From Paraflavitalea pollutisoli (GTDB taxonomy: Bacteria > Bacteroidota > Bacteroidia > Chitinophagales > Chitinophagaceae): a stretch of 64,000 nt of DNA. Each line of letters begins with the position of its first letter. The stretch's first letter is position 1. The notes beneath the pieces are model-generated. The model was given only the letters and a program-made list of their open reading frames with translations, had not been told where the DNA came from and searched no databases. Both the position numbers and the translations under genes were made by a program. The stretch covers positions 806,001 to 870,000 of the forward strand of contig NZ_JARKMX010000001.1 of assembly GCF_029360705.1 (NCBI RefSeq), in the 5' to 3' direction. Below are positions 1-64,000 of the stretch, piece after piece.

Positions 1-2894
1 ACCCTTGTTTGGTTAGGAACGGTTTTACCACCTACCAGTAAAGGAGTAAAGTGGGAAAGACCATCTGCGCCTACAACGGCTGATGAGTTACCGTAGATAC
101 CGTCGATCACTGCATTTCTCTCGCGGTTTTCAGTATCCCTGGTTACACCACGCCCCAGCATACCGTTGATGGTTTCGGAGTAGAAATCACCACCCTGTGT
201 CCAGTCTACGAGTACATTCAGCGTAAACCCTTTGTAAGACACAGTATTGGTAAGACCCAATTTGAAATCGGCATTGGGATTACCCACCATACCGTCGTTT
301 GGATCAACCAATGGCATACCAGAAACTGGGCTGATCAGCAGTTGGCCGTCTTCGGAACGGGCGGAATAGCTACCGCGCAGGTAACCATAAGGTTTACCGG
401 CTTCGATCCAGTTATAACCACCCAATTGGCTGCGGGTAAGACCTTCCACCAGTTCCTCGACCGTGTTGTCGTTCTTGGTAAATGCACCACGGATATTCCA
501 CTCCACATTTTTTGTTCTTACAGGAGTTACGTCCAGGGCAATTTCCCATCCGGTATTCCGGATCTCGCCGATATTAGTAAGATAACTGCTATAACCTGTT
601 GTTTGGGGGAAGGCGATCCCGTAGATAAGATCGGTAGATTTCTTGTCGTACCAGGTTGCTTCGATGCCTACACGGCTGTGGAAGAAACGGACATCTGTAC
701 CCAACTCCAGTTCTGTGGTGAATTCAGGCGTAAGGCCTGGGTCAATCGCCGTACCACCTCTTGTGGAAGTTGGTTGTCCCAGGAAGCCGGTCGCATTGAG
801 GTTGAAAATGGGATCAATACTGTGAGCAGGGGCGTCATTACCTACACGGGCATAGCCTACACGTATTTTCCCGTAATCGAACCAGTTGGATTTAAGGTTA
901 AACGCCTCAGACCAAACCAACGAACCGGAAACACCAGGGTAAAAATACTGGGCATTTGCATAGGGAAGCGTTGAAGTAAGGTCAGTTCTGCCCAGCAAGT
1001 TGATAAAGGCAAAATTCTTGTATCCGAGCGATGCATCAGCGAAAATACCTACCAGTCTTCTCTTGGTCCTGCGGTCGCTGTCAATCCTTTGGCGACGGGT
1101 ATTGGAAACGGCAAATAGATTGGGGATTACAAAATCCGCTCCATACATCTGTTGGTTGCGGCTATTGCGTTCGTTGATATCTATACCTACGTTGATGTCG
1201 AGGGTAAAATCTTTAGCGACTTTTGGGTTCAGTGCAACGAGGAACTTTCCGTTGATCTCCTGCTGCCTGTTTACCACTTCTGTCATGTTACCGCCGGGGT
1301 TATCAGCGCCACCGTAAGATGATTTGTCGATGATCTGGTCACGGTAAAGGGCATAATTATTGACACCCGCAGTCATGTCGGCTCTGATCCAGTTATTGAA
1401 TTTATAAGAAGCGCGGAGATTGGCCACGATGCGATCATCAAAGGAGGTGATCACGTTGTGATACGCTCCCCATACCGGGTTGGTGTACTGGCCATCGTTG
1501 AAACCAATTTGCGCACCTGCTTTGTTGACGGAGGGGTAGCCTACAATATCCCAGTTACGGGCCATGGTGTAGGTACGGCCCCACTGCGATACGAAATTTT
1601 GTGCCGCACCAATAAAGCCACCCACCTGTTTAGACCGGGTGTAAGTGGCGTTGGCGCCGATAGTCAGGTTACCGATGGCAGTTTGTCCGCCTACGCTGAT
1701 ATTGCTTTTACGGTAGCTGGAATTAACAATGTATCCATTCTGGTCAAGATGTGACATCGTCACATTGAACAGTGATTTGCCTTCTCCACCGTTAATGCCT
1801 ACTGAATGCTCCATCATGTTGCCAGTGGTGAACAGGTCCTTCACGTTGTTGGGATAAGCTTTGTAAGGAGCTCTTCCGTTCGGGAACAATTCGGGGTAGG
1901 CAGTACTCATGGTTAACCAGGTAGCAGCGGGAATAGAGTCAACGCCAGAGGCTGACTGACCGATCACCTGACCGTTTGCATCATAAATAACGCCTTTACC
2001 AAACCTCGCTCCCCAGGAGCCATTAGAGCCCTGCGTCCTGAAATTGGCACCGGCACCGTAGAGGTTCTGGAATTCAGGAATGTTGGCCACCTTTTCGATA
2101 GCGTAACCTGCACGGTAAGTAACGTTTAATGACTTAGCGCCTTTCTTGGGACTGCCGGATTTGGTTGTGATGAGCAACACGCCGTTGGATGCACGTGATC
2201 CATACAGTGAGGCGGCAGCTGCACCTTTCAGTACACTGATCGACTCGATGTCGTTGGGGTCGATGTTGTTGATACCGGAGCCGTAAGTACCACCGCCGCT
2301 GAAGGGGTTGCTGGTGTTGACGATGGGGTTGCTGTAAGGCACACCATCCACTACAATCAACGGATCGCCACCACTGAAGGAGGATACACCACGGATCTGG
2401 ATACGGGAAGCGGCACCAGGAGCTCCCTGACCCGCCCGGATGTCCACACCAGGTACTTTACCAGCCAGTGTGTTCAACACGTTTGACTCAGATTTCTGCA
2501 ACATAGTAGTAGGATCTACTTTTGATACAGCGTAACCCAGGGCACGTTCTGTCTTTCTGATACCCATCGCGGTTACTACCACTTCCGACAGGTCGGTTTT
2601 GCCAGGCATTAACCTGACTTCGATGGTAGCATTGTTGCCTACCACTACTTCTCTGGTAGCATAACCAACGCCGGTAAACACCAAAATATCGCCCTTGGAA
2701 GCAGCGACCTTGAAGTTACCTTGTTGATCTGAGGTGGTACCTGAAGATTGTTTGTTTTTGAGAACTACGGAAACAAAAGGAATGGGCGCTCCTTTTTCGT
2801 CTTCTACCCTGCCGGAGATGGTCAGGACCTGAGACTTACCAGCAATGACAAAGCACAACATTGCCAGTAAAAAACTAAGCAGTTTTTTTCTCAT
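1..2894 (-). CDS. SusC/RagA-family TonB-linked outer-membrane protein (partial, C-terminus outside window)
   Basis: The frame is open from ATG at 2894 to the window edge, giving about 964 codons without a stop. It starts with a signal peptide (MRKKLLSFLLAMLCFVIAGKS). A carboxypeptidase-D-like regulatory domain follows (ISGRVEDEKGAPIPFVSVVL). The TonB plug then shows the typical KVPGVDIRAGQGAPG, IQIRGVSS and PLIVVDGVPY motifs and the SISVLKGAAAAS-like segment. Known SusC proteins form the outer-membrane barrel that imports glycans or peptides together with a SusD lipoprotein lid, usually encoded just downstream. That partner would lie to the left of this window. The ligand cannot be predicted from what is visible. 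Confidence 0.95.
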   Translation of the reverse strand, partial: MRKKLLSFLLAMLCFVIAGKSQVLTISGRVEDEKGAPIPFVSVVLKNKQSSGTTSDQQGNFKVAASKGDILVFTGVGYATREVVVGNNATIEVRLMPGKTDLSEVVVTAMGIRKTERALGYAVSKVDPTTMLQKSESNVLNTLAGKVPGVDIRAGQGAPGAASRIQIRGVSSFSGGDPLIVVDGVPYSNPIVNTSNPFSGGGTYGSGINNIDPNDIESISVLKGAAAASLYGSRASNGVLLITTKSGSPKKGAKSLNVTYRAGYAIEKVANIPEFQNLYGAGANFRTQGSNGSWGARFGKGVIYDANGQVIGQSASGVDSIPAATWLTMSTAYPELFPNGRAPYKAYPNNVKDLFTTGNMMEHSVGINGGEGKSLFNVTMSHLDQNGYIVNSSYRKSNISVGGQTAIGNLTIGANATYTRSKQVGGFIGAAQNFVSQWGRTYTMARNWDIVGYPSVNKAGAQIGFNDGQYTNPVWGAYHNVITSFDDRIVANLRASYKFNNWIRADMTAGVNNYALYRDQIIDKSSYGGADNPGGNMTEVVNRQQEINGKFLVALNPKVAKDFTLDINVGIDINERNSRNQQMYGADFVIPNLFAVSNTRRQRIDSDRRTKRRLVGIFADASLGYKNFAFINLLGRTDLTSTLPYANAQYFYPGVSGSLVWSEAFNLKSNWFDYGKIRVGYARVGNDAPAHSIDPIFNLNATGFLGQPTSTRGGTAIDPGLTPEFTTELELGTDVRFFHSRVGIEATWYDKKSTDLIYGIAFPQTTGYSSYLTNIGEIRNTGWEIALDVTPVRTKNVEWNIRGAFTKNDNTVEELVEGLTRSQLGGYNWIEAGKPYGYLRGSYSARSEDGQLLISPVSGMPLVDPNDGMVGNPNADFKLGLTNTVSYKGFTLNVLVDWTQGGDFYSETINGMLGRGVTRDTENRERNAVIDGIYGNSSAVVGADGLSHFTPLLVGGKTVPNQTR

Positions 2895-3420
2895 GTGAGT
2901 TTTGGTTTGAGTTGAATAACTAGTATAAATCGAACTGAAATATAAATCTAATTATCAAGAAAAACATGTTTTAACCATTGCATGGCTAAAATTTGATTAT
3001 GTCAGGTTAATTTTTACACCTTCCATGCTGAAAGCCGGTCAAATCGTTGACTAAGCGGTTACATAGCGCGTATGAACGTAAGAACTTGATAAGAAAGTTT
3101 AGCGGAATATAATTAGGACGATGGATGCTTGTTTGGTAATGTTTAATTATGTAAAATAATTCTATGTGAAGTATTGTGTGGAAAAGACCCTGATTTTGGA
3201 TCAAAATCCTTCTTGAATGGATAGAATGAAAACATGTAGTTAATTGTAATGAGTCGTACTTTATCAGTATTGCTGAAATGGAGTAGTTATTTGTACGCGG
3301 TGGAAGGGCAGTAACAGATCGGGAAGACGGCGCAAAGCACCGGCGGAATTCATCCATATATATTATGTAGCGCTAAATGGTGGTGTTGGGTATCAGTGAA
3401 GAAGGTGGGGGAGGATCCCT
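2895..3420. other. AT-rich intergenic region upstream of the SusC-like gene
   Basis: About 525 bp lie between the SusC-like start and the tRNA terminator. A 116-codon frame on the minus strand (3007-3357) has low-complexity, unconvincing composition and no recognisable domain, so I do not call it a gene. The promoter of the SusC-like gene should lie here, but I see no clear TAnnTTTG element close to its start. Confidence 0.5.
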
Positions 3421-3461
3421 AATATGAAGAAAACCCGCTATAAGCGGGTTTTCTTCATATT
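3421..3461 (-). terminator. Terminator of tRNA-fMet
   Basis: A perfect 19-bp inverted repeat (3421-3439 with 3443-3461) with a 3-nt loop starts immediately after the 3' end of the tRNA on the minus strand. The G/C core (ACCCGC/GCGGGT) is followed by a U-rich arm, as in an intrinsic terminator. Its symmetry means it could work in both directions. Confidence 0.85.
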
Positions 3462-3462
3462 G

Positions 3463-3534
<72 letters not shown>

Positions 3535-3617
3535 ATGTAGTGGAGTGCAAATGTACGCTTTTATTCATTCCTGCCAAATTTGATTTACTATTTTTTACAA
3601 ATCGTACTTTCACGGAT

Positions 3618-4457
3618 ATGAAGAAGATAACTGCTCTTTTCCTCCTCAGCACGCTCCTGGCCTGCAACAGAGCCCCCAAGGTGCAGCAGGATAAGCTCTA
3701 TTCCAGGCACCTGAAAAAAAATATAGCCCTCACCATTTTCAATACGCCACTGCCCGATGATAAATCTCAACTGAATCTCCTCCTGCTCAACGATGGCCAG
3801 GAGGTAGACAGGCTGCAGCTACCCGCCATGCTCGATAGCCTGTATAAAGCATCCGCCATTGGTCCGCTCATCGTAGTGGCGATCCATACCGACGACCGCA
3901 TGCAGGAATACGGTGTCGCCGACAAACCCGATGCGGCTGGCCGCGGCAGCCGTGCCGGCTATTATGATGCCTTTGTGAACAATGAGCTGTATCCCTTCAT
4001 CAAAAAGAAAACGGGCGTCAGGAAGTTCAAGGCCGTGGCCGTCGCCGGTTGCTCATTGGGTGGCCTGTCGGCCTTCGATATCGCCTGGAATCATCCCGAC
4101 AAGATCGATATGGCCGGCATCTTCTCCGGTTCTTTCTGGTGGCGGGATAAAGAAGCGACCGACAGCAGCTACAATGACGACGTCAACAGGATCATGATCG
4201 CCAAACTCAAAGCCTCCCGCAAGAAGCCCCAGCTGCGGTACTGGTTCTATGCAGGCGATGCAGAAGAAACGTCCGACCGCGACGGAGATGGTATCATCGA
4301 TGTCATCGACGATACGCAGGATGTAATAGAGTTGGTAAAAAAACGGATCAGCACGCCAGGAGCGGTAATGCTGAAAATCCTGCCTGGGGGGCGTCATGAC
4401 TGGCCCGATTGGCGCAGTGCCTTGCCCGGATTTCTGGTTTGGGCCTTCCATCCTTAA
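3618..4457 (+). CDS. Lipoprotein esterase of the putative-esterase (esterase D-like) family
   Basis: A 279-aa protein with a lipoprotein signal (MKKITALFLLSTLLAC, lipobox LLAC). It is an alpha/beta hydrolase of the PF00756 type. The nucleophile elbow is GCSLGG with Ser146. The late histidine is His260 in GGRHDW, and a DGDGIIDVIDD acidic loop lies between them. The family cleaves ester bonds of acylated sugars, siderophore-like esters or small acyl esters; the substrate here is not predictable. An in-frame ATG 78 bp upstream overlaps the tRNA promoter side and would place the signal peptide internally, so I chose 3618. It is transcribed divergently from the tRNA. Confidence 0.85.
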   Translation: MKKITALFLLSTLLACNRAPKVQQDKLYSRHLKKNIALTIFNTPLPDDKSQLNLLLLNDGQEVDRLQLPAMLDSLYKASAIGPLIVVAIHTDDRMQEYGVADKPDAAGRGSRAGYYDAFVNNELYPFIKKKTGVRKFKAVAVAGCSLGGLSAFDIAWNHPDKIDMAGIFSGSFWWRDKEATDSSYNDDVNRIMIAKLKASRKKPQLRYWFYAGDAEETSDRDGDGIIDVIDDTQDVIELVKKRISTPGAVMLKILPGGRHDWPDWRSALPGFLVWAFHP

Positions 4458-4465
4458 TATGAAAA

Positions 4466-4488
4466 GGGCCGCCCAGATGGGGCGGCCC
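4466..4488. terminator. Hairpin between convergent genes
   Basis: GGGCCGCCC (4466-4474) pairs with GGGCGGCCC (4480-4488) over a 5-nt loop, between the convergent esterase and DUF2807 genes. The U-tract is poor, so it may act as a weak bidirectional terminator or an mRNA 3'-end stabiliser. Confidence 0.6.
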
Positions 4489-4510
4489 GTATAACTAGCC
4501 TAAAAACATA

Positions 4511-5221
4511 CTAATTCTTGCGCACGCTGCTGGCTCCACTCGACTTCATGTCACGGATCACACCGTCGCCCTTGTAGTGAATGCTACTGGCGCCGGAGGC
4601 CCGCACATTCAACTCCTTGTTGATCGTTACCCGGATGTCTGATGCACCACTGGCGTCTGCATCGCATTTGTCGGCCACCAACTCAAAGCCTTTGAAATCG
4701 CTGGCACCGTTGGCATCGATCCGCAGCACATTTACTCTCCCGGTTACCGAGGCATCTGAAGCGCCGCTGAGCGTAATCTCCAGCGACTCTGCTTCAATCG
4801 TTCCCTTCAAGTCACTGGCGCCACCCATCGAGATATACAGGTCGCCCGCTTTGAGTGTACCGTTGATCACCACATCGCTGGCGCCAGTAGCCGTCAGTTT
4901 GTTGATGTTTTTGAACGCAACATATACTTTCAGCTTCTTATTGCCCTTCCACCATTTGCCGTCATCGTCATAGCTGATCTTCAGCACACCGTCTTCTACC
5001 ACAGTCTTGATACGGTTACGGAATTCGGGAGTAATGGCACTCACTGCCAACGCTTCTTCATCCGATTGCGAGAGGTACACGTCGATAGCATGAGAGACGC
5101 GAATGGCGCTGAAACTTCCTATCTGGCGGGGTTCTGCATTTTCATCATTGATGATCTGCTTTTGTGCCAGCAAGGCCAGTGGCAATGTCATCAATAAGAA
5201 CAATACTATCTTTTTCATCAT
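4511..5221 (-). CDS. DUF2807 (head GIN domain) secreted protein
   Basis: A 236-aa protein with signal peptide MMKKIVLFLLMTLPLALLAQ. The mature part carries the DUF2807/head-GIN fold (PF10988). It begins with FSAIRVSHAIDVYLSQ and then has repeated turns of the type GASD (GASDVVING, GASDLKGT, GASDASVTG, GASDFKG, GASDIRV), as expected for a right-handed beta-helix or stacked beta-sheet. The function of the family is not established. It is the downstream member of a tandem pair with the 5249-5968 gene (27 bp apart), so the two are probably co-transcribed. Confidence 0.9.
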   Translation of the reverse strand: MMKKIVLFLLMTLPLALLAQKQIINDENAEPRQIGSFSAIRVSHAIDVYLSQSDEEALAVSAITPEFRNRIKTVVEDGVLKISYDDDGKWWKGNKKLKVYVAFKNINKLTATGASDVVINGTLKAGDLYISMGGASDLKGTIEAESLEITLSGASDASVTGRVNVLRIDANGASDFKGFELVADKCDADASGASDIRVTINKELNVRASGASSIHYKGDGVIRDMKSSGASSVRKN

Positions 5222-5248
5222 TGCTGTATTTGTGGGTTGTACGCTTGA

Positions 5249-5968
5249 CTATCCTTTTCTTACTGCACCGCCGCTGCCGGTCTTTACATTCCTGATCACG
5301 CCATTGCCTTTGTAGGTAACCGATCCACCACTGCTGGCTTCGGCCGACATTTCCTTGTTCATCGTGATCTGTATGCTTGCGCCGCTGCTTACGTCGGCAC
5401 TACAATTATTAACGACGAGTTCGAATCCGTGAAATGCACTGCCGCTGCTGCCATCCACGCTCAGTGAATTGGCGGTACCGGAGATATTAACAACAGCTCC
5501 GCTGCTCTGATCCACTGATACACCGTCAAAAGTAACTGCGCCTCTGAACGTGCCGCCACTTGATACATCGAGGTCCAGTTTATCGCCTTTGATCGTGCCG
5601 TCTGTTACCACGCTGGCTCCAGATGCAATATCCAGGCCATCTACCTTATCGATCGATACATAGGCGACCGGATTCACTCCCTTCATGTTCTTGTACTTCC
5701 AAAATTTCAGGGTTTCCTGGTCATAGTAGATCTTCAGTACCCCATTCTCAACACGGGTCACGATCTTGTCACGGTATTCTTCTTTGGAAGCGCTGACGGC
5801 TACCGCCTCCGCTCCCTGCGTCAAATATACTTTGATACCATTAGACACCTTGATGGAATGGAAGCCGGATACCTTACGTACCTGGGCCAGCGGATCATTG
5901 ATCTGCTTTTGGGCAAACAGTACCAGGGAGAAAAGAATGCTGACACCTAACAGTCCGATCTTTTTCAT
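5249..5968 (-). CDS. DUF2807 (head GIN domain) secreted protein, paralogue
   Basis: A 239-aa protein with signal peptide MKKIGLLGVSILFSLVLFAQ and the same architecture as its neighbour. It has FHSIKVSNGIKVYLTQ, then repeated SGAS/SSGG turns (IASGASVVTDG, VSSGGTFRGA, QSSGAVVNISG, GSSGSAFHG, SSGASIQIT). An alternative ATG 9 bp upstream (5977) would add MLI ahead of the signal peptide; I prefer MKK. The pair is a recent-looking tandem duplication: both end in a VIRNVK/VIRDMK-SGxxxVRK tail. The biochemical role is unknown. Confidence 0.9.
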   Translation of the reverse strand: MKKIGLLGVSILFSLVLFAQKQINDPLAQVRKVSGFHSIKVSNGIKVYLTQGAEAVAVSASKEEYRDKIVTRVENGVLKIYYDQETLKFWKYKNMKGVNPVAYVSIDKVDGLDIASGASVVTDGTIKGDKLDLDVSSGGTFRGAVTFDGVSVDQSSGAVVNISGTANSLSVDGSSGSAFHGFELVVNNCSADVSSGASIQITMNKEMSAEASSGGSVTYKGNGVIRNVKTGSGGAVRKG

Positions 5969-6108
5969 AATTAGCATTTTAAATATGGTCAGTAATTTTT
6001 GTTGAATGTTGCATCCGGCCTCGTTTTCCTGCCTGCCGGTGCGTGTAAAAGTGTGACGGCCATCGGCCCGGGAATGTTACAAATCTTTTAAAAAAGTTTT
6101 TTTGACAC

Positions 6109-6116
6109 TATCTTTG
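6109..6116 (+). promoter_or_regulatory. Candidate -7 promoter element (TATCTTTG)
   Basis: TATCTTTG matches the Bacteroidota sigma-A -7 consensus TAnnTTTG. It lies about 30 bp upstream of the TPP aptamer, so transcription would start just before the riboswitch. A TTG at the expected -33 spacing is not obvious. A short hairpin (CTCTTT-GGCC-AAAGAG, from 6121) followed by a T-run lies at the predicted 5' end. Confidence 0.55.
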
Positions 6117-6147
6117 CACTCTCTTTGGCCAAAGAGGTTTTTTCAGA

Positions 6148-6242
6148 TTCCCGGGGTGCTTGACCCAGACTGCCGGCGGCAGGATGGCAAAGGCTGAGAT
6201 TATACCCGTAGAACCTGACCAGGGTAATGCCTGCGCAGGGAA
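6148..6242 (+). ncRNA. TPP riboswitch (THI element)
   Basis: The aptamer shows the conserved THI-box segments in order: GGGGTGC near 6153, GGCTGAGAT at 6192-6200, ACCCG, GAACCTGA at 6211-6218 and GGTAATGCCTGCGCAGGGA ending at 6242. P1 is closed by TTCCC (6148-6152) and GGGAA (6238-6242). CTGAGA and ACCTGA are the pyrimidine and pyrophosphate binding segments of known TPP aptamers. The 83-nt stretch before the ATG has no obvious terminator hairpin, so control may act on translation. Confidence 0.95.
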
Positions 6243-6325
6243 GGTAGGTCCTCTTCTATTGTCTACACTTCGCTTTCGCAGCATTTTCTCTTAAAATCAT
6301 TTTTTCACTCAAAATCTTTCCGAAG

Positions 6326-8761
6326 ATGAGAAAAATGCTTTTGGGGATTTGCTACTTATTGATTTCCCACGGGTTACTGGCTCAGCAGATTAAGGGCCAC
6401 GTAACCGACGCATCCACCGGAGGCCCCGTAGCATCGGCCACCGTAGAGCTTTCCAACATTGCCACACTGGTCACCAACGAATCGGGCCAGTTTGCATTCA
6501 ATCGCATCAGACAGGGCACGTACACCTTGCGTATTACCAGCATTGGCTACCAGGCCGTAGAAACCAAGGTGTCGCCCGGCAGTGAAAACATTGCCATTAA
6601 ACTGCAAAAGCTCAATTTGTTCATGCAGCCGGTAGAGGTACGTGCTATCCGTGCCGGCGAAAAAGCCCCGTTTGCGAAATCCGATATCAGCAAAAAGGAG
6701 ATCGAAAAGATCAACACCGGACAAGACCTGCCCATGTTGCTCAATCAGTTGCCATCGGCCGTGGTGAGTTCAGACGCCGGCAATGGGGTAGGGTATACAG
6801 GCGTAAGAATTCGTGGTACAGATGGTACCCGGATCAACGTTACCCTGAACGGTATCCCCTACAACGATGTGGAATCTCAAGGCAGCTTCTTCGTGAATAT
6901 GCCCGATTTTACGTCCTCGGTCAACAACATCCAGGTACAACGTGGTGTGGGTACCTCCTCCAATGGTGCCGGTGCTTTCGGCGCCACCATCAACCTCAGC
7001 ACCAATGAGGTTAATACCCGGGCCTACGCAGAGATCAACAACAGCTATGGTTCTTTCAATACCTGGAAGAATACCGTGAAAGTGGGCAGCGGATTGATTG
7101 CCGATCACTTCACCATCGACGCCCGGGTGTCGCGTATCAAGAGCGATGGCTTTGTAGACCGTGGCGCCAGCGACCTGAAGTCTTTTTACCTCAGCGGCGC
7201 TTACCTGGCACCCAAAACCTCCATCCGCGTGAACGTGTTCTCGGGTAAAGAGAAGACCTACCAATCGTGGAATGGGGTACCAGAGGCCAAGCTCAATAAT
7301 GACCCCGTTAAACTGCTGGAGCATTATTACAACAACCTTGGTACTGCTTATTTCACTCCGCAGGATTCGCTCAACCTGTTCAATTCCGATCCGCGCAAGT
7401 ACAATTATTTCACCTACAGTAACCAAACCGATAACTACCAGCAAGATCATTACCAGCTCTTCTTCAACCAGGAGCTGTCGACCAGGCTAACCTTCAATAC
7501 CGCCTTCTGGCTCACCAAAGGGAAAGGGTATTATGAAGAATACAAACCCCAGGAGGAGTATGCCGACTACGGATTACCGAACTATAGCCCAGGTGGTGGC
7601 ACCGCCATTAAGAAGACTGATATCATCCGCCAGTTATGGCTCGATAACAGTTTCTATGGGCAAATATTCTCTTTGCAGTATAAAGGCGTAGCAGACCAGT
7701 TGACCGTAGGTGGTGGCTGGAACCGCTACGATGGTAAACATTTCGGCGAGATCATTTGGGCGCAGGCAGGTGGTATCGACAACCGTTATCGCTGGTACAA
7801 CCTGAAAGCCTATAAAACGGATGTGAACACTTACGCGAAATACCAACGGAAGCTGACACCCGAACTGGAAGTGTTTGCTGACCTGCAATACCGTCGGGTA
7901 CTGTATAATATTGGTGGTTTCCGTAAGAACCCCACCTTGCAGGTGCGTAACACCTTCGACTTCTTCAACCCCAAACTGGGACTTACCTATGCCCGCGGAG
8001 GTTTCATGGCTTATGCTTCATACGCGCAGGGCAACAAAGAGCCTAACCGCGATGACTTCGAAGCGGGGATGGAAAGCCAGCCCAAAGCCGAGCAGCTCCA
8101 TGATTTCGAAGCAGGCGTTTCGCAAAAAGGGGACTGGTATACGGTAAGTGGTAATTTTTACTATATGCTGTACAAAGACCAATTGGTGCAGACCGGTAAG
8201 ATCAACGATGTGGGCGCCAATGCCCGTACAAATGTAGATGACAGCTACCGGATTGGTCTGGAGTTGCAGGGATCGGTTCGCCCTGCCCAGTGGTTGCAGA
8301 TCGGTGCCAACCTAACCGTGAGTGGTAATCGTATCAAAGACTTCACCGAGTATTACGAAGACTATGACAATGGCGGCCAGAAGGCTTTTGCCCATGGCAA
8401 TACCGATATCTCCTTTTCTCCCAACCTGATAGGCGGCGGTACGATCAGTGTACTGCCGGTGAAGGATCTGGAGATCGCTTTCCTGGAAAAATATGTAGGT
8501 CGTCAGTACCTCGATAATACCTCCAACAAGCAGCGCAGCATCAGCGCTTATTTTGTACAGGATGCCCGCGCTTCCTATACACTGCGCAATATCGTTGCCC
8601 GGGAGATTACCCTGACCGGCCAGGTCAACAACCTCTTCAACCGTAAGTATAGCGCCAGCGGTTATACGTTCAGTTATCAATATGGTTCGTTGATCACCGA
8701 AAACTATTACTTCCCACAAGCGGGCACCAACTTTATCATTGCCGTGAATGTGAAGCTGTAA
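6326..8761 (+). CDS. TonB-dependent outer-membrane receptor, probable thiamine/thiamine-precursor transporter
   Basis: An 811-aa protein with a signal peptide (MRKMLLGICYLLISHGLLAQ). It has a carboxypeptidase-like regulatory domain (IKGHVTDASTGGPVASATVEL), a TonB plug (residues about 120-230, VRIRGTDGTRINVTLNGIPYND) and a 22-strand-type barrel ending in a hydrophobic beta-strand (NFIIAVNVKL). No SusD partner is present. The TPP riboswitch directly upstream makes thiamine or a related compound the likely ligand. In Bacteroidota such receptors are known THI-box targets, often with pnuT and a thiamine pyrophosphokinase; neither follows here. A strong terminator closes the unit after this single gene. 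Confidence 0.9.
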   Translation: MRKMLLGICYLLISHGLLAQQIKGHVTDASTGGPVASATVELSNIATLVTNESGQFAFNRIRQGTYTLRITSIGYQAVETKVSPGSENIAIKLQKLNLFMQPVEVRAIRAGEKAPFAKSDISKKEIEKINTGQDLPMLLNQLPSAVVSSDAGNGVGYTGVRIRGTDGTRINVTLNGIPYNDVESQGSFFVNMPDFTSSVNNIQVQRGVGTSSNGAGAFGATINLSTNEVNTRAYAEINNSYGSFNTWKNTVKVGSGLIADHFTIDARVSRIKSDGFVDRGASDLKSFYLSGAYLAPKTSIRVNVFSGKEKTYQSWNGVPEAKLNNDPVKLLEHYYNNLGTAYFTPQDSLNLFNSDPRKYNYFTYSNQTDNYQQDHYQLFFNQELSTRLTFNTAFWLTKGKGYYEEYKPQEEYADYGLPNYSPGGGTAIKKTDIIRQLWLDNSFYGQIFSLQYKGVADQLTVGGGWNRYDGKHFGEIIWAQAGGIDNRYRWYNLKAYKTDVNTYAKYQRKLTPELEVFADLQYRRVLYNIGGFRKNPTLQVRNTFDFFNPKLGLTYARGGFMAYASYAQGNKEPNRDDFEAGMESQPKAEQLHDFEAGVSQKGDWYTVSGNFYYMLYKDQLVQTGKINDVGANARTNVDDSYRIGLELQGSVRPAQWLQIGANLTVSGNRIKDFTEYYEDYDNGGQKAFAHGNTDISFSPNLIGGGTISVLPVKDLEIAFLEKYVGRQYLDNTSNKQRSISAYFVQDARASYTLRNIVAREITLTGQVNNLFNRKYSASGYTFSYQYGSLITENYYFPQAGTNFIIAVNVKL

Positions 8762-8787
8762 GCCGTTTATACTTTTTAATTGGAACC

Positions 8788-8830
8788 TGCCACAGTTTAA
8801 CTTCTGCTGAGAAGTAACTGTGGCATTTTT
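8788..8830 (+). terminator. Intrinsic terminator after the TPP-controlled receptor
   Basis: TGCCACAGTT (8788-8797) pairs with AACTGTGGCA (8816-8825). The stem extends inward by ACTTCT/AGAAGT, and a run of T follows from 8826. Confidence 0.9.
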
Positions 8831-8860
8831 GTGTACATTTATAGCGGACCCTGTGCAGGG

Positions 8861-8877
8861 CCCGCCGAAGTGGCGGG
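8861..8877. repeat. Short GC-rich palindrome in the leader of the PmoA-like gene
   Basis: CCCGCC (8861-8866) and GGCGGG (8872-8877) flank GAAGT. It could be a small extragenic palindrome or an mRNA hairpin 43 bp before the start codon. No other copy was noticed in the window. Confidence 0.35.
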
Positions 8878-8920
8878 CGTAGGCACAACCCAGCTAATCG
8901 ATCATTAAAAAGCTATTCGG

Positions 8921-10135
8921 ATGAAACGCACCGGCGTATTGTGCTTACTGTTCCTGGCCGTGGGCCAGTTGTTGACCGCCCAAACCAACCCCTTTACGAT
9001 TGAAGTAAAAGCCGGTAAATATACCCGCTACCAGACACCGGTACAGGTAAACCTGCCCAAGCCACTCAAAGACGCTTCCCTCTTCACCTTGAAAAATACC
9101 AAGAGTGGTAAAACCGCCGTGGGGCAGCTGCTCGACAGTGTTACCCTGGTGTTCATATTACCCGATAGCATGGTGCCGGGGTCCTGGCAAACCTATACGG
9201 TGACCAGGCTGACCGGTACAGCGCCAAAGAATACGGTGACGGTGGCCCGCGAAAAGAATGGGTTGCAGGTCAATGTCAAAGCAAAACCCTTGTTCTTTTA
9301 CCATACGGCCGAGGCGATGCCGCCAGGCGATACCCCGACCTATTACCGGCGTAGCGGGTTTATTCATCCGGTATACAGTCCGGGCGGGCAGGTACTGACG
9401 GATGATTTCCCGTCGGGCCATACGCACCAGCATGCCTTGTTCAATGCCTGGACCAAAACAACTTTCCGTAAGGAGTTTGTCGACTTCTGGAACCAGCATT
9501 CCAAAAAAGGTACGGTGGAGCATATTGAAGTAGACCGGGTGAAAGAAGGTCCCGTCGTGACCGAATTGCGGGTAAAGCTGCGCCATAAAAGTCTGCTGCA
9601 TGGCGAAGTGTTGCGCGAAATGTGGATCGTGCGGGTGTATCCGTACAGCGACTATTACCTGTTTGACCTGATCTCGGAAGAGCGCAATGTGACAACCGAT
9701 ACGCTGTTCCTGGAGAAATACCACTATGGCGGATTCGGTTTCCGGGGTAGCAAGCATTGGAACGACCACGATAAAAAGAATTTTCAGCAATATTGGCATG
9801 TACTCACCAGTGAAGGGGCAAAGGATTCGGCGGCTAACCATACCCATGCCCGTTGGATCGATGCATCCGGGCTCATCAACGGTCAGGCAGCGGGTGTTAC
9901 CGTATTCGACCACCCCGTCAACTTCCGGTATCCGCAGCCCGTACGGGTGCATCCCACCATGCCGTACTTTGTGTATTCGCCGGTGGTGGATGGCGCCTTT
10001 ACGATCAATCCCGGTACCTGGTACCGCCAGCAGTATCGTTACTATATCCATCAGCAAATGCCAGACACGACAGCCATAGACCGGGTAGAAAAAGATTGGG
10101 TAGTACCGCCGGCAGTCACCGTGACCGGATTATAA
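8921..10135 (+). CDS. PmoA-like (DUF6807) secreted protein
   Basis: A 404-aa protein with signal peptide MKRTGVLCLLFLAVGQLLTAQ. The C-terminal two thirds match the PmoA/DUF6807 family (PF14100). Visible features are RRSGFIHPVYSPGGQVLTDDFPSGHTHQH, a histidine-rich segment near residues 150-170, and later WIDASGLINGQAAGVTVFDHPVNFRYPQPVRVHPTMPYF. Despite the name, family members are not methane monooxygenases. They are common in sugar-utilising Bacteroidota and Planctomycetes, and their biochemical role is unsettled. The gene stands alone, with terminators on both sides. Confidence 0.85.
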   Translation: MKRTGVLCLLFLAVGQLLTAQTNPFTIEVKAGKYTRYQTPVQVNLPKPLKDASLFTLKNTKSGKTAVGQLLDSVTLVFILPDSMVPGSWQTYTVTRLTGTAPKNTVTVAREKNGLQVNVKAKPLFFYHTAEAMPPGDTPTYYRRSGFIHPVYSPGGQVLTDDFPSGHTHQHALFNAWTKTTFRKEFVDFWNQHSKKGTVEHIEVDRVKEGPVVTELRVKLRHKSLLHGEVLREMWIVRVYPYSDYYLFDLISEERNVTTDTLFLEKYHYGGFGFRGSKHWNDHDKKNFQQYWHVLTSEGAKDSAANHTHARWIDASGLINGQAAGVTVFDHPVNFRYPQPVRVHPTMPYFVYSPVVDGAFTINPGTWYRQQYRYYIHQQMPDTTAIDRVEKDWVVPPAVTVTGL

Positions 10136-10183
10136 CCAACAAGCCAGGGCGCTATTATAGCGGCTTACATACAATATACGACA

Positions 10184-10208
10184 CAGCCGGCGGTACTACC
10201 GCCGGCTG
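10184..10208. terminator. Hairpin between convergent genes
   Basis: CAGCCGGCGGTA (10184-10195) and TACCGCCGGCTG (10197-10208) form a perfect 12-bp palindrome around one central base. It lies between the convergent PmoA-like and Crp-type genes. There is no long T-run. Confidence 0.65.
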
Positions 10209-10233
10209 CATTGATTAAGCAGGTAGATGATCT

Positions 10234-10839
10234 TTATTTACGTCTGAGCAGGTGTTTAAGCCTGCTGAAAGTTTCGGGTTTGATGTTCAGGTAAGAGGCC
10301 AGTATCTTTTGCGGCACGCGCTGCAGCATGTGCGGGTGATTGGTGACATAGGCCAGAAAACGCTCGCGGGTGGTCATCTGCAGGTTCTCGAAATAGCGGA
10401 TGTCTTTCTTTACGAACATTTGCGTGACAATGGTCCTGGCCAGCCTTTCCAGGGCAATGGATTGTTTAAGTACTTCCTGCAGGTTGTCGTACCGGATGGT
10501 GATCATGACAGTCGGCTCAACGGTCTCGAGGATGAGGTCCGACGGACGGCGGGTATGAAAAGACACTTCCGATTGTACGATATGGCCTTCTGTAGCCAAT
10601 TGCAGGGTGGCTTCTCCTTTTTTGGTCTTGAAGTATTTTCTGACCATTCCCTTCATGACGATATTCAGGGTGTCTTCTACTTCCCCCTCTTTCAGGAGGG
10701 CAACTTTTTTGTCGAAGGCGCGTAATTCAAGGTAGGGGCATAGCAAATCGAAGTCTTGACGGCTTAGCTCCATAAAGCGCTGGAGATAAGCAAAGACATG
10801 TTCCAGATAGCTTTTAATATCCAACTTTCTCTCTCTCAT
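10234..10839 (-). CDS. Crp/Fnr-family regulator (cyclic-nucleotide-binding-like domain)
   Basis: A 201-aa protein. Residues about 25-115 form the cNMP-binding-like beta-barrel (FDKKVALLKEGEVEDTLNIVMKG). The C-terminus carries the helix-turn-helix RVPQKILASYLNIKPETFSRLK. The arginine/serine phosphate-binding signature of true cAMP receptors is not obvious, as is usual in this Bacteroidota clade. The ligand and targets are unknown. It lies 19 bp downstream of a paralogue with the same C-terminal helix, so the two are a tandem duplication in one operon. Confidence 0.88.
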   Translation of the reverse strand: MRERKLDIKSYLEHVFAYLQRFMELSRQDFDLLCPYLELRAFDKKVALLKEGEVEDTLNIVMKGMVRKYFKTKKGEATLQLATEGHIVQSEVSFHTRRPSDLILETVEPTVMITIRYDNLQEVLKQSIALERLARTIVTQMFVKKDIRYFENLQMTTRERFLAYVTNHPHMLQRVPQKILASYLNIKPETFSRLKHLLRRK

Positions 10840-10858
10840 GAAATGGGTTAGTTCTCGG

Positions 10859-11458
10859 TTAGTTCGAAGCAGCCGTCTCTGCCACCCTTTTGGACAGATG
10901 ATGTTTTAAGCGGCTGAATGTTTCGGGTTTAATATTTAAATAGGACGCCAGGTACTTTTGCGGTACACGGCGAAACAGGTCGGTATTTTCCAGTACAAAC
11001 CGTACAAACCGTTCTTTGGTGTCGTACCGTATCCTATCCAGCTCCCACATTTCTTTCTGGAGAAAGAGGTCGGTGATCAGTAATCGCCCGAGGGTTTCGA
11101 TCCGGGGATACCGGTCATACAGGCTTTCCAGCTCCCGTTTATGGAGCGAAAGCAAAATCGAATGTTCGATTGTTTCAACAGCGTACGTGGAGGGTAGCCC
11201 GGTAAAGAAAGATACGGAGGAGCAGATCAGTTCGCCTTCGCGGCCCAGTTGGGTGATCACTTCCTGGCCACCTTTATAAAAGAACTTGCGCAACAATCCT
11301 TTGTTGATGAAATGGAGGTATTCTTCATTTTCGCCAGGTTCGATCAGTCGTACTTTTTTGTCATACGAACGCACTTCCATGGCCTTCGTGAGGGCAGCCA
11401 GCTCGTCCGGGGTGAGGGTGATGAAACGGCCGATATACTGTTGTAACATATTCAGCAT
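10859..11458 (-). CDS. Crp/Fnr-family regulator, paralogue
   Basis: A 199-aa protein with a cNMP-binding-like N-terminal barrel (SYDKKVRLIEPGENEEYLHFINKGLLRKFF) and the C-terminal helix RVPQKYLASYLNIKPETFSRLK, nearly identical to that of the downstream gene. The N-terminal halves differ much more, so sensing has diverged while DNA contacts may be shared. It is the first gene of a two-gene unit transcribed away from icd. Confidence 0.88.
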   Translation of the reverse strand: MLNMLQQYIGRFITLTPDELAALTKAMEVRSYDKKVRLIEPGENEEYLHFINKGLLRKFFYKGGQEVITQLGREGELICSSVSFFTGLPSTYAVETIEHSILLSLHKRELESLYDRYPRIETLGRLLITDLFLQKEMWELDRIRYDTKERFVRFVLENTDLFRRVPQKYLASYLNIKPETFSRLKHHLSKRVAETAASN

Positions 11459-11563
11459 GCTTGCAAGTTAAAGGTTATCAGATATTATAAACACCAACCG
11501 GCCCCACTTGCACCCTTTTCCTTGGAAAAATACGTGTATTTACGTAATGCCCCCAAACAGCCA

Positions 11564-11603
11564 GGCTTCCTGTACCTTCCTGCACCTTCCTGTGCCCTCC
11601 TGC
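11564..11603. repeat. Four tandem 10-bp units upstream of icd
   Basis: Four consecutive 10-mers vary on the pattern accttcctgt, with changes at the first two positions and the last base. They lie between the Crp-type regulator and icd. No coding frame spans them. Confidence 0.7.
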
Positions 11604-11642
11604 CCGGCCAACTATGCTTTGTGTATTACCTTCATTTGCATT

Positions 11643-11656
11643 AGGTTTGCAAACCT
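11643..11656. promoter_or_regulatory. Perfect 14-bp palindrome upstream of icd (candidate operator)
   Basis: AGGTTTGCAAACCT is a perfect palindrome centred about 31 bp before the icd start codon. This position and symmetry fit a dimeric regulator. The divergent Crp-type genes nearby are possible but unproven candidates. Confidence 0.45.
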
Positions 11657-11680
11657 TAACATAGCTTAAAAATTCAGCAC

Positions 11681-12916
11681 ATGGCACAAAAAATCAAAGT
11701 TGCAAATCCTGTAGTCGAGCTGGATGGTGACGAAATGACCCGCATCATCTGGAAATTCATTAAAGATAAACTCATCCTGCCGTACATAGATGTAGATATT
11801 AAATACTATGATCTGGGTGTCGAGTATCGTGATGCCACCAACGATCAGGTAACTGTTGACGCTGCCAATGCTATCAAGCAGTACGGTGTAGGTATCAAGT
11901 GTGCTACCATCACGCCTGACGAAGCACGCGTAAAAGAATTCAACCTGAAACAGATGTGGAAAAGCCCGAATGGTACCATCCGGAACATCCTGGACGGAAC
12001 CGTTTTCCGCGAACCCATCGTGATCAATAATATCCCCCGCCTGGTCACCAACTGGACTGCTCCCATCATCGTTGGCCGTCACGCATTCGGCGACCAATAC
12101 CGGGCTACCGACACCGTGATCAAAGGTAAGGGTAAATTAACCATGACCTTTACCCCCGAAGGTGGTGGTGAACCACAGACTTTCGAGGTGTTCAACTTCA
12201 AGGGCGACGGCGTTGCCATGAGCATGTACAATACCGATGAAAGCATCATCGGTTTTGCCCGCAGCTGTTTCAACATGGCCCTTGCCAAGAAATGGCCCCT
12301 GTACCTCAGCACCAAGAACACCATCCTGAAGAAATACGATGGTCGTTTCAAAGATATCTTCGAAGACATCTATCAAACTGAGTTCAAGACACAGTTCGAA
12401 GCAGCGGGTATCGTGTATGAGCACCGCCTGATCGACGACATGGTGGCTTCTGCCCTCAAATGGAACGGTAACTTCGTATGGGCTTGTAAGAACTACGACG
12501 GCGACGTACAAAGCGACACCGTAGCACAAGGATTTGGCTCACTGGGTCTGATGACCTCCGTACTGGTTACGCCCGACGGCAAAACCCTCGAAGCAGAAGC
12601 AGCGCACGGTACCGTTACCCGCCACTACCGCGACCACCAGGCCGGTAAGCCCACCAGCACCAACCCCATCGCGTCTATCTTTGCATGGACACGCGGCCTG
12701 GCCTTCCGTGGCAAGCTTGATGGCAACCAGGAATTGATCGACTTCTGTAATGCGATTGAAGCTGTATGTATCGAGACCGTGGAAAGCGGTAAGATGACCA
12801 AGGACCTGGCAGTATGTATCCATGGTAACAAGGTGAAGCACGGTGAGCACTTCCTGTATACAGAAGAGTTCCTCGACGCGATCGACCAGAACCTGAAGAA
12901 GAAAGTAGGAATTTAA
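11681..12916 (+). CDS. icd: NADP-dependent isocitrate dehydrogenase (eukaryote-like homodimer type)
   Basis: A 411-aa enzyme. It starts [21 protein letters not shown] and carries [20 protein letters not shown] (substrate binding), the NADP-binding region [17 protein letters not shown] and [15 protein letters not shown]. Length and motifs match the human IDH1-like class rather than the E. coli class. It oxidatively decarboxylates isocitrate to 2-oxoglutarate in the cytoplasm. The next TCA enzyme, aconitase, is also in this window at 20.2 kb. Confidence 0.97.
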
Positions 12917-12941
12917 TTCCGCTTTTGAGCTATATAAGAAG

Positions 12942-12970
12942 GCGCTCCCGTAAAACGGAGCGCTTTTTTT
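12942..12970 (+). terminator. Intrinsic terminator after icd
   Basis: GCGCTCC (12942-12948) pairs with GGAGCGC (12957-12963), followed by seven T residues. Confidence 0.92.
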
Positions 12971-13001
12971 GTATATTGACAGCCATTAAATCCCTGAAGG
13001 C

Positions 13002-13409
13002 ATGAGCCCCAAACTGCGCATACTGATACCCTTGCTGATCATTACCGGTTTTGTACTATATACCTGGGCGTTGATCGTTTTGGAGGGATACCCACACAGT
13101 ATGCAAAAAGACCTGGCACTGATCCTGTTGATTGTTTTGCACTATTTTTATTTTACCCGGCGTAATTGGTGCGTGGTGTTTACAGGCATCTACCTGTTGT
13201 TGCTCACCTTCAACCTGCTCTCTATTACTCCTGCTACGACCAGCCACTCCTTGGGTATTGGTCCGGTGGAGCACCGTGTCTATACACCTGCCATACAGTT
13301 TATTGGCCTGGGTATACTGGTGTTGTATGGAATTTTGAACTTCGATCAGTTGACTGAGATGTACCTTGATTATAAAGAAGCAAAGGCAAAAAAGAAGGAG
13401 GAGAAATGA
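13002..13409 (+). CDS. Small integral membrane protein of unknown function
   Basis: A 135-aa protein with four hydrophobic segments (residues about 5-27, 38-52, 55-75 and 95-114) and a charged C-terminal tail (YKEAKAKKKEEK). I recognise no family. Its stop codon overlaps the start of the next gene (ATGA at 13406-13409), so the two are translationally coupled. Confidence 0.8.
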   Translation: MSPKLRILIPLLIITGFVLYTWALIVLEGYPHSMQKDLALILLIVLHYFYFTRRNWCVVFTGIYLLLLTFNLLSITPATTSHSLGIGPVEHRVYTPAIQFIGLGILVLYGILNFDQLTEMYLDYKEAKAKKKEEK

Positions 13410-14128
13410 TGCAGCTCAATTACCCGATCATGCAACAATTTGAGCAGGATGGCTATGCCCTGGTTAACGATATCTATACCGAAGCCGAAGTGGCGGCCAT
13501 CATCGATGCCATCGAAACTGCGGACCATTCCGGGCCTGTATTTCGTAAAACCAAAGACCTGTTTGCCATCCGGTAGTTTCTGAAGCAGGTGACGGGTGTT
13601 CACCCATACGTTTTCAATGACCGGCTCCGGGCGCTGATCGATCACCTCTTTGGTAAGGGCTATTTTGTTGTGAAATCCATTTACTTCGACAAGCCGCCAC
13701 AGTCGAACTGGTTTGTGGCCTGGCACCAGGACCTGACCATCTCCGTGGGGGAGAAGGCAGATGTGCCGGGCTTTGGTCCCTGGACGGTGAAGCAGGAACA
13801 ATACGCCGTACAGCCGCCATTAGAAATCCTGCAACAGAACTTCACCCTCCGCATACATCTCGACGATACCAATAGCGACAATGGTGCCCTGCGGGTAGTG
13901 CCTGGCTCGCATGCCAAAGGTGTTTATCGTCCCGAAACGATCGACTGGGCGGTAGAGCGCGAATACAGCTGTGAACTGCGGCGTGGGGGCGTAATGATCA
14001 TGCGGCCGCTGTTACTACATGCCTCCAATCGTACGGTCAACGAGGCACGTCGCCGGGTGATACATATCGAATGCAGTAAGGCGACCTTGCCATCGCCGCT
14101 GCATTGGTCCGAAAAGCTGGTTTACTGA
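13406..14128 (+). pseudogene. Phytanoyl-CoA dioxygenase (PhyH)-like gene interrupted by an in-frame amber codon
   Basis: The frame from ATG 13406 to 14128 would encode about 240 aa of a PhyH-type Fe(II)/2-oxoglutarate oxygenase. It is broken at codon 57 by TAG (13574-13576): the upstream part reads DLFAIR, then stop, then FLKQVTGVHPYVFND. Both halves are in the same frame and family-like. The iron ligands are HQD in FVAWHQDLTIS and a late His in LLLHASNRT. A single C-to-T change from CAG (Gln) would explain the stop. Translation from ATG 13589 could give a 179-aa product that keeps the metal ligands but lacks the N-terminus. A sequencing error is the main alternative. Confidence 0.8.
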
Positions 14129-14293
14129 GTGATGGGCGCGGCTTCTGGCAGGCCGAAACGTTCCGTCCGTGTACATTACCTGCTGATATTGCCTGTTGCT
14201 TTTCATCCCCAATATGTCGTTTCGATGTCTAATGGCCTGATCCTGCGGATGGCAAAGAATTTGCCCTTCTAACCATAGTTTAAAACGAGAACT

Positions 14294-14728
14294 ATGGAAA
14301 GCAGTATCTACGATTTCTTTGCCGCTTATGAACAACGTTTCAACGCTGCCCTCAAGGGAGATACGGATGTAGAAGGTACGGCCAGTGCCTTTGCGCCCTT
14401 TTTTGTAGAGGCCAGTCCGGCCGGCGTACATGGGGGCAGCAACGACTCGGAGTTTCGTAAAAAGATCCCACAGGGCATGGACTTCTATCGTTCCATCGGA
14501 ACCTATTCGATGGAAGTGTTGTCGCAGGATGTCACCCAGCTCGATAACCTGCATTTTATGGTCAAGATCCACTGGAAGGCCACCTATAAAAACAAAGACA
14601 ATTCAGACCTCGAGATTGAATTCGATGTGATCTATTTCCTGCAATTGCGGGAAGGTGAACTGAAGATATTTGCGTACATCACCGGTGATGAAGACAAGGT
14701 GATGCGCCAACATGGACTGATCAATTAG
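14294..14728 (+). CDS. NTF2/SnoaL-like protein
   Basis: A 144-aa protein that fits the cone-shaped NTF2-like fold. An N-terminal helix (IYDFFAAYEQRFNAALKGD) is followed by alternating strands (HFMVKIHWKATYKN, LEIEFDVIYFLQLREGELKIFAYITGDE). Members may be small enzymes or ligand binders. No specific function is predictable. It is likely transcribed with acyP, 30 bp downstream. Confidence 0.7.
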   Translation: MESSIYDFFAAYEQRFNAALKGDTDVEGTASAFAPFFVEASPAGVHGGSNDSEFRKKIPQGMDFYRSIGTYSMEVLSQDVTQLDNLHFMVKIHWKATYKNKDNSDLEIEFDVIYFLQLREGELKIFAYITGDEDKVMRQHGLIN

Positions 14729-14758
14729 AAGCCAGCGCCGTTCTTCGTATCTTGCGTC

Positions 14759-15031
14759 ATGATCCAGACAGTTACGATTGTAGTATCGGGAAAGGTGCAG
14801 GGTGTTTATTACCGCCAGAGCACACACGGCAAGGCACTTGAACTCGGCCTTACCGGCACTGTCAGGAACCAGGCAGATGGGAGCGTACTCATCTATGCTT
14901 CCGGACCTTCCTCCGCCGTGAATCAACTGGTTGCCTGGTGCAGGCAGGGACCTGCCCGCGCCGACGTGACCAGTGTACAGGTCGAAACGATCGAACCCAT
15001 GGCCTTTATTGGATTTACCATTCTGCGTTAA
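14759..15031 (+). CDS. acyP: Acylphosphatase
   Basis: A 90-aa protein of normal length for the family. The phosphate-binding loop is GKVQGVYYRQ, with the catalytic Arg in YYRQ, and the catalytic Asn is in GTVRNQADGSV. It hydrolyses carboxyl-phosphate bonds of acylphosphates in the cytoplasm. TATCTTG ends about 6 bp before the ATG and resembles the -7 element, so it may also have its own promoter. Confidence 0.93.
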   Translation: MIQTVTIVVSGKVQGVYYRQSTHGKALELGLTGTVRNQADGSVLIYASGPSSAVNQLVAWCRQGPARADVTSVQVETIEPMAFIGFTILR

Positions 15032-15173
15032 TGGCGTGTTGTGTACATCTACAGCAACTGCCGGGTCCCGATCCGGTCGATTTATGTTAACGGTGTCTCA
15101 TCCTCCTGCATTACTATTGTCGATTCCCGACATTTCCCTATCTTGACCCCCTATTCCTAAAATATTTTGTACC

Positions 15174-15926
15174 ATGACCCAACGATTAATGCTAACGGCT
15201 TGCTTGCTATCAGCAGCAGTGTTTGCACAGGCACAGAAGGTAAACCGCAATGGTGGCGATCCTAAATTATCAGAATACTGGGAGCCCGAAGTGAAAGTAG
15301 TGGCGCCCGGCAAAACAGCTTCCGATGCTCCGGCAGATGCAGTAGTGTTGTTCAATGGCACCGACGCCAGCGGCTGGGAAGCCAAGGGTGGTGGCCCCAT
15401 CAAATGGAAAGTAGAGAACGGTGCTATGACCGTAGCAGCGGGCGCTGGTGAAATTCATACCAAACAAGGCTTTGGCGATTGCCAGTTACATATCGAATGG
15501 AGAACCCCTGAAGTCGTGAAAGGCGACGGACAGGGCAGGGGCAACAGCGGTATCTTCCTGATGGGTAAATACGAACTGCAGGTGCTCGACTCTTACAACA
15601 ACAGAACGTATTCAAATGGCCAGGCTGGCAGTATCTACAAGCAATTGCCGCCCATGGTCAATGCCAGCCGCGGACCCGGTGAGTGGCAGACTTATGATGT
15701 TATCTTCACAGCTCCCGCGTTTTATCCCGATGGTAATGTAAAGACACAGGCCCGCATCACAGTCATCCACAACGGTGTGTTGGTGCAGAACAATATGAGC
15801 ATCTGGGGTGCCACGCAATATATCGGTATCGCCAACTATGAAAAGCATGGTGATAAGGAGCCGATCATTCTGCAGGATCACGGCAATCCCGTGAGCTTCC
15901 GCAATATCTGGATCAGACCGCTCTAA
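15174..15926 (+). CDS. Secreted DUF1080 protein (3-keto-disaccharide hydrolase-like)
   Basis: A 250-aa protein with a signal peptide (MTQRLMLTACLLSAAVFAQAQ). The DUF1080/PF06439 jelly-roll domain is clear: VVLFNGTDASGWEAKGGGPIKW, FGDCQLHIEWRTPE, GNSGIFLMGKYELQVLDSY and PGEWQTYDVIFTAP. Some members of this family hydrolyse 3-keto-glycosides; others act as concanavalin-like binding modules. It is monocistronic, with a strong terminator behind it. Confidence 0.88.
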   Translation: MTQRLMLTACLLSAAVFAQAQKVNRNGGDPKLSEYWEPEVKVVAPGKTASDAPADAVVLFNGTDASGWEAKGGGPIKWKVENGAMTVAAGAGEIHTKQGFGDCQLHIEWRTPEVVKGDGQGRGNSGIFLMGKYELQVLDSYNNRTYSNGQAGSIYKQLPPMVNASRGPGEWQTYDVIFTAPAFYPDGNVKTQARITVIHNGVLVQNNMSIWGATQYIGIANYEKHGDKEPIILQDHGNPVSFRNIWIRPL

Positions 15927-15944
15927 GCGACAGCGTATATTATA

Positions 15945-15986
15945 AAAGAGAAAGGGTTAAAGCATGTGCTTTAACCCTTTCTCTTT
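15945..15986. terminator. Bidirectional terminator between convergent genes
   Basis: A perfect 20-bp inverted repeat (15945-15964 with 15967-15986), A-rich on one side and T-rich on the other, serves both the DUF1080 gene and the convergent epimerase gene. Confidence 0.92.
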
Positions 15987-16004
15987 ATCAGGTGATTAGG
16001 TCAA

Positions 16005-16976
16005 TTAGGATTTGATGCCTACGCCGCCCAATTCGATCTTCAGGTTTTCGAGCATGTCTTTGGTCATCTTCGCCAGGTCGAACTCTGGCTTCCAGCCCCA
16101 ATCTTTGCTGGCAACGCTGTCATCGATACTGGCTGGCCAACCATCGGCGATGGCCTGGCGGTAATCGGGCTGATAATCCAGCTTGAAATCAGGAATGTGT
16201 TTCTTGATCTCTGCACCGATCTCTTTAGGAGAGAAGCTCATAGCCGACAAGTTGTAGGAATGGCGAATGCCGATCTTGGCGGCGGGGGCTTCCATCAGCT
16301 CGATGGTACCACGGATAGCATCCGGCATGTACATCATCGGCAGGTAAGTGTCTTCCTTCAGGAAGGCTGTATATTTCTTCTCTTCCAATGCTTCGTGGAA
16401 GATCTCCACCGCATAATCAGTGGTGCCGCCACCAGGAGCAGATTTGTAACTGATCAAGCCGGGGTAGCGGATGCTGCGTACGTCTACACCAAAGCGCTGG
16501 TGGTAGTAGTTGCACCAGAACTCGCCGGCATATTTGCTGATACCGTATACGGTAGCAGGCTCAATGATCGTTTGTTGGGGACAATTGTTTTTGGGAGAAG
16601 TAGGGCCGAATACCGCAATGCTGCTGGGCCAGTATACTTTATAGATCTTCTCTTCACGGGCAATATCCAATACGTTGAGCAAGCCTTGCATGTTGAGGTT
16701 CCAGGCAAGGTTGGGGTTCTTTTCGCCGGTTGCGGAAAGAATCGCTGCCAACAGGTAGATCTGGGTTACATTCTGGCGGATCACCTGTACGTGCAACATC
16801 TCTTTGTTCATAACATCGATGCTTACATAAGGTCCGGTGCCTTTCAATAATTCATTTTCCTCACGGAGGTCAGATGCGATCACATTGGCATTGCCATATA
16901 TTTTGCGAAGGGCCAAGGTCAGTTCCACACCGATCTGCCCGGAAGCGCCAATAACGAGAATTCTTTCGCGGATCAT
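16005..16976 (-). CDS. NAD-dependent epimerase/dehydratase, L-threonine 3-dehydrogenase-like
   Basis: A 323-aa extended short-chain dehydrogenase. The Rossmann motif is ILVIGASGQIG and the catalytic pair is Tyr/Lys in TVYGISKYAGE, with an upstream Ser in YWPSSIAVFGP. This combination, and the SYKSAPGGGTTDYAVEIFHEAL substrate segment, match the UDP-galactose-epimerase-like L-threonine 3-dehydrogenases found in Flavobacteria. These oxidise threonine to 2-amino-3-ketobutyrate. A related nucleotide-sugar epimerase role is less likely. Confidence 0.82.
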   Translation of the reverse strand: MIRERILVIGASGQIGVELTLALRKIYGNANVIASDLREENELLKGTGPYVSIDVMNKEMLHVQVIRQNVTQIYLLAAILSATGEKNPNLAWNLNMQGLLNVLDIAREEKIYKVYWPSSIAVFGPTSPKNNCPQQTIIEPATVYGISKYAGEFWCNYYHQRFGVDVRSIRYPGLISYKSAPGGGTTDYAVEIFHEALEEKKYTAFLKEDTYLPMMYMPDAIRGTIELMEAPAAKIGIRHSYNLSAMSFSPKEIGAEIKKHIPDFKLDYQPDYRQAIADGWPASIDDSVASKDWGWKPEFDLAKMTKDMLENLKIELGGVGIKS

Positions 16977-17280
16977 AAATAGGGTTGCATTTTAATGGCA
17001 GCAAAAGAACGCAAAATTTTGATGGAAACAATAAAATACTGCGCAACGGAGCGCTCTGCTTGAGCCGTATTTACAATTGATTTACAGTTGCCTGCGTAAA
17101 CTGATCCTGAACAGCGGTCTGGTTGGTTGTACTACCCGAACCTGGTAGGCAATTGACCGGTTTAGGGTGCTTGTTGGAGTGCAGCCGGATAGCCATAATA
17201 AAGCGCCTTGCTGGAGCCTCTCTTCCTCCTCCCTTGATAGGGGCATCCTGGGGTGATCTCAGGGTCATGGTAGGCTTAAA

Positions 17281-17335
17281 ACCCAAGGAAAACCCTAGGA
17301 TGACCCAAGGATGACCCTAGGATGACCCTAGGATG
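17281..17335. repeat. Five tandem 11-bp units upstream of kdsA
   Basis: Five exact-length units run end to end: acccaaggaaa, accctaggatg, acccaaggatg, accctaggatg, accctaggatg. Inverted partial matches (CATCCTGGGGT, AGGGTCAT) lie about 40 bp upstream. The rest of the 468-bp gap (16977-17444) shows no gene, only a G-rich run near 17390-17404. Confidence 0.85.
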
Positions 17336-17432
17336 GAAGGTTCCATCCAGTAGGAAGAAGCGACCCATATTGGTCAAATTGACCGTCGCGGGGGGGGGAG
17401 GGGGTACATGCTGCCGGAACCCGGCACTTTCG

Positions 17433-17440
17433 TATCTTTG
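17433..17440 (+). promoter_or_regulatory. -7 promoter element TATCTTTG, 4 bp before the kdsA ATG
   Basis: TATCTTTG is an exact TAnnTTTG match and is followed by CGCC and the start codon. Transcription from it would begin at or inside the first codon, predicting a leaderless mRNA. No TTG at the usual -33 spacing is seen. Confidence 0.55.
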
Positions 17441-17444
17441 CGCC

Positions 17445-18266
17445 ATGGAAAAAATGCTTAAAGACCTGTTTGCCAATCAACAGTACGACGAGAAGAACTT
17501 TTTTCTGATAGCTGGCCCCTGTGTAGTGGAGAGTGAGGAATTATTGATGGAAGTGGCTGATAAAGTGAGCGGTATCTGCAAAAAGCTGGGTATTCCCTAT
17601 GTGTTTAAATCCTCCTACCGCAAGGCCAATCGCACCAGTGCCTCTTCCTTTACCGGACTGGGCGATGAAACAGCCCTGAAACTGCTGAAAAAGACCGGCG
17701 AAGCCTATAAACTGCCCGTGACTTCAGACGTACATGCTCATGACGAAACAGCCCTGGCTGCGAAATATATCGACATTCTCCAGATTCCCGCGTTTCTCTG
17801 CCGCCAAACGGATCTGTTGGTCGCAGCTGCCGAGACTGGTAAGATCGTCAACGTGAAGAAAGGACAGTTTGTAAGCGGTCCTTCGATGAAGTTTGCTGCC
17901 GAAAAGATCCGTAAAGCAGGTAACGATAAAGTGATCCTGACCGAGCGGGGTAATAGCTTTGGATACCAGGATATGGTGGTCGACTACCGCAACATTCCCT
18001 GGATGCAGGAGCACGGCGCGCCTGTGGTAATGGACTGTACCCATAGCCTGCAAACGCCCAATCAAACGTCTGGTGTTACCGGCGGCAATCCCCAATTGAT
18101 CGGTACCATTGCCAAGGCGGCGATCGCTTCCGGTGCAGATGGTTTGTTTATCGAAACGCATCCCAACCCAGCCGTGGCGCTGAGCGATGGTGCGAACATG
18201 CTGAAACTGGACCGGTTAGAAGGCCTGCTGGAGCAGCTGGTGAAGTTGCGCAAAGCGGTGGTCTAA
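17445..18266 (+). CDS. kdsA: 3-deoxy-8-phosphooctulonate synthase (KDO-8-phosphate synthase)
   Basis: A 273-aa enzyme that condenses phosphoenolpyruvate with arabinose-5-phosphate for the lipopolysaccharide core. Motifs: FFLIAGPCVVES (phosphoenolpyruvate site), FKSSYRKANRTS, LQIPAFLCRQTDLL, VKKGQFVSGPSMKFA, LTERGNSFGYQDMVVDYRNIPW and DCTHSLQTPN. The frame extends further upstream to 17322, but that stretch is low-complexity and includes the G-run. The start at 17445 follows the promoter motif and matches the family N-terminus. Confidence 0.96.
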   Translation: MEKMLKDLFANQQYDEKNFFLIAGPCVVESEELLMEVADKVSGICKKLGIPYVFKSSYRKANRTSASSFTGLGDETALKLLKKTGEAYKLPVTSDVHAHDETALAAKYIDILQIPAFLCRQTDLLVAAAETGKIVNVKKGQFVSGPSMKFAAEKIRKAGNDKVILTERGNSFGYQDMVVDYRNIPWMQEHGAPVVMDCTHSLQTPNQTSGVTGGNPQLIGTIAKAAIASGADGLFIETHPNPAVALSDGANMLKLDRLEGLLEQLVKLRKAVV

Positions 18267-18361
18267 AACTGTAGTAAGGATACTATAATCGTTGAGGGGG
18301 CTCCCTTACGACTGCCTCGCTCATCTCCCGGATGAGCTGGCAGGAATACAAGCTATAAAAG

Positions 18362-18391
18362 AAAAAGCTACTCGTTGCGAGTAGCTTTTTT
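18362..18391 (+). terminator. Intrinsic terminator after kdsA
   Basis: AAAAAGCTACTCG (18362-18374) pairs perfectly with CGAGTAGCTTTTT (18378-18390) over a TTG loop, and a T-run completes the signal. Confidence 0.93.
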
Positions 18392-18433
18392 CTCATGTGA
18401 ACATTTATAGCACTTTAAAAATTAGCCGCGAAA

Positions 18434-18456
18434 AAAGCTTCCACAGAGGAAGCTTT
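18434..18456 (-). terminator. Intrinsic terminator on the minus strand
   Basis: AAAGCTTCC (18434-18442) pairs with GGAAGCTTT (18448-18456). Read on the minus strand, six T residues follow the stem, so it suits transcripts coming from the AraC-type gene. Confidence 0.75.
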
Positions 18457-18743
18457 CAAAGAGTTTTCAAAGGTAAATCCGTGGTTTCAGTCAGATGAAA
18501 ACAGACCAGCGGTGGTTTTATCATAGTTTCTGCCAGGATCAAAAACGGGACTTCAGCTCAAAACCTTTCGGTGGTCCTTCTTGTATACAAAACTATACCC
18601 GAATTACGGGTTTAGCTAACTGATATAGGCAGAACACACCCTACAAAGTATTTACTCAATCGTTTGCACGACATTTTATAAAAACGTTTGCAGTTGTTCC
18701 TGGTTTGAAACAGTTTGTTAAAGGGAAGTACGGAACCTTTCCA

Positions 18744-19775
18744 TTATGACAATAACTGACTGGGCAATACACCAAATTCCTTCTTAAAAGCAATCGTAAA
18801 ATTGCTCAGGTTGGCATAGCCTAATTCCATCGCCACTTCTTTCACCGAATACTTTCGGGTGAGCAGTTTATCCTGCGCGGCCTGCATGCGGGCTTTCTGA
18901 TAATATTCATAGATCGGAAAACCATACATGGTCTTGAAGTCTTTTTTCAGCTTCGATTCGCTGATGGAGACCATCTTGGCCAGTTGCTGGATGGAGGGGG
19001 CGGGTTGAAAGATGTCTTTCGTCAGGATGCCTTCGATCTGCATAACGCGGTTGATGTCTTCCTGCGACAAGGGGATGCGGAACGCGGGGTTCTTCATCTT
19101 TTCGATCAGGTGCAGGAAGAAACGCTCGATCATCAGCATGATCCTGTTTTGGATCACCGTCAGCCGGAGCGGATTGTCTTCATCCGTATCGAGGATCGTG
19201 CGCATCCACTGGCGATACTTGCTGTCGAGCGGCTCGATGTTGAAGTTCTCCGCCTTGAGCGTGATGTAGGTGGACAAGACATCTTCGACGGTTTGAATGT
19301 CGAGGTACTTGGCCAGCCATTCCTTGTTGAGCATAACAGCGATGGAGTGATAAGTGCCACCCTGGGTGCCGAGGTACGACCAATCGAACAAGGAGCTGGT
19401 CAGGTAGGCAATCGATTTACTCGTGTTGTTCTCCTTTACCTTTTCATCGTCGATGGTGATCGTCAGGCTACCCGGGATCGACAGCTCATCAAACCGCAGC
19501 GTGTAAAACTCTTCGTGGTTACTTCGCTTTCGGTGGATCAACCAATCCTGGTTAAACTTACAATCTGTAATGCAGGCATGTAATCCATTGGGTAGGGGAA
19601 GGAATAGAAAACTTCCTTCGCCAACCTCTGCTGGAAAAGCCACCTGGTTGTTGTGTACCGGCATTCCTAATTGGCCGGACAGTTTGAGCAACAATTGCTC
19701 ATAATTCGATGTGTTGTAATCAAATTGAAACAAAATACAAGCTTTACAAAGTGAATGAAGCGCAATACAATTCAA
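18744..19775 (-). CDS. AraC-family transcriptional regulator
   Basis: A 343-aa protein. The C-terminal 100 residues hold the two AraC helix-turn-helix units (APSIQQLAKMVSISESKLKKDFKTMYG and YSVKEVAMELGYANLSNFTIAFKKEFGVLPSQLL). The N-terminal 230 residues carry no recognisable ligand domain. The first 12 or so residues (MNCIALHSLCKAC) look atypical and the true start may be internal. Targets are unknown. It is followed on the same strand, upstream, by the small PspC gene. Confidence 0.9.
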   Translation of the reverse strand: MNCIALHSLCKACILFQFDYNTSNYEQLLLKLSGQLGMPVHNNQVAFPAEVGEGSFLFLPLPNGLHACITDCKFNQDWLIHRKRSNHEEFYTLRFDELSIPGSLTITIDDEKVKENNTSKSIAYLTSSLFDWSYLGTQGGTYHSIAVMLNKEWLAKYLDIQTVEDVLSTYITLKAENFNIEPLDSKYRQWMRTILDTDEDNPLRLTVIQNRIMLMIERFFLHLIEKMKNPAFRIPLSQEDINRVMQIEGILTKDIFQPAPSIQQLAKMVSISESKLKKDFKTMYGFPIYEYYQKARMQAAQDKLLTRKYSVKEVAMELGYANLSNFTIAFKKEFGVLPSQLLS

Positions 19776-19827
19776 TCACAGGATGAGCTGTTAAGTCGGT
19801 CGGTTGGATACAGAGAAAATGTACCTG

Positions 19828-20049
19828 CTATTGGTATTTCAATGGGTTACGGCGCACGGACAGGATGTACCGTTTGATGTTCATCCAAAAAGCCAGTACA
19901 AAATACACGATAAGGGGGGATCCCATGGTTAGGAAAGAAATGTAAACGAACCAGGTACGAATGCGTGAGGTGGCAATGCCCATGCGTTCACCGATTGCGG
20001 TGCATACACCGTAGGCCTGCCATTCTATGAAAAATCTCAAGCGATTCAT
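19828..20049 (-). CDS. PspC-domain membrane protein
   Basis: A 73-aa protein with the PspC signature (AYGVCTAIGERMGIATSRIRTWFVYISF) and one or two membrane segments (residues about 32-58). PspC domains occur in envelope-stress systems, but isolated short copies like this one are common in Bacteroidota and have no assigned role. Confidence 0.85.
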   Translation of the reverse strand: MNRLRFFIEWQAYGVCTAIGERMGIATSRIRTWFVYISFLTMGSPLIVYFVLAFWMNIKRYILSVRRNPLKYQ

Positions 20050-20219
20050 ACTACTAATTTATACATTTTCAAGCAATGTCCTAATCCCTGTTTATCCCTA
20101 TTGATTTATTTTTTAGGTAAATTTGGTATCGGATTTTATGTGACTGGTACAATATGACGCGATTCGAGGAAAATGGGTTGTAAGCGTAGATCGTATAATT
20201 AAAATATAAAATATTTAAC

Positions 20220-22487
20220 ATGGTTTTTGATCTGGATCTAATCAAAAAGCTGTATGGTGCAATGCCTGCCCGCATTGCAGAAGGCCGTAAGTTGACTGGA
20301 AAGCCCCTGACCTTATCTGAGAAGATTTTATACGCCCACCTGTTTGAGCCCGCCAAAGCTGCTTATACCCGTGGAAAAGACTATGTTGACTTTGCACCGG
20401 ACCGTGTTGCCATGCAGGATGCGACTGCGCAAATGGCCCTGTTGCAATTCATGACCTGTGGCCGTTCGCAGGTAGCCGTTCCGTCGACCGTACACTGTGA
20501 TCACCTGATACAAGCCAAGACTGGTGCAGCTAAAGATTTGAAGACGGCATTGGATGTAAATAAAGAAGTATATGACTTTTTGGCCTCTATTTCCAATAAA
20601 TACGGCATTGGTTTCTGGAAACCAGGTGCTGGCATTATTCACCAGGTTGTTTTAGAGAATTATGCCTTTCCTGGTGGTATGATGATCGGCACCGATTCAC
20701 ATACTCCAAATGCTGGGGGGCTGGGTATGGTGGCCATCGGTGTAGGCGGTGCGGATGCCGTAGATGTGATGGCTGGCCTGGCCTGGGAACTCAAGATGCC
20801 CAAGCTGATCGGTGTAAAATTGACCGGCAAGCTCAGTGGTTGGACGGCTGCCAAAGACGTGATCCTGCGCGTAGCCGGCATCCTGACAGTAAAGGGCGGT
20901 ACCGGCGCTATTGTGGAGTATTTCGGCGAAGGTGCCGATAGCCTGAGTGCTACCGGTAAAGGAACCATTTGTAATATGGGTGCAGAGATTGGTGCTACCT
21001 GCTCGTTGTTTGCCTATGATACCAAAATGGCCGAATACCTGAAGGCCACAGGACGCGAAGAAGTAGCTTCCCTGGCCGACGGTATCCGCGAGCACCTGCG
21101 TCCCGATCCGGAAGTGTATGCCGATCCTGCTGCTTACTACGACCAGCTGATCGAGATCAACCTCGACGAGCTGGAGCCGCACGTAAACGGACCGTTTACG
21201 CCAGACCTGGCATGGCCCATCAGCAAATTTGCCGAGGCGGTAAAAGCCAACAACTGGCCCGAGCGGCTGGAAGTAGCCCTGATCGGATCTTGTACCAACT
21301 CTTCTTATGAAGATATCAGCCGTTCTGCCTCCCTGGCAAAACAGGCCATCGATAAAAAATTAAAGACCAAGGCAGAGTTCACCATCACGCCTGGCTCCGA
21401 AGTAGTACGGTATACCATCGAGAAAGATGGATTCCTGAAAACTTTCGACCAGATCGGTGGTGTGGTGCTCGCCAATGCCTGCGGTCCCTGTATCGGTCAA
21501 TGGGCCCGTCACATCGACGACCCCAACCGTAAGAACTCGATCATCACTTCGTTCAATCGCAACTTTGCCAAGCGCAATGATGGTTTTGCTTCTACCCACG
21601 CTTTTGTGGCATCACCCGAACTGGTGACTGCCTTTGCGATCGCTGGCGACCTCACATTTAATCCGCTGCGTGACAAGCTGACCAATACGGAAGGCAAAGA
21701 GGTGATGCTCGACGAGCCTACGGGCATGGAGTTGCCTCCCAAGGGCTTCTCGGTAGATGATCCCGGTTACCAGGGTCCTGCAGCCGACGGTAGCAGTGTG
21801 CAGGTCATTGTGAAGCCCGATTCACAGCGTCTGCAATTGCTGGAACCCTTCACACCCTGGGAAGGTACCGATATCAAGGGCCTGAAGCTCCTGATCAAGG
21901 CGAAAGGAAAATGTACGACCGATCATATCTCGATGGCTGGCCCCTGGTTGAAATTCCGTGGTCACCTCGACAACATCAGCAACAACATGCTGATCGGCGC
22001 CGTGAATTATTTCAACGATAAGACCGATACGGTTAAGAACGAACTGACTGGCGAATACGGTCCTGTGCCTGCCACGCAGCGTGCTTACAAAGCAGCTGGT
22101 GTAGGTAGTGTGGTGGTAGGTGATGAGAACTATGGCGAGGGCAGCAGCCGGGAACATGCCGCAATGGAGCCCCGTCACCTGGGGGTGCGTGCCATCATCG
22201 TGCGCAGCTTTGCCCGTATTCACGAAACCAACCTGAAGAAACAGGGGATGCTGGCGTTGACGTTTGCCAACAAGGAAGATTATGATAAGATCCAGGAAGA
22301 TGATATTTTCGATATCCTGGGTGTTACCAGCTTCACGCCCGGTACCCCTTTGACGCTGGTTGCCCACCACAAAGACGGCAGCCAGGATTCGATGGTGATG
22401 AACCATACGTACAATGAGCAGCAGATCGAATGGTTCAAGGCAGGTGGTGCCTTGAACGTGATCCGGAAGCAGTTTGCCGGCCAATAA
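20220..22487 (+). CDS. acn: Aconitate hydratase (mitochondrial-type)
   Basis: A 755-aa enzyme of normal length for the mitochondrial-like aconitase class. The [4Fe-4S] ligands are Cys358 ([11 protein letters not shown]), Cys421 and Cys424 ([11 protein letters not shown]). The swivelling C-terminal domain shows [17 protein letters not shown] and [15 protein letters not shown]. It interconverts citrate and isocitrate, feeding the isocitrate dehydrogenase encoded at 11.7 kb. It is monocistronic, with a hairpin terminator. Confidence 0.97.
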
Positions 22488-22510
22488 GAAAATGCTGGTA
22501 TGATATACCG

Positions 22511-22535
22511 CATCCCTCGCCATCGGCGGGGGATG
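22511..22535 (+). terminator. Terminator after aconitase
   Basis: CATCCCTCGCC (22511-22521) pairs with GGCGGGGGATG (22525-22535), allowing one T-G wobble, over a 3-nt loop. TTCTTTT follows. Confidence 0.8.
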
Positions 22536-22705
22536 TTCTTTTGGTGGCAGGTAACACGCAACCGGGGCGAGGGTTATTTTGGGAGCGTGAGAGTCATCAC
22601 AGTAATTTTTGACGAAGGGTATTTGCGCCTTTCTATCGTGATTCTATGGGGAGATGACATTACAAACCGTTACGGGAGAGCACATATTTTTTGTAAATTC
22701 CCTGT

Positions 22706-23818
22706 ATGATGCCATTACGCCTATACCAACTGCTTGTTTTGCTGCTGATCGTCTGCCAATGCCAGGCGCAGCCATCTGCTAATAGTACTGCCAGGCGCCC
22801 GCTGGCAGTGCTGGCCTATTACTCCGGCGATGCCACCGAGATCGATGCTTACAACGTGCAACAGCTCACGCACATCATATACAGCTTTTGCCATCTCGAT
22901 GGTAATGAGCTGCTCGTTGGCAAGGGAGAGTCCATCATCCGTAAACTGGTATCACTCAAACAAAAGAATCCTTCACTGAAGATCCTGTTGTCGCTCGGTG
23001 GGTGGGGCGGCTGTAAAACCTGCTCGGATGTATTTGCTACCGCTGCTGGCAGGGACGCATTTTCAAGATCTGTAAAAGCGTGGACCGATAAGCTGGGAAC
23101 GGATGGCATCGATCTCGACTGGGAGTATCCGGCCATCGAAGGGCATCCCGGTCATCCTTACAAGGTGGAAGACCGGGCCAATTTTACGGAGCTGGTCATT
23201 AGTCTGCGCAAGGCACTCGGCAAAAAACAGGAGATCAGTTTTGCGGCAGGAGGGTTTACTAAATTCCTCGAGGAGTCGATCGAGTGGAAGAAGGTGATGG
23301 CGGTGGTTGATCGGGTCAACATCATGAGTTATGACCTGATCAATGGTTATAGCACGGTTACCGGTCATCACCCGGGATTGTATTCAACAGCTGTGCAAAA
23401 GGAGTCGGCCGATAACGCGGTTCATTACCTGCTTGCTTTGGGTATACCTGCCAATAAATTGGTGATCGGTGCTGCGTTTTATGCCCGTGTGTTTGAGGGA
23501 GTGGATAGTGTGGGTCATGGGCTAAACAGGCCGGGTAAATTCAAGAGCTTTATCCCCTATAAGCATTTCTCTACCTCAATTACCCCTGAGCTGGGTTATA
23601 CATTCTATTGGGATGATGTGGCCAAAGCTCCCTATGCCTACAATGCCGATAAAAAGTTATTCGCGACTTTCGACGATAGTCTTTCCCTCGACCTGAAAAC
23701 CCGGTATGCGCTTGACAAAGGGCTTAATGGTATCATGTTCTGGGAACTTACCCTCGATAAACCGGAGCAAGGCTTGCTGCAGGCCATCGATATAGCCCGG
23801 CAACGCAAGCGTAAATGA
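22706..23818 (+). CDS. Glycoside hydrolase family 18 (chitinase-like), secreted
   Basis: A 370-aa protein with a signal peptide (MMPLRLYQLLVLLLIVCQCQAQ). It has the GH18 barrel with the catalytic DxxDxDxE motif in GTDGIDLDWEYP, the SLGGWGG strand, VNIMSYDL (substrate-assisted strand) and NGIMFWELTLD at the end of the barrel. It should cleave beta-1,4-N-acetylglucosamine polymers in the periplasm or outside the cell. There is no carbohydrate-binding module or T9SS tail. A Cys in the signal region leaves lipoprotein export possible. Confidence 0.93.
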   Translation: MMPLRLYQLLVLLLIVCQCQAQPSANSTARRPLAVLAYYSGDATEIDAYNVQQLTHIIYSFCHLDGNELLVGKGESIIRKLVSLKQKNPSLKILLSLGGWGGCKTCSDVFATAAGRDAFSRSVKAWTDKLGTDGIDLDWEYPAIEGHPGHPYKVEDRANFTELVISLRKALGKKQEISFAAGGFTKFLEESIEWKKVMAVVDRVNIMSYDLINGYSTVTGHHPGLYSTAVQKESADNAVHYLLALGIPANKLVIGAAFYARVFEGVDSVGHGLNRPGKFKSFIPYKHFSTSITPELGYTFYWDDVAKAPYAYNADKKLFATFDDSLSLDLKTRYALDKGLNGIMFWELTLDKPEQGLLQAIDIARQRKRK

Positions 23819-23943
23819 TGGCGGGCCTGTTTGTGGTCTATAACCTGGCTGTCGTCGCCCCGCCGGATAATTAGGCTATGGAAACCTCCTGACCATTGAA
23901 GTTGCCTGTTCTTAAAAACGACCGGAACCCTTAACTTGTGCCG

Positions 23944-25050
23944 ATGAAAAAGGGCTTTCTGTACCTCCTCCTGTTGGCTGTTGCGTGTACTGATCCAGAC
24001 AAGGTGGCGACTGTCGCTGAGCACAAAGACACGGCGATGTCGTGCGAAGCCAACTTGCCGGCAAGGTTCCCCACCGTGGGCGTCGACTCGCTCGCACCGC
24101 AGGGAGACAGTGTATCGCATGAAGGCATGGTATGGATACCCGCCACTACTTACGGCATGGGCGCCACTGACCCCGAGGGTAGGGCCGATGAATATCCACA
24201 ACATACGGTGACTATCAGTGGCTTCTGGATGGATGCCACCGAAGTGACCAATGCCCAATTTGCCAGGTTCGTGGCCGCTACTGGTTATGTAACCACGGCT
24301 GAAAAGAAACCCGACTGGGAGGAAATGAAAAAACAGCTTCCTCCTGGTACCCCCAAGCCAAAGGAAGAGTTGCTGGTAGCTGCGTCATTGGTGTTTACGC
24401 CTCCTACACAGCCGGTACCGCTGGAAGACGCTTCGCAGTGGTGGGCCTGGAAAAAAGGAGCGAGCTGGCGACATCCACAGGGGGAGGGCAGCGATATCAA
24501 AGGCAAAGACAACTATCCCGTCGTTCATATCTCCTGGTATGATGCCAATGCGTATGCGCGGTGGGCAGGCAAGCGATTGCCTACCGAAGCGGAGTGGGAG
24601 CTGGCAGCGCGTGGCGGTCAGCAACAGGTTCTGTATCCCTGGGGTACGGAGGATGTAGAGAAAGGTAAGCCTAAAGCCAATACCTGGCAGGGTAGTTTCC
24701 CGGATAAGAACACCAATTGGGATCATTTCAACCTGCTGGCACCAGTGCGATCGTTTGCGGCTAATAAGTTTGGCCTTTTCGACATGGCGGGTAATGTATG
24801 GGAGTGGTGCAGCGACTGGTATGATGCCAACTGGTACAATACCCAAAAGAACATACAGTCTACCAATCCGCAAGGCCCATCGCAAAGCAATGATCCTATG
24901 GAGCCTGCTACCCCCAAGCGGGTAGTGCGTGGCGGATCCTTCCTTTGTAATGCCTCTTATTGCAAAGGATACCGGGTTACTTCCCGCATGAAAACCTCGC
25001 CCGATACGGGTTTGGAGCATACCGGATTTCGATGCGTAGCATCCAGATAA
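23944..25050 (+). CDS. Formylglycine-generating enzyme (SUMF1-type), lipoprotein
   Basis: A 368-aa protein with a lipoprotein signal (MKKGFLYLLLLAVAC). The FGE-sulfatase domain is complete: GMVWIPATTYGMGA, WMDATEVTNAQFARF, LPTEAEWELAARGG, MAGNVWEWCSDW and VRGGSF at the end. The two active-site cysteines of aerobic FGE are present as Cys335 and Cys340 (LCNASYC). It is therefore likely a real enzyme that converts a sulfatase cysteine to formylglycine, not a structural SUMF1 homologue. A GTG 6 bp upstream is an alternative start. No sulfatase gene is in the window. The next genes are the sulfur operon. Confidence 0.88.
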   Translation: MKKGFLYLLLLAVACTDPDKVATVAEHKDTAMSCEANLPARFPTVGVDSLAPQGDSVSHEGMVWIPATTYGMGATDPEGRADEYPQHTVTISGFWMDATEVTNAQFARFVAATGYVTTAEKKPDWEEMKKQLPPGTPKPKEELLVAASLVFTPPTQPVPLEDASQWWAWKKGASWRHPQGEGSDIKGKDNYPVVHISWYDANAYARWAGKRLPTEAEWELAARGGQQQVLYPWGTEDVEKGKPKANTWQGSFPDKNTNWDHFNLLAPVRSFAANKFGLFDMAGNVWEWCSDWYDANWYNTQKNIQSTNPQGPSQSNDPMEPATPKRVVRGGSFLCNASYCKGYRVTSRMKTSPDTGLEHTGFRCVASR

Positions 25051-25107
25051 TGTGTTTAGTAGTCAAACTAACATTCATTAGTGGTCGTATTTGTTAAAAT
25101 CCCGATT

Positions 25108-25128
25108 AGTCTACCTTATGGGTAGAAA
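25108..25128. promoter_or_regulatory. TCTA-N9-TAGA palindrome, site 1 (upstream of the cysH promoter)
   Basis: TCTACC (25110-25115) and GGTAGA (25121-25126) are perfect inverted arms around TTATG, with AG flanking on the left. The site abuts the -33 box of the cys promoter (TTG at 25132). It shares exact geometry with sites at 28434, 34342 and 34568. Confidence 0.7.
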
Positions 25129-25131
25129 AAA

Positions 25132-25162
25132 TTGTCTGTTTCCGCCTCAGACCTTATCTTTG
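25132..25162 (+). promoter_or_regulatory. Promoter of the sulfate-assimilation operon
   Basis: TTG (25132-25134), then a 20-bp spacer, then TATCTTTG (25155-25162), fits the Bacteroidota sigma-A consensus. Transcription should begin near 25169, about 18 nt before the cysteine leader peptide. Confidence 0.75.
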
Positions 25163-25186
25163 TTTGGAGTCAACGATTATTTTTTC

Positions 25187-25255
25187 ATGCTACACTCTTT
25201 CGCGATGCAATACAATATTACCTCCTATTGTTACAACTATTGTTGTTGCTGTTGA
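25187..25255 (+). CDS. Cysteine-rich leader peptide upstream of cysH (22 aa)
   Basis: ATG at 25187 opens a 22-codon frame ending TGA at 25253-25255. The C-terminus reads YCYNYCCCC: five Cys codons, four of them consecutive (TGT TGT TGC TGT) right before the stop. It lies about 18 nt after the predicted transcription start and 71 bp before cysH. A second in-frame ATG is at 25205. A run of codons for the pathway's end product is the hallmark of attenuation peptides, and polycysteine leader peptides are known to control cysteine genes in mycobacteria. No classical terminator follows, so control may work by exposing or hiding the cysH start. Translation is inferred. Confidence 0.7.
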   Translation: MLHSFAMQYNITSYCYNYCCCC

Positions 25256-25326
25256 TTCATTATTCTCCATTTTGTTGCTTGTTTCTCTGCTAACTTTTAT
25301 TGATTACCGCTGAATTGTCAACCTAC

Positions 25327-26043
25327 ATGCATATGTCACTCCAGAATTATATTCCTGATTTAACCTACCAGTCGAGTGGACTATCGATTGGAGAGACGAT
25401 CGCGCTGCTGGCAAGGACCTTTCCGGCACAGGTGACTTTTTCTACCAGCTTCAGCTTTGAAGACCAGGTGGTAGCTCATGAGATCTTCAGCAATAGCCTG
25501 CCTGTGAAAGTATTCACGCTGGACACCGGGCGTCTGTTTGCGGAGACTTATTCTGTTTGGAATAGTACCAATTCAAAATATGGGTCGAACGTAAAGGCTT
25601 ATTATCCCAATAATGTGCTGCTGGAAGAGTTTGTGCAGGAAAACGGACCCAATTCATTTTACGAGTCGGTCGATCACCGCAAGAAATGTTGCTTTATCCG
25701 GAAAGTAGAGCCATTGAAAAGAGCGTTGCAAGGCAATGCTGTTTGGATCACCGGTTTGCGTGCCGAGCATTCTCCCGACAGGAATAACCTGACGGTGTGG
25801 GAGTGGGATGAAGGCAATCAGGTCATCAAATACAATCCTTTGCTGGACTGGAATACCGAGCAGGTACGCCAGTACATCGATAGCAATAATGTGCCTTACA
25901 ATCCATTGCATGATAAGGGTTTTGTGAGTATCGGATGTGCGCCCTGTACGAGGGCAATCAGGCCGGGCGAAGACTTCCGTGCCGGACGCTGGTGGTGGGA
26001 AGATGCCAGCAAAAAGGAATGTGGACTTCACGTTCACTCCTGA
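25327..26043 (+). CDS. cysH: Adenylylsulfate (APS) reductase, thioredoxin-dependent
   Basis: A 238-aa protein. It has the PAPS-reductase fold with TFSTSFSFEDQVV, and the four [4Fe-4S] cysteines that mark APS rather than PAPS reductases: Cys121/Cys122 (KKCCFIRKV) and Cys204/Cys207 (GCAPCTRAI). The catalytic cysteine is Cys232 in KECGLH. It reduces APS to sulfite. The absence of an APS kinase gene here agrees with APS as substrate. Starts at 25327 or 25333 are both possible (MHM); the frame extends to a TTG at 25300. Confidence 0.95.
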   Translation: MHMSLQNYIPDLTYQSSGLSIGETIALLARTFPAQVTFSTSFSFEDQVVAHEIFSNSLPVKVFTLDTGRLFAETYSVWNSTNSKYGSNVKAYYPNNVLLEEFVQENGPNSFYESVDHRKKCCFIRKVEPLKRALQGNAVWITGLRAEHSPDRNNLTVWEWDEGNQVIKYNPLLDWNTEQVRQYIDSNNVPYNPLHDKGFVSIGCAPCTRAIRPGEDFRAGRWWWEDASKKECGLHVHS

Positions 26044-26105
26044 CGGGGGGCAGTTGAAGCGCGGTTTGCCCTCTAAAAGGGCACGATCGCATCTATGAAT
26101 TGAAA

Positions 26106-26113
26106 TACTTTTG
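26106..26113 (+). promoter_or_regulatory. Possible -7 element before cysD (TACTTTTG)
   Basis: TACTTTTG matches TAnnTTTG 22 bp before the cysD start, in the 92-bp gap after cysH. No -33 TTG is seen at the right distance, so an internal promoter is only possible. Confidence 0.3.
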
Positions 26114-26135
26114 AAGGAATAAAAATATTGAACGA

Positions 26136-27044
26136 ATGAGTGCTTACAGATTAGATTACCTGGATCAGTTGGAGGCGGAAGCGATACATATCTTCCGGGA
26201 AGTGGCAGGTCAGTTTGAGCGGCCCGCTTTGTTGTTTTCGGGAGGTAAAGATTCTATTACACTTGTTCACCTGGCATTGAAAGCTTTCAGGCCTGGTAAG
26301 TTTCCTTTTCCGCTGGTACACATCGATACCGGCCATAATTTTCAGGAGGCGCTTGATTACCGTGATGCCCTGGCAGCTCAACTTGGCGAAAGGCTCATAG
26401 TACGCAATGTGGGTGATACCATCAAAGCCAAACAGCTGACTGAGCCCAAGGGCAAGTTTGCCAGCCGGAATGCCTTGCAAACGTTTACCCTGCTCGATAC
26501 CATCGAGGAATTTAAGTTCGATGCCTGCATCGGTGGTGCACGCCGCGATGAAGAAAAGGCCCGGGCCAAAGAGAGGATCTTTTCTGTACGGGATGAATTT
26601 GGTCAATGGGATCCCAAACTGCAGCGCCCCGAACTGTGGAATACCTACAATGGTAAGATCCACAAGGGAGAGAATGTACGGGTATTCCCGATCAGCAACT
26701 GGACAGAACTCGATGTGTGGAACTATATCCGTCGCGAGAAGATCGAATTGCCTTCTATTTACTTTGCGCATGATCGTGAAGTGATCGAACACCAGGGGCA
26801 ATTGGTGGCCATGTCGGAGTTTATTCAACTGGAGCCTACCGATAAGGTATTTACCCGTAAAGTACGGTATCGTACCGTGGGTGATATGACCTGTACGGCA
26901 GCTGTTGAATCGGGTGCTTCCACGATCGACGATATCATCAATGAGATCACGGCTACCAAGACCAGTGAGCGTGGTGAGACGCGGATCGATGACCGGGTAT
27001 CGGAAGCGGCCATGGAAGACAGAAAGAAGAACGGTTATTTCTAA
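26136..27044 (+). CDS. cysD: Sulfate adenylyltransferase subunit 2
   Basis: A 302-aa subunit of ATP sulfurylase. The PP-loop is LLFSGGKDSITLVHLA; other markers are HIDTGHNFQEALDYRD, GGARRDEEKARAKERIFS, PISNWTELDVWNYI and the C-terminal RKKNGYF. It adenylylates sulfate to APS in the cytoplasm, driven by GTP hydrolysis of CysN. It is third in the order leader-cysH-cysD-cysN. Confidence 0.97.
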   Translation: MSAYRLDYLDQLEAEAIHIFREVAGQFERPALLFSGGKDSITLVHLALKAFRPGKFPFPLVHIDTGHNFQEALDYRDALAAQLGERLIVRNVGDTIKAKQLTEPKGKFASRNALQTFTLLDTIEEFKFDACIGGARRDEEKARAKERIFSVRDEFGQWDPKLQRPELWNTYNGKIHKGENVRVFPISNWTELDVWNYIRREKIELPSIYFAHDREVIEHQGQLVAMSEFIQLEPTDKVFTRKVRYRTVGDMTCTAAVESGASTIDDIINEITATKTSERGETRIDDRVSEAAMEDRKKNGYF

Positions 27045-27113
27045 TGCACCTGGCCGTTGAAGGCCGTTGCGAATCGATGAACAATCATTAAGAAAACACA
27101 ACAAATTATAAAC

Positions 27114-28355
27114 ATGGACTTACTTCGTTTCATAACTGCCGGTAGCGTTGATGATGGCAAAAGCACGTTGATTGGCCGGCTGCTGTATGATAGTAAGAGC
27201 ATCATGATCGATCAGCTGGAAGCGATCGAACGGCAAAGCAAGAACAAAGAAGAAGGGGAGATCGATCTCGCCTTGCTGACTGATGGTTTGCGTGCCGAGC
27301 GTGAGCAGGGCATCACCATTGATGTCGCTTATAAATACTTCTCTACTCCCAAAAGGAAGTTCATCATTGCCGATGCGCCCGGGCATATTCAGTATACCCG
27401 CAACATGGTGACCGGCGCTTCCAATGCCGACCTGGCGATCATCCTCATCGACGCGCGCAATGGGGTGGCAGAACAAACACGCCGTCACTCGATCATTGCC
27501 TCCCTGTTGAATATTCCGCATATCGTGGTGGCCATCAATAAAATGGACCTGGTCGATTTCTCTCAGGATGTATACAACAATATCGTGATCGATTATGCCA
27601 AGGTTGCGCAATCGCTGGGCCTGAAGCAGGTAACCTATATTCCGCTGAGTGCCTTGCAAGGCGATAATATCGTGGAGAAATCGGAAAAGATGAGTTGGTA
27701 TGAAGGTCCTTCGCTGCTCCATTTCCTGGAAGAAGTGCAGGTTCAGGATACCATCAACCTGACCGATGGCCGGTTCCCGGTGCAATATGTAATCCGTCCT
27801 CAAACAGAAGATCTGCATGATTACCGGGGATACGCCGGTAAGATCATCAGTGGTATTTACAAAGTGGGTGATGCGGTGACTATACAGCCTGCCGGCATAT
27901 CCACCAGGATCAAAGCCATTGAATTGGGCGGCAAGGAAGTGCCCGAGGCATTTGCTCCTCAAAGCGTGATCCTGCACCTCGAAGACAATATCGATATCAG
28001 CCGGGGCGATGTGATCGTCAACAGTACGCAACCGGTAAAAATAGCCCAGGAGTTGGAAGTGCTGTTGTGTTGGATGGACAATAAGCCATTGGTGCCCGGC
28101 AACAAGTATTTATTACAACTCAATAGCCGCGTAGTGCGTTCGGTGGTGCGGAACATCGAATTCAAACTCGATGTCAATACCCTCGAGCGTAACGAAGCGC
28201 CGGCGCAGGCAGTACTGAATGATGTGATCAAGGCGACGATCAAGACGGCTTCCCCCATCCCGTACGATGCTTACCAGGATCTGCGGGCGAATGGTGGGGC
28301 TATTCTGATCGACGAGACCAGTCATGTGACGGTTGGTGCCTGTATGATCCAGTAA
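27114..28355 (+). CDS. cysN: Sulfate adenylyltransferase subunit 1 (GTPase)
   Basis: A 413-aa translation-factor-like GTPase. G1 is GSVDDGKSTLIGRLL, G3 is DAPGHIQYTRNMVTGAS and G4 is NKMDL. Beta-barrel domains II and III follow. It has no C-terminal APS-kinase (CysC) extension, consistent with the APS reductase upstream. It partners with CysD. Confidence 0.97.
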   Translation: MDLLRFITAGSVDDGKSTLIGRLLYDSKSIMIDQLEAIERQSKNKEEGEIDLALLTDGLRAEREQGITIDVAYKYFSTPKRKFIIADAPGHIQYTRNMVTGASNADLAIILIDARNGVAEQTRRHSIIASLLNIPHIVVAINKMDLVDFSQDVYNNIVIDYAKVAQSLGLKQVTYIPLSALQGDNIVEKSEKMSWYEGPSLLHFLEEVQVQDTINLTDGRFPVQYVIRPQTEDLHDYRGYAGKIISGIYKVGDAVTIQPAGISTRIKAIELGGKEVPEAFAPQSVILHLEDNIDISRGDVIVNSTQPVKIAQELEVLLCWMDNKPLVPGNKYLLQLNSRVVRSVVRNIEFKLDVNTLERNEAPAQAVLNDVIKATIKTASPIPYDAYQDLRANGGAILIDETSHVTVGACMIQ

Positions 28356-28364
28356 AATTATTGC

Positions 28365-28387
28365 CCCGGGCGGCAGCGCTGCCCGGG
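28365..28387 (+). terminator. GC-rich hairpin between cysN and cobA
   Basis: CCCGGGC (28365-28371) pairs with GCCCGGG (28381-28387). The T-run is short (CCTTTG), so it may end only part of the transcripts. A new promoter and operator follow at once. Confidence 0.65.
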
Positions 28388-28389
28388 CC

Positions 28390-28422
28390 TTTGAAAAATA
28401 CGATAAGTAGGAAGTATATTTT
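28390..28422 (+). promoter_or_regulatory. Candidate internal promoter before cobA
   Basis: TTTG (28390-28393), a 21-bp spacer and TATATTTT (28415-28422, one mismatch to TAnnTTTG) lie between the cysN terminator-like hairpin and cobA. The predicted start near 28429 would put the TCTA-N9-TAGA site just downstream. Confidence 0.5.
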
Positions 28423-28433
28423 TATGCCCCTTT

Positions 28434-28454
28434 AATCTACTAAAAAAGTAGACA
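28434..28454. promoter_or_regulatory. TCTA-N9-TAGA palindrome, site 2 (at the cobA start)
   Basis: TCTACT (28436-28441) and AGTAGA (28447-28452) are perfect inverted arms around a 5-bp A-run. The site ends 2 bp before the cobA ATG and lies downstream of the candidate -7 box, a typical repressor position. Confidence 0.72.
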
Positions 28455-28456
28455 TA

Positions 28457-29311
28457 ATGAAAGCAAACCACACAGGTAAAGTGATTCTGGCAGGTGCCGG
28501 TCCGGGTGATCCCGAACTGCTGACCATCAAGGTGGCCCGATACCTGCAACAGGCGGATGTAGTATTGACCGACCGGCTGGTGAGTGAGGATATCCTGAAG
28601 GCCTATGTACGGCAGGATGCAACTTTGATCTATGTGGGCAAGCAGTGTCGCCGCGGTGCTTCTACACCGCAGGAAACGATCAACGAGCTGCTGGTGGAAT
28701 ATGCCGAACAAGGCAAACTGGTAGTGCGCCTGAAAGGGGGCGATGTATCTATCTTTTCCAATATCCTGGACGAGCTGCAAATACTGGCTGCTCATCAAAT
28801 TCCTTATGAGATCATTCCGGGAGTGACGTCGGCCCTGGGCGCCGCGGCCTATGCCGGTATTCCGTTGACCGCCCGTGGATATTCAACCGCGGTTCGCTTG
28901 TTGACCTATTATAAATCCGATGTGGTTACCGACGCTTACTGGAAGGAACTGGCGACCACGGATGATACCCTGGTATTTTATATGTCGTCGGAAACCCTCG
29001 AAGGGGTGGTAGCCAACCTGACCCGGCATGGTATCAACGGCGATAAATTACTGGCTGTGGTGGAGCAGGCAACAACCCCGCTGCAGAACCTACAGGTGTG
29101 CAATATTTACGATTACAATGAACAGTTGAAAGGCAGGAAATTCATTTCTCCTTCACTGGTGATCATAGGCCGGGTAGTAGGACTGCATGAGCAGTTTGGC
29201 TGGCTGGCCAACAGCAATAGCCGGGAGGAGTACTTTAAGCCCGTAGCCAAATTATTTACAACCATTACTGACCATACTGAAAAAGTAAAAGACCATGTTA
29301 GTAGAGCCTAA
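28457..29311 (+). CDS. cobA: Uroporphyrinogen-III C-methyltransferase
   Basis: A 284-aa SAM-dependent methyltransferase of the tetrapyrrole methylase family. Motifs: VILAGAGPGDPELLTIKVARYL, VVLTDRLVS, VGKQCRRG, VRLKGGDVSIF and EIIPGVTSALGAAAYAGIPLTARG. It makes precorrin-2, the precursor of the siroheme used by the sulfite reductase encoded two genes on. Its 3' end overlaps cysJ by 17 bp, so the two are translationally coupled. Confidence 0.95.
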   Translation: MKANHTGKVILAGAGPGDPELLTIKVARYLQQADVVLTDRLVSEDILKAYVRQDATLIYVGKQCRRGASTPQETINELLVEYAEQGKLVVRLKGGDVSIFSNILDELQILAAHQIPYEIIPGVTSALGAAAYAGIPLTARGYSTAVRLLTYYKSDVVTDAYWKELATTDDTLVFYMSSETLEGVVANLTRHGINGDKLLAVVEQATTPLQNLQVCNIYDYNEQLKGRKFISPSLVIIGRVVGLHEQFGWLANSNSREEYFKPVAKLFTTITDHTEKVKDHVSRA

Positions 29312-31031
29312 ATTGAAGTTGTTGCTTGACCTGGTAAACGGTTCCTCCAGGGATGAACTGATCTGGATGAACGGGTACCTGGCAGGCTTGTTGGCGCAGC
29401 CGCAAACGGCGCAAGCTGCTATTGCGGCTCCGGCAGCCGCGGTTGTCGCTGCAGCAGACGCCAAGCCGGCCGTACAGAAAATTACGATAGCATACGGTAC
29501 GGAGACCGGTAACTCCAAAAAGCTGGCTGCTGATTTCGCTTCACAAGCGAAGAAGAAAGGCATCAATGCCAAGCTGGTGAGCCTTGATCAATATAAGCTC
29601 AATGACCTGTCGAAGGAAGAGTACTTCTTTACCATCATAAGTACACAAGGTGAGGGTGAGCCACCTGCCACTGCTAAGAAGTTCTATGACCATATTCACC
29701 AGAATGGCTTCAAGCTGAGCCAGCTCAAATTTGGCGTACTGGCATTGGGTGATACCTCTTATCCGCTATTTTGTAAGGCCGGCGAAGATGTGGATGCACA
29801 GTTGCTGAAATTGGGTGGACAGCGCATTGCGACGTTGCAGCGTTGTGATACGGACTATCATTCGGAAGCGACCAGCTGGTTCTCCGACGTGCTGACCCAG
29901 CTGACAACGGCCAGTCCTGCGGCGGCGGTAGCTGTTGTTGGCGCACCCGTTGCTAAAAAAACGACTGGTAAGAAAATATACACCGGAAAGATACTGACCA
30001 ACCTCAACCTGAATGACCGGGATTCTTCCAAAGAAACCTATCACATCGAGATTGGTGTTGATGACGAGGTAGACTATTTGCCGGGCGATTCCATCGGAAT
30101 CATTCCTGAAAATCCCAGAACAGCGGTGGATACCATTCTTGCGCTGGGGTTCAGCAACAATAATACCCCTTTCACTTTCCGCAACGAGTCGGATTCGATC
30201 TACAATCACCTCCTGAAGCGGATCAATATTGCCTGGCTGCCGGAACGCGTTGTGAAGCAGTATGCTGCGATCGTGAAACAGGATATTCCTGAAACGAAGA
30301 TCGGGCTGGTTGACCTGATGAAGATCTACCCGGTCAAGGACCTGCAGCAGTTTCATGAAGTGGTGTCGATCCTGGAGCCGATAACGCCCCGGTTGTATTC
30401 GATCTCTTCTTCGCCCAATGCGCATTCGGGAGAAGTACATATTATCGTAGCCCGCGATACCTTCTACATCAACCAGGAGCTCAAGTTTGGCTTGTGTTCG
30501 GACTACCTGTCGCAGCAGCTCGCTGTCGATAGGGAGATCGAGTTTTATGTGCACAAGAATAGCCAGTTCAGGTTGCCCGAAGCAGGCAAAGATGTGATCA
30601 TGGTGGGGCCGGGTACCGGCATTGCACCTTTCCGTTCCTTTATTGCCGAGCGCGATGCTACCGGTGCGGAAGGCCGCAACTGGTTGTTCTTCGGTGATCA
30701 GCACTTTGTATCTGACTTTCTGTATCAAACGGAGTTGCAGAACTGGTTACAAACCGGTTCATTGACGAATATCAGTCTCGCTTTTTCACGCGACCAGCAA
30801 TACAAGATCTATGTGCAGCACCGTATTCTGGAAAAGGCAGCGGAACTGTGGAAATGGATCAGTGGCGGTGCTTACATCTATATCTGCGGTGCCAAAGAGC
30901 CTATGAGTGTAGATGTGGAGTATGCCCTGCTGCAGGTGATACAACGCTACGGCAGCAAGACGGATGTACAAGCGCTCGAATTCCTCGATCAGTTGAAAGA
31001 GGAAGGCAGGTACCTGAAAGATGTTTATTAA
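29295..31031 (+). CDS. cysJ: Sulfite reductase (NADPH) flavoprotein subunit
   Basis: A 578-aa protein. An alanine-rich linker (residues about 35-60) precedes a flavodoxin FMN domain (ITIAYGTETGNSKKLA, IISTQGEGEPPATAKKF, LALGDTSYPLFC). The FAD/NADPH reductase module follows, with LPGDSIGIIPENP, PRLYSISSSPNAHSGEVHIIV, GPGTGIAPFRSFI and the C-terminal RYLKDVY. It passes NADPH electrons to CysI for six-electron reduction of sulfite to sulfide. Confidence 0.96.
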   Translation: MLVEPKLKLLLDLVNGSSRDELIWMNGYLAGLLAQPQTAQAAIAAPAAAVVAAADAKPAVQKITIAYGTETGNSKKLAADFASQAKKKGINAKLVSLDQYKLNDLSKEEYFFTIISTQGEGEPPATAKKFYDHIHQNGFKLSQLKFGVLALGDTSYPLFCKAGEDVDAQLLKLGGQRIATLQRCDTDYHSEATSWFSDVLTQLTTASPAAAVAVVGAPVAKKTTGKKIYTGKILTNLNLNDRDSSKETYHIEIGVDDEVDYLPGDSIGIIPENPRTAVDTILALGFSNNNTPFTFRNESDSIYNHLLKRINIAWLPERVVKQYAAIVKQDIPETKIGLVDLMKIYPVKDLQQFHEVVSILEPITPRLYSISSSPNAHSGEVHIIVARDTFYINQELKFGLCSDYLSQQLAVDREIEFYVHKNSQFRLPEAGKDVIMVGPGTGIAPFRSFIAERDATGAEGRNWLFFGDQHFVSDFLYQTELQNWLQTGSLTNISLAFSRDQQYKIYVQHRILEKAAELWKWISGGAYIYICGAKEPMSVDVEYALLQVIQRYGSKTDVQALEFLDQLKEEGRYLKDVY

Positions 31032-31060
31032 TCAGCTAACGACCATTCATCACAGAATAT

Positions 31061-32734
31061 ATGAGTACGAATAAGAATTTGTCGCCCGTAGAAAAGATCA
31101 AGGCCGAAAGTGACGCACTGCGTGGCACGCTGAAGCAAAGCTTGCATGATGATATTACCGGAGCACTTCGTGAAGATGATCAATCGGTAATCAAGTTTCA
31201 CGGTATGTACCAACAGGATGACCGCGATCGTCGCGAGGAGCGGAGTGCCAAGAAACTGGAATGGTTGTATTCCTACATGGTACGATTGCGCCTGCCTGGC
31301 GGTTTCCTGACACCGGAGCAGTGGGTGGGATTACACCATATTGCCGGAGAGCATTCTACCGGTGTGTTCAAAATTACAACCCGGCAGACGATTCAGCTGC
31401 ATGGCATCCTAAAATCGCATATCAAGCCTACGTTGCAGGCTTTCAATACTATCCACCTCGATTCTATTGCTGCCTGTGGTGATGTGAATCGTAACGTCGT
31501 TTGCGGTGCGCATCCGAAACAATCACCGGTGCACGAAGAAGTGTTTGCTTACGCCGACAAGCTGAGTAAGCTGGCGTTGCCCAAGACAAAAGCCTATTAT
31601 GAAGTGTGGCTGAATGAGAAGCCGCTGATCGATAAGAAAGAGGAAGAAGATCCGCTGTACCAGGAGCGTTACCTGCCCCGTAAGTTCAAGATCGCCCTGG
31701 CCATACCTCCACATAATGATGTGGACGTATTTACCAATGACCTTGGCCTGATCGCTATTGTGGAGAAAGGAAAGTTGATCGGCTTCAATATTGCCGTTGG
31801 TGGCGGTCTGGGTGCTACGCATGGAAATGCCAGTACCTATCCTCGGTTGGGCTCTATCCTTGGTTTTGTACGCGGTGAAGAGAATACCCTGAAGGCGGCG
31901 TATGAAGTGATTACGATTCAACGGGATCACGGTAACCGCAGCGACCGTAAATTGTCGCGCCTCAAATATACGGTTGACCGTATGGGGGTAGAAGCTTTTA
32001 AAGCTGAGTTGGAAAAGCGTTGTGGTTTTGCACTGGAAGAAGCTAAACCCTTTGAATTCAATCATCGTCCGGACTATTATGGCTGGCACCAGAACCATGA
32101 GAAGAAATGGTACTATACGGTGTTCTCCGAAAACGGCCGAATCCTCGACGATGAGCAGGTAGCTATGAAAACTGCCCTGCTGGAAGTAGCCAAAACTGGC
32201 AAGGCCAATTTCCGTTTTACTTGTAATCAAAATGTCATAATCAGTGATATCGATCCGAAAGACAAAAAGGCGATAGAAGCTATTTTGGAGCAATTCGGTA
32301 TCATTGCACATACAGACAAAGCCGGGTTGGTACGGAAGGCTGCTATTGCCTGTGTAGCGTTCAACACCTGCCCGCTGGCACTGGCAGAAGCCCAACGGTA
32401 CCTGCCAACGTTGATCGGTAAGATCGAGCCGCTGATGGAGAAGCATAAGATTGCCGATGACCAGATATCGATACGCATGACCGGTTGCCCGAACGGCTGT
32501 GGCAGACCCTATGCTGCCGAAATTGGTTTTGTGGGCACGGCTTACGGACAATACAATATGCACCTGGGTGGTGACCGTGATGGTATGCGCCTGAATAAAA
32601 AGTACAAGGAGAGCCTGGATGAATCGGCTATCTTGCGTGAACTCGATAGTTTATTTGAAGCCTATAGCCAGAAGCGGAAAAAAGGCGAGACGTTTGGTGA
32701 TTTTGCTGTACGTGAACAATGGGTTTCCGCTTAG
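31061..32734 (+). CDS. cysI: Sulfite reductase hemoprotein subunit
   Basis: A 557-aa siroheme/[4Fe-4S] subunit. The cluster and heme ligands are Cys431 and Cys437 (CVAFNTCPLALAEAQR) and Cys476 and Cys480 (TGCPNGCGRP). It also carries the two ferredoxin-like half-domains (TTRQTIQLHGI and CNQNVIISDI). It reduces sulfite to sulfide. It lies 29 bp after cysJ and 33 bp before the siroheme/transport fusion. Confidence 0.97.
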   Translation: MSTNKNLSPVEKIKAESDALRGTLKQSLHDDITGALREDDQSVIKFHGMYQQDDRDRREERSAKKLEWLYSYMVRLRLPGGFLTPEQWVGLHHIAGEHSTGVFKITTRQTIQLHGILKSHIKPTLQAFNTIHLDSIAACGDVNRNVVCGAHPKQSPVHEEVFAYADKLSKLALPKTKAYYEVWLNEKPLIDKKEEEDPLYQERYLPRKFKIALAIPPHNDVDVFTNDLGLIAIVEKGKLIGFNIAVGGGLGATHGNASTYPRLGSILGFVRGEENTLKAAYEVITIQRDHGNRSDRKLSRLKYTVDRMGVEAFKAELEKRCGFALEEAKPFEFNHRPDYYGWHQNHEKKWYYTVFSENGRILDDEQVAMKTALLEVAKTGKANFRFTCNQNVIISDIDPKDKKAIEAILEQFGIIAHTDKAGLVRKAAIACVAFNTCPLALAEAQRYLPTLIGKIEPLMEKHKIADDQISIRMTGCPNGCGRPYAAEIGFVGTAYGQYNMHLGGDRDGMRLNKKYKESLDESAILRELDSLFEAYSQKRKKGETFGDFAVREQWVSA

Positions 32735-32767
32735 TATATGATCATCATTAAACTCAATAGCTGAAGG

Positions 32768-34294
32768 ATGTCGACGGAAATGCAACAAACGCCGGTTCAG
32801 GGAACTTCCGCCAATGGGCAGGATGGCAACCATCTATTCCCTGTATTTCTGCGGCTCGAGGTCCTGGAACTGCTGTTGGTGGGAGGCGGAAAAGTAGGGT
32901 TGGAAAAGCTGACGGCTATCCTCAACAATTCGCCGCAGGCGAAGGTGCTGGTAGTGGCGATCAACGTGTTGCCCGAACTGCGTGAACTGGCTGCTCAATT
33001 TGACCAAATTCATATTGAAGAGCGGGCGTTTGAAGAAGCCGACCTAGACGGCAAAGATCTCGTGGTCATTGCGGTGGATGATAAAGCTGCCAGCCAGGCC
33101 ATCCGTGAAGCTGCCCGTGCCAGGAAGATCCTGGTCAATGCCGCCGATAAGCCCGATCAGTGTGATTTTTACCTGAGCTCTGTCGTACAGAAAGGGAATC
33201 TGAAAATAGCCATTTCTACTAACGGTAAGTCACCAACAGCTGCAAAGCGCATCAAAGAGGTGCTGAACAAGGCTTTGCCTGCTGAGTTGAATGACGTGAT
33301 CAATAACCTGCATACGGTTCGTAACAAGTTGAACGGAAATTTCGAATTTAAGGTTAAGAAGCTCAATGAGCTGACCAAAATACTGGTAGAGCGTGACAAT
33401 GCGGAGAAGGAACGGCGCTGGCGTAAAATTGCCACCTATTCACTGGTGGCTTTTGCCTTGATGCTGGTAGGGCATTTTATCTTTTCGTACCTGCCTTTAC
33501 AGGAGATCGCCGATGATACCATTGCCTGGTACCAGACGCTGGACAAGAACTTTCATTGGATGGTGGGCGCAGGATTTCTGGCCCAGATGGTGGATGGAGC
33601 GCTTGGCATGGGATATGGTGTTACCAGTTCCACCGTGCTGCAGGTAGCGGGTGTGAGTCCGGTAGCCATCAGTGCGAGTATCCACACGGCGGAGATGTTT
33701 GCCAGTGGCGCTTCTGGCTATAGCCACTACAAGTTTGGCAACGTCAATAAAAAGCTTTTCAAAGCTTTGGTCATTCCTGGGGTCATCGGGGCCGTTTTGG
33801 GGGCTGTATTGCTCTCCACGTTTGGAGAGACGCATATTGAATATGTTCGCCCCATACTGGCTGCCTATACCATGTTCCTGGGTTTGAAAATACTGTACAA
33901 TGCGTTCCGTAGCCAGCAACAAAAAAAGAAGTTCAAGCGATACAGTACCCTGGCGGGTGCAGGTGGGTTTTTGGATTCTTTCGGTGGCGGTGGCTGGGGC
34001 CCGATTGTTACGACCACACTGATCGACAAAGGTAGAAGCCCCCGGTTTGTAATCGGGTCGGTGAGCCTGACGGAGTTTTTTGTAACCCTGGCGAGTGCTT
34101 TCACTTTTTTCACCCTCCAAGGGGTGTCGCACTGGCAGGTGATCGCTGCGCTGATCATTGGAGGTTTACTGGCTGCACCGCTGGCGGCCAGGCTGGCTGG
34201 TAAGCTACCGCGAAAGACTGCCATGGTACTGTTGGGTGCACTGGTTATTTTCTGGAGCGTTCGGATTATTTACGGCATGAAGATATTTCACTAA
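32768..34294 (+). CDS. Fusion: siroheme synthase N-terminal (precorrin-2 dehydrogenase/ferrochelatase-like) domain plus TSUP (TauE/SafE) transporter
   Basis: A 508-aa protein in two parts. Residues about 20-215 form a Met8/CysG-N-like domain: Rossmann loop LLLVGGGKVGLEK, NAADKPDQCDFYLSSVVQKG with the catalytic-site Asp, and STNGKSPTAAKRIKEVL. A charged coiled linker (KKLNELTKILVERDNAEKERRW) leads into a hydrophobic half with about eight membrane segments. That half has two TSUP repeats (GFLAQMVDGALGMGYGV and GFLDSFGGGGWGPIV). The first domain would finish siroheme (NAD-dependent oxidation and iron insertion) after CobA. TSUP proteins carry sulfite, sulfonates or related anions. Sirohydrochlorin chemistry and anion transport are thus on one membrane protein. 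It ends the cys operon. Confidence 0.93.
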   Translation: MSTEMQQTPVQGTSANGQDGNHLFPVFLRLEVLELLLVGGGKVGLEKLTAILNNSPQAKVLVVAINVLPELRELAAQFDQIHIEERAFEEADLDGKDLVVIAVDDKAASQAIREAARARKILVNAADKPDQCDFYLSSVVQKGNLKIAISTNGKSPTAAKRIKEVLNKALPAELNDVINNLHTVRNKLNGNFEFKVKKLNELTKILVERDNAEKERRWRKIATYSLVAFALMLVGHFIFSYLPLQEIADDTIAWYQTLDKNFHWMVGAGFLAQMVDGALGMGYGVTSSTVLQVAGVSPVAISASIHTAEMFASGASGYSHYKFGNVNKKLFKALVIPGVIGAVLGAVLLSTFGETHIEYVRPILAAYTMFLGLKILYNAFRSQQQKKKFKRYSTLAGAGGFLDSFGGGGWGPIVTTTLIDKGRSPRFVIGSVSLTEFFVTLASAFTFFTLQGVSHWQVIAALIIGGLLAAPLAARLAGKLPRKTAMVLLGALVIFWSVRIIYGMKIFH

Positions 34295-34298
34295 ATAA

Positions 34299-34328
34299 AA
34301 AGCCCCGCGGCCATGCGCCCGGGGCTTT
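34299..34328 (+). terminator. Terminator of the cys operon
   Basis: AAAGCCCCG (34299-34307) pairs with CGGGGCTTT (34320-34328), with T-rich sequence after the stem. Confidence 0.88.
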
Positions 34329-34341
34329 CTTATATATTAAT

Positions 34342-34362
34342 AGTCCATTAAAATAATAGACT
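34342..34362. promoter_or_regulatory. TCTA-N9-TAGA palindrome, site 3 (upstream of leader peptide 2)
   Basis: AGTCCATT (34342-34349) and AATAGACT (34355-34362) are inverted 8-bp arms with one mismatch around AAAAT. The spacing is the same as at sites 1, 2 and 4. It lies about 32 bp before the second cysteine leader peptide. Confidence 0.68.
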
Positions 34363-34393
34363 GTATTTCGAAAATATCCTTTAAATTAGCGCC

Positions 34394-34480
34394 ATGATGC
34401 AATACCATTCGACTCCCTCACGACTATACTACGTGGCTACGATCCATGCTTTGGAGTGCTATTGTTGTACTAACAAATAG
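34394..34480 (+). CDS. Cysteine-rich leader peptide upstream of the TonB receptor (28 aa)
   Basis: ATG at 34394 opens a 28-codon frame ending TAG at 34478-34480. The tail reads ECYCCTNK (TGC TAT TGT TGT), a Cys-Tyr-Cys-Cys cluster close to the stop, as in the leader before cysH. The Cys codons form the 5' arm of a hairpin (TGCTATT 34457-34463 with AATAGCA 34476-34482) whose 3' arm covers the stop codon, so a stalled ribosome would open it. A terminator-like hairpin follows at 34525. GCGCC precedes the ATG, as at kdsA and dut. Translation is inferred; the only evidence is composition, position and the matching upstream copy. Confidence 0.7.
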   Translation: MMQYHSTPSRLYYVATIHALECYCCTNK

Positions 34481-34524
34481 CAGCCGCCCAGGTTCATCAT
34501 TCCAACATAATTACTCAATCCCGT

Positions 34525-34556
34525 AACCCGGATCAACACCCTTGTCCGGGTTTTAT
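34525..34556 (+). terminator. Attenuator-type terminator between leader peptide 2 and the TonB receptor
   Basis: AACCCGGA (34525-34532) pairs perfectly with TCCGGGTT (34545-34552) over a 12-nt loop and runs into TTTTATT. It lies 45 nt after the leader stop codon and 58 nt before the receptor start, where an attenuator would sit. A weak competing segment (CAGGTT near 34500) could pair with its 5' arm. Confidence 0.68.
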
Positions 34557-34567
34557 TAGACCATATA

Positions 34568-34588
34568 AGTCTATTAAATAAATAGACT
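34568..34588. promoter_or_regulatory. TCTA-N9-TAGA palindrome, site 4 (just upstream of the TonB receptor)
   Basis: AGTCTATT (34568-34575) and AATAGACT (34581-34588) are perfect 8-bp inverted arms around AAATA. It lies after the attenuator hairpin and 25 bp before the receptor ATG, so it could control a second, attenuator-free promoter or block readthrough. It is the best-conserved copy of the motif. Confidence 0.75.
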
Positions 34589-34613
34589 TTAACCTGCAAA
34601 TATCAACGACAAC

Positions 34614-37544
34614 ATGAAACCTTTTGTTTTATTCTTCGCAGCCCTGTTGAGTCTGGGCTCCCTGAATGCCCAGAATATTACGCTGATAGAGATAGCGGGG
34701 CGCGTAACCGACCAGGAAAAGCATGAGCCGCTTTCCGATGTCAGCATCCAGATCAAAGGTACGGTTCAAGGCACTGTAACCAACCGATCGGGTGAGTTTA
34801 CTTTACGCACCAAGACCAAACTTCCCTTTACGCTCATATTTTCTTCCGTTGGGTATAAGAACCAGGAGTTGGAAGTGACCAGCCTCGGTTCTAACCTGCA
34901 AGTGGCTTTGGCTACCCAAACCTATATCGGTACCGAAGTGGTGGTCACGGCTTCCCGTGTACCGGAAAGCATCCTCAAATCGCCGGTGGCGATCGATAAA
35001 CTCGACATTCGGGCGATCCGGCAAACAGCCGCGCCTAGTTTTTACGATGCCCTAGAGAATATCAAAGGAGTGCAAATGACGACCTCCAGCCTGACATTCA
35101 AGGTGCCCAATACGCGCGGGTTCAATATCCCCAACAACTTCCGTTTTATGCAATTGGTAGATGGGGTAGATATGCAGGCGGCTACACTGGGTGTACCGCT
35201 GGGCAATGCGATCGGGCCCACTGAGCTGGATATCCAAAGTGTGGAGATCACGCCGGGTGCAGCATCGGCACTCTATGGCATGAATGCCATCAATGGCATG
35301 GCCAACCTGATCACCAAAGACCCGTTTACTACCCAGGGACTGAGTTTTTATCAGAAGACGGGAGTGAACCATGTCGACAACAGAGACCACGATGCCGGTA
35401 TCCTGACCGAAAGCGCCTTTCGATATGCAAAAGCGTTCAACAACAAGTTTGCCTTTAAAGTAAACTTCAGTTACCTGCAAGGTATCGATTGGATCTCCGA
35501 TACCCGACTTGATCAAAACCCCAACAACAAGAACTCTGCAAACCCCGCCTTTCCGACCCTGAATGGCGCGAACAATGCAGCATTCGATGGCTGGAACAAA
35601 TACGGCGATGATGCCTTGCAATTGAGCAATACTGTATCCGTCACCGGACTTACTATCGACAACGTATCCGATCGAACACTCACGGTGGCTCGTACTGGCT
35701 ATTGGGAGAAAGATTTGGTAGACCCGAAAGTAGACAACCTCAAAGCCGATCTGGCATTGCATTACCGGCTCAACAGTAAAACCCTGCTGTCGTACACCTA
35801 CCGGATCGGTAAAATGGATGGTGTATTTCAACGTGGTAATAAAGTTAAACTGGATAATGTGGTGGTTCAAAACCATCACCTGGAGCTGAAAGGCGAGAAC
35901 TACAATATTAAAGCTTATGTAATTAGGGAGCGGACGGGCGATTCTTATAACGTAAAGCCGTTGGCAGACAATATGGATCTGTATACCGGGGGTAGTGGTA
36001 ACGCGTGGGGTGCCAAGTATAAAACGGCCTTGAACAATTACGCCGCGGCCAATGGGGGCAAGCTCACTTCAGCCAACCTGGCTGCCGCTACCGCTTATGC
36101 GCGGCAACAGGCAGATGCTGGCCGGGCCGAGCCTGGTACAGAAAGATTTGCCCGGGTAAAAGATTCCATCATCAGGATCAACAACTGGGATATCAAATCA
36201 ACGCTGATTCCCGATGCCCCAGCTACAGGTGGTGCTGCGCTGATCCAGAAAAGTAATGTTTACCACATCGAGGGTCAGTGGGACCTTACTAAATACACCA
36301 AGGTGCTGAACCTGCTGGTGGGTGCCGATGCGCGCGTGTACGAGCTGATCCCTGATGGTAATAATTTTGTAGATTTTAGCCGCCCGATCGATCAGCGTAA
36401 CCTGCCCGAAAAGGATGGAAGCTATGGTGACAATACCTATTACAAGAAGTTTGGCGGTTTTGCACAAGCCACCAAGACCTTTTTCAATGAGAAGCTGAAG
36501 ATCTTTGCTTCGCTTCGCCTGGATTACAATCCTGAATTTGATCCGAAGTTCACGCCCCGGTTGGCGGCAGTGTACACGCTCAATGAACGTCATAACCTGC
36601 GCGCTACCTTCCAGCAAGGATATCGATTCCCTGCATTGTTTGAGGCGCTCTCTTACGTTAACAACGGTCGTGTAAAGCGTGTGGGTATCCTGCCTGTTAT
36701 TAATGAAGGATTGGGTTTCCGTGAGAACAGTTATACGCAACCTTCTGTTGCAGCTTTCAATACGGCGGTAAAAGCAGCTGGTAATACCGACGCTGCCGCG
36801 CTTGCCAATCGCAACTTGCTGGAAGTCGCCAGTCTGCCCGACGGACGACCTGAAGGGATCAATTCTTTTGAAGTAGGGTATAAGAGCGTATTGCTGAACA
36901 ATAAACTCCTGATCGATATCGATGCCTATGCGAATGTGTATGATGGTTTTCTGGGGCAGGTGCAGGTATATGTGCCGAAAGGTGAAACAGTCGGTTCTGA
37001 CGCTGCTGTGATTGCCATGATCGACAGAAACCGTGATGCGACGAATCCAGGTAGTGGCAACGCCGGTAGCAAGGGTCAGGATCGCTATCGCGTGTATACC
37101 AATGCCAAGAACAAGTATACCACATATGGTTCTTCACTCGGCATTACCTATAACTTCATCCGCACCTTTACGATTTCGGGTAACCTGAACTACAATGATA
37201 TCAAGGGGAATGCTACACCTGACCTTTTTGTGACTGGCTTTAATACTCCCAGGTGGACCAGCAACCTGTCATTGGGCAACCGCGCCATTACCCCGAATAT
37301 CGGTTTCAATGTAACCTGGAGGTGGCAGGACGCGTTCTTGTGGGAAAGCCCGCTCGTGACTGGTCGTGTGGCTGCCTATCAGACAATCGATGCACAGGTA
37401 ACTTTCAGGCTTCCTGCTTTGCATAGCTCGATCAAAGCTGGCGGCACCGATCTGCTGAATCATCGTTACCTGCAATATGCAGGAGGTCCATCTCTCGGCG
37501 GCCTGTATTATGTGGCCATTACGGTAGACGGTTTGTTGAAATAA
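34614..37544 (+). CDS. TonB-dependent outer-membrane receptor, sulfur-regulated by context; ligand unknown
   Basis: A 976-aa protein with a signal peptide (MKPFVLFFAALLSLGSLNAQ). A carboxypeptidase-like domain follows (IAGRVTDQEKHEPLSDVSIQI), then a plug (VVVTASRVPESILKSPVAIDKLD, MQLVDGVDMQAATLG, VEITPGAASALYGMNAINGM) and a long barrel ending in a hydrophobic strand (YVAITVDGLLK). No SusD-like lipoprotein follows. The upstream cysteine leader, attenuator and two TCTA-N9-TAGA sites make a sulfur-containing ligand likely (for example cysteine or glutathione derivatives, sulfonates, sulfate esters or a thiol-metal chelate). That assignment rests on regulation, not on the protein itself. Confidence 0.9.
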   Translation: MKPFVLFFAALLSLGSLNAQNITLIEIAGRVTDQEKHEPLSDVSIQIKGTVQGTVTNRSGEFTLRTKTKLPFTLIFSSVGYKNQELEVTSLGSNLQVALATQTYIGTEVVVTASRVPESILKSPVAIDKLDIRAIRQTAAPSFYDALENIKGVQMTTSSLTFKVPNTRGFNIPNNFRFMQLVDGVDMQAATLGVPLGNAIGPTELDIQSVEITPGAASALYGMNAINGMANLITKDPFTTQGLSFYQKTGVNHVDNRDHDAGILTESAFRYAKAFNNKFAFKVNFSYLQGIDWISDTRLDQNPNNKNSANPAFPTLNGANNAAFDGWNKYGDDALQLSNTVSVTGLTIDNVSDRTLTVARTGYWEKDLVDPKVDNLKADLALHYRLNSKTLLSYTYRIGKMDGVFQRGNKVKLDNVVVQNHHLELKGENYNIKAYVIRERTGDSYNVKPLADNMDLYTGGSGNAWGAKYKTALNNYAAANGGKLTSANLAAATAYARQQADAGRAEPGTERFARVKDSIIRINNWDIKSTLIPDAPATGGAALIQKSNVYHIEGQWDLTKYTKVLNLLVGADARVYELIPDGNNFVDFSRPIDQRNLPEKDGSYGDNTYYKKFGGFAQATKTFFNEKLKIFASLRLDYNPEFDPKFTPRLAAVYTLNERHNLRATFQQGYRFPALFEALSYVNNGRVKRVGILPVINEGLGFRENSYTQPSVAAFNTAVKAAGNTDAAALANRNLLEVASLPDGRPEGINSFEVGYKSVLLNNKLLIDIDAYANVYDGFLGQVQVYVPKGETVGSDAAVIAMIDRNRDATNPGSGNAGSKGQDRYRVYTNAKNKYTTYGSSLGITYNFIRTFTISGNLNYNDIKGNATPDLFVTGFNTPRWTSNLSLGNRAITPNIGFNVTWRWQDAFLWESPLVTGRVAAYQTIDAQVTFRLPALHSSIKAGGTDLLNHRYLQYAGGPSLGGLYYVAITVDGLLK

Positions 37545-37561
37545 TTACTGATCAAATAAAA

Positions 37562-37601
37562 AAAAGTCCTTGCAGGGTTCAATACCGGTGCAAGGACTTT
37601 T
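37562..37601. terminator. Bidirectional terminator between the TonB receptor and metX
   Basis: AAAAGTCCTTGCA (37562-37574) pairs perfectly with TGCAAGGACTTTT (37589-37601), with A/T runs on both sides. It serves the convergent receptor and metX. Confidence 0.92.
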
Positions 37602-37621
37602 CGTTTATTAATACTAGTAAG

Positions 37622-38632
37622 CTAGTCGTTCAGCCAGTTTTGCAGGCATTGGGATATTTTAGCACCTTCTACAATGAATCCATCGTGGCCATAGGAGGAG
37701 TCGATCTCTACCAGGGTGGCATGGGGCAGGTGTGATTGCATATGCCGCTGCTCCTCGAGCGGGCACAGAATATCGCTGCTGATGCCGATGAGTAATGTCT
37801 TTTGCTGTATGCTCTGTAATACTGTTTCTGCATTACCACCGCGTCCACGTCCCAGGTGGTGTGTATCCATGGCTTTGGTGAGTGTCCAGTAGCTGAAGGC
37901 ATTGAACCTTTTTACCAGTTTATCACCCTGGTAATTGATATAGGAGGCTGCACGGTAGTCGTCGAGTTTCTCGCCGTCGGTATCCGTTTGCTGCTTGACC
38001 ATAATGCCGTAGTTGCGATAGGTAAGCATCCCTACAGCACGGGCTGCCTTCAGGCCTTTGCTACCTGCTTGGGGAGAAGATTCGGGCCAGGTGCTATCCG
38101 CTTCGATGGCCAGGCGTTGGGTAGCATGCACAGCGATGCCCCAGGCACTTTCGGTAGGAGAAGTAGCCAGCAGGAAGAGACGTTGGATGACTTCTTTTTC
38201 TGCCACGCACCATTCCAGAGCCTGGTAACCGCCCATGCTTCCGCCCATCAGCAGGTAAATGCTGTCGATGCCGAGGTGCTTACGCAGCAATATATGGGCC
38301 TGCACCATATCGCGTATGGTGATGAGGGGAAAATCGTGGTAATAGGGATGCCCTGTTTCCGGATTGACGCTGAGCGGTCCTGTGGAGCCGTAACAGGACC
38401 CGAGAATATTGGCGCAAACTATAAAATACTTTTCCGGGTTGACGGCATAGTCTGACCCCACAACGCCTTTCCACCAGTCGGCTACATCGGAATTGGCGGT
38501 AAGGGCATGGCAGATCCAGATTACCTTACTATCGGCCTGGAAAGTGCCGTAGGTGTGATAGGCAATGGTGATGCCTGGTAATGACTGGCCGCTTTCGAGC
38601 GGAAATCGTTGATGAAAATGGAAATACTTCAT
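37622..38632 (-). CDS. metX: Homoserine O-acetyltransferase
   Basis: A 336-aa alpha/beta hydrolase-fold transferase. The nucleophile elbow is LLMGGSMGGYQALEW. Other markers are CHALTANSDVADWW, NILGSCYGSTGP and ITIRDMV, and the catalytic Asp/His lie near SSDILCPLEEQ and SSYGHDGFIVE. It acetylates homoserine to give the acceptor for direct sulfhydrylation by the enzyme at 39.2 kb. It is divergent from the OsmC gene with a 69-bp shared upstream region. Confidence 0.93.
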   Translation of the reverse strand: MKYFHFHQRFPLESGQSLPGITIAYHTYGTFQADSKVIWICHALTANSDVADWWKGVVGSDYAVNPEKYFIVCANILGSCYGSTGPLSVNPETGHPYYHDFPLITIRDMVQAHILLRKHLGIDSIYLLMGGSMGGYQALEWCVAEKEVIQRLFLLATSPTESAWGIAVHATQRLAIEADSTWPESSPQAGSKGLKAARAVGMLTYRNYGIMVKQQTDTDGEKLDDYRAASYINYQGDKLVKRFNAFSYWTLTKAMDTHHLGRGRGGNAETVLQSIQQKTLLIGISSDILCPLEEQRHMQSHLPHATLVEIDSSYGHDGFIVEGAKISQCLQNWLND

Positions 38633-38679
38633 TCTACCGAATAGCTAATTCAGGGTGCAAAGTAAATGTCTGCATGAAT

Positions 38680-38687
38680 TACATTTG
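38680..38687 (+). promoter_or_regulatory. -7 element TACATTTG before the OsmC gene
   Basis: TACATTTG is an exact TAnnTTTG match that ends 14 bp before the OsmC start codon. It predicts a very short 5' leader. Confidence 0.5.
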
Positions 38688-38701
38688 CAAAAATCTTTGC
38701 C

Positions 38702-39142
38702 ATGATCAAAATTGAGTTAGAAAGGGTTGCAGGCGATTACGGATTTGCTGCGAAAGACGCTTACGGCCATGTTGTACATACGGACAGCAGCCCGGAATCG
38801 GGCGGTACCAACTTTGGCGTAAGACCTATGCAGTTGTTACTCATGGGGTTGGGAAGTTGCAGTGGGATCGATATCGTGTCAATTCTGAAGAAACAAAAAC
38901 AAACGATCGATAGCTTTACCATGAAGATCGAAGGACTGCGGGAACCCGGCAAAGAGCCTTCTATCTGGCAGGATATTACCATCGTTTTCGAGCTGGCCGG
39001 AAATATCGACCCTGAAAAGGCCCGTAAAGCCTGCCAGTTGTCTATGGACAAATACTGTTCCGTGGCCGAGACGCTTCGCCGCGCGGGGGGTAACCTGAAA
39101 TGGGAGGTAGTGGTCAACGCCGGTCAAACGACGGTTCAGTAG
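38702..39142 (+). CDS. OsmC/Ohr-family protein
   Basis: A 146-aa protein of OsmC fold. The two redox cysteines are in LLMGLGSCSGID and MDKYCSVAETL. OsmC/Ohr proteins reduce organic hydroperoxides with thiol cofactors; subgroups of unknown substrate exist. It lies between metX and the sulfhydrylase gene. Its thiol chemistry fits the sulfur neighbourhood. Confidence 0.9.
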   Translation: MIKIELERVAGDYGFAAKDAYGHVVHTDSSPESGGTNFGVRPMQLLLMGLGSCSGIDIVSILKKQKQTIDSFTMKIEGLREPGKEPSIWQDITIVFELAGNIDPEKARKACQLSMDKYCSVAETLRRAGGNLKWEVVVNAGQTTVQ

Positions 39143-39215
39143 TTACCTTTACATTTAATATCATTCCATTTAACTTCCAGGCAATGCTGCTTTGGAGCAA
39201 TTTGTAAATATCATC

Positions 39216-40388
39216 ATGTCACAACATCCCATTACAAAAGCAATACGTACGCAGACTGACAGAACGCCCGAAATGGAGCATTCTACCCCTTTATTTCTAA
39301 CAAGCAGTTTCTGTTTTGATACGGCGGAAGATATGCGCGCAGCTTTTGCTGATGAGACAGATGACAATATATACAGTCGTTTTACCAACCCTAATGTAAA
39401 GGAGTTTACAGATAAGATCTGTGCATTGGAAGGTGCCGAGGCTGGCTATGCTACTGCATCGGGCATGAGCGCCATCTTTGCTTCGTTTATGGCATTGATG
39501 AAAAAGGGCGATCACCTGTTGTCCTGCAACGCCATCTTTGGAAGCACGCACACCGTGGTAACGAAATTCCTGCCCAAATATGGCATCGAGTCATCGTACG
39601 TGAGTGCTGCAGCAGACGCAGCTACCTGGGAAGCTGCTATTCGTCCCAATACTAAAATGATCTATATCGAAACGCCTACCAATCCGGGCCTCGAGATCAT
39701 CGATCTGCAAATGGTATCGGCTATTGCAAAAAAGCACAATATCATCCTCAATGTCGACAACTGTTTCGCCACGCCAATCGGCCAAAGGCCGATCGATCTG
39801 GGAGCCGATATCGTCGTGCATTCTGCCACCAAATGGATCGATGGCCAGGGTAGGGTACTGGGCGGTGTGGTAGTAGGTCGTCCCGATCTGATCAAGGATA
39901 TTTACTTGTTTTGTCGCAGTACTGGACCTTCCTTGTCTGCATTCAACGCCTGGTTGTTGAGTAAGAGCCTGGAGACGTTGGATGTGCGCATGGAGCGTCA
40001 TGCCAACAATGCGCTCAAACTGGCGCAGGCTATCGAAGGCCATGCAAAAGTTTCCTGGACCAAGTACCCCTTTCTTGCCAGCCATCCGCAACATGGCATT
40101 GCTGTTAAGCAGATGAAAAATGGGGGTGGAATTGTGTGTTTTGAATTGAAGGGGGGCCTGGAGAGTGGCCGTAAATTCCTCGACAGCCTGCAGATGCTTT
40201 CCCTGACTGCAAACCTCGGTGATACCCGTAGCATTGCGTCGCATCCTGCCAGCACTACTCATGCCAAGCTTACAGAGGAGGAGCGCCTGGCGGTAAACAT
40301 TACCCCGGGACTGATCCGTATTTCTACCGGTCTTGAACATGCTGAAGACATCATCCAGGACATTCTGCAGGCCTTGGACAAAAGCTAA
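39216..40388 (+). CDS. metZ: O-acyl-homoserine sulfhydrylase (trans-sulfuration PLP enzyme, MetZ-like)
   Basis: A 390-aa enzyme of the Cys/Met-metabolism PLP family. The PLP lysine is in VVHSATKWIDGQGRVLGG, with a phosphate-binding ATASGMSAIFASFM loop, ETPTNPGLEIIDL and DNCFATPIGQRP. It ends in LTANLGDTRSIASHPASTTHAKL and ITPGLIRISTGLE. It joins sulfide to O-acetyl- or O-succinyl-homoserine to make homocysteine. With MetX nearby, the acetyl ester is the likely substrate. A TTG 24 bp upstream is in frame, but ATG 39216 gives the family N-terminus. Confidence 0.93.
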   Translation: MSQHPITKAIRTQTDRTPEMEHSTPLFLTSSFCFDTAEDMRAAFADETDDNIYSRFTNPNVKEFTDKICALEGAEAGYATASGMSAIFASFMALMKKGDHLLSCNAIFGSTHTVVTKFLPKYGIESSYVSAAADAATWEAAIRPNTKMIYIETPTNPGLEIIDLQMVSAIAKKHNIILNVDNCFATPIGQRPIDLGADIVVHSATKWIDGQGRVLGGVVVGRPDLIKDIYLFCRSTGPSLSAFNAWLLSKSLETLDVRMERHANNALKLAQAIEGHAKVSWTKYPFLASHPQHGIAVKQMKNGGGIVCFELKGGLESGRKFLDSLQMLSLTANLGDTRSIASHPASTTHAKLTEEERLAVNITPGLIRISTGLEHAEDIIQDILQALDKS

Positions 40389-40430
40389 ATTGCCGGTGTA
40401 AATAGTGTACCTTAATTACAAACGGGGAGT

Positions 40431-41255
40431 ATGAAAAAGGCCTACCTGGCAGATGTGATCAAGAAGCATGGCCGCCGAATACGGCGCTATGGGAAACAGC
40501 TGCCTGGTAGCTTTGATCCGGAAATGGTGCACGACCTGCGGGTAGAGTATAAAAAGCTTCGGGCGTTTATCCGCTTGCTGCAGGAAGGCAAAAAAGGGAA
40601 GGATCTGGACATGCCTGCCGATATCAAGAATATGTACCATGCCGCGGGCCGGGTGCGTGATCTGCAACTCTTCGTGCCGCAAGTGGCAGACAGGGAAGCC
40701 TTGAACGGTATCGTGTTGGGGGAATATAGCGCTTACCTGCAGCAACGATTGTTTCGGGCGAAAGAGTCACTGGTCAGGGTGATCGAGCACATGCATGCCG
40801 GCAAAGGTGTTGAACAGCTGACGAGGGCACTACCTGCCTCGTTGGATGATAAGGTCATCCGCCGGTTCATTCATCGCAAGATCGCTTCGGTGCATGTGAT
40901 CCTGCTGGCGTTGGAACAAGATCGGGAGCTACATTCGATCCGAAAACAATTAAAAGATATACTCCTCAATATCCGGTTGTTTGACAGTGACTGGGGTATC
41001 AGCTTTCCCGTCACAGCCTGGCGCAGCGAAAAGAAACTGACCGACGTGGCTGCATTGTTGGGTGACTACAATGATCGCTGCCGTGCGCTTTCATTTCTTT
41101 CCGAAAGCATGATCTATACACTGCCCGATGTGGAGAAGGATCTGTTGCGTGCCTGGCGGGCAGATCTGTCCTTTGAAAAAGGAGTCATCAGGCAACAGGT
41201 CGGGGAACAACTCTCACAACTACAACTTGTCGCCAATTTTGAAAGGCAACTATAA
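40431..41255 (+). CDS. CHAD-domain protein
   Basis: A 274-aa, basic, all-helical CHAD protein. Conserved residues are visible in PEMVHDLRVEYKKLRAFIRLL and YHAAGRVRDLQLF, and again in AALLGDYNDRCRALSFL. CHAD domains bind inorganic polyphosphate through their histidines and basic residues. No CYTH partner domain is attached. Confidence 0.9.
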   Translation: MKKAYLADVIKKHGRRIRRYGKQLPGSFDPEMVHDLRVEYKKLRAFIRLLQEGKKGKDLDMPADIKNMYHAAGRVRDLQLFVPQVADREALNGIVLGEYSAYLQQRLFRAKESLVRVIEHMHAGKGVEQLTRALPASLDDKVIRRFIHRKIASVHVILLALEQDRELHSIRKQLKDILLNIRLFDSDWGISFPVTAWRSEKKLTDVAALLGDYNDRCRALSFLSESMIYTLPDVEKDLLRAWRADLSFEKGVIRQQVGEQLSQLQLVANFERQL

Positions 41256-41292
41256 TGCAGCAGGCCCCGGAACTTCCGGGGCCTGCTGCATT
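41254..41292. terminator. Strong bidirectional terminator
   Basis: A perfect 17-bp inverted repeat (41254-41270 with 41276-41292) rich in GGCCCCGG/CCGGGGCC lies between the convergent CHAD and murF genes. It starts at the CHAD stop codon. Confidence 0.88.
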
Positions 41293-41315
41293 ATGCGATA
41301 TACTCTATTACCTGA

Positions 41316-42590
41316 TTATGCCAGTACTTTCTCCATCTGCATACTGCGTGAGCCTTTGATCAGTAAAAAACTATTGTGCAGGTTTTGTGACTTAAACCAG
41401 TCTGCTGCTTCCTGCGCATTCTCTTTGCGGATAAAGGGGTGTTCGATCTTCATGAAGTCTCCACCTACTAGTATGACCGCATCCCATTGGTGACGTTTGA
41501 TGAGGTCCACCAACTGCCGATGCTCTTCGATACTTTCGGGACCGAGTTCGGCCATGGCCCCCAGCATCAGTATTTTATGGTCGGCCTTGATGCCGGCAAA
41601 GTTTTCAATGGCCGCTTTCATGCTGCTTGGGTTGGCATTGTAGGCATCCAGGATGATCTTGTTGTCTCCTTTTTCTATCAGCTGTGAACGGCTATTGGAC
41701 GGTGTGTAGCTTTCGATGGCTTGCCGGATATTGGTGTCGCTAACTTTAAAGTGTCTGCCTACTGTGGCCGCCACCAATACATTGGGCAGGTTGTAAGCGC
41801 CGACCAACTGCGTCTGGATGGATAAAGGCGTACCCGCCGTGATCGCAACGGACAGAAAGGGCTCGCTTTGCAATAGTTCGCCAGTGACGTCGGCATTGGA
41901 AGTTCCATATTTAATGATATGAGAAATCCCCTCACTCATCTTATGAAGGTAGTCGTAGTCCCACATGACGAAGGCGGTTCCGTTGTGTGCGCGCAGGTAG
42001 TCGAAGAGTTCACCTTTTCCTTTGCGTACACCTTCTACGCCCCCAAATCCTTCCAGGTGTGCTTTGCCGGCATTGGTAATGATGCCATGGGTCGGCAATG
42101 TATACGCACAGTATGAGGCAATCTCTTGTTGGTGGTTGGCGCCCATTTCGATGACCGCCATTTCTGCATCTTCCTTCACACGCAGAATGGTCAGGGGAAC
42201 GCCAATATGGTTGTTCAGGTTGCCCTGGGTTGTATAGGTTTTATAGGTAGTCGACAGTACCGTACTGACCAGTTCTTTGGTTGTCGTTTTACCATTGCTA
42301 CCGGTGATAGCGATGAAAGGTATCCTGAACTGTTGCCGGTGGTATTTGGCCAGTTGCTGAAGTGTGTCCAGTACATCAGCCACGAGAATGATCCGGTCAT
42401 TGGGAGTAGTAGGAGCCTCGTCAACGACAGCGTAGGCTGCGCCGGCGGCGAGTGCTTTTTCGGCAAATTGATTGGCATTGAAGTTGGGTCCTTTCAAGGC
42501 AAAAAACAGGTCGCCTGCTTTCAGGCTACGTGTATCGGTTTGAACTGAGGGGTATTGTTTGAATATGCTATAGAGTTGTTCGATCGTCAT
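41316..42590 (-). CDS. murF: UDP-N-acetylmuramoyl-tripeptide--D-alanyl-D-alanine ligase
   Basis: A 424-aa Mur ligase. The ATP loop is AITGSNGKTTTKELV. Also seen are TQGNLNNHIGVPLTIL, EMGANHQQEI, ITNAGKAHLEGFG and LDAYNANPSSMKAAI. It adds D-Ala-D-Ala to the UDP-MurNAc-tripeptide in the cytoplasm, the last step of the peptidoglycan monomer. The frame extends 30 codons upstream, but MTIEQLYSIF at 42590 is the family-like start. Confidence 0.95.
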   Translation of the reverse strand: MTIEQLYSIFKQYPSVQTDTRSLKAGDLFFALKGPNFNANQFAEKALAAGAAYAVVDEAPTTPNDRIILVADVLDTLQQLAKYHRQQFRIPFIAITGSNGKTTTKELVSTVLSTTYKTYTTQGNLNNHIGVPLTILRVKEDAEMAVIEMGANHQQEIASYCAYTLPTHGIITNAGKAHLEGFGGVEGVRKGKGELFDYLRAHNGTAFVMWDYDYLHKMSEGISHIIKYGTSNADVTGELLQSEPFLSVAITAGTPLSIQTQLVGAYNLPNVLVAATVGRHFKVSDTNIRQAIESYTPSNSRSQLIEKGDNKIILDAYNANPSSMKAAIENFAGIKADHKILMLGAMAELGPESIEEHRQLVDLIKRHQWDAVILVGGDFMKIEHPFIRKENAQEAADWFKSQNLHNSFLLIKGSRSMQMEKVLA

Positions 42591-42672
42591 ATGACAAATA
42601 TAATAAAACCGGAAGGTCTTGTTGGGAGATCGGTTGAAAGATTCGGATACGGGAGGATATAGCAGGGGCAAA

Positions 42673-42703
42673 AAAAACATCCCGCTGTTGACGGGATGTT
42701 TTT
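42673..42703 (-). terminator. Terminator after gldJ
   Basis: AAAAACATCCCG (42673-42684) pairs perfectly with CGGGATGTTTTT (42692-42703). On the minus strand this gives a stem and T-run after the gldJ-like gene. Confidence 0.9.
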
Positions 42704-42726
42704 CAGTATGATGGAAAACGCGTTGA

Positions 42727-44328
42727 TTAACGTTTTCTGGTATTTTGTCTTCTTTGTGGGTAGTCGATACCGGTCTTGCGGCCGTTACCTTCAGGGCTTC
42801 CTACGCGGTCCATAGCGCAACGGAAACCAACGGTGCTGCTACCCTGATCTTCTTCCAGGAAGCGGCGTGTACCGGGCGACAGATAGTAAGGACGATCGTT
42901 CCAGCTACCACCTTTGATCACACGCGACTTGTCGCTGATGAGGGTAGTAAAGCCATAACCACGACCACCATTCTTCAGGTTCTCTGCCACATCGGTAGTA
43001 CCATAGGTTACACCGCTTACCAGAGAGTCACCATCCAGATAGTTGATTACATTAGCCTTTTGGTAGTTACGACGGTTCTTGCTTTCTTCGTCGGTTGCGT
43101 ATACTCTCTTCACACGACCCAGGCTGTCTTTTTCAAATTCGCCATCGGCGTTCTTGAAATCGTTCTGGAAGTAGTTACCGCGGAAAGGAGCTACGTCATC
43201 CTGGTCAACAGAAGACAGCGGGCGGTAAACGTCTTCCACCCACTCGTTTACGTTGCCAGACATATTATACAAACCAAAAGCGTTCGGGAAGAAAGAGTTA
43301 ACAGGCGCCGTGTATACCGCACGGTCGTTCAGACCACCGGCAACACCCATGTTATCACCATTACCACGTTTGAAGTTGGCGAGGAAGGTACCTTGCCAGC
43401 TACCGCGGCGGTTATCACGCAGGCCGTTTACATTCTGGCTCCAGGTGTATACCTGTTTGTTGGTGATCAACTCTTCACCACGTTTGCCTTCTTTTTTGCT
43501 GGGTGAAGGGTTTTGACCTACCAGGCCGAGGGCTGCATATTCCCACTCTGCTTCTGTGGGCAGACGATAAGAAGGCAGCAGGATACCATCTTCAAAGGTT
43601 ACAGTAGTACGAGGGGTACCGTTGGGGTTTTTCAGCGGGTTCTTTTTAGAACGTACCTGATTGCCCGGTGTTGGTGTGGTAAGACCCAGCAAATACGCTT
43701 TCGTATTGAAGGACTCGCCGCCCTGACCTTGAATATTCTTGAAGCTGTTCTTGTTGACAAATCCTTTGTCCATCAGGGCTTTTTCGTTTACCCGGTCTGA
43801 ACGCCAAAGACAGAAATCGTGTGCTTGTCTCCAGGTAACACCTACCACGGGGTAGTAGTTATAAGAAGGGTGACGGAAGTAGTACTCCACCATAGGTTCG
43901 TTGTAACCCAGCTCACTACGCCATACCAGCGTATCGGGGAGGGCGCCTTCACGAACGGCTTTGTACTCGTCTGCGTCGAACACGTTGTTGATCCAGTACA
44001 AATATTCACGATAGTGAATATTGGCTACTTCGCTACGGTCAATGTAAAAAGAGTTGACGGTTTTACGACTAGGGATATTGTTCCAGTCGGACATTACATC
44101 CTCTTCTACAGCGCCCATCTGGAAGGTACCACCCTGCACAAACACGAGGCCGGGACCGGTGCGTTGTTCCTTTTCGCGGGATACCTGATAGCCGCCCATG
44201 TTCTTATCATTATAATTCCAACCGGTGACGTCAGATTTCTCCTGCTTTTTGCCAAAGAGGCCCCCGTTTTTGCAGGAAGACACCGCCGCAGTACAGGAGA
44301 GCAGGATAAATAGGTTTTTCAGATTCAT
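42727..44328 (-). CDS. gldJ: GldJ-like gliding/T9SS lipoprotein (SUMF1 fold)
   Basis: A 533-aa lipoprotein (signal ending in AAVSSC). It has an FGE/SUMF1-type fold: FVQGGTFQMGAVEED, IDRSEVANIHYREYLYW, YRLPTEAEWEYAALGL, MSGNVNEWVEDVY and VIKGGSWNDRPYYLSPGTRR. The FGE active-site cysteine pair is missing (SWNDRPYYL replaces the LCxxxxC segment), so it is structural, as in GldJ/GldK. Length and the two long insertions favour GldJ over GldK. GldJ is needed to stabilise GldK and the T9SS in Flavobacterium. It is divergent from porU. Confidence 0.88.
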   Translation of the reverse strand: MNLKNLFILLSCTAAVSSCKNGGLFGKKQEKSDVTGWNYNDKNMGGYQVSREKEQRTGPGLVFVQGGTFQMGAVEEDVMSDWNNIPSRKTVNSFYIDRSEVANIHYREYLYWINNVFDADEYKAVREGALPDTLVWRSELGYNEPMVEYYFRHPSYNYYPVVGVTWRQAHDFCLWRSDRVNEKALMDKGFVNKNSFKNIQGQGGESFNTKAYLLGLTTPTPGNQVRSKKNPLKNPNGTPRTTVTFEDGILLPSYRLPTEAEWEYAALGLVGQNPSPSKKEGKRGEELITNKQVYTWSQNVNGLRDNRRGSWQGTFLANFKRGNGDNMGVAGGLNDRAVYTAPVNSFFPNAFGLYNMSGNVNEWVEDVYRPLSSVDQDDVAPFRGNYFQNDFKNADGEFEKDSLGRVKRVYATDEESKNRRNYQKANVINYLDGDSLVSGVTYGTTDVAENLKNGGRGYGFTTLISDKSRVIKGGSWNDRPYYLSPGTRRFLEEDQGSSTVGFRCAMDRVGSPEGNGRKTGIDYPQRRQNTRKR

Positions 44329-44492
44329 TTTGATAACTTTTGCCTTTGGTTCAATTAAGTTAAACGTGCTTTAAAAGCAAATATTGTACAGTTTTTCGGG
44401 CCGTTTATCCACAGGGTTGACACAGAGGCGAATATAGTCACTTTCAGGTAACCAAGCTTTTTCGCCGAACACTTATTCCCTTTAAAATGAGC

Positions 44493-44500
44493 TATTTTTG
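44493..44500 (+). promoter_or_regulatory. -7 element TATTTTTG, 5 bp before the porU ATG
   Basis: TATTTTTG matches TAnnTTTG and is followed by AGGTA and ATG. Transcription would start at or inside the first codons, predicting a near-leaderless mRNA. Confidence 0.5.
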
Positions 44501-44505
44501 AGGTA

Positions 44506-47500
44506 ATGCGTCCCCGCTGCTGCTTCCCCCTATTGTTGGTCTTTGCCCTTTTTGGAGGGACTTTTGTTGCTACCGGCCAGAGAACATATACGGAACAATC
44601 CGTGTTGGCGGTTGGGAGTTGGTACAAAATTGCTGTTAAAGGCCCCGGAATCTATAAAATAGACCTCCCTTTTCTGGCATCCCTGGGTGTCAATACAGCT
44701 TCGCTGGCCTCTACCTCCATCCGGCTGTTTGGTAATAGCGGTAAAATGTTGCCGGAGGATAATATTACCCCTGTAGTGGATGACCTTTCCGAAAACGCCC
44801 TTTGGGTCGAAGATGGCGGTGATGGGGTATTGAATGGTCCGGACTATTTATTATTCTATGCGCCTGGCCCCCATACCTGGCAACCGGATCCCCTCAATCG
44901 CAGCTTTACGCACACCAAGAATGTGTATACGGACCAGGCCTTTTATTATTTGCAGGTAGGCGGAACGGGCAAGCGTATTACCACAGCGAATCCGTCAGGA
45001 GGAGCCAATATCAATATTAATAGTTTTTCTGAAAGATATTACTACGAGCACGATACGGTAAACCTGTTAAGCAGTGGCCGCCAATGGTTTGGAGATGATT
45101 TTGCCGATGGTCCGGGTAAGGTCAAAAGCCGCGTTTACAACATTTCAATACCCGGTATATCCGGCCAGGCCGTTACTGTCAAAGCCAATTGCCTATCCCG
45201 TGCCTTCGGGGCATCTGGTCGTTTTCAGGTGTCGGTCAATAGCCAATCGGTATTAAATATGGATATACCTCCGGTAGCTACAGGACCCTACGATCAATTT
45301 GCCCGAATAGGGGAAGCTTCCGGTTCCTTTGTTGCGACTCAATCTGAACTGGCAGTTCGGTTTGACTATACCCCGGGAAGTGCCAATGCGCAAGGGTGGC
45401 TCGACTGGTTTGAGTTGTTTGCGCGTCGGCCCCTGGCAATGGCAGGTAATGAGCAATTACATTTTCGCGACTGGCTCAGTGTAGGTACTGGCAATACCGG
45501 CAGTTTTGTAGTTAATAATACAGCTCCTGCTACACAGGTTTGGGAGGTCACCAACGCCCGGGAGCCCATACGGATGCGGCTGACGGCCAATGGTTCCAGT
45601 CAGCAGTTTGTAAATGACTGCAACGTATTACGCGAGTATATAGCCTTCAATACCAGTGGTTTATTGTTGCCTACGGCAATTGGTCGTGTGGCCAACCAAA
45701 ACCTTCACGCCCGGATCGATGTCGACTATGTAATAGTTGCTCATGAGTCGCTGTGGGAACAGGCTCAGCGGTTGGCTGCCTTTCACCGGCAAAACAACCA
45801 ATTGAGGGTTACGGTCGTTTCAGCCTCACAAGTGTTCAATGAATTTTCTTCGGGATCGCCCGACCCTTCGGCGATCAGGAATTTCATGAAGATGTATCAT
45901 GACAGGGCTGGCGCAGACACTACAAAGCGTGCGAAATACCTGTTGTTGCTGGGTGACGCCTCTTTCGATTACAAGGACCGGATCACCAATAATACCAACC
46001 TGGTCCCGGCCTGGGAAAGCCCCAATTCGCTCGATCCATTGGCCACTTACACCTCGGATGATTTTTTTGGCCTGCTGGATGACAATGACCATATTAATGG
46101 TAACGGCACTTATTTGCTGGATATAGGAATTGGCCGCATACCGGCCCGGAACGAACGGGAGGCCCGGGCCATTGTAGACAAGATCCTGGCGTATCATCTG
46201 CCTTCTTCCCTGGGCCCCTGGCGCAATGAACTCAGTTTTATAGCGGATGATGAAGACAACAACCTGCACTTGCAGGATGCGGAAATCATTACACAATCGG
46301 CTGCTGCCACTGCTCCGGTATTTAATATAGACAAGATCTACCTCGATGCCTTCAGGCAGGAAAGTGGAGCCGGAGGCAGTCGTTATCCTGCTGTCAACCA
46401 GGCCATCAGTGATGGGCTATTTAATGGTACACTGATCTGGAACTACAGCGGGCATGGTGGCTACCGCAGGCTGGCAGAGGAAGTGGTATTGGACCAGGAT
46501 ATTATTAATACCATCAATAACCCCACTAAATTGCCCCTGTTCATCACAGCGACCTGTGACGTGGCTCCTTATGATAATCCATTGATCAGCTCTATCGGCG
46601 AAAACCTGCTGTTGCGCGAGAAGACCGGCGCTATAGCCTTGATGACTACGACCCGACTGGTGTTTGCATTCAGTAACCGGGTGATGAACAAGAACTATAT
46701 AGAAACGGCCTTGCAGCGACAAGCGGATGGTAGCTATCTTTCCCTGGGTAATGCCGTACGCCGGGCGAAGAACCTTACTTATACATTATCCGGCGATGTG
46801 ATCAACAACCGGAAATTTACCCTGTTGGGTGATCCGGCCATGACCCTGTCCTATCCGGTCAATGCTGTATCGACCACCGCGTTGAATGGAGTACCGGTAG
46901 CGTCCAGGCCGGATACGCTCAAGGCGCTTTCGGAGTATACGATCACCGGTGTCGTCACAGATGCATCTGGAACCGCCATTCCATCATTCAATGGCACTCT
47001 TTATGCAACAGTGTTCGACAAATCGCAAACCATGACTACGCTGGGTAATGATCCGGGTAGCCAGGTGGTGGCGTTTCCCTTGCAGAAGAATACGCTTTTC
47101 AAAGGAAAGGCATCGGTGAAAGATGGGAGTTTCTCATTCCGGTTCGTTGTGCCCAAAGACATTAATTATCAATTTGGTCATGGAAAGATCAGCTATTACA
47201 CGGAAGATGGGAAGGTCGATGGCAATGGTGTGTTTACGAATATCATTGTAGGCGGGTCGGGCGATAGTACGCGCGACCGGGAAGGTCCGCATATTAAAGC
47301 CTACCTGAACGATGAACGATTTATCAACGGAAGTATCAGCAATGCCAGACCGATATTGCTGGTACGGCTAAACGATTCGTCAGGCATCAATATCATGGGT
47401 ACGGGCATTGGTCATGATCTGGTAGCGATACTCGACCATGATCAGCAACAGCGATATATCCTGAATGAATTTTATGAAAGTGAGTTGGATAACTACCGGT

Positions 47501-47934
47501 CAGGCATGGTGCGTTTTCAATTGCCGGTGATGGCAGAAGGCGCGCATACGCTTACGATCAAAGCGTGGGATGTGGTCAATAACTCCAATGAAGCTACCCT
47601 GGAATTCAGGGTATTGAATCAGGAAAAGCTGGCCTTGGACCATGTTTTGAATTACCCGAATCCGTTCACAACCCGCACCACGTTTTGGTTTGAGCACAAT
47701 CGGCCTGGTGAAGAGCTGTTGGTAGATGTTCAGGTATATACCGTAACCGGCAAGCTGGTAAAGAACATCCGCCGTACAATATTTTCCCCCGGTAGCCGTT
47801 CGAGTGAGGTGGAGTGGGATGGGCGCGATGAATATGGAAGCAAAATTGGTCGTGGTGTATACATTTACCGATTACGGGTACAAACAGTGGACGGTAAAAC
47901 CGCCCAAAAAATAGAAAAATTGTTTATTTTGTAA
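44506..47934 (+). CDS. porU: Type IX secretion system sortase PorU (C25 gingipain-like peptidase)
   Basis: A 1142-aa secreted protein. The signal peptide starts MRPRCCFPLLLVFALFGG. The C25 peptidase core has the catalytic dyad His650 (NYSGHGGYRR) and Cys684 (FITATCDVAPYDNP). A C-terminal FlgD-like/T9SS domain follows (LNYPNPFTTRTTFWFEHN, WDGRDEYGSKIGRGVYIYRLRV). PorU removes the C-terminal signal of T9SS cargo and attaches A-LPS at the cell surface. The order with porV next matches T9SS loci of Bacteroidota. Confidence 0.95.
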   Translation: MRPRCCFPLLLVFALFGGTFVATGQRTYTEQSVLAVGSWYKIAVKGPGIYKIDLPFLASLGVNTASLASTSIRLFGNSGKMLPEDNITPVVDDLSENALWVEDGGDGVLNGPDYLLFYAPGPHTWQPDPLNRSFTHTKNVYTDQAFYYLQVGGTGKRITTANPSGGANININSFSERYYYEHDTVNLLSSGRQWFGDDFADGPGKVKSRVYNISIPGISGQAVTVKANCLSRAFGASGRFQVSVNSQSVLNMDIPPVATGPYDQFARIGEASGSFVATQSELAVRFDYTPGSANAQGWLDWFELFARRPLAMAGNEQLHFRDWLSVGTGNTGSFVVNNTAPATQVWEVTNAREPIRMRLTANGSSQQFVNDCNVLREYIAFNTSGLLLPTAIGRVANQNLHARIDVDYVIVAHESLWEQAQRLAAFHRQNNQLRVTVVSASQVFNEFSSGSPDPSAIRNFMKMYHDRAGADTTKRAKYLLLLGDASFDYKDRITNNTNLVPAWESPNSLDPLATYTSDDFFGLLDDNDHINGNGTYLLDIGIGRIPARNEREARAIVDKILAYHLPSSLGPWRNELSFIADDEDNNLHLQDAEIITQSAAATAPVFNIDKIYLDAFRQESGAGGSRYPAVNQAISDGLFNGTLIWNYSGHGGYRRLAEEVVLDQDIINTINNPTKLPLFITATCDVAPYDNPLISSIGENLLLREKTGAIALMTTTRLVFAFSNRVMNKNYIETALQRQADGSYLSLGNAVRRAKNLTYTLSGDVINNRKFTLLGDPAMTLSYPVNAVSTTALNGVPVASRPDTLKALSEYTITGVVTDASGTAIPSFNGTLYATVFDKSQTMTTLGNDPGSQVVAFPLQKNTLFKGKASVKDGSFSFRFVVPKDINYQFGHGKISYYTEDGKVDGNGVFTNIIVGGSGDSTRDREGPHIKAYLNDERFINGSISNARPILLVRLNDSSGINIMGTGIGHDLVAILDHDQQQRYILNEFYESELDNYRSGMVRFQLPVMAEGAHTLTIKAWDVVNNSNEATLEFRVLNQEKLALDHVLNYPNPFTTRTTFWFEHNRPGEELLVDVQVYTVTGKLVKNIRRTIFSPGSRSSEVEWDGRDEYGSKIGRGVYIYRLRVQTVDGKTAQKIEKLFIL

Positions 47935-48125
47935 TTAGTATTTGTATTTTTGGCCTTCATATTTCAACCGCCTATTGAATTGACATTCTACTCTGAAAGT
48001 TTTATTTGCCTCAGCAAGGCCATCTTGCCAAAACTAACCTGATCCGAAACCTGATTCTTTTTTTTATTATTTGATTGCATTTGCTGTTGGCGGAATTACC
48101 TTAAAACACGACAAATTACTCTTGT

Positions 48126-49298
48126 ATGAAATTTAAGACCTTAAGACTGACTGCCGTTCTATGCCTATTGGTGGGGGCCAACTCATTGATTGCTCAGGAT
48201 ACGCAGCCCATCAATGTAGTTACGACAGCAGTTCCATTTCTTCGTATTTCACCCGATGCTCGGGCAGGTGGCATGGGCGATTTGGGCGTAGCCACTACCC
48301 CAGATGCAAATTCTGCTTTCTGGAATCTGGCGAAAACGCCTTTTGCTCAAAAGAATTTTAGTGCTGGTTTGACCTATACTCCCTGGTTGAAGGACCTTGG
48401 CCTCAACGATGTTTATTTATTGGCATTGGCAGGCTATTACAAGTTAGACGATCTGCAGGCAATTTCTGCCTCTGTACGCTACTTCAGCCTGGGTAATATC
48501 CAATTCACCAATGGAAACGGTGATTATTGGGGAGATGGTCGTCCGCGTGAGTTCGGCATCGATGCCGGATACTCCCGTAAACTTTCTGATAAAATGGGTC
48601 TGGGTATCGCCTTGCGTTTTATCAATTCGAACCTGGCAGCAGGTGCCCCTTCTACGGGTACTACCTACAAGCCTGGTCGCACGGTAGCTGGTGACATCTC
48701 TTTCTATTATAATGGTGTTCTCGAGTCTGGTAATGGCTGGGCTTTTGGTGCTGTATTAAGCAACCTCGGTGGCAAGATCGGTTATACCAACGATGCACAA
48801 CAAAGAGATTATATCCCGGCGAATCTGAGCCTGGGTACTACGTATACAGCAGCGATTGATGATGCCAATAAGATCCAGTTTGGTCTGGACCTGCACAAAT
48901 TGCTGGTACCAACGCCCCCCAGCTTAAAAGGAGATGGTAGCTCTGAAGATTCTCTGAAAATCGTACAGTATCGGGACAAGAGTGTTGTCAGCAGCTGGTT
49001 CAGCTCTTTCGGAGACGCTCCCGGTGGCTTTAGCGAAGAATTAAAAGAGTTCCAGGTTTCGGTAGGTGCAGAATATAGCTACAATGACCAGTTCTTTGCA
49101 CGTGCCGGCTACTTCTACGAAAACAAGGATAAGGGCAACCGCAAATACTTCACGGTAGGTTTGGGTCTTAAATACAATGTATTTGGTTTGAATTTCTCTT
49201 ACCTGGTGCCTTCAGGCTCTGGTGTAAACCGGAACCCCTTGTCCAACACATTGCGCTTCGGCCTGATATTTGACCTGGACAGCGACAGCGGCAATTAA
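48126..49298 (+). CDS. porV: Type IX secretion outer-membrane protein PorV (LptO)
   Basis: A 390-aa outer-membrane beta-barrel with a signal peptide (MKFKTLRLTAVLCLLVGANSLIAQ). FLRISPDARAGGMGDLGVATTPDANSAFWN is the PorV/FadL-like signature. PorV shuttles T9SS substrates from the Sov translocon to the PorU sortase complex. It lies 191 bp after porU, with a GCAAG/CTTGC hairpin near 48013 in the gap. TACTCTTG just before the ATG resembles a -7 element. Confidence 0.93.
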   Translation: MKFKTLRLTAVLCLLVGANSLIAQDTQPINVVTTAVPFLRISPDARAGGMGDLGVATTPDANSAFWNLAKTPFAQKNFSAGLTYTPWLKDLGLNDVYLLALAGYYKLDDLQAISASVRYFSLGNIQFTNGNGDYWGDGRPREFGIDAGYSRKLSDKMGLGIALRFINSNLAAGAPSTGTTYKPGRTVAGDISFYYNGVLESGNGWAFGAVLSNLGGKIGYTNDAQQRDYIPANLSLGTTYTAAIDDANKIQFGLDLHKLLVPTPPSLKGDGSSEDSLKIVQYRDKSVVSSWFSSFGDAPGGFSEELKEFQVSVGAEYSYNDQFFARAGYFYENKDKGNRKYFTVGLGLKYNVFGLNFSYLVPSGSGVNRNPLSNTLRFGLIFDLDSDSGN

Positions 49299-49328
49299 TC
49301 TAAGAACGTATTTATTAAATATATTTGG

Positions 49329-49355
49329 GCGCCCCAAGCAATTGGGGCGCTTTTT
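49329..49355 (+). terminator. Terminator after porV
   Basis: GCGCCCCAA (49329-49337) pairs perfectly with TTGGGGCGC (49342-49350), followed by five T. Confidence 0.93.
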
Positions 49356-49383
49356 CATTTACCATTAAATACATTTCAAGCGT

Positions 49384-49860
49384 ATGTTCCGGATTGGCTT
49401 TGGCATAGATTTTCACCAGTTGGTAGAGGGCAGGCAGTTATGGATAGGTGGTGTCAATATTCCACACCACAAAGGAGCTTTGGGCCACAGCGATGCCGAT
49501 GTGCTGTTGCACGCCATTTGTGATGCCTTATTGGGGGCGCTGGCATTGGGCGACATTGGTATCCATTTTCCCAATACCGACCCTGCTTATAAAGACATCG
49601 ATAGCAAGATTCTCTTACAACATTCTTATTCGCTGGTAAAATCGAAAGGGTATAAGGTGGTGAATGTGGACTCCTCCATCTGCCTGGAAGCTCCCAAGAT
49701 CAAGAAGTATTCCGGCGACATGCGGCAGGTGATTGCTTCGATACTGGAGATAACCGTGGAGGATGTTTCCGTAAAGGCTACCACAACCGAACAAATGGGC
49801 TTTGTGGGCCGCGAGGAAGGGTTGGTAGCGTATGCCAACGTGCTGCTTCAAAAATCCTAA
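49384..49860 (+). CDS. ispF: 2-C-methyl-D-erythritol 2,4-cyclodiphosphate synthase
   Basis: A 158-aa enzyme of the MEP isoprenoid pathway. The zinc site is IDFHQL plus [32 protein letters not shown] and [15 protein letters not shown] complete the active site. It converts CDP-methylerythritol-2-phosphate to the cyclodiphosphate in the cytoplasm. It lies 18 bp before dut. Confidence 0.96.
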
Positions 49861-49866
49861 ATACTT

Positions 49867-49874
49867 TACCTTTG
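49867..49874 (+). promoter_or_regulatory. -7 element TACCTTTG, 4 bp before the dut ATG
   Basis: TACCTTTG, then CGCC, then ATG: the same TTTGCGCCATG arrangement as at kdsA. It predicts a leaderless dut transcript, separate from or in addition to readthrough from ispF. Confidence 0.55.
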
Positions 49875-49878
49875 CGCC

Positions 49879-50322
49879 ATGTCAAAAATTCAAGTCAAAA
49901 TAATTAATCAATCCAGCAACCCTTTGCCCGAGTACGGTACCCCAGGATCAGCAGGTATGGACCTTCGTGCCAACCTGGAAACCCCCGTCGTATTGCAGAC
50001 ACTGGAACGCACCCTGATTCCTACCGGCCTGTTTATGGAATTGCCTGAAGGATATGAAGCACAAGTGCGCCCCAGAAGTGGCCTCGCGATCAAGCAAGGG
50101 CTCACCTGCCTCAATACACCCGGCACCATAGATTCCGATTACCGGGGAGAAGTGAAGGTGATATTGATTAACCTGTCACAGGAACCACAAACCATCCAAC
50201 ACGGCGACCGGATCGCTCAAATGGTGGTGCAAACAGTACAGCAGGTGGCCTGGGAAACGGTCGAGGCCATTGGTTCCACCCAGCGCAGTGACGGTGGTTT
50301 TGGACATACCGGCAAATCCTAA
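49879..50322 (+). CDS. dut: dUTP diphosphatase
   Basis: A 147-aa trimeric-type dUTPase with all five motifs: [50 protein letters not shown] and the C-terminal [15 protein letters not shown]. It removes dUTP and supplies dUMP for dTMP synthesis. Confidence 0.97.
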
Positions 50323-50359
50323 GCAGTTACTCCAATAGTAGATTTACATATTCGCATTT

Positions 50360-51190
50360 ATGACATATTTCAAGTGGTTAGGGGTCTTGGCTTTTATCGT
50401 TCTCGGCATACAAATGAGTAGTTGTCGGTCTACCCGCAAGATCCAAACAGCCATTACCAAGAAGGATACGGCTATCGTGGTAGTGGTACCTGAGGTGGAC
50501 CGGAAAGCCGATTCGACCCAATACATACACCAGGTTTTCCAGGCTATACAGGCCAATCGGATTACCGGTTTCCGCACCATGACTGCCAAGGTAAAAGTGG
50601 ATTACAAAGGGGCCGATGGCAAGAAACTCGACTTTACAGCCAACGTACGGCTTCAAAAAGACAGTGCGATCTGGATCAGCATCAGCTCTATTCTGGGCGA
50701 AGCCCTCCGGGCCATGGTGACAAAGGACAGCGTGAAGGTTTTGTACAAGCTGGACAAAACAGTGCAGTTGCGGTCGATCGAGTATATACAGGAAGTAACT
50801 AAAATTCCCTTCTCCTTTAAAGAGTTGCAAGACCTGTTGATAGGCAATCCCATCTATCTCGATAGCAATATCGTATCCTACAAAAATGAAGAAAGAGCGG
50901 TTTCCCTGATGAGCGTGGGAACCTTGTTCAAGCATTTTCTCACGGTAAACCGGGGAGATTATGCCCCGCTTCACAGCAAGCTCGATGATGTGGATATGAT
51001 CAGGGCACGTACCTGCGACATTACCTACGGAGACTATGAATCGAAGAATGGGATGAATTTTGCCAAGTATCGTAAGATCGTGGCTTCGGAAAAATCCAAG
51101 CTCGAAATTGAATTGCAGTTCAAGCAATTTGACTTTAACGAACAATTAAGCTTTCCTTTCCCTATTCCGAAAAATTATAAGCGTCAATAA
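50360..51190 (+). CDS. DUF4292 lipoprotein
   Basis: A 276-aa lipoprotein (signal ending in GIQMSSC). It matches the Bacteroidota DUF4292 family: TAKVKVDYKGADGKKLDFTANVRLQKDSAIWISISSILGEALRAM and a basic C-terminus. The LolA/LolB-like strand pattern suggests lipid or lipoprotein binding, but the function is not established. It often precedes an EnvC-like gene, as here (94 bp). Confidence 0.85.
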   Translation: MTYFKWLGVLAFIVLGIQMSSCRSTRKIQTAITKKDTAIVVVVPEVDRKADSTQYIHQVFQAIQANRITGFRTMTAKVKVDYKGADGKKLDFTANVRLQKDSAIWISISSILGEALRAMVTKDSVKVLYKLDKTVQLRSIEYIQEVTKIPFSFKELQDLLIGNPIYLDSNIVSYKNEERAVSLMSVGTLFKHFLTVNRGDYAPLHSKLDDVDMIRARTCDITYGDYESKNGMNFAKYRKIVASEKSKLEIELQFKQFDFNEQLSFPFPIPKNYKRQ

Positions 51191-51284
51191 ACGTTAGAGA
51201 GTACAATCTTTTACGCATTTGGAACGTTGCTGTATAGATTGCGCCTTGGGATAAACGCTTTTTTAACTTGAAAATGGATCAGTA

Positions 51285-52694
51285 ATGCTCAAAACACTAT
51301 TTTCCTGCTTAGCGGTGCTCGCGTTTTCCGGCACCCTGCTGGCTCAAACCAGTGATGACCTGAAAAAGAAACAAGCCGATATTCAGCGGGAAATAGATGA
51401 ATTAAGGCAATCGTTGACCGACACCAAAAAGAATAAGAAAGCGGGTTTGGGCCAGTTATCACTTGTTAACAGGAAGATCAAGCTGCGCGAGCAGGCGATC
51501 AACAACATCAATGACCAGATCGATGTGATCCAAAATAACATTGGTCAGTCGAAGAATGAGATCACCAAATTGAAGCAGGACCTCGATACCCTGAAGGTGC
51601 AGTATGCCAAAAGTGTAGTCTATGCCTATAAGAACCGGAGCAACTACGACTTTCTGAACTTCATTTTCTCCGCGTCCAACTTCAACGATGCCTTGAAGCG
51701 CATTGAATACCTCAAGTCTTATCGCCAGTACCGCGAGCAAAATGCGGTTTCGATCAAGAATAAGCAATTGGAACTGCAGGGGAAAATTACCGGACTGGAG
51801 ACCTCCCAGAAGAGCAAAAGCGATGCGTTGCAAAAACAAGAGCAGGAAAAAGGGGTGTTGGTTGTGGAGCGTAAAGAAAAAGATGAGATCGTGACCAAAC
51901 TGAAGGCACGGGAAAAGGAACTGACCAGCGAATTAACTGCCAAGCAAAGGGCTGATAAAAAACTGAGAGATGGTATCATGGCGGCTATTCGGCGTGAGGC
52001 GGAAAAAGCCAGAGCGGAAGCACTACGCCGGGAAAAAGAAGCTGCGGCACTGGCGGCGAAAAAAGCGGCTGCAGAAAAGGCTGCCGCTGCGGACCGGGCT
52101 GCTGCGGAAAGGGCCGCCGCAAATGAAAGAAGCGCCAGTGAGAAGGCCGCTGCTGAAAAGGCCGCTGCTACCAATCCCAACAATACGGCCGCAGTTACCA
52201 GTCCAGCCAAACCAGTGCCCACAAAACCTGTTGCTGAAAAGCCCAAGAGTGTATTTGCTGCTACACCAGAGGGTGAGCTGATCTCGGATAATTTTGAGAA
52301 GAACCGTGGCAAACTGCCCTGGCCAATAGATAAAGGACAGATCAAGATCCACTTCGGGCCTTATCGCGTAGAGTCACTGAAAGGTATTTCCGGCAACAAT
52401 CCGGGACTTACGCTGGAAACAGATGAAGGCGCGCCGGTAAAAGCAGTCTTTGATGGAGATGTAATCTCCGTATTCGAGATTGAAGGTACCAGCGCAGTGG
52501 TGATCGCCCACGGTAAATACTTTACTTCGTATAGCAACCTGAACGGTATTACGGTATCGAAAGGACAACGGGTGAGGGCCAACCAGGTGCTGGGGAAAGC
52601 CTCTTCCAATGGAGATGGCAATGGCGAAATTGAATTCCTGTTGATGCAGGAATCACGCAACCTCGATCCCGAGCCCTGGATCAGAAGAAGATAA
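51285..52694 (+). CDS. EnvC-like murein-hydrolase activator (degenerate LytM/M23 domain)
   Basis: A 469-aa secreted protein. A signal peptide (MLKTLFSCLAVLAFSGTLLAQ) is followed by a long coiled coil (residues about 22-240). Next is an Ala/Lys/Glu-rich linker (AAEKAAAADRAAAERAAA-type repeats, residues about 245-310). The C-terminal LytM-like domain starts LPWPIDKGQIKIHFGPYR. The metal-ligand motifs are lost: the first His/Asp segment reads NNPGLTLETDEG and the HxH region reads GEIEFLLMQ. It should therefore activate amidases for cell separation rather than cut peptidoglycan itself. Confidence 0.9.
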   Translation: MLKTLFSCLAVLAFSGTLLAQTSDDLKKKQADIQREIDELRQSLTDTKKNKKAGLGQLSLVNRKIKLREQAINNINDQIDVIQNNIGQSKNEITKLKQDLDTLKVQYAKSVVYAYKNRSNYDFLNFIFSASNFNDALKRIEYLKSYRQYREQNAVSIKNKQLELQGKITGLETSQKSKSDALQKQEQEKGVLVVERKEKDEIVTKLKAREKELTSELTAKQRADKKLRDGIMAAIRREAEKARAEALRREKEAAALAAKKAAAEKAAAADRAAAERAAANERSASEKAAAEKAAATNPNNTAAVTSPAKPVPTKPVAEKPKSVFAATPEGELISDNFEKNRGKLPWPIDKGQIKIHFGPYRVESLKGISGNNPGLTLETDEGAPVKAVFDGDVISVFEIEGTSAVVIAHGKYFTSYSNLNGITVSKGQRVRANQVLGKASSNGDGNGEIEFLLMQESRNLDPEPWIRRR

Positions 52695-52722
52695 TCAACT
52701 TAAAGAACTGACATAAAGAAAA

Positions 52723-52743
52723 AACCCTGCCATCGGCAGGGTT
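52723..52743. terminator. Terminator between convergent genes
   Basis: AACCCTGCC (52723-52731) pairs with GGCAGGGTT (52735-52743) over ATC, preceded by A and followed by T-rich sequence. Confidence 0.85.
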
Positions 52744-52772
52744 CGTTCTTTATAATATTTATGTAGGAAAAA

Positions 52773-53891
52773 CTATAAGAATCGGTTGTACAGGGCCTCA
52801 TATTGTGGTACGACATTATCGATGTCCCACAGCCGTGCGTGGGCGGCCGCATTGTTTTTAAACTCCTGCAATTTATCGGCATCCGACAATAAGCTGATGG
52901 CATAGCGGCTCATCGTGTGTATGTCGCCTATATTGGCCAGATAACCTGTTTTGCCATGAACATTGATCTCCGGCAGGCCGCCAGCATTGGTTGAAATGAC
53001 CGGTACACCGGCCGCCATGGCTTCCAGCGCAGCAAGACCAAAACTCTCATAATCGGAGGTGAGCAGGAACAGATCGGCGATGGCCAGGATATCTTCCATT
53101 TGCTCTTGCTTGCCCACAAATCGGGTATCGTCACAAATGCCAAGTTCACGACACATGCTTTCCGCGGCAGGCCTTTCAGGGCCATCACCCACAAACAACA
53201 GTTTGCTCGGTACTTCTTTCACCGTTTCAGCAAAGATCTTGACCACGTCCTGCACACGCTTCACCTTGCGGAAATTGGAGGCATGCAACAGGATCTTTTC
53301 ACCATTGGGCGCAATGACACGACGGAAGGCATCAATGGGCTTTTTATTAAAACGCTTTACATCGACAAAGTTCTGGATCACGTCGATCTCCTTTTCGATG
53401 CGGAAATTCTTATAGGTCTCGTCGCGCAGGTTGTTGGATACGGCGGTGATAGCGTCGCTTTCATTAATGGAGAAGGTGACCACCGGGGCGAAAGTCTTGT
53501 CTTTACCCACAAGGGTGATGTCGGTGCCGTGCAGCGTAGTGATCACCGGTATCTTCTTGCCTTGCTTTTCCAGGATCATTTTTGCCATATAGGCGGCAGA
53601 CGCGTGCGGTACGGCATAGTGCACATGTAGCAGATCTATATTGCTGTTGACGATCACGTCCACCATCGTGCTCGACAGGGCCGTTTCGTAGGGGGGATAG
53701 TCAAATAAGGGATAATGCGGAACCCGCACTTCATGATAGAATATGTTTGCGTGAAACTCACTCAGTCTGACCGGTTGCTGGTAGGTGATAAAGTGAACCT
53801 GGTGACCCTTGTCGGCCAGGGCTTTACCCAGCTCGGTGGCCAGAACACCGCTACCTCCGAACGTTGGATAACATACAATTCCAATACGCAT
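52773..53891 (-). CDS. bshA: N-acetyl-alpha-D-glucosaminyl L-malate synthase (bacillithiol pathway)
   Basis: A 372-aa GT-B (family 4) glycosyltransferase. It starts MRIGIVCYPTFGGSGVLATELG and has VHYAVPHASAAYMAK, TTLHGTDITLVG, NFVDVKRFNKKP, LLHASNFRKVKRV, LFVGDGPERP and the nucleotide-sugar site DYESFGLAALEAMAAGVPVISTNAGG. The GGSGVLATEL start and malate-binding segment are specific to BshA. It joins UDP-GlcNAc and malate as the first step of bacillithiol, a thiol whose last step uses cysteine. Confidence 0.92.
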   Translation of the reverse strand: MRIGIVCYPTFGGSGVLATELGKALADKGHQVHFITYQQPVRLSEFHANIFYHEVRVPHYPLFDYPPYETALSSTMVDVIVNSNIDLLHVHYAVPHASAAYMAKMILEKQGKKIPVITTLHGTDITLVGKDKTFAPVVTFSINESDAITAVSNNLRDETYKNFRIEKEIDVIQNFVDVKRFNKKPIDAFRRVIAPNGEKILLHASNFRKVKRVQDVVKIFAETVKEVPSKLLFVGDGPERPAAESMCRELGICDDTRFVGKQEQMEDILAIADLFLLTSDYESFGLAALEAMAAGVPVISTNAGGLPEINVHGKTGYLANIGDIHTMSRYAISLLSDADKLQEFKNNAAAHARLWDIDNVVPQYEALYNRFL

Positions 53892-53965
53892 ACGCTGCTT
53901 TTATATTTGAGGATGTGAAGGTAAATGAATTAGTTTGCAAATAACTTTAGCCCCAAATAACACCT

Positions 53966-55333
53966 ATGATGCACAGAATGTTCACTTTGTGTTTGCTGAT
54001 CGTTACCCTTCCGGCGCTGGCCAGGCAGGACGATTCACTCCTGATAAGGTCCATTTCGGACGAAATATTAGTCAACGGAAAGGCATACGAAAACCTACGG
54101 GTGTTGACCAAGCAGGTAGGCGCGCGCCTCTCCGGATCGGCGGGCATGTACAAAGCAGAAGCCTGGGGGCAAAAGACGCTCGAACAGGCTGGCGCCGACA
54201 AAGTGTGGCTGCAGGCCTGTATGGTACCGCATTGGGTGCGTGGTGGCAAAGATGAAGCATACATCGTAGGACAGCCCCGCAATACGCCCCTCGATATACT
54301 GGCCCTCGGCAATTCGGCAGGTACAGGACCCAAAGGCGTCAAAGCCCTGGTAATCGTCATCAATTCTTTTGATGAACTGGAGCTACGGAAAGAAGAGGTG
54401 AAAGGAAAGATCGTTTTTTACAACTATAAGTTCAACAACAAACTGGTCAAAACCTTTCAGGCCTACGGCGATGCGGGTAAATATCGCGGACAGGGACCTA
54501 GCCGGGCTGCTAAATATGGGGCCGTGGCAGTACTCGTACGCTCGATGAGCAATGCGGCCGACAACAATCCCCATACTGGTGGAACTAACTACAACGATTC
54601 ATTTCCCAAAATTCCTGCTGCAGCGGTTGGCTTACACGATGCTGATAAGCTGGCCAGCCTGGTAAGCGCTAATAAAAATACTACCGTCTACTTAAAGACC
54701 CTCGCGCAGATGTTGCCAGATACGATTGGTCATAATGTTATTGGTGAATGGAAAGGCACCGAATTTCCCGACCAGATCATCACCATTGGCGGGCACCTGG
54801 ATTCCTGGGATCCTGCGGAAGGAGCACACGATGATGGTGCAGGTTGCGTGCAGTCGATTGAAGTATTAAGAGCCCTGAAGGCCATCGGCTACAAACCCAA
54901 AAGAACTATTCGGATCGTATTATTTGCCAATGAAGAGAATGGTCTTCGCGGTGGAACTAAATATGCGCAGGAGGCAAAAGAGAAAGGGGAGCAACATTAT
55001 TTTGCCCTTGAAAGTGACGAAGGCGGTTTCACGCCGCGTGGCTTTGGTTTTACTGCTTCAGAAGAGCAGTTGGCGAAGATCCGACAGTGGGCACCCTTGT
55101 TCAGGCCGTATGGCGTTTTTGAATTGAATGCTGGTGGTGGTGGTGCAGATATTGGTCCGCTCAACAGAACCTTCAAGACGCCGTTGGCCGGACTGGAACC
55201 CGATTCTCAGCGTTACTTTGATATTCATCATGCCCGCAGCGATGTATTCGAAGCTGTCAACAAAAGGGAATTGGAGCTGGGTGCAGTCAATATGGCTGCA
55301 TTGATTTATCTTGTCGATAAATACGGGTTGTAA
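53966..55333 (+). CDS. M28-family zinc aminopeptidase, secreted
   Basis: A 455-aa protein with a signal peptide (MMHRMFTLCLLIVTLPALA). A PA-type insert spans residues about 120-230. The M28 catalytic domain has two-zinc ligands in TIGGHLDSWDPAEGAHDDGAG and FANEENGLRGG, then ALESDEGGF and HHARSDVFE. It releases N-terminal amino acids from peptides in the periplasm or outside the cell. It lies 1 bp before the next small gene. Confidence 0.92.
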   Translation: MMHRMFTLCLLIVTLPALARQDDSLLIRSISDEILVNGKAYENLRVLTKQVGARLSGSAGMYKAEAWGQKTLEQAGADKVWLQACMVPHWVRGGKDEAYIVGQPRNTPLDILALGNSAGTGPKGVKALVIVINSFDELELRKEEVKGKIVFYNYKFNNKLVKTFQAYGDAGKYRGQGPSRAAKYGAVAVLVRSMSNAADNNPHTGGTNYNDSFPKIPAAAVGLHDADKLASLVSANKNTTVYLKTLAQMLPDTIGHNVIGEWKGTEFPDQIITIGGHLDSWDPAEGAHDDGAGCVQSIEVLRALKAIGYKPKRTIRIVLFANEENGLRGGTKYAQEAKEKGEQHYFALESDEGGFTPRGFGFTASEEQLAKIRQWAPLFRPYGVFELNAGGGGADIGPLNRTFKTPLAGLEPDSQRYFDIHHARSDVFEAVNKRELELGAVNMAALIYLVDKYGL

Positions 55334-55334
55334 A

Positions 55335-55724
55335 ATGAAAGCCAAACACTACATTACTATTACGGTACTGCTTATTATCGTAGGGTTCGTATACTTCCGT
55401 TATTATTGGGTCTTTGCCGACGGTACCAAGGCGGGCGTACTCAACACCTTCCAACGAAAAGGGTACATCTGGAAAACCTATGAGGGTAAGATCATACAAA
55501 GTGGTTTCAAAGCGAATATCCAGAGCAATGAGTTTGAATTTAGTGTAGTGAATGAGCGTGTCGCCAAGACATTGATGGAGAATTCGGGACGTGAGGTGGA
55601 GTTACATTATAAGAGTTATTTCGGAGCGCTGCCCTGGCGTGGTATGCAGACGTTCATTGTCGACAGTATATACCAGATCCGGAATGCCAATGGCGAAACG
55701 ATCATACGGCCGAAGAACAACTAG
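55335..55724 (+). CDS. Small single-pass membrane protein, unknown function
   Basis: A 129-aa protein with one N-terminal membrane segment (ITITVLLIIVGFVYFRYYWVF) and a beta-rich outer part (GTKAGVLNTFQRKGYIWKTYEGKIIQ). Similar short proteins are widespread in Bacteroidota. The start at 55335 follows the M28 stop by one base; an in-frame upstream ATG (55311) would overlap it. It is probably in one operon with the peptidase. Confidence 0.82.
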   Translation: MKAKHYITITVLLIIVGFVYFRYYWVFADGTKAGVLNTFQRKGYIWKTYEGKIIQSGFKANIQSNEFEFSVVNERVAKTLMENSGREVELHYKSYFGALPWRGMQTFIVDSIYQIRNANGETIIRPKNN

Positions 55725-55783
55725 GTTTTATGGTGCTACAACAGGCATGAGTTCCTGCATTTATAACAAAATTGTACTAACCA

Positions 55784-55806
55784 CCCGGCATCCTTGCCGG
55801 GCTTTT
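55784..55806. terminator. Terminator between convergent genes
   Basis: CCCGGC (55784-55789) pairs with GCCGGG (55796-55801), followed by CTTTTTATT. Confidence 0.82.
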
Positions 55807-55808
55807 TA

Positions 55809-56519
55809 TTACCTGGAACCTGCGAGGAGGCAAAATACAGTAGGGCGCTTATGAAGATCGGGCACGCCTTTCTTCCATTCGGCCACCGTTTTGGTTTGAA
55901 TGAATTCTGTAGTCGAGGTAAGGTCAGTGGCAACGCAGATACGGGTGTTGGGCTGGCAGCCTTTGAGTAGGGCCTCGAGCAATTGATTGTTGCGGTAGGG
56001 TGTTTCGATAAAAATCTGGGTACATTGTTTGAGGGCTGAGGCTGCTTCGATCTCACGGATCGCTTTGAAACGGTGTCCGGTATCGATCGGCAGGTAGCCG
56101 ACAAATTGAAACTGCTGACCATTCATGCCGCTACCCATCAGGGCCAGTAATAAAGCACTGGGTCCTGTCAGGGGCTTTACCACGGCATTGGCCTCATGGG
56201 CCAGGCCAGCCAGGATCTGACCCGGATCGGCCACTCCCGGACAACCAGCCTCGCTGATTATACCAATGGTACGCCCTGCTTTCAGGTGTTGCCTGAACTG
56301 GTTGCGTACGGCATCTTCTGCTTTGTGGATTGTAACCCAGGTATAGTCGTCGATCACCATTTCCTTCCACAATACTTTGAGGTATCGCCTTGCGCTACGC
56401 TCATTTTCCACAAAGAAAACCTGGCATTCTTTTACTGCATCGAGTACATAAGCGGGAATGGTCTGTGTGGCTGTTTCGTGCAGGAAACAGGGTATCAGGT
56501 ATACTTTCGCTGAAGACAT
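55809..56519 (-). CDS. Tetrapyrrole-methylase-family SAM methyltransferase (RsmI-like)
   Basis: A 236-aa protein of the PF00590 fold. GIISEAGCPGVADPGQ is the RsmI-type SAM loop, followed by VKPLTGPSALLLALMGSGMNGQQF, FVGYLPID and ETPYRNNQLLEALLK. RsmI methylates C1402 of 16S rRNA. This clade is a shorter, divergent relative, so the substrate is uncertain. It lies 3 bp after the EI24 gene on the same strand, as one unit. Confidence 0.85.
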   Translation of the reverse strand: MSSAKVYLIPCFLHETATQTIPAYVLDAVKECQVFFVENERSARRYLKVLWKEMVIDDYTWVTIHKAEDAVRNQFRQHLKAGRTIGIISEAGCPGVADPGQILAGLAHEANAVVKPLTGPSALLLALMGSGMNGQQFQFVGYLPIDTGHRFKAIREIEAASALKQCTQIFIETPYRNNQLLEALLKGCQPNTRICVATDLTSTTEFIQTKTVAEWKKGVPDLHKRPTVFCLLAGSR

Positions 56520-56522
56520 GAC

Positions 56523-57284
56523 TTATACTTCTTTATGTTGGTAATACAAACTGATCGTCGCGGCGATCACGGCATAGGCGGGGGCCAGCACCCATCCCAG
56601 TATGGGTACCAGGTGCATCAGGTAAAATATGATCCCATTTCCGATTGCAAGGCCTTTATGTTTACCAATGAATTCAATACTTTCTGTGGGAGACAGTTTG
56701 TGACGTTCGCAGCTGTAGTCCAGCATGGAAAACCCATAGTAGTAGCACTCTACAAACAACACAATGACCGGTGTTACCCAGCCTACCACGGGGAAAAATG
56801 ACAGGATCAATAATGAAACGGAATACACTGTTTGCCACAATGTATTACGCAAAGCGAGTTTGATACCACGTGCCATATCCTTGAAAAGCTGTGACCAACT
56901 GAATGGATAGTCCTTACCGGCAATGATCGATTCGGTTTTTTCGCTGAGATAAGCAAACAGCGGCGAGCCGATGATCAGGAAAAGATATTTGAACAGGGAA
57001 AAGTAAAAAAGTACCAGGATCAGGCGCACCATGATCTCGCCCATCATAAAAATGAAGCTCAGAAAACCACTGCTCTGGCGGTGTAACCAGCGGTCTATAC
57101 CCAGGCTATGGCTCAGGTAAGTAACTGCGGCACCAGACGAAGTCCAGAAAAAGTACATGCCTACCATAAACAGGATGGTATACAAAATACCTGGAATGAT
57201 AATCCACTTCCATAACCGGTGCTTTGAAATGAACTTGTGTGCCCTTGAATAGGACTGGATAGCTATTACGATTTCTTTCAGCAA
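56523..57284 (-). CDS. EI24/CysZ-like integral membrane protein
   Basis: A 253-aa protein with four to five membrane segments (residues about 28-48, 75-115, 150-185 and 215-245). The EI24 pattern is visible: KYLFLIIGSPLFAYLSEKTESI and LLILSFFPVVGWVTPVIVLFVECYYYGFSMLDY. The family includes CysZ, a sulfate uptake protein of Gamma-proteobacteria. Here it is away from the cys operon, so sulfate transport is a suggestion only. Confidence 0.85.
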   Translation of the reverse strand: MLKEIVIAIQSYSRAHKFISKHRLWKWIIIPGILYTILFMVGMYFFWTSSGAAVTYLSHSLGIDRWLHRQSSGFLSFIFMMGEIMVRLILVLFYFSLFKYLFLIIGSPLFAYLSEKTESIIAGKDYPFSWSQLFKDMARGIKLALRNTLWQTVYSVSLLILSFFPVVGWVTPVIVLFVECYYYGFSMLDYSCERHKLSPTESIEFIGKHKGLAIGNGIIFYLMHLVPILGWVLAPAYAVIAATISLYYQHKEV

Positions 57285-57377
57285 GTTTAATAAATTTGAG
57301 GTGCCCTGGGCTATGACTCACAGGATAAGGAAATGCTTGTGCAGTCAAACTTAACAAATATATCTATTGAATTGGCA

Positions 57378-58010
57378 ATGAAAAAACTGGAGCAGGATTT
57401 TTATGAGCGTGCCGATGTAATACGGATTGCCCGGGAGTTGCTCGGGAAGGTGCTGGTGACTAACTTCGATGGCTTATTTACTTCGGGCAGGATCGTAGAA
57501 ACGGAAGCCTATGCTGGAGAGATCGACCGGGCTTCGCATGCCTGGGCCGGCCGTCGTACCAATCGTACAGAAGTCATGTATCAGGCAGGCGGCACCGCGT
57601 ATGTCTACCTCTGTTATGGTATTCACCAGATGTTCAATGTAGTGACCAACCAGCAAGACATTCCCCACGCCATCCTGATAAGAGCGGTGGATCCGATGGA
57701 AGGCATAGCCACCATGATGCAACGTACCGGTAAAAAAGTGGTAGACTATACGCTAACCAAAGGACCAGGCAATGTGGGGAAGGCGCTGGGGTTTTATACC
57801 CGGCATACGGGACTCAGCCTGTTAGGGCCTGAAATTTACATTGCCGATGATAGCTACCAGGTAAAGAAAAGCAGCATACTGGCTACCCCACGTATAGGGG
57901 TGGATTATGCCGGCGATGATGCCGCTTTGCCCTACAGGTTTATTATAGCTGACAATCCCTATGTTAGTGGAAAGAAGATTGGGTTGGCTAAGAAGCGTAC
58001 AGGAAAATAA
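57378..58010 (+). CDS. mpg: 3-methyladenine DNA glycosylase (Mpg/AAG family)
   Basis: A 210-aa monofunctional glycosylase. Motifs: IARELLGKVLVTNFDG, RIVETEAYAGEIDRASHAW, RTEVMYQAGGTAYVYLCYGIHQMFNVVT and LTKGPGNVGKALG. It excises alkylated purines for base-excision repair. MKKLEQDFYER at 57378 fits the family start better than the ATG at 57333, which overlaps the divergent EI24 upstream region. Confidence 0.93.
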   Translation: MKKLEQDFYERADVIRIARELLGKVLVTNFDGLFTSGRIVETEAYAGEIDRASHAWAGRRTNRTEVMYQAGGTAYVYLCYGIHQMFNVVTNQQDIPHAILIRAVDPMEGIATMMQRTGKKVVDYTLTKGPGNVGKALGFYTRHTGLSLLGPEIYIADDSYQVKKSSILATPRIGVDYAGDDAALPYRFIIADNPYVSGKKIGLAKKRTGK

Positions 58011-58016
58011 ACTGCC

Positions 58017-59048
58017 TTAGAAGCGGGGACAGGGAATTCCTTTGTATTCTGGTGGTCGGTTAATATAAATGAGGGAGATCTCTATTCCGCCACGGCTTTG
58101 GGATGCAGTTTTGAGGCTCGAGATATTGACATCATAAGAGGCTCCCAGCCGGAAACCGCCAAACTCGAGACCAATATAAGGAATCACTGCGTCGTTGACA
58201 TTGTTGAAACGCGTCCAGAGGCCAGCGTAGAAGTTGGTGGGGTTTTCTTCATCCCCATTGACGTTGAACCCAGCGGCACCGCCCAGTACGATATTGTTGG
58301 CTGCGGCTTGTCTGCTGAAAAGAGAGCTCAGGTAGATCGTTTTGCTGCGGTCGCCCAACGGAATAGCACCACCGGCATGGGCCGTGATCCTGGGGTTGAG
58401 CGTATAATACACACCAGTAAAACTTTCCTGGGGTTTGTTGATATGATAAGCCGAAAGGCCAAGATAAAAGTTATTGTATCCGTCGGTAGAACCGTTGTAT
58501 AAAGCGCCGAGACTGAAGTCAAAATACTTTACGTTCACTACCTGGTCATCGACAGCTTCTCCACTGGGGAAACTCCAGCCACCAAAAGGATCGAGCTCGT
58601 TTTCGAAATGAAGCTTGGTTCCGTCCAGGCGTTTGTTGGAATACGTACCCTGAAAGCCGATACCCAGTTGATGCAGCCCGTTTTCATCCAGCCCCTTGTG
58701 GTAGGCGGTGGTTACCGATATCGTATTGGTGGTCAGTATTCCATTTGCTGTTCTATCAGTCATCGCCATGACGCCCACCCCCCAGGTATCGAGTTCCGAG
58801 ATACGTCCGGTCAAAATGGGCATATCGAAAGAGGCGGTGGAGGTAACAAATGCATTGCTGATGGCAGGCCATTGATCGCGGTAATTGCCTGCAACGCGGA
58901 AGGTACCGTTGAACTTGCCGGTCAAGGCAGGATTAAGGGTAAGCGGAGACACAAAGAATTGGGAAAAATTAGGATCCTGGGCTATTGCAGACGCATTGGC
59001 CAAAATCAGGCAAACAGCCGAAATAATTGTGAAGATCCTCATCCGCAT
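58017..59048 (-). CDS. PorP/SprF-family type IX secretion membrane protein
   Basis: A 343-aa outer-membrane protein with a signal peptide (MRMRIFTIISAVCLILANASAIAQ). DPNFSQFFVSPLTLNPALTGKFNGTFRVAGNYRDQWP is the PorP/SprF signature, followed by repeated barrel strands. Members link T9SS to specific surface adhesins or assist PorK/N/M/L complexes. Several copies per genome are usual, so this is not necessarily the core PorP. It is solitary, not next to a large T9SS cargo gene. Confidence 0.9.
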   Translation of the reverse strand: MRMRIFTIISAVCLILANASAIAQDPNFSQFFVSPLTLNPALTGKFNGTFRVAGNYRDQWPAISNAFVTSTASFDMPILTGRISELDTWGVGVMAMTDRTANGILTTNTISVTTAYHKGLDENGLHQLGIGFQGTYSNKRLDGTKLHFENELDPFGGWSFPSGEAVDDQVVNVKYFDFSLGALYNGSTDGYNNFYLGLSAYHINKPQESFTGVYYTLNPRITAHAGGAIPLGDRSKTIYLSSLFSRQAAANNIVLGGAAGFNVNGDEENPTNFYAGLWTRFNNVNDAVIPYIGLEFGGFRLGASYDVNISSLKTASQSRGGIEISLIYINRPPEYKGIPCPRF

Positions 59049-59107
59049 AGTTGGTACTTACTAGTGACTACAAAATACGACAAAAAGAGGGAAAGACAAT
59101 ATGAAAT

Positions 59108-59758
59108 TTACATTTGGACCTTTACTCCAAACGAAAGGTCGCCTGCGTCTCCCAAACCGGGCACAATGTAGCCTTTGGCGGTAAGTTCCTCGTCGATGGC
59201 TCCGCACCATAATTTCACATTGGGTTCGCTGCGGATCACGTATTCGATCCCTACAGTACAGGCAATGGCCACAACGATATGGATCTCCCGGGGATGCCCC
59301 TCTTCGCGCAGGTACTGGATCGTTTTGACCAGCGACGAGCCGGTGGCCAGCATCGGGTCGGAAATGATCACCACCCGGTTTTCCAGTTCCGGGCAGGAAA
59401 CATACTCCAGGCTAATTTCAAAGGAGCCGTCACGGTTGTGTTTCCGGTAGGCGGAAATAAAGGCATTGTCGGCCTTATCGAAATAATTCAACAATCCGTT
59501 GTGCAGAGGCAGACCAGCTCGGAGAATGGTGGCCAAAACCGGTTGTTCTTGGAGAACATCGCAAACTGAAATACCCAGCGGCGTCTGAACCTCCCGCTCC
59601 TCGAAATCAAGTACTTTACTGATCTCATAGGCCGCGACCTCACCAATACGCTCCAGGTTACGACGAAAGCGCATCCTGTCCGTTTGCACCTGTACATCGC
59701 GCAACTCGCTGATCCATTGGGTTACCAGTGAACTTTGATCACTTAAATTGATTACCAT
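59108..59758 (-). CDS. upp: Uracil phosphoribosyltransferase
   Basis: A 216-aa pyrimidine salvage enzyme. It has TILRAGLPLHNGLLNYFDKA, VVIISDPMLATGSSLVKTIQYL (PRPP loop) and WCGAIDEELTAKGYIVPGLGDAGDLSFG at the uracil site. It makes UMP from uracil and PRPP. Confidence 0.95.
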   Translation of the reverse strand: MVINLSDQSSLVTQWISELRDVQVQTDRMRFRRNLERIGEVAAYEISKVLDFEEREVQTPLGISVCDVLQEQPVLATILRAGLPLHNGLLNYFDKADNAFISAYRKHNRDGSFEISLEYVSCPELENRVVIISDPMLATGSSLVKTIQYLREEGHPREIHIVVAIACTVGIEYVIRSEPNVKLWCGAIDEELTAKGYIVPGLGDAGDLSFGVKVQM

Positions 59759-59845
59759 GCTTTAAGTTTTGGATTTTGGTGGCGAAGCCTGACATTTGGT
59801 GGACAAAACTAAAACCTACGTTCTGAAATCAGAAATAATAAAATT

Positions 59846-60970
59846 ATGGTATATCGTGTAATAGGGCTCATGAGCGGGAGTTCACTGGATGGGTTGGATA
59901 TCGCATTTGTAGAATTTCACGAGCAGGCAGGCACCTGGAGCTACGAGGTGAAAGCCACCGCCTGCTATGCCTACAGCGAAGAGTGGATCGAAAAATTAAA
60001 AAAGGCGACCTCCCTTAATGCGCTCGACTATCAGCTGCTCCACACTGCCTATGGGCATTATACCGGTCAGCTGGTGAATTCATTTATTGAGGAAAATGGC
60101 TTGGAGTATAAGGTCCAACTAATTGCTTCCCATGGACATACCACTTTTCACGTGCCCGCCCGGCAAATGACTGCCCAATTGGGTGACGGTGCCGCGATTG
60201 CCGCCATTACGGGCATCAACGTGGTGAGCGATTTGCGGGCAATGGACGTAGCCCTGGGCGGACATGGGGCTCCCATCGTACCGATTGGAGAAAAACAGTT
60301 GTTGAAAGCGTATCCATTATTTCTGAATCTTGGCGGCATTGCCAATGTTTCCTGTAATATGACGGATGCTTACACAGCTTTCGATGTGTGCCCTGCCAAC
60401 CGGGTATTGAATATGCTCGCCAATAAGGCTGGAAAGGCATTTGACGAAAGCGGCCAGCTGGCGGCGTCGGGTACACTACAACCCGAATTGCTTAAAACCC
60501 TCGATTCGCTCGAATACTATCAATTGAAAGGCCCCAAGTCATTGGCCAATGATTTTGGAACCGATGTCATCTATCCCCTGGTGGCAGGTTTCCGGTTTGG
60601 CAAAAAGGATACCTGGATACAGGATGCTTTGCGTACGTATGTAGAGCATATCGCTTTGCAGGTAAAGAGGGCTTTGCCGCCGGTGGTCACGCATGCTGCG
60701 ACAGCTGAAGAGGCCGGCACGCGCTCGCTGCTGGTAACGGGTGGGGGTGCCCACAATACTTTTCTGGTAGAGCGCCTAACCGAATTATTGCTTGAAGACA
60801 ATATCGAGGTTACTGTTCCTGATAAAGACCTGGTCGATTTTAAAGAAGCCATCATCATGGGGTTGATCGGCGTACTGCGCTGGCGTGAAGAGAACAATGT
60901 GTTGGCCTCTGTCACTGGCGCACGCCGCAACAGCATCGGCGGTGCGGTATGGATTGGTCAGGAAGCCTAG
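59846..60970 (+). CDS. anmK: Anhydro-N-acetylmuramic acid kinase
   Basis: A 374-aa sugar kinase for peptidoglycan recycling. RVIGLMSGSSLDGLDIAFVEF is the N-terminal phosphate loop. SHGHTTFHVP, NVVSDLRAMDVALGGHGAPIVPIGE, LNLGGIANVSC, AFDVCPANRVLNMLA and LLVTGGGAHNTFLVERL follow. It phosphorylates and opens 1,6-anhydro-MurNAc to MurNAc-6-phosphate. It is monocistronic. Confidence 0.95.
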   Translation: MVYRVIGLMSGSSLDGLDIAFVEFHEQAGTWSYEVKATACYAYSEEWIEKLKKATSLNALDYQLLHTAYGHYTGQLVNSFIEENGLEYKVQLIASHGHTTFHVPARQMTAQLGDGAAIAAITGINVVSDLRAMDVALGGHGAPIVPIGEKQLLKAYPLFLNLGGIANVSCNMTDAYTAFDVCPANRVLNMLANKAGKAFDESGQLAASGTLQPELLKTLDSLEYYQLKGPKSLANDFGTDVIYPLVAGFRFGKKDTWIQDALRTYVEHIALQVKRALPPVVTHAATAEEAGTRSLLVTGGGAHNTFLVERLTELLLEDNIEVTVPDKDLVDFKEAIIMGLIGVLRWREENNVLASVTGARRNSIGGAVWIGQEA

Positions 60971-60996
60971 TGGCCTCCATAAAATAATAATTGGTT

Positions 60997-61037
60997 CCGG
61001 ACGGCTGGCAAGTGTTGAGCACGCATCAGCCGTCCGG
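60997..61037 (+). terminator. Terminator after anmK
   Basis: CCGGACGGCTG (60997-61007) pairs perfectly with CAGCCGTCCGG (61027-61037) across a 19-nt loop, followed by TGCATTTTAT. Confidence 0.72.
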
Positions 61038-61139
61038 TGCATTTTATGAGGTCAGTCATCACGGACCCGCTTTCAGTTCTCACAACTCCCTACAGTTTTG
61101 TATCTTGTACGTGCTAGTCGCCATTCAATAGCTTATCAA

Positions 61140-62882
61140 ATGCGTAGAACCATTCAACCCTCTGCATTCCCAGGGATGCTGCTGTTATTGCTGATCTGTA
61201 TATCCTCTTACGGACAAAATGCCTCTTCGACAGAAAAAAAACTATTCAAGCTGCTGCGGAAAGAGTTCATCGCAGACAACGCGTACAAAACAGTGGCCTT
61301 TGTGGAGCAGCGTTGGCGGGTGGCCGGTAACAAAGGGTTCAACGAAAGTATATGGCAGGTGGAGCAGATCTTGCAACAGGCCGGTTTTGTAAAAGAAACC
61401 ACTGGTGAGGGGGATGCTGTGTTGACCTACCGGATCGAAAAACGTCCGCTCAAAAGACCTACCTGGGAGCCCCTTCAGGCGCAATTATTCATCGAAGGGG
61501 AAAGCAAGCCTCTACTGGAATTTGCTACCAATCGCAATATGCTGGCCATGTATTCTGCTTCCACGGTTCCTGGAGGGATAACGGGTGAGCTGGTCGATAT
61601 CGGCAAAGCCACGGAAAAAGACCTTGAGGGGAAAGACTATTCCGGCAAGATCCTCCTGGCGGATGGCGGCATTGGAAATGCTTATGCAAAAGCCATGAAG
61701 ACGGGTGCCCTGGGGGCTTTGGCCTATTCGCTGCCTGGCTATACGCAGCCGGAAAAACACATTAATTCCATACAGTTCCAGTCTATTCGCCTGGAGACAG
61801 ATAGCGCCAAACGCAAATGGGGAATACTATTGTCATCGGCAGCCCGGCAAAAGCTGAAAGATGCCCTGGCAAAGGGTACCGTAAAACTGCGGGTGGTTAC
61901 GGCATCCAATATATATGCTGCTGAAGAATTGACGATCGTAGCCAATGTACGGGGTACGGTTCATCCTGCTGAGCGGTTTGTGTTCAGCGCCCATGTGCAG
62001 GAACCGGGTGCCAACGACAATGCCACCGGAGTTGGTACCCTGGCGGAAATGGCCCGCGTAACAGCCAGTCTGGTAAAGGCTGGTAAAGTAAAACCTGGAC
62101 GAACCATCACCTTCCTGTGGGGTGATGAGATCATTTCTACCGGACGATACATCAAAGACGATTCTGTGCGGGCAAAAGGTATTAAATGGGGGCTCAGCCT
62201 GGACATGGTCGGAGAAAATACCGAAAAGACCGGTGGCACCTTCCTCATCGAAAAGATGCCAGATCCTTCAGCCATCTGGACCCGCGGAAAAGAAAAACAT
62301 TCAGAATGGGGCGGCTCACCACTGAAAGAAGCTGATATGTTTCCGCACTATTTCAATGACCTCCTCCTGAACCGCTGCCTCGAAGAATCCAGGGCCACCG
62401 GATGGGTCGTCAATACCAACCCATTTGAAGGGGGTAGCGACCATACCCCGTTTCTGCAGGCGAAGATTCCAGGCTTATTAATGTGGCATTTCACGGACGT
62501 GTTCTATCATACAGACGGTGACCGGCTCGACATGGTTTCGGCTGATGAAATGAAACACGTGGGAGTAAGTTCCATGGTTACGGCGTTACTGCTTACACAG
62601 GCCAATGAAAAAACTGCCCGGGCATTGATCCGGGATATCGCAGCCAATGCTGTAAAGCGCCTTGATATAGAAGGTGAACTTAGTAAAGCGGCCATACAAA
62701 AAGGGGGCAATGCCGGCGAGGAAAAGCATATCCTGGAAGTGTGGCGCAATTGGTACCTCGCTGCGCTGGAAGCTACCAAAGACATTCCCGTTACAGGTGC
62801 CGGAAAAAGCACCCATAGCACCATTGATAAAGCCAAAAGCCAGGTTCAGGAAGCTTTCACACGTAATACAACAGGGTGGTAA
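61140..62882 (+). CDS. M28-family peptidase, secreted
   Basis: A 580-aa protein with a signal peptide (MLLLLLICISSYGQ) after a short basic N-terminus. The M28 catalytic domain has zinc ligands in FVFSAHVQEPGANDNATGVGTLAEMAR, FLWGDEIISTGRY, LSLDMVGENTE and GGSDHTPFLQAKIPGLLMWHF. It is a distant relative of the M28 peptidase at 54 kb (different N-terminal part). An in-frame TTG at 61098 is less likely as start. Confidence 0.88.
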   Translation: MRRTIQPSAFPGMLLLLLICISSYGQNASSTEKKLFKLLRKEFIADNAYKTVAFVEQRWRVAGNKGFNESIWQVEQILQQAGFVKETTGEGDAVLTYRIEKRPLKRPTWEPLQAQLFIEGESKPLLEFATNRNMLAMYSASTVPGGITGELVDIGKATEKDLEGKDYSGKILLADGGIGNAYAKAMKTGALGALAYSLPGYTQPEKHINSIQFQSIRLETDSAKRKWGILLSSAARQKLKDALAKGTVKLRVVTASNIYAAEELTIVANVRGTVHPAERFVFSAHVQEPGANDNATGVGTLAEMARVTASLVKAGKVKPGRTITFLWGDEIISTGRYIKDDSVRAKGIKWGLSLDMVGENTEKTGGTFLIEKMPDPSAIWTRGKEKHSEWGGSPLKEADMFPHYFNDLLLNRCLEESRATGWVVNTNPFEGGSDHTPFLQAKIPGLLMWHFTDVFYHTDGDRLDMVSADEMKHVGVSSMVTALLLTQANEKTARALIRDIAANAVKRLDIEGELSKAAIQKGGNAGEEKHILEVWRNWYLAALEATKDIPVTGAGKSTHSTIDKAKSQVQEAFTRNTTGW

Positions 62883-62894
62883 AATACCACCGCA

Positions 62895-63596
62895 TTACGG
62901 CTTGGGCGCCCCTGCCGAGCGCTGGTGACTTTCTTTTGTACAGATATAGAGCCTCGAAGTTTTCTGGCGGCTACCTGTTTGGGTGTGGAAGCTAAACCCT
63001 GCTTTCTCTATTTTATTATTCAAGAAATCATGCTCATCCAACAGCATCACGACGCGGTTGACCTCTACGAACGTAAAAAGAAATTCCAGTACAGTGTACA
63101 TGGCACAGAGGGAATGATTGTTGGACAACAGCCGCTCTGGCTTGATCAGGAACTGTAACCTGAAGTCTCCCGGACTGACTTTGTATTGAAGGCTGATATC
63201 ATCAGTCGACGCCTGGTACACATCTGCCTGCGCCAAGGTGGAATTGTTATTCAGCACCATGAACGACTGAGCTGTGCCCGAACTGGCGATCCGGGTATAG
63301 ATCTCCTGTAAATGATCGACATGGGCTTCCTTCTTCAGGTGCCGCGTATACTCCCAGGGTAGCCAGTGATAGACGACCGGCAGGTCGGAAGAAAGGCATA
63401 GCAGCCGCAAGGAAATAATAGCCTGTTCGGGCTCAAAATGTTTGCTGTAAGCAATGTTTTGAACCGAATCGTAGGAAACAGGTTTGCACAACAATTTGCG
63501 CTCGACATTCATAGTAGCAGGTTTGGCAGACTCTTTAAATTGACCTGCCAGGTCTTTTAACGCTACCGGCGTAGATAATAATAAACTGGCGGACAT
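62895..63596 (-). CDS. GNAT acyltransferase of siderophore-biosynthesis type (AlcB/IucB-like)
   Basis: A 233-aa protein. Residues about 75-225 look like the AlcB-type acetyltransferase fold (PF13523): YHWLPWEYTRHLKKEAHVDHLQEIYTRI, FMVLNNNSTLAQADVYQA, DFRLQFLIKPERLLSNNHSLCAMYTVLEFLFTF and VNRVVMLLDEHDFLNNKIEKAGFSF. In known clusters this fold acylates N-hydroxylated diamines for hydroxamate siderophores. No NIS synthetase is visible, but one could lie past the right edge. The first 50 residues are unassigned. Confidence 0.75.
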   Translation of the reverse strand: MSASLLLSTPVALKDLAGQFKESAKPATMNVERKLLCKPVSYDSVQNIAYSKHFEPEQAIISLRLLCLSSDLPVVYHWLPWEYTRHLKKEAHVDHLQEIYTRIASSGTAQSFMVLNNNSTLAQADVYQASTDDISLQYKVSPGDFRLQFLIKPERLLSNNHSLCAMYTVLEFLFTFVEVNRVVMLLDEHDFLNNKIEKAGFSFHTQTGSRQKTSRLYICTKESHQRSAGAPKP

Positions 63597-63982
63597 TACA
63601 ATTGATTTTAATAATGTTAGCCAGAGCCTTAACCAATATGTAAAAATGAAAGGGTGACGGTCGTTAGGTGATCTCGTTATAGTGAAGCGAATGCCTGGTT
63701 GTGGTCATTATCAACAAGAGAACCGATCGACTAATGCGATATGCTGACAATCGAAAAGGAATTTGATCCTTTTTCAGAGATATTCAATCGGTTACTTATC
63801 TTTTTTTAAAGAAATACTTTTAAATGATTAGATCGGTGTACAAGTAAACTCTTAGGTCGGTTATCCGAAGGCATTAGTGTGGGTATCGTACCGTCGTCAA
63901 AATAATTTCGACGTTTTATACCCACAAAATTGGGGAGGATAACCGAAATTGTACAGTCAATTGACCATTAAACCCTTTCTTT
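63597..63982 (+). other. Divergent intergenic region at the right edge
   Basis: About 386 bp of AT-rich DNA between the minus-strand acyltransferase and an ATG at 63983. It carries the nested inverted repeat listed next and runs such as TTTTTTTAAAGAAATACTTTTAAA near 63800 in shorter pieces. I see no open frame of note and no recognised operator. Confidence 0.4.
63857..63946 (+). ncRNA. Nested three-stem inverted repeat, candidate structured RNA leader
   Basis: Three co-centred helices: TCGGTTATCC (63857-63866) with GGATAACCGA (63937-63946), 10 bp; TGTGGGTAT (63878-63886) with ATACCCACA (63918-63926), 9 bp; CGTCG (63892-63896) with CGACG (63909-63913), 5 bp. Asymmetric internal loops (GAAGGCATTAG and AAAATTGGGGA) separate P1 and P2. 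The element ends 36 bp before an ATG at 63983. I do not recognise a known riboswitch family. It could instead be a protein-binding palindrome. Confidence 0.55.
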
Positions 63983-64000
63983 ATGAACGTTCATATCCTT
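63983..64000 (+). CDS. Start of a gene running off the right edge (6 codons visible)
   Basis: ATGAACGTTCATATCCTT encodes MNVHIL and then leaves the window. It follows the structured element at the distance of a short leader. Function cannot be judged. ATGAACGTTCAT is itself a 12-bp palindrome. Confidence 0.35.

Follow-up and report, generated by a model that had tools for sequence, protein, structure and literature searches.

In the window, a 64,000-nt stretch of the 8.76 Mb genome of Paraflavitalea pollutisoli, the gene of a TonB-dependent receptor adjoins a block of cys genes, and a short open reading frame (ORF) ending in clustered cysteine codons lies before it. Does this ORF act as a leader through which cysteine supply controls an outer-membrane receptor? 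The sulfur block is arranged in the order cysH, cysD, cysN, a cobA-like, a cysJ-like and a cysI-like gene, a gene that joins the N-terminal domain of siroheme synthase to a TauE-type exporter, and the TonB-dependent receptor; part of these gene names is our reading of the sequences, not a profile match. The receptor is tied to cysteine metabolism by its position next to the cys block only, and cysH belongs to cysteine synthesis. No PDB chain matched the receptor family profile at E ≤ 1e-10.

The receptor ORF, like the second one of the sulfur cluster, is with high probability a true leader, because Cys-tailed ORFs occur before both genes far above the level of shuffled sequences, in the family at large and also in some genomes outside it. 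We consider it likely that this upstream ORF serves the receptor gene as a cysteine-sensing leader and that the ORF before cysH has the same role there. Cysteine supply would probably set the amount of the receptor and of the cysH product. The features of both upstream regions are listed in Table 1.

Table 1. Features of the cysH and receptor upstream regions, in positions of the window
Feature	Position	Strand	Remark
Imperfect palindrome TTAGTCTACCTTATGGGTAGAA	25106..25127		5′ of the cysH leader promoter
TATCTTTG, putative Bacteroidota-type −7 element of the cysH leader	25155..25162	+	from sequence
Cys leader ORF of cysH, MLHSFAMQYNITSYCYNYCCCC-stop	25187..25255	+	tail YCYNYCCCC-stop
cysH, APS/PAPS reductase	25327..26043	+	opens the sulfate-assimilation block
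GC-rich hairpin followed by a T-rich stretch, probably terminating the cys operon before it	34300..34333	+	from sequence only
Palindrome OP1, probable regulator site	34341..34363		5′ of the receptor leader; 2 mismatches to the pattern
Cys leader ORF of the receptor, MMQYHSTPSRLYYVATIHALECYCCTNK-stop	34394..34480	+	ATG 34394, TAG 34478–34480, 28 codons
Codon-covering hairpin	34457..34482	+	Cys codons in 5′ arm, stop codon in 3′ arm
Terminator-like hairpin	34525..34557	+	8 bp, −13.7 kcal/mol, short T-run
Palindrome OP2	34567..34589		between terminator-like hairpin and receptor
TonB-dependent receptor, 976 aa	34614..37544	+	CarboxypepD_reg-like domain, plug, barrel

The 28-codon frame ending in ECYCCTNK-stop, which a preliminary description of this DNA had reported, is present before the receptor gene. 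Its Cys codons (34457, 34463 and 34466) are located, as described, in the 5′ arm of a hairpin that closes over the stop codon. This hairpin has 11 bp with one bulge and a folding energy of −7.7 kcal/mol, and the fold of 60 nt around the stop codon reached a z-score of −2.45 against mononucleotide shuffles. An 8-bp terminator hairpin with a T-run had been described about 45 nt further on. The hairpin itself was recovered, with the arms AACCCGGA (34525–34532) and TCCGGGTT (34545–34552) pairing 44 nt past the leader stop, but its T-run (TTTTATT) is short and begins within the stem. A scan for consensus terminators found 0 and did not report this hairpin, a test requiring TTTTT missed it, and a laxer scan did pick it up. 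The 81 nt around it folded with a z-score of −1.86, and the leader region as a whole with −0.66, i.e. without unusual stability. The distance from leader to receptor gene is 133 nt, including the terminator-like hairpin. The leader peptide gave no NCBIfam match at E ≤ 1. The other of the two Cys leader peptides placed around one sulfur block by the description was likewise found, before cysH. When the receptor intergenic region (34295–34613) was put through 4000 dinucleotide shuffles, 2 of them contained an ORF with an ATG start, 10–60 codons and at least three Cys among the last 8 residues; of 4000 shuffles of the cysH leader region (25051–25323), 62 gave a comparable Cys-tailed ORF.

Upstream regions of cysH and receptor genes from other genomes were compared with their shuffled versions. 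All 88 cysH loci were kept; from 119 receptor loci, three with less than 150 nt of upstream sequence and 11 duplicates among the remaining 116 were removed, leaving 105, and 11 distant receptor paralogues (L221–L231) were left out of the counts. With Cys-tailed defined as an ATG start and at least three Cys in the last 10 residues, 38 of the 88 cysH regions contained a Cys-tailed ORF compared with a mean of 1.5 in ten dinucleotide shuffles, and 24 of the 105 receptor regions compared with a mean of 0.8. In the same shuffle test no residue other than Cys had a comparable tail excess before either gene, the next largest being Lys before cysH (11 vs 4.0) and Tyr before the receptor (7 vs 1.9). 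A scan of 81 receptor-centred loci (the window and 80 named ones), each containing a receptor by construction, covered 815 small upstream ATG ORFs and listed 35 as Cys-tailed; the genes behind these were the receptor (22), cysH (10), cysI (1), cysJ (1) and one other.

For the properties of the leaders themselves we used 37 cysH and 21 receptor leaders; each has three or more Cys in the last 10 residues, a stop at most 145 nt from the gene, and ATG, GTG or TTG as start codon. Both Cys codons are used, with TGT/TGC counts of 151/56 in cysH leaders and 48/38 in receptor leaders. Cys is the final residue of 26 of the 37 cysH leaders, and the other 11 end one or two residues later. Leaders of 17 residues or fewer are found among both kinds (10/37 cysH, 8/21 receptor), and the distance from leader stop to gene is 36–80 nt in 34 of 38 cysH leaders. 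The Cys-specific excess and the use of both Cys codons speak for translation of the leaders; the codon-position pattern within the genus, given below, does not. Among 64 cysH genes that, by an approximate criterion, have their own 5′ region, 28 are without a leader of the strict type; some of these 28 have shorter Cys tails, and some may be miscalled.

Outside the family, a clear poly-Cys leader was present in three of 40 cysH upstream regions (G305, G253 and G346), which were taken from 88 genomes with a cysH match. G309, with a GTG start, possibly carries a fourth, and none of the 14 cysH regions of the largest family sampled (f5) had a clear one. The best receptor relatives in named genomes belong mostly to Chitinophagaceae, with Sphingobacteriales and Dyadobacter among them. 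Named carriers of a receptor leader include two Solitalea (CCCCC-stop and CCCC-stop), Hufsiella (CCCCR-stop), three Mucilaginibacter (CCC-stop, CCCCR-stop and HCC-stop) and one of four Dyadobacter (D. diqingensis, CRCCISH-stop). Under a lax rule, 39 genomes divided into eight with both leaders, nine with the receptor leader only, 15 with the cysH leader only and seven with neither, and no clear link between the occurrence of the two leaders was seen in this set. On a quick receptor tree the lax leader label (34 of 81 rows) needed 22 changes compared with a mean of 26 for shuffled labels; 27 and 34 of 500 label shuffles came out as low as observed. The patchy distribution of the receptor leader may reflect repeated gain and loss, or a noisy lax label. 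A search of 60 family genomes for CCCC-stop runs was uninformative, because the pattern also matches other frames, and was not used.

Within the genus, the cysH leader is present in all five genomes (the window's own, G085, G147, G148 and G149) and ends in CCCC in each. It is better kept than its surroundings, as fewer columns of the five aligned cysH upstream regions are variable (14/69 in the leader vs 98/200) or contain gaps (0/69 vs 29/200). A third-position excess was not found in this alignment, the variable columns falling on codon positions 1, 2 and 3 as 5/6/3, and the genus set by itself therefore shows no selection on the cysH leader peptide. The Cys codons of the receptor leader had been expected to be conserved in relatives. 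This held for the window, G085 (ending in ATIHALECSCCCG-stop) and G149 (MMQYQYTHIQPYYYLAPISTLSRCCC-stop, tail SRCCC-stop), which keep the Cys tail though much of the peptide has diverged, but the leader is absent from G147 and G148. The receptor upstream region of one genus member, L265, reads by eye the same as that of the metagenome-assembled genome Niastella sp. BIN41 (L074). In eight groups of related leaders, which were chosen for their Cys tails so that the comparison carries this bias, 38 of 45 Cys columns were identical vs 105 of 158 other columns (Fisher p = 0.025). All eight gaps in these groups are multiples of three. This was dropped as proof of the reading frame because the ORF lengths force much of the pattern.

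Minimum-energy folds of 42 nt gave a hairpin covering Cys codons and leader stop in three related sequences, those of the window, G085 and G149. Window and G149 hairpins are alike including the bulge, and G085 forms a different structure over the same elements. A terminator-like hairpin follows the receptor leader in all three genomes, at the same position and with another sequence, and its T-run is longer in G085 and G149 than in the window. The three genus terminators aligned badly, and the alignment was not used for counting pairs.

Leaders usually carry a promoter motif of their own. The sequence TAnnTTTG, which we take to be the Bacteroidota −7 element, was found near 31 of the 37 cysH leaders, compared with a shuffle mean of 5.5, and near 17 of the 21 receptor leaders, compared with 2.8, typically some tens of nucleotides 5′ of the leader start. 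No such motif precedes the receptor leader of the window, and none was seen by eye at OP2. A palindrome is the second recurrent element; its copies OP1 and OP2 in the window had gone unmentioned in the preliminary description. Its stricter form (TCTACT-N5-AGTAGA type), a pattern that misses the variant copy of the window, lies close to 17 of the 21 receptor leaders and 17 of the 37 cysH leaders, compared with shuffle means of 0.9 and 0.7. By eye, the palindrome stands directly before the receptors of many relatives, whether a leader is present or not. In the window's own genome it also precedes the cobA-like gene, a serC-like gene and TonB/SusC-like genes. A genome-wide search showed no enrichment, with 12 and 12 matches compared with 11 and 11 for the backwards pattern used as control, and therefore only sites in promoter position are meaningful. 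The leader promoters are probably also under a regulator that binds the palindrome, which would add a second level of control.

Several single sites were noted along with these. The palindrome at 28433–28455 ends right where the cobA-like gene begins (start codon at 28457), and the same putative regulator may therefore act inside the cys block. At L036 (C1:508986 of the own genome) a palindrome-like site with three mismatches lies right before the serC-like gene; serine is the precursor of cysteine. The own genome contains two genes for Rrf2-family regulators, and no palindrome was found in the stretch around either of them. One of the two, L232 (C14:6776–7177), adjoins an adenosylhomocysteinase-like gene and is a candidate for the palindrome binder. 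At eight loci (L081, L084, L088, L097, L107, L116, L121 and L006) two or three tandem units of palindrome and GC-rich hairpin with T-run precede the receptor, without a Cys leader.

How would the leader work? When charged tRNA-Cys is scarce, a ribosome would wait on the terminal Cys codons beside the leader stop, and with the ribosome waiting there, transcription or translation would continue into the downstream gene. With plentiful cysteine the ribosome would finish the leader and leave, and expression would stop early. The receptor would thus be made when cysteine is scarce. Since the Cys codons stand nearly at the leader stop, a stalled ribosome would cover the stop codon and the first dozen bases after it. 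The sensor part of this proposed system is well supported, and the output is its least certain step. In the window's genus the early stop may fall at the terminator-like hairpin, and cysH and most other relatives would use a Rho-type or translational output, which fits them better because their short spacers have more C than G and mostly lack a terminator. The receptor gene of the window may be governed either by intrinsic termination or from a second promoter.

A second promoter would make the leader a minor or decaying input in this species. The main receptor promoter would then lie at OP2, 3′ of the terminator, under a palindrome-binding protein, and hairpin and palindrome would form a duplicated unit. 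This arrangement is unlikely, though it has to be taken seriously. The two leaderless genus members keep one hairpin–palindrome unit before the receptor, Niastella relatives have two or three such units without a Cys leader, and the leader of the window lacks the usual −7 motif. A leader-free second start may exist, given that a palindrome follows the terminator, the leader is missing from two of five genomes and no promoter motif was found before the leader of the window. However, TAnnTTTG is not visible at the second palindrome either, and the Cys tail has been kept in three of five genomes despite divergence of the peptide.

The preliminary description saw the layout of a classical attenuator. 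In a trp-type mechanism, stalling on the Cys codons would open the first hairpin, its 3′ half would form an antiterminator, and formation of the hairpin at 34525 would be prevented. The layout held in so far as the codon hairpin and the terminator-like hairpin exist in the three genus members with a receptor leader, two of which (window and G149) share the bulge, but an antiterminator was not found. In the window the best pairing between spacer and terminator arm reached −6.6 kcal/mol and that with any part of the leader −8.1 kcal/mol, both weak against −13.7 kcal/mol for the terminator; in G149 the values were −5.6 vs −10.9 kcal/mol, and these pairing energies leave out loop costs. A ribosome on the Cys codons would be too far upstream to block the terminator-like hairpin itself. 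Among relatives at large, a terminator follows 7 of 38 cysH leaders (shuffle mean 2.5) and 10 of 50 receptor leaders (3.1), the latter collected by a lax rule of at least two Cys, and intrinsic termination was rejected as a general output since it concerns a minority of leaders outside the genus. A hairpin with the Cys codons in its 5′ arm next to a T-run occurs in five distant leaders among 48 examined, which agrees with the trp-type scheme but is too few for a general output. Moreover, palindrome and hairpin also stand before receptors without any leader. We regard the trp-type mechanism as doubtful for the window.

Translational control, in which the stalled ribosome alters folding at the downstream start or how often translation re-initiates, appears rather improbable; such a mechanism has been proposed for the poly-Cys leaders of mycobacteria. 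Translation attenuation has been reported for cysteine genes of M. smegmatis in the passages cited (PMC13236596), and the short distance between leader stop and gene in most cysH leaders would suit it, but these distances exceed the re-initiation peak of 11–14 bp given for Bacteroidetes in the cited part of PMC4833913. The window's receptor spacer is longer still and holds the terminator-like hairpin. Furthermore, the Cys tract pairs no better with the start of its own gene than with the starts from other genomes (mean rank of the cognate pair 0.54 and 0.49), which leaves this pairing unsupported as a general output.

The composition of the spacers was compared between 36 cysH and 20 receptor leaders outside operons (by a rough rule) and 28 and 81 genes without leader. 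C/(C+G) of cysH spacers was 0.66 (n = 36) vs 0.50 before leaderless cysH (n = 28; p = 9e-5), and the pyrimidine fraction was 0.64 vs 0.53 (36 vs 28; p = 5e-5). The cysH spacers are unstructured, with a mean z of +0.49 and 0 of 37 below −1.5. These properties fit a Rho-type output, such as that of tnaC or CruR, which we favour for cysH. In receptor spacers C/(C+G) was 0.72 vs 0.60 without leader (p = 0.002); G is depleted, and C as such was not enriched (p = 0.36). Their structure is average (mean z 0.03), with 3 of 21 structured.

Very improbable is a peptide whose cysteines detect a metal or thiol, in the manner of CruR before bfrG of Bordetella, although the context is the same, a Cys-bearing upstream ORF before a TonB-dependent transporter (PMC9426467, passages used here). 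ECYCC formally contains CXXC, but the window peptide shows no RAPP arrest motif, and such leaders also precede cysH, a cysteine-synthesis gene. Judged from the length of the ribosome tunnel, the cysteines of the many short leaders, in which Cys is often last, would still be inside the ribosome. That the receptor leader is a chance ORF is the least credible reading: the ORF is short, folding of the region as a whole does not surpass that of shuffles and the genus cysH leader lacks a third-position excess, but shuffles of the intergenic region hardly ever yield such an ORF, Cys-tailed ORFs are in excess before the same genes across genomes, and the cysH leader is retained throughout the genus.

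The leader-peptide attenuators of amino-acid operons are typified by trp and his. As in these, the leader codons considered here specify the amino acid concerned, and the window also has the codon-covering and terminator-like hairpins; unlike in these, an antiterminator was not found and one of the targets is a receptor rather than a biosynthetic operon. For Bacteroidota, leader-peptide attenuation has been suggested for amino-acid operons of Flavobacterium psychrophilum (PMC9723704, in the part cited), and short ORFs in long 5′ UTRs are described for Bacteroides thetaiotaomicron in the cited section of PMC7366714.

Poly-Cys leader ORFs precede the cys operons of Mycobacterium and Propionibacterium acnes and cbs of Bifidobacterium longum; the cited passages predict them without terminators and suggest pyrimidine motifs as Rho sites (PMC1262725). 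For the mycobacterial leaders, Canestrari et al. 2020 is cited within PMC13236596, which in its relevant passage describes the regulation in M. smegmatis as translation attenuation. As far as the cited text of PMC1262725 goes, the actinobacterial leaders resemble ours in being short ORFs with a Cys run near the stop, before sulfur genes and without a conserved terminator. They differ in that our leaders belong to another phylum, also precede an outer-membrane receptor, have a palindrome at many promoters and, in the window's genus, are followed by a terminator-like hairpin after the receptor leader. Leaderless translation of the uORF counts as a further trait of the mycobacterial type. Closest in layout is the uORFC-8-2 motif before cysS of Rhodobacterales, for which a consensus structure over 145 examples is given, with tandem Cys codons in the first stem followed by a terminator stem with a U-run (PMC8632094, in the portion cited). 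Its target, however, is a cysteinyl-tRNA synthetase, and the hairpins described here occur in three genus members and are not general.

The CruR upstream ORF, too, controls a TonB-dependent transporter gene, bfrG of Bordetella pertussis, and ribosome stalling on it shields an unstructured stretch with more C than G from Rho, according to the cited passages of PMC9426467. By the definition of CruR (DUF2946) in these passages, the window peptide was rejected as a family member, having 28 residues and no RAPP by inspection. CruR is an exported protein of 145 residues that responds to copper via CXXC and stalls on RAPP, whereas the signal here would be cysteine supply read at the codon level. In the literature searched, we found no report of Cys leaders in Bacteroidota and none of an amino-acid leader before an outer-membrane receptor.

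Control by amino-acid leaders is known for biosynthetic operons and tRNA synthetases. The leaders described here are very probably genuine; the proposed principle is ordinary, and the target, an outer-membrane receptor, and the phylum are new as far as the literature was searched. If confirmed, amino-acid leader control would extend to an outer-membrane receptor and to Bacteroidota, and the leader would give a handle on the receptor substrate, namely ‘cysteine supply’. We tentatively put forward a wider picture, which may well prove wrong: Cys-codon leaders of Bacteroidota would turn over fast and arise anew at the same small set of genes, and cysteine supply, read at the codon level, would control both synthesis, through cysH, and uptake across the outer membrane. 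As far as the literature was searched, the sulfur-cluster TonB receptor would then be the first receptor under an amino-acid leader, and it may import a sulfur compound. Close relatives offer a natural series, with the same gene preceded by a leader in some and not in others.

A third upstream ORF was noticed before a SusC-like gene in three genus members (L310, in the C6:962140 region of the window's own genome, L311 and L312). It has 25 codons and ends in QYCSLYRC-stop, QHNSIYRC-stop and QHGSVYRC-stop, the third translated by eye, with only the final Cys common to all three. A palindrome is located at its promoter; the site is placed about 225 nt, and the ORF about 148 nt, before the SusC-like gene. 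Elsewhere in the window, a TPP riboswitch is located at 6142–6259 (Rfam RF00059, 63.5 bits) and a tRNA on the other strand at 3463–3534.
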